NCBI GenBank assembly: GCA_019417795.1
Contig: DXUR01000171.1
Coordinates: forward strand, 1-6,187
DNA from: Clostridiales bacterium
Lineage (GTDB): Bacteria > Bacillota_A > Clostridia > Oscillospirales > Oscillospiraceae
Reading direction: 5' to 3'
DNA: 6,187 bases
Below the pieces are notes generated by a model. The model saw only the letters and a program-made list of their open reading frames with translations, was not told the origin of the DNA and did not search any database. Made by a program: the position numbers and the translations under genes. Shown piece by piece: positions 1 to 6,187 of this stretch (position 1 is its first letter; each line of letters opens with the position of its first letter).

Positions 1-185
1 AAGCAAAAGTCAAGCATTAAATGCGCACAATTTTTCACTTCTTGTTTTGTCTAATTTTGACAAGCCAACATGGCCGCCGTCATGTCCCATGGTCGGCAGC
101 CTGCGTGTTTTCCTGTTCTGTTCCCCGTGTTCCGCTCCACTCACATCCTCTCCCTTTGATTGTCCTCTGTGCTGGTTTCTTCCTG
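1..185. other. Gene-free stretch downstream of the IS30 transposase
   Basis: No supportable gene is seen here. The open frames that cross it are shadows of the transposase or lack a ribosome binding site. The first 70 bases are noticeably more AT-rich than the rest of the window. They contain a small palindrome (GCATT-A-AATGC, 14-24) and a weak 5-bp stem (47-51 with 59-63). One end of the insertion sequence, with its inverted repeat, probably lies here, but I could not match it convincingly to a partner on the other side of the transposase. Confidence 0.5.
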
Positions 186-1271
186 TTACGCGATCAGCCC
201 GATCTCCCGCAGGCACTCCCGGAACATGACCTCGCTGCTCTTGTACCCGAAGATTTTCCGTGGATAGTTGTTAATCCATTCCTCCGTGGCCGCGATCTCC
301 GCCGCGCTGACCTTAGAGAAATCTGTGCCTTTCGGATGCCGCCGTCTGATCATGCTGTTGGCGTTCTCGTTGCTCCCCCGTTCCCACGAAGAATACGGAT
401 GGCAGAAATATACCTTGGTGCGCGGGATGGTCTTGTTGACAGCGCTCCGCTCCAGCTCCTCCGCCGCCGAAAATTCCGAGCCATTGTCAAAGGTGATGCT
501 TTTGAAGATCGCTCTGAACCGTCTGGCACCGCATTTCCGCTCCAGTGCATCCAGCGCCTTGACCACGGTTTCCGCCTTTCTGTTCGGTATTCCTATGATG
601 ATGTCTTTCCGCGTCTTGCGCTCATTCAGGGTCAGCAGAGCGCTGGTGGTCTTGCACTTGCCCTTTCCGCTGTACACGGTGTCGCCCTCCCAATGTCCGA
701 ACTCCTCGCGGCTCTCCACCTCCAGCGGGCGCTGTTCAATGCTGTCGCCTGCGGAGGCTCTGGCCTGATCGTCCTTGGTTTTGACCTTTTTATAGCCCTG
801 CTTGTGCTTCCCGTGGCGCGGCAAGTCCACCTGTGTGATTTGGAGAAAGAGGCCCTTTTTGATGTAGCTGTAGATCGTCGTCACAGAAACCGAGGTCTCG
901 AATGTCCGCCCCTCCATCATCGCGTAGCCGAGAACGGCAGCGGGACTGCACTCTTTTTCAACGATTGTCGCCTCGATGTAGTTTGCAAGCTCGTGATCTT
1001 TGCCGATTTTCAAGTCTGGCCCTTTCTCCCGCAAGTGTTCCTGATACCGCGCTTCCGCGATGTCCGGGCTGTACGCCGTCACCATTTCCCACGTCGCCCC
1101 GTCCAGCCGCTCATACTCTCCGCGCTTTAACTCCCGGTAGATGGTGGAAACGTGGACGCGCAGCTTCTCCGCAATCTGCGGCGGCTTCAAGCCCCTGCGC
1201 TGCCACTTCTCAATGCGCAGCCTGTCGTTCTTGGTCAGATGCTTAAATGTTCTCCCTCCGGTCTGCACCAC
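186..1271 (-). CDS. IS30-family transposase
   Basis: This is a DDE-type transposase that would cut and join the ends of its own insertion sequence. About 361 residues is normal for the IS30 family. The N-terminus (residues 9-50) holds a helix-turn-helix of the HTH_38 type (LKPPQIAEKLRVHVSTIYRE). The catalytic core follows, with D197 in HWEGDTV, D262 in TFDNGSEF and E302 in ERGSNENANSMIRR, the last being the family's NEN signature. The start is one of two adjacent GTG codons. The AGGAGG at 1276-1281 lies 4 nt from the first (1271) and 7 nt from the second (1268), so 1268 is the better-spaced start. The stop is TAA at 186-188. The gene appears intact. It lies beyond the phage operon terminator, so it is probably transcribed from its own promoter. 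The family assignment is firm; the exact IS name is not known. Confidence 0.95.
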   Translation of the reverse strand: MVQTGGRTFKHLTKNDRLRIEKWQRRGLKPPQIAEKLRVHVSTIYRELKRGEYERLDGATWEMVTAYSPDIAEARYQEHLREKGPDLKIGKDHELANYIEATIVEKECSPAAVLGYAMMEGRTFETSVSVTTIYSYIKKGLFLQITQVDLPRHGKHKQGYKKVKTKDDQARASAGDSIEQRPLEVESREEFGHWEGDTVYSGKGKCKTTSALLTLNERKTRKDIIIGIPNRKAETVVKALDALERKCGARRFRAIFKSITFDNGSEFSAAEELERSAVNKTIPRTKVYFCHPYSSWERGSNENANSMIRRRHPKGTDFSKVSAAEIAATEEWINNYPRKIFGYKSSEVMFRECLREIGLIA

Positions 1272-1360
1272 AAATCCTCCTCTCTCATGCTTCTGCGCGG
1301 GCGGTGTCGGGTCTTGCCCGTTCCGCTCCGCCGTTTTGCTTTGTCGCTTTTTGTCTTATT

Positions 1361-1389
1361 ATGATACCTGTAAATCCCTTACCACGCAA
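1361..1389 (-). promoter_or_regulatory. Candidate promoter of the IS30 transposase
   Basis: Read on the minus strand, TTGCGT (1384-1389) and TATCAT (1361-1366) are separated by exactly 17 bases. The -10 box matches the sigma-70/sigma-A consensus at 5 of 6 positions, but the -35 box at only 3 of 6. It lies about 90 bases upstream of the transposase start and downstream of the phage operon terminator, which is where an IS-borne promoter would be expected. This is a by-eye call. Confidence 0.3.
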
Positions 1390-1412
1390 CAGATTTTTCG
1401 GTGCGAACGCGC

Positions 1413-1458
1413 AAAAAATCCCCCGGCTGCTATATCTATGAGTATAGCAGCCGGGGGA
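1413..1458 (-). terminator. Rho-independent terminator of the phage lysis operon
   Basis: Positions 1419-1434 pair perfectly with 1443-1458 to give a 16-bp GC-rich stem with an 8-base loop. On the minus strand the stem is followed at once by six T residues (the A run at 1413-1418). It begins 5 bases past the stop codon of the LLH holin, the last gene of the cassette. It should end the late transcript before the IS30 element. Confidence 0.93.
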
Positions 1459-1463
1459 TAATT

Positions 1464-1856
1464 TCAGTTATTCAGTTCCTTTTCGCCGTCCGTCTTGCCG
1501 GTGGCTTCCTCCACAAAAATGCCACCCAGCGTACCGATTGTGCTGTCCACGGCGATGTCCAGTTCCTTAACCGCCGCCTCGATCATGGCCTTTACCTCCG
1601 CCGTGACCTTAATTCCCTTTGCTTCAAGCATCTGCACCACATAATCGTACTTCGGGATGGGCAGCGTACCGGTCTCGCGCTGCTTCTCCGCCGCCTTGAC
1701 CAGAACGGCGACAATGCCGTACAGGCGCTTGTCTTTCAGCCAAGGGATGCCGGTCTTGATCAGCCACGGAACGGCCACGCCGGTGAAGAACAGGCCGAGG
1801 ATGGCGAAAATTGCCTCAATGACAATGTTGATGATGTCGGGAATGATCTGTGTCAT
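1464..1856 (-). CDS. Phage holin, LLH family
   Basis: This 130-residue protein is a likely holin, an inner-membrane protein that forms lesions and releases the endolysin at the end of infection. A single strongly hydrophobic segment lies at about residues 8-32. It is followed by a soluble, largely helical tail that ends in the pattern typical of the LLH family (KGIKVTAEVKAMIEAAVKEL, residues 80-99). The AAGGAGG at 1865-1871 lies 8 nt from the ATG and overlaps the stop codon of the endolysin, so the two genes are probably translationally coupled. It is the last gene before the terminator. The family call rests on the single N-terminal span, the length, the C-terminal pattern and the position next to the endolysin. 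Confidence 0.85.
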   Translation of the reverse strand: MTQIIPDIINIVIEAIFAILGLFFTGVAVPWLIKTGIPWLKDKRLYGIVAVLVKAAEKQRETGTLPIPKYDYVVQMLEAKGIKVTAEVKAMIEAAVKELDIAVDSTIGTLGGIFVEEATGKTDGEKELNN

Positions 1857-1869
1857 GGTGTGTACCTCC

Positions 1870-3378
1870 TTACACTTTCGTCAGATATTTCTTGTCCACG
1901 TTTCCTGTGATCGCGCCGCTTTTCAGCGTGGAAACTGAAACGCGGTCGCCGCTGATTGCCCGGACATACAGCTTTGCGCTGTACACCCACGAGGAAAACT
2001 TGCGCGTGGTGCCGTAGACTGTGGCAGCCTTGTCCATCGTCACCTGATCGCCCACGGCCAGCGCCGCCGCTTCGGTCTTGATGTCTGCCGCGTCCACCCA
2101 GCCGTACACGGTGCTTCCGCCGCCGCTCACGGCGACAAGGTGATACGGATGCCTGCTCACAAGCGGCTGATACACCTGCGTCACCTTGGCCTTGCCCGGC
2201 TTGCACGGTTTGCCCACGGTGCTGTTTGCGCTGGTGTAGTGCCTCTCGCCGGTGAATGTCACGATGTCGCCCACCTTGCACCCGCCGCCCTTGGTCGGTG
2301 CAGCGTCCGTCGCAGTCCCGCCGCCGGTCGCCTCCTTTCCGCCGTACTTCGGTACGCCGTAGCCGCGAATGTACCGTCCGTTCACAGAAATGGTGCGGCG
2401 CTTCACGCTGTCGGAGTAGTTGCCCTCAATGACGGTGATGCTTGTCCCGCTGACCTTTTCCACGATGCCCACATGATCGGCGCTGCCGGTGCAGTCTCCC
2501 ACGCCGCTGTCCTGCCAGTCGTAGAAAATATAGTCGCCGGGCTTCGGCACATAAGCGTCGTCCTCCTGCCAGCTCCCCAGCTTCTTGAACAGCTCAATGT
2601 GCTTTCCGCAGCCGCACTCCGTCGGGATGATGTCGGTCATTCCCGCCGCGATAGCGACGGCGCTTGCGAACGTGCTGCACCATGCGTCCGTGTACTTCAC
2701 GGCGTAGCCACGGGCCAGCGGCTTGTGACTGTTGTACAGGTCGATGATCTTCCTGTGGCTTCCGTCGCTCTCTTTGCATCCGATGTAGCTCTGGGCGATG
2801 CTCACGATCTTCTGCCGCTGTTCCTGTTCCGTCATAGGCTTTCCTCCGCTTCCTGCGGCGCTCCCTGCCGCATACTTGTCGTAATACTTCTGGCCGAACG
2901 CAGCTCGCCGGGCCTGCGCCGCCTCGCTCTGATCTGCCGGGCGCTCAAATTTCAGCAGCACCGCGTCCGATGCTGCCCGGACGCTTCCAGCCGTTTTCAG
3001 CACGGCCAGCACCGCCTTATAGTCCTCCCGCAACTCTTTCATCAGGAAATCAAGCTGCATTTCCAGATCGCCGATGCTCTTTCGGCAGCACTGGGCATAG
3101 TCCAGCAGCTCTGCCTTGCGGGAGCAGTATGTCCATTGGGCGAGGCCATAGCCCGCCTTATCCGTTGCGAAGAACTGATACTTGCCGCTGTCCACTGCCG
3201 CCGTATAGCTTGCGTCGGTCACGCCAAGCCTTTTTTCGTATAGGTTCTCCACATTGTTCGGGATAAGGCCGCTCTCCGCATACAGGTTTCCCATCAGACC
3301 GGCGGTGCCGAAATCGTTCAGCCCCGCTCCTTTCAGATAATTCCAGATTTTTTCCTCGTTGTTCTTTCCTGCCAGCAT
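1870..3378 (-). CDS. Modular endolysin: tail-lysozyme-like domain, CHAP domain and two C-terminal wall-binding-like modules
   Basis: This 502-residue peptidoglycan hydrolase should lyse the host. Residues 6-165 resemble the phage tail lysozyme domain, with GLMGNLYAESGL (E35 the likely catalytic acid) and YGLAQWTYCSRK near 77-88. A Gly/Ala/Ser-rich linker at about 170-180 leads into a CHAP amidase/endopeptidase domain (about 185-345), with C234 in DAWCSTFAS, H302 in DHVGIVEKV and the E318-G-N triplet. A Gly/Thr-rich linker (347-366) precedes two SH3-like modules. These lie at about 368-433 and 442-502, each beginning with a VGD motif, and probably bind the wall. There is no signal peptide, so export should depend on the holin. 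The start is ATG at 3378, with GAGGAGGG (3386-3393) 7 nt upstream that overlaps the stop of the preceding gene. The CHAP assignment is firm, while the fold of the terminal modules is inferred. Confidence 0.93.
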   Translation of the reverse strand: MLAGKNNEEKIWNYLKGAGLNDFGTAGLMGNLYAESGLIPNNVENLYEKRLGVTDASYTAAVDSGKYQFFATDKAGYGLAQWTYCSRKAELLDYAQCCRKSIGDLEMQLDFLMKELREDYKAVLAVLKTAGSVRAASDAVLLKFERPADQSEAAQARRAAFGQKYYDKYAAGSAAGSGGKPMTEQEQRQKIVSIAQSYIGCKESDGSHRKIIDLYNSHKPLARGYAVKYTDAWCSTFASAVAIAAGMTDIIPTECGCGKHIELFKKLGSWQEDDAYVPKPGDYIFYDWQDSGVGDCTGSADHVGIVEKVSGTSITVIEGNYSDSVKRRTISVNGRYIRGYGVPKYGGKEATGGGTATDAAPTKGGGCKVGDIVTFTGERHYTSANSTVGKPCKPGKAKVTQVYQPLVSRHPYHLVAVSGGGSTVYGWVDAADIKTEAAALAVGDQVTMDKAATVYGTTRKFSSWVYSAKLYVRAISGDRVSVSTLKSGAITGNVDKKYLTKV

Positions 3379-3391
3379 GATCTATCCCTCC

Positions 3392-3706
3392 TCACGGTTC
3401 CTCTGTCTGCTGTGCAATCCGTTCCGCCTCCTCCTTTTCTCGTCTCATGTCCGCAAGCTGCCACCGCCTGTCCTGCTTCTTCTCCTTGGTGGTCTTTATC
3501 CAGCCGAGGATGCCGCACTCGCCGCCCAGCGTGGCGAACACGCAGGTGATCAGCGTATCCGGTACGGAGCCGTACACGGTAAACAGTGCGATCATGGCTA
3601 TCGTGAATACCGTCAGACACAAAAAGACGATCAGCAGAATAAAGTCCATGGTTCCCATGCGCTTCTTCCGGCCTTTCGTCTTTGCCTGCGTTCGCTTTCC
3701 CGCCAT
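3392..3706 (-). CDS. Small two-span membrane protein of the lysis cassette (holin-like)
   Basis: This 104-residue protein starts with a very basic N-terminus (KTKGRKKR, about residues 9-16). Two hydrophobic segments follow, at about 22-44 and 51-70. The C-terminus is highly charged and probably helical (KEKKQDRRWQ onward). The size, two spans and position directly upstream of the endolysin fit a holin, antiholin or other lysis-accessory protein, but I do not recognise the family. Translation should start at ATG 3706, because AAGGAGG at 3713-3719 is 6 nt away. The upstream gene stops only one base before this start. Alternative in-frame ATGs at residues 17 and 20 would remove the basic tail, the kind of dual-start arrangement known from some holins, though no separate ribosome binding site was checked for them. 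Confidence 0.8.
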   Translation of the reverse strand: MAGKRTQAKTKGRKKRMGTMDFILLIVFLCLTVFTIAMIALFTVYGSVPDTLITCVFATLGGECGILGWIKTTKEKKQDRRWQLADMRREKEEAERIAQQTEEP

Positions 3707-3707
3707 G

Positions 3708-3992
3708 TCAGTCCTCCTTGATGTGCGGGTGCGCGTTTTTATTCAGGTGCTTATTCAGTTTGTCCAGCGCATCCTTGCACGGCCCGTTGCACCCCTGCTC
3801 CACAAGCCCCTGCAACGCACCCCGCAGGCCATAGCAGATAAGCGTCTGCTCCTCCTGAATGGCGTTGATGAACTCGCTCTGTTTTTTGTTGCTCTCAATG
3901 ACCTTGTACACGGAAACAATGGCGGCGACCAGCGCTCCGATTGCTCCCAAAAGGCTGGCCGCCTTAATGATGGTGTCCGCGTTGATGTACAT
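3708..3992 (-). CDS. Small single-span membrane protein of the lysis cassette (holin-like)
   Basis: This 94-residue protein has one hydrophobic segment at about residues 8-29 (SLLGAIGALVAAIVSVY). A short basic stretch and a probably helical cytoplasmic or periplasmic part follow. Three cysteines sit in CYGLRGALQGLVEQGCNGPC (C53, C68, C72), which could form a disulfide or bind metal. The C-terminus is rich in Lys, Asn and His. An AGGAGG at 4001-4006 lies 8 nt from the ATG. The protein looks like a prophage membrane protein of the type often left as hypothetical or holin-like. The lysis role is inferred from its neighbours and topology, not from a recognised family. Confidence 0.8.
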   Translation of the reverse strand: MYINADTIIKAASLLGAIGALVAAIVSVYKVIESNKKQSEFINAIQEEQTLICYGLRGALQGLVEQGCNGPCKDALDKLNKHLNKNAHPHIKED

Positions 3993-4010
3993 TTTCCTGT
4001 CCTCCTGCTT

Positions 4011-4193
4011 TCACTCCGGCCATTCGTCCCCGCCGATGGCCCTGCGGTATGCCTCGTCGGCCTCCGCGATCTCGTCTCGCCCGGTCACGGTGTCGCCCAG
4101 CTCCGCAAGGCGTGTCGCCAGCACCCGGACGGTACGCGCCTGCATTTCCACAAGCGCCTCCAGCTCTGCGATGATCTGCAAATGGCTGCTCAC
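4011..4193 (-). CDS. Small helical phage protein of unknown function
   Basis: This is a 60-residue, acidic, probably all-helical protein (LQIIAELEALVEMQARTVRV region), with a heptad-like pattern that suggests a short coiled coil. I chose the GTG at 4193 because GGAGG (4201-4205) lies 7 nt upstream. The GTG also overlaps the TGA of the preceding gene in a GTGA arrangement, a classic translational-coupling junction. A longer reading from an upstream ATG at 4259 would overlap the previous gene by 70 bases and is less likely. Its position between a tail appendage gene and the membrane proteins suggests a minor structural or assembly role, but no family is recognised. Confidence 0.75.
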   Translation of the reverse strand: MSSHLQIIAELEALVEMQARTVRVLATRLAELGDTVTGRDEIAEADEAYRRAIGGDEWPE

Positions 4194-4834
4194 GCCGTCG
4201 CCTCCGTCCAGCCGTATACCCCCGGTTCCCACACATTGGCATCCGCCGTTGATGTCCAATGCTTTCCATTGTGGCTCACCTTGTCGCCCTTTGCGTAAGC
4301 GTCATGCGCCCCCACCGGCTGGCTCCATTCCGGCCATTCTTCCGCCGGGTCAGATGCCGCCGACCAAAGCGACACCGCCTTGTCCGGTTCCCATCCAGCC
4401 TGTGAGGTGTGCGCCTGTACGCATTTGTACAGCTTGTCCCCCCAGTTGCGTAGCTGCCCCACCGTGTAAGCAACGCCGGTCTGCCACGTTTCAAACAGGC
4501 TCTTATGCTCCCCCGCAGTCACAGCGTCGATGCTTCCGCTCTCCGCCAGCGTCACAAAGGCGATCTCTGTTGCTTTTCTCGTTTCTTCCATCACCTTTAT
4601 CCTTTCCACATACCGGTAATGCTCGCTGATGGTATAGAAGTCGTACCGCGTCCCGTCCTCGTCCGTGTCGCTGTGATAGTGCCGGTCGATGCGGCAGCGG
4701 TCTGTGATGCTGCTGTCGTCGTACTCCCGCACCGTGGTCAGGTATTCACCCTCCCGCAGTGCAGGGCCGCCCACGATTTTCAGGTTTTCCCGTTCTACGC
4801 CGCCGATAACGCTTGTTCCGTAGACGTATTCCAT
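4190..4834 (-). CDS. Phage tail appendage protein with two carbohydrate-binding (CBM5/12-like) modules
   Basis: This 214-residue protein probably sits at the tail tip or baseplate and binds host surface sugars. Residues 1-115 are a charged, Tyr-rich N-terminal part that I do not recognise, probably a particle-attachment and oligomerisation region. Residues 117-160 are a chitin-binding-like module (WQTGVAYTVGQL, then YKCVQAHTSQAGWEP and LW). A second, diverged copy at 168-211 runs from EWSQPVGAHDAYAKGDKV to WEPGVYGWTEA. ATG 4834 is favoured because AGGAG (4843-4847) is 8 nt upstream. A longer reading from 5260 would lie entirely inside the reverse transcriptase. The gene begins 40 bases before the end of the reverse transcriptase, so the two are almost certainly on one transcript. 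The carbohydrate-binding assignment rests on the spaced Trp/Gly/Tyr pattern; the sugar is unknown. Confidence 0.85.
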   Translation of the reverse strand: MEYVYGTSVIGGVERENLKIVGGPALREGEYLTTVREYDDSSITDRCRIDRHYHSDTDEDGTRYDFYTISEHYRYVERIKVMEETRKATEIAFVTLAESGSIDAVTAGEHKSLFETWQTGVAYTVGQLRNWGDKLYKCVQAHTSQAGWEPDKAVSLWSAASDPAEEWPEWSQPVGAHDAYAKGDKVSHNGKHWTSTADANVWEPGVYGWTEATA

Positions 4835-5898
4835 CTTGCCCGCTCCTTTCTTGCGTGTTCTCTGACCACGCATTTCAATTTCCGCTGCAAACCCGCCTCC
4901 ACATAGCTCTGGAAAAAGTGGACATGGTTGCAGTGCTTCATCTGGCCCAGTCTGGATAAAAGCCCCTGCGCCAATGCGGGCTTGATCGCGTGGTGCCGCC
5001 GCATGGCACGGCGGCAGGCGGAAAGAGAATGTTTCAGGCGCACCATGTTTCGTTTCCGCAGCAGGGTATACCCTCGCCCGAAGCGATACCCCAGCGCCGC
5101 CACCGTCCGCTTTGCCGTCGGATAGAGCTGCCACTTGCCGTTCAGCCGCAGGCCGTGTGCCGCCAGCCATTTCTCGATCAGCTCCCGCAGCCGCCGCAGC
5201 TTCCGCTTGTTCCGCCCGAACAAGGTAAAGTTGTCCATGTACCGCAGGTAGTGGTCGCACAGGCCGCTTTCCCGTATCATCCGGTCGAGTGGTTGCAGCA
5301 CCGTGTTAGCAAACCATTGAGAAAAGTAAGCACCGATCAGAATGCCGTGCTTCATCAGCCGCTCGCATACCTCCAGCATTCGCCGGTCTTTCACCAGCCG
5401 CCGGAGCCGCTTCATCACCGTCTCCGCCGTCAAACTGTCGTAGAAATGGTGGATGTCCAGCTCCTCGGCGTACTTCGTCCCTTTTGGGTCTGTCCGCATC
5501 CACTTCTTGATGGCCCGAACGCCGTAATGGATGCCCCGGTTTCGGATGCTCCCGCAGCAGAAATTGTCCATGCCCCGCATCATGATCGGCTCCAACACCT
5601 GAATGACCGCATGATGCACATACTGGTCAGGCCACAGTCTCGGCTCCGATATGTCCCGCCACTTGCCAGCGCTCTTGTCCCAGCGCCGCGCAAGCCTCGG
5701 CTCGTTCGCCTCGTAACCGCCTGTAATGATCTCTCGCAGCTCTTTTACATAGCGGTCAACGTCCGCCTCCACCCGTGCCACCGTCCGGTTTGGCCTGTGG
5801 TGCGGATGGAAGCGGTGTGTCACGTTCACGGCAAAGATCGCCAGCCGCAGGTTTTCTTCCGATACCAGCTTTGGAAATAGGTTGTTTGCTCGTTTCAT
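4795..5898 (-). CDS. Reverse transcriptase, diversity-generating-retroelement (DGR) type
   Basis: This 367-residue RNA-directed DNA polymerase would copy a template-repeat RNA into mutagenised cDNA. Fingers-palm motifs are present in order: KWRDISEPRLWPDQYVHHAV (79-98), YAEELDIHHFYDSL with metal-binding D148, and HGILIGAYFSQWFANTVLQP (184-203). The last carries IGxxxSQ, the motif typical of DGR enzymes. The active-site box is YMDN (220-223), in which the usual second Asp is Asn. A GYRFGR motif follows near 270-275, then a basic C-terminus (thumb or RNA-binding). The length matches DGR enzymes, and there is no endonuclease or maturase extension as in group II introns. ATG 5898 is preferred over ATG 6069 because AGGAGG (5911-5916) precedes it, though the 12-nt spacing is long. 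It sits directly downstream of the AAC-rich repeat and overlaps the carbohydrate-binding gene by 40 bases. Other retron-like or Abi-like classes are possible but fit less well. Confidence 0.87.
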   Translation of the reverse strand: MKRANNLFPKLVSEENLRLAIFAVNVTHRFHPHHRPNRTVARVEADVDRYVKELREIITGGYEANEPRLARRWDKSAGKWRDISEPRLWPDQYVHHAVIQVLEPIMMRGMDNFCCGSIRNRGIHYGVRAIKKWMRTDPKGTKYAEELDIHHFYDSLTAETVMKRLRRLVKDRRMLEVCERLMKHGILIGAYFSQWFANTVLQPLDRMIRESGLCDHYLRYMDNFTLFGRNKRKLRRLRELIEKWLAAHGLRLNGKWQLYPTAKRTVAALGYRFGRGYTLLRKRNMVRLKHSLSACRRAMRRHHAIKPALAQGLLSRLGQMKHCNHVHFFQSYVEAGLQRKLKCVVREHARKERARWNTSTEQALSAA

Positions 5899-5981
5899 CA
5901 GGAATGTTTTCCTCCTTTTAGCCTCACGGTCTTTCCATCGCCCCCGCAGGTTGCGGGAGTGTACTAAACCGTGTCCTGATG
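5896..5981 (-). promoter_or_regulatory. Inverted repeat that could sequester the reverse transcriptase start
   Basis: CATCAGGA at 5974-5981 (minus-strand reading) is perfectly complementary to TCCTGATG at 5896-5903, which contains the ATG of the reverse transcriptase. Pairing would enclose the CCCGCA/TGCGGG hairpin and the AGGAGG site in a loop and bury the start codon. This could link folding of the template RNA to low reverse transcriptase translation. An 8-bp match over this distance can also occur by chance, so the role is inferred. Confidence 0.3.
5943..5957 (-). other. GC-rich hairpin upstream of the reverse transcriptase
   Basis: CCCGCA pairs perfectly with TGCGGG across a 3-base loop, about 45 bases upstream of the reverse transcriptase start. 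No T run follows on the minus strand, so it is not an intrinsic terminator. It may be the 3' structural element of the template RNA, or a translation-control element of the reverse transcriptase mRNA. DGRs often have a hairpin close to the VR, but this one is too far from the repeat to be that element. Confidence 0.5.
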
Positions 5982-6187
5982 GCTTATCTGCACCAAGGGG
6001 TGCCGAGGATGTCCGCGCCCCAGCATGGGTCTTTGCGTTGCCGGGTGTGGAGGTGGGTAGCCAGTCCATAAAAGGACGCGGCAGCCGATGTTCGCGTTCG
6101 AGTTGGACGCGCTGTTGTAGTTCACGTAGAACAGCCCGTGGTTCCCGTTCTGGTTATAGTTACCGCCGAAGTGCAGACACGGGTTGG
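5964..6187 (-). CDS. Possible 3' end of a DGR target-like reading frame (partial)
   Basis: One frame of the repeat stays open from the window edge to TAG at 5964-5966, giving 73 residues. The first 36 or so are the Asn-rich lectin-like repeat. The remainder (WTGYPPPHPATQRPMLG onward) has the composition of non-coding DNA read by chance. If the repeat is a VR, this is the C-terminus of a target protein that would continue upstream. If it is a TR, the frame is only a by-product of TR/VR homology. I favour the latter. Confidence 0.28.
   Translation of the reverse strand, partial: NPCLHFGGNYNQNGNHGLFYVNYNSASNSNANIGCRVLLWTGYPPPHPATQRPMLGRGHPRHPLVQISHQDTV
5990..6003 (-). other. Hairpin in the DGR spacer
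   Basis: GCACC pairs with GGTGC across a four-base loop, giving a compact 5-bp stem. A neighbouring weaker stem (CCCA with TGGG, 3-base loop) lies at 6019-6029. Both fall between the template-like repeat and the reverse transcriptase. They have no U-tract, so they are not terminators and fit better as parts of a structured template RNA. Confidence 0.45.
6070..6187 (-). repeat. DGR template repeat (3' part); a variable repeat is the alternative
   Basis: Read on the minus strand, this encodes a C-type-lectin-like DGR repeat: FGGNYNQNGNHGLFY, then NYNSASNSNANIGCR. Of the codons present, ten are Asn, and all ten are AAC, none AAT. This is the signature of adenine-directed mutagenesis, where AAY codons can change to many residues without giving a stop. 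The GC-rich end (ATCGGCTGCCGC, 6078-6089) could be the initiation-of-mutagenic-homing region. I favour TR over VR because a spacer and then the reverse transcriptase follow directly, and because the reading beyond IGCR turns into Pro/His/Arg-rich, unprotein-like sequence. The repeat runs off the window, so its start is unknown. Confidence 0.62.

What the first reader, a model, noticed from the sequence alone, without database searches (positions are those of the whole stretch)
5898..6187. A DGR-like retroelement whose template repeat is cut by the window edge
An AAC-rich lectin-like repeat, a spacer of about 170 bases and a reverse transcriptase with the IGxxxSQ motif occur in that order. This matches the known TR-spacer-RT layout of diversity-generating retroelements. 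The element would retarget a phage protein by adenine-specific hypermutation. The diversified gene is not in the window.
Basis: partly seen in the sequence, partly recalled or inferred. Interest (0 to 1): 0.8.

Follow-up and report, generated by a model that had tools for sequence, protein, structure and literature searches.

The report
Phage DGR with two-letter mutagenesis
The window edge cuts a genuine diversity-generating retroelement of a phage or prophage, an ordinary system in itself, but its close relatives scramble their tail gene by changing A almost only to G or T and hardly ever to C, unlike the other types of this system compared here.

Summary
The finding is real. On the minus strand, 6187-6078 is a template repeat (TR) cut by the window edge, 5912-6002 is a full-length match to Rfam RT-18 RNA, and 4795-5898 is an intact DGR-type reverse transcriptase (RT). 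The variable repeat (VR) lies outside the window. All 13 of the 15 first-found relatives with enough upstream DNA carry a VR/TR pair; in 12 of them 165 of 170 differences lie at TR adenines. The window copy is the TR: 27 of 27 adenines kept. The relatives' target is a lectin-type tail protein.

New is the spectrum. In the window's RT lineage A>C makes up 2 of 403 A>N changes (26 VRs), against 128/662 BPP-1-type, 60/267 Epona-type, 13/91 hankyphage-type and 36/718 sister DGRs; in 15 held-out VRs 1/251. Serine by AGY (76) but never TCY (0), and a comparison within one host family, argue for the RT rather than selection or host. RT-18 lies between TR and RT in all 40 RT-18 loci with a detected TR. 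The window's own spectrum is unseen; no biochemistry was done.

The parts
6078..6187 (-). Template repeat (TR), cut by the window edge; about 29 nt of its 5' end are missing judged by L013
   Evidence: 102 of 110 nt identical to the L013 TR, 89 to its VR; 27 of 27 TR adenines kept, 12 of 12 at sites mutated in the L013 VR; 3' flank matches the TR flank and not the VR flank
5912..6002 (-). RT-18 RNA (RF03021), the structured spacer RNA between TR and RT
   Evidence: 81.3 bits, cut-off 41.3, model positions 1-84 of 84; same place in relatives
4795..5898 (-). DGR-type reverse transcriptase, 367 aa, IGAYFSQ and YMDN motifs; AGGAGG at 5916-5911 precedes the ATG (read from the sequence)
   Evidence: PHROG 1423 reverse transcriptase 5.9e-80; Pfam RVT_1 6e-14; both scans used the longer frame 4795-6069; tree; fold
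4190..4840 (-). Neighbouring phage gene with a carbohydrate-binding module 5/12 (stretch scanned; the coding start lies at or a little below 4840); context, not a DGR part
   Evidence: Pfam CBM_5_12 1.1e-15; homologue in the same place in L013
1870..3378 (-). Phage lysozyme / CHAP endolysin; context
   Evidence: Pfam Phage_lysozyme2 3.9e-31 and CHAP 8.8e-10
1464..1856 (-). Holin; context
   Evidence: Pfam Phage_holin_6_1 4.1e-7

Best explanation
The segment is the TR - spacer RNA - RT half of a diversity-generating retroelement in a tailed phage or prophage, by kinship one of Clostridia. By analogy with BPP-1 (inferred): the transcript TR + RT-18 RNA is bound by the RT; the RT copies the TR with errors at template adenines; the cDNA replaces the VR at the end of a lectin-type tail-protein gene just upstream of the window. 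Shown in relatives: the VR/TR pairs, the A specificity, different VRs in near-identical cassettes, and the lectin-type target. The new part, shown statistically and inferred as to cause: in this RT lineage the enzyme inserts dC (giving A>G) and dA (giving A>T) opposite template A but almost never dG (A>C), so an AAC codon reaches mainly Tyr, Ser, Asn, Gly and Asp. No bAvd homologue was found in the lineage records searched.
Against: The window's own VR is not in hand, so its own spectrum is unseen. The K group was delimited on the tree with its counts in view. Of the 15 held-out K VRs, 11 have L103 as nearest RT (81-93% identity), one has an RT identical to a known one, and two (L346, L347) are only about 50% identical to their K neighbour. 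The sister group is a gradient (36/718, held-out 10/73), not a sharp switch. The Ser test is not significant against sister (76:0 against 99:3, p = 0.26), and hankyphage-type (17:0) and 'rest' (10:0) also lack TCY. VRs in genomes are survivors of selection. Three held-out VRs filed as Epona-type showed only 3/38, under the 10% I had predicted for DGRs outside the clade.
Confidence: 0.82

Rival explanations
1. A DGR, but the missing A>C changes reflect selection on the tail protein: the RT writes all bases, and variants with His, Thr, Pro, Leu, Arg or Ala are lost.
For: Selection or an equivalent filter does act: TGC (Cys) from AAC is nearly absent in every group, 1 observed against 35.4 expected in K and 0 against 20.1 in BPP-1-type. 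VRs are survivors. The Ser test does not separate K from sister (p = 0.26).
Against: TCY and AGY both give Ser, yet K has 76 AGY and 0 TCY against 110 and 20 outside K and sister, p = 1e-4. Arg and Leu are reached in K from CAC (CGC 18, CTC 9) and Ala from ACG and ACC (9) by A>G or A>T.
Confidence: 0.13
2. A DGR, but the spectrum is set by nucleotide pools or repair in the host or phage, not by the RT.
For: cDNA fidelity can depend on dNTP ratios; PMC12875486 discusses pools (passages read).
Against: In genomes of one host family K DGRs have 0/44 A>C (3 loci) and DGRs outside the broad clade 26/157, p = 0.0016. Relatives of Faecalibacterium phage FP_Epona have 60/267. A phage-encoded pool effect is not excluded.
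Confidence: 0.07
3. The cassette in this window is a decayed or inactive DGR remnant.
For: The window is cut; no VR is seen; an IS30-type transposase gene lies in the same window.
Against: RT frame open over its length, 27 of 27 TR adenines kept, RT-18 full length, YMDN shared by relatives with fresh VR variation.
Confidence: 0.05
4. Not a DGR: a group II intron, retron or Abi-type RT beside an unrelated repeat.
For: NCBIfam's best row is group II RT/maturase, but at 78 bits against a cut-off of 300; group II RTs follow closely in both structure comparisons.
Against: Repeat pairs with A-specific changes, position on the tree, a DGR RT first in both structure comparisons.
Confidence: 0.01

Closest known systems
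Bordetella phage BPP-1 DGR (mtd - avd - TR - brt)
   Same: TR - spacer RNA - RT order, adenine-specific change, C-type-lectin target with the VR at its C-terminus, inverted repeat after the VR, IGxxxSQ RT
   Different: No bAvd found in the lineage, and VR-TR gaps mostly too short for one; different spacer RNA family (RT-18, not RF03022); YMDN, not YMDD; A>C nearly absent (2/403 against 128/662)
Lactobacillus phage LBR48 and Faecalibacterium phage FP_Epona DGR-type RTs
   Same: Related RTs (34.6% and 29.4% identity); LBR48 also matches RT-18; no bAvd found in FP_Epona
   Different: Epona-type loci have RT-4 spacer RNA in 7 of the sources scanned, YMDD in their consensus, and A>C in 60 of 267 changes; no VR/TR pair was seen in the LBR48 stretch fetched
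Rfam RT-18 RNA (RF03021)
   Same: Full-length match in the window
   Different: The family name says only RT; here it is placed as the TR-RT spacer RNA of a DGR lineage
Hankyphage p00 DGR
   Same: TR - RNA (RT-3) - RT order
   Different: Different RT clade, RT-3 RNA, A>C 13/91 in its type

Membership tests
Diversity-generating retroelement | RT falls with DGR RTs and has the IGxxxSQ motif | tested here: met
   IGAYFSQ; tree with BPP-1, hankyphage, LBR48 and Epona RTs (no labelled retron or group II clade was included, so this is placement among DGRs); a DGR RT first by profile (4.3e-20, group II 4e-19) and by fold (1.7e-14, group II 1.7e-13)
Diversity-generating retroelement | Template repeat next to the RT | tested here: met
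   6078-6187 matches the TRs of relatives
Diversity-generating retroelement | Variable repeat in a nearby target gene of the same element | not testable with these tools
   No DNA beyond the window is held; present in 13 of 13 first-found relatives with enough upstream DNA
Diversity-generating retroelement | TR/VR differences at TR adenines | tested here: met
   In relatives only: 165 of 170; K lineage 403 of 416
Diversity-generating retroelement | C-type-lectin-type target | tested here: met
Diversity-generating retroelement | Inverted repeat just after the VR, absent after the TR | tested here: met
   Relatives only, and in about half: stem of 6 bp or more after the VR in 14 of 26 K VRs, after the TR in 2 of 26, in 5.2% of shuffles
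Diversity-generating retroelement | Accessory protein Avd (not present in every DGR) | tested here: inconclusive
   No bAvd (PF22296) in 9 frames of the window, 7 frames of L013 or 9 K-lineage records; BPP-1 control positive, but FP_Epona and hankyphage records also negative. A diverged Avd would be missed
BPP-1-type DGR with an A>N (G, T and C) code | Changed adenines become C at an appreciable rate | tested here: not met
   In the lineage, not the window itself: A>C 2 of 403, held-out 1 of 251. Hence filed as a variant. The surveys seen in passages (PMC3521204, PMC8144416) define DGRs by change at A, not by the product base
Group II intron RT / retron RT | Curated model score | tested here: not met
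   TIGR04416 78 of 300 bits, retron St85 38.2 of 235 bits
Rfam RT-18 RNA | Covariance-model score over the gathering cut-off | tested here: met
   81.3 bits, cut-off 41.3

The most novel reading that the evidence does not exclude
A DGR reverse transcriptase lineage has narrowed its error code to two letters: opposite template A it inserts dC or dA but excludes dG. It has lost the dG misinsertion at NAC reported for the BPP-1 enzyme while keeping a strong first-A-to-T change in AAC, and so steers its lectin towards Tyr, Ser, Gly and Asp. Adenine-specific hypermutation would then have a heritable, RT-encoded alphabet.
Probability: 0.72. Interest if true: 0.7.

Novelty: new variant of a known kind. 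Interest (0 to 1): 0.58.

Why it matters
DGR substitutions have been called essentially random, with the data taken to argue against a strong enzymatic bias (PMC3521204, passages), and recent work finds raised dG misinsertion at NAC in the BPP-1 enzyme (PMC12875486, passages). A natural RT lineage that drops this one error while keeping the others would show that the alphabet of targeted hypermutation can evolve. It gives a natural contrast for testing the slippage model proposed there, and it places the plainly named RNA family RT-18 in a known kind of element.

Tried and rejected
Searching the window's own genome failed because none is held. Near-identity search of phage records with the TR-RT stretch found nothing; the distant search found 3 records. 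The idea that YMDN (not YMDD) explains the missing A>C was dropped: L107 and L108 carry YMDN and show 5/14 and 6/15 A>C. RT columns that separate K from sister were listed but are correlative only. Coupling within AAC codons (T at the first A excludes G at the second, so no TGC) looked special to K but is seen in every group, so it is not claimed. The profile of the target's C-terminal domain found no PDB sequence at E 0.1; only the fold search did.

Counting choices: identical VRs were counted once; loci without a VR/TR pair in the stored DNA gave no counts; several of the 50 K loci are repeats of one contig, so VRs (26) and not loci are the unit. Pairs needed at least 5 differences, at least 75% of them at A, and 70% identity, the same rule for every group. 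One search, with a stricter seed rule, missed the pair of L005 that one search found. Held-out groups were set by nearest RT only, although one search also named a profile score. L274 (578-nt repeat, 5 A>G) is probably not a VR but was left in the 'rest' count. The held-out Epona-labelled rows (3/38) missed the prediction of at least 10% written; their nearest RT is L191, whose neighbour L192 has a weak RT-18 match, so they may not lie outside the RT-18 clade. Held-out sister was 10/73 and BPP-1-type 3/9.

Full report
WHAT IS IN THE WINDOW. Read on the minus strand from the right edge, the window holds an AAC-rich repeat (6187-6078), a spacer of 179 nt and a 367-aa reverse transcriptase (5898-4795), followed by a gene with a CBM5/12 module, small phage ORFs, a lysozyme/CHAP endolysin, a holin and an IS30-type transposase gene (the name IS30 is recalled; Pfam and PHROG show a helix-turn-helix/rve transposase). 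This is the late region of a tailed phage or prophage. No whole genome of the source is held.

THE REPEAT IS A TEMPLATE REPEAT. The closest relative, L013 (a Eubacteriales MAG; RT 80% identical), has a VR at 9522-9660 and a TR at 9854-9992. The window copy matches its TR at 102 of 110 positions and its VR at 89. It keeps A at 27 of 27 TR adenines, including all 12 that the L013 VR has changed, and its 3' flank is the TR's flank. About 29 nt of the TR lie beyond the window edge.

THE PAIR IN RELATIVES. Of 15 first-found relatives (12 viral contigs; 3 genomes), one search found a VR/TR pair in 12, and the looser search found one in L005 too; L006 and L008 have only about 540 and 120 nt before the RT. 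In the 12, 165 of 170 differences lie at TR adenines. The VR ends the target gene, whose last residues are typically RLQKLP; the stop codon ends 14-23 nt after the VR in 23 of 26 K loci listed. A stem of 6 bp or more follows the VR in 14 of 26 K VRs, the TR in 2 of 26, and appears in 5.2% of shuffles. Cassettes nearly identical elsewhere differ in the VR: L304 and L305 (TR to RT 100%), L010 and L011 (99.2%; 11 VR differences in an 80-nt core, 9 at A). The element is therefore active or recently active in relatives.

THE RT. It matches PHROG 1423 at 5.9e-80. The profile's best PDB hit is the DGR RT 8ub7 (4.3e-20), just ahead of the group II RT 6ar1 (4e-19); the modelled fold (pLDDT 75.1) gives the same order, again narrowly (1.7e-14 and 1.7e-13). 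I take 8ub7 to be the BPP-1 enzyme from its 328 residues and from recall. NCBIfam group II and retron models stay far below their cut-offs. In a FastTree of 203 RTs the window sits with L013 (support 0.998) inside a subclade, here called K (0.942), of a larger clade (1.0) whose other members are called sister. All 13 RTs of alignment A2 read Y[ML]DN rather than YxDD.

THE SPACER RNA. Rfam RT-18 (RF03021) matches 5912-6002 minus over its full length at 81.3 bits. It matched in 18 of 19 K sources and the one sister source (L044 missed), in 20 of 20 sister sources, and in 7 of 20 sources of a mixed set. In that mixed set 7 Epona-type loci matched RT-4, hankyphage p00 RT-3, L112 RT-17 and BPP-1 RF03022 'Phage_DGR'; L107, L108 and L194 matched no such family. 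In 50 of 50 loci with both an RNA hit and a detected TR (40 of them RT-18) the RNA lies between TR and RT on the RT strand; 6 more RT-18 hits lie in loci without a detected pair. RF03022 covers the same place in BPP-1, so RT-18 is most simply the spacer RNA of this DGR lineage; that it works like the BPP-1 spacer is inference. Weinberg et al. 2017, which I recall as the source of the RT motifs, is not held, and I cannot say whether it made this link. PMC8143477, on DGR phages, cites it, but I saw only the reference entry. The listings of searches show no paper on this link by title or abstract.

NO AVD FOUND. VR-TR gaps are 107-356 nt in 25 of 26 K loci and 603 in one; the BPP-1 Avd gene is 387 nt. 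PF22296 matched BPP-1 and none of 9 K records, but also neither hankyphage nor FP_Epona, so absence is not proven.

THE SPECTRUM. In K (50 loci, 26 unique VRs) the changes are A>G 276, A>T 125, A>C 2. Sister: 460/222/36 (48 VRs). Epona-type: 141/66/60 (22). Hankyphage-type: 31/47/13 (9). BPP-1-type: 341/193/128 (49). The remaining 'rest': 102/60/36 (15). Fisher p against K: 1.6e-5, 1e-23, 1e-8 and 4e-26 for the first four. Restricted to AAC triplets K has 1/310 against 30/136 (Epona-type), 102/532 (BPP-1-type) and 24/501 (sister). With RTs grouped at 80% identity, 16 of 18 K clusters have no A>C against 23 of 45 sister clusters; permutation p 5e-5. Because K was drawn on the tree with the counts in view, a prediction was written down before new loci were fetched. 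Result: 15 new K VRs 1/251; 9 new 'rest' VRs 30/115; 5 sister 10/73; 3 Epona-labelled 3/38, under the predicted 10%; one BPP-1-type 3/9. Together K has 41 VR cores with A>G 455, A>T 196, A>C 3.

WHY THE RT IS THE LIKELIEST CAUSE. Some filter acts on the protein: TGC from AAC is nearly absent in every group. But AGY and TCY both encode Ser, and K shows 76 and 0 against 110 and 20 outside K and sister, p = 1e-4; against sister alone (99:3) p = 0.26, and hankyphage-type (17:0) and 'rest' (10:0) also lack TCY. In genomes of one host family K has 0/44 in 3 loci and DGRs outside the broad clade 26/157, p = 0.0016. For the BPP-1 enzyme expressed in E. coli, dG is put in at 26.8% in NAC contexts, and at the first A of AAC dA (23.8%) is the commonest error (PMC12875486, passages). 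K keeps a strong first-A-to-T change (G 85, T 89, C 0) but lacks C at the second A (G 121, T 14, C 1), so the two features look separable. DiGReF found C the rarest substitute but called substitutions essentially random and argued against a strong enzymatic bias (PMC3521204, passages); a later survey says about half of replaced A become G (PMC6642488, passages); Roux et al. report the bias towards A, without the product bases in the passages seen (PMC8144416); a Faecalibacterium prophage paper analyses adenine conservation (PMC11792537, passages). The listings of searches show no paper, by title or abstract, on a DGR lineage without A>C; most subscription papers are not held.

LIMITS. The window's own VR is unseen; the claim for it rests on kinship. 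K loci are mostly metagenomic or MAG sequences, and VRs are selected survivors. The sister group forms a gradient. No enzyme was tested.

Noticed in passing
K-lineage VRs, in-frame CAC codons of the TR: The C of in-frame CAC is often changed to T: 11 of 43 in the discovery set and 5 of 34 (plus one C>G) in held-out K VRs, 2 of 46 in sister; third-position C before AC is never changed (0 of 22, 0 of 18, 0 of 45). Either a second RT error or selection for Tyr/Phe.
   Followed up: partly
AAC codons in VRs of all DGR groups compared: TGC (Cys) is almost never made from AAC (K 1 observed, 35.4 expected; BPP-1-type 0, 20.1 expected), although TAC>TGC occurs 17 of 69 times in K.
   Followed up: partly
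L131 5653-5802; L166, L171, L172, L174, L175, L180, L182; L112: Rfam RT-3, RT-4 and RT-17 also sit between TR and RT of DGRs, as RF03022 does in BPP-1, so several RT-n families look like DGR spacer RNAs.
   Followed up: partly
window 186-1271 (minus); L013 14844-15947: A transposase gene (IS30-type, name recalled) follows the holin in the same place in the window and in L013: a phage gene or an old shared insertion.
   Followed up: no
window 1413-1464: A 22-nt inverted repeat with an 8-nt loop lies between holin and transposase genes.
   Followed up: no
RT motif YxDD, window and relatives: Y[ML]DN replaces YxDD in all 13 RTs of the A2 alignment; it does not track the missing A>C, since L107 and L108 also have YMDN.
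   Followed up: partly
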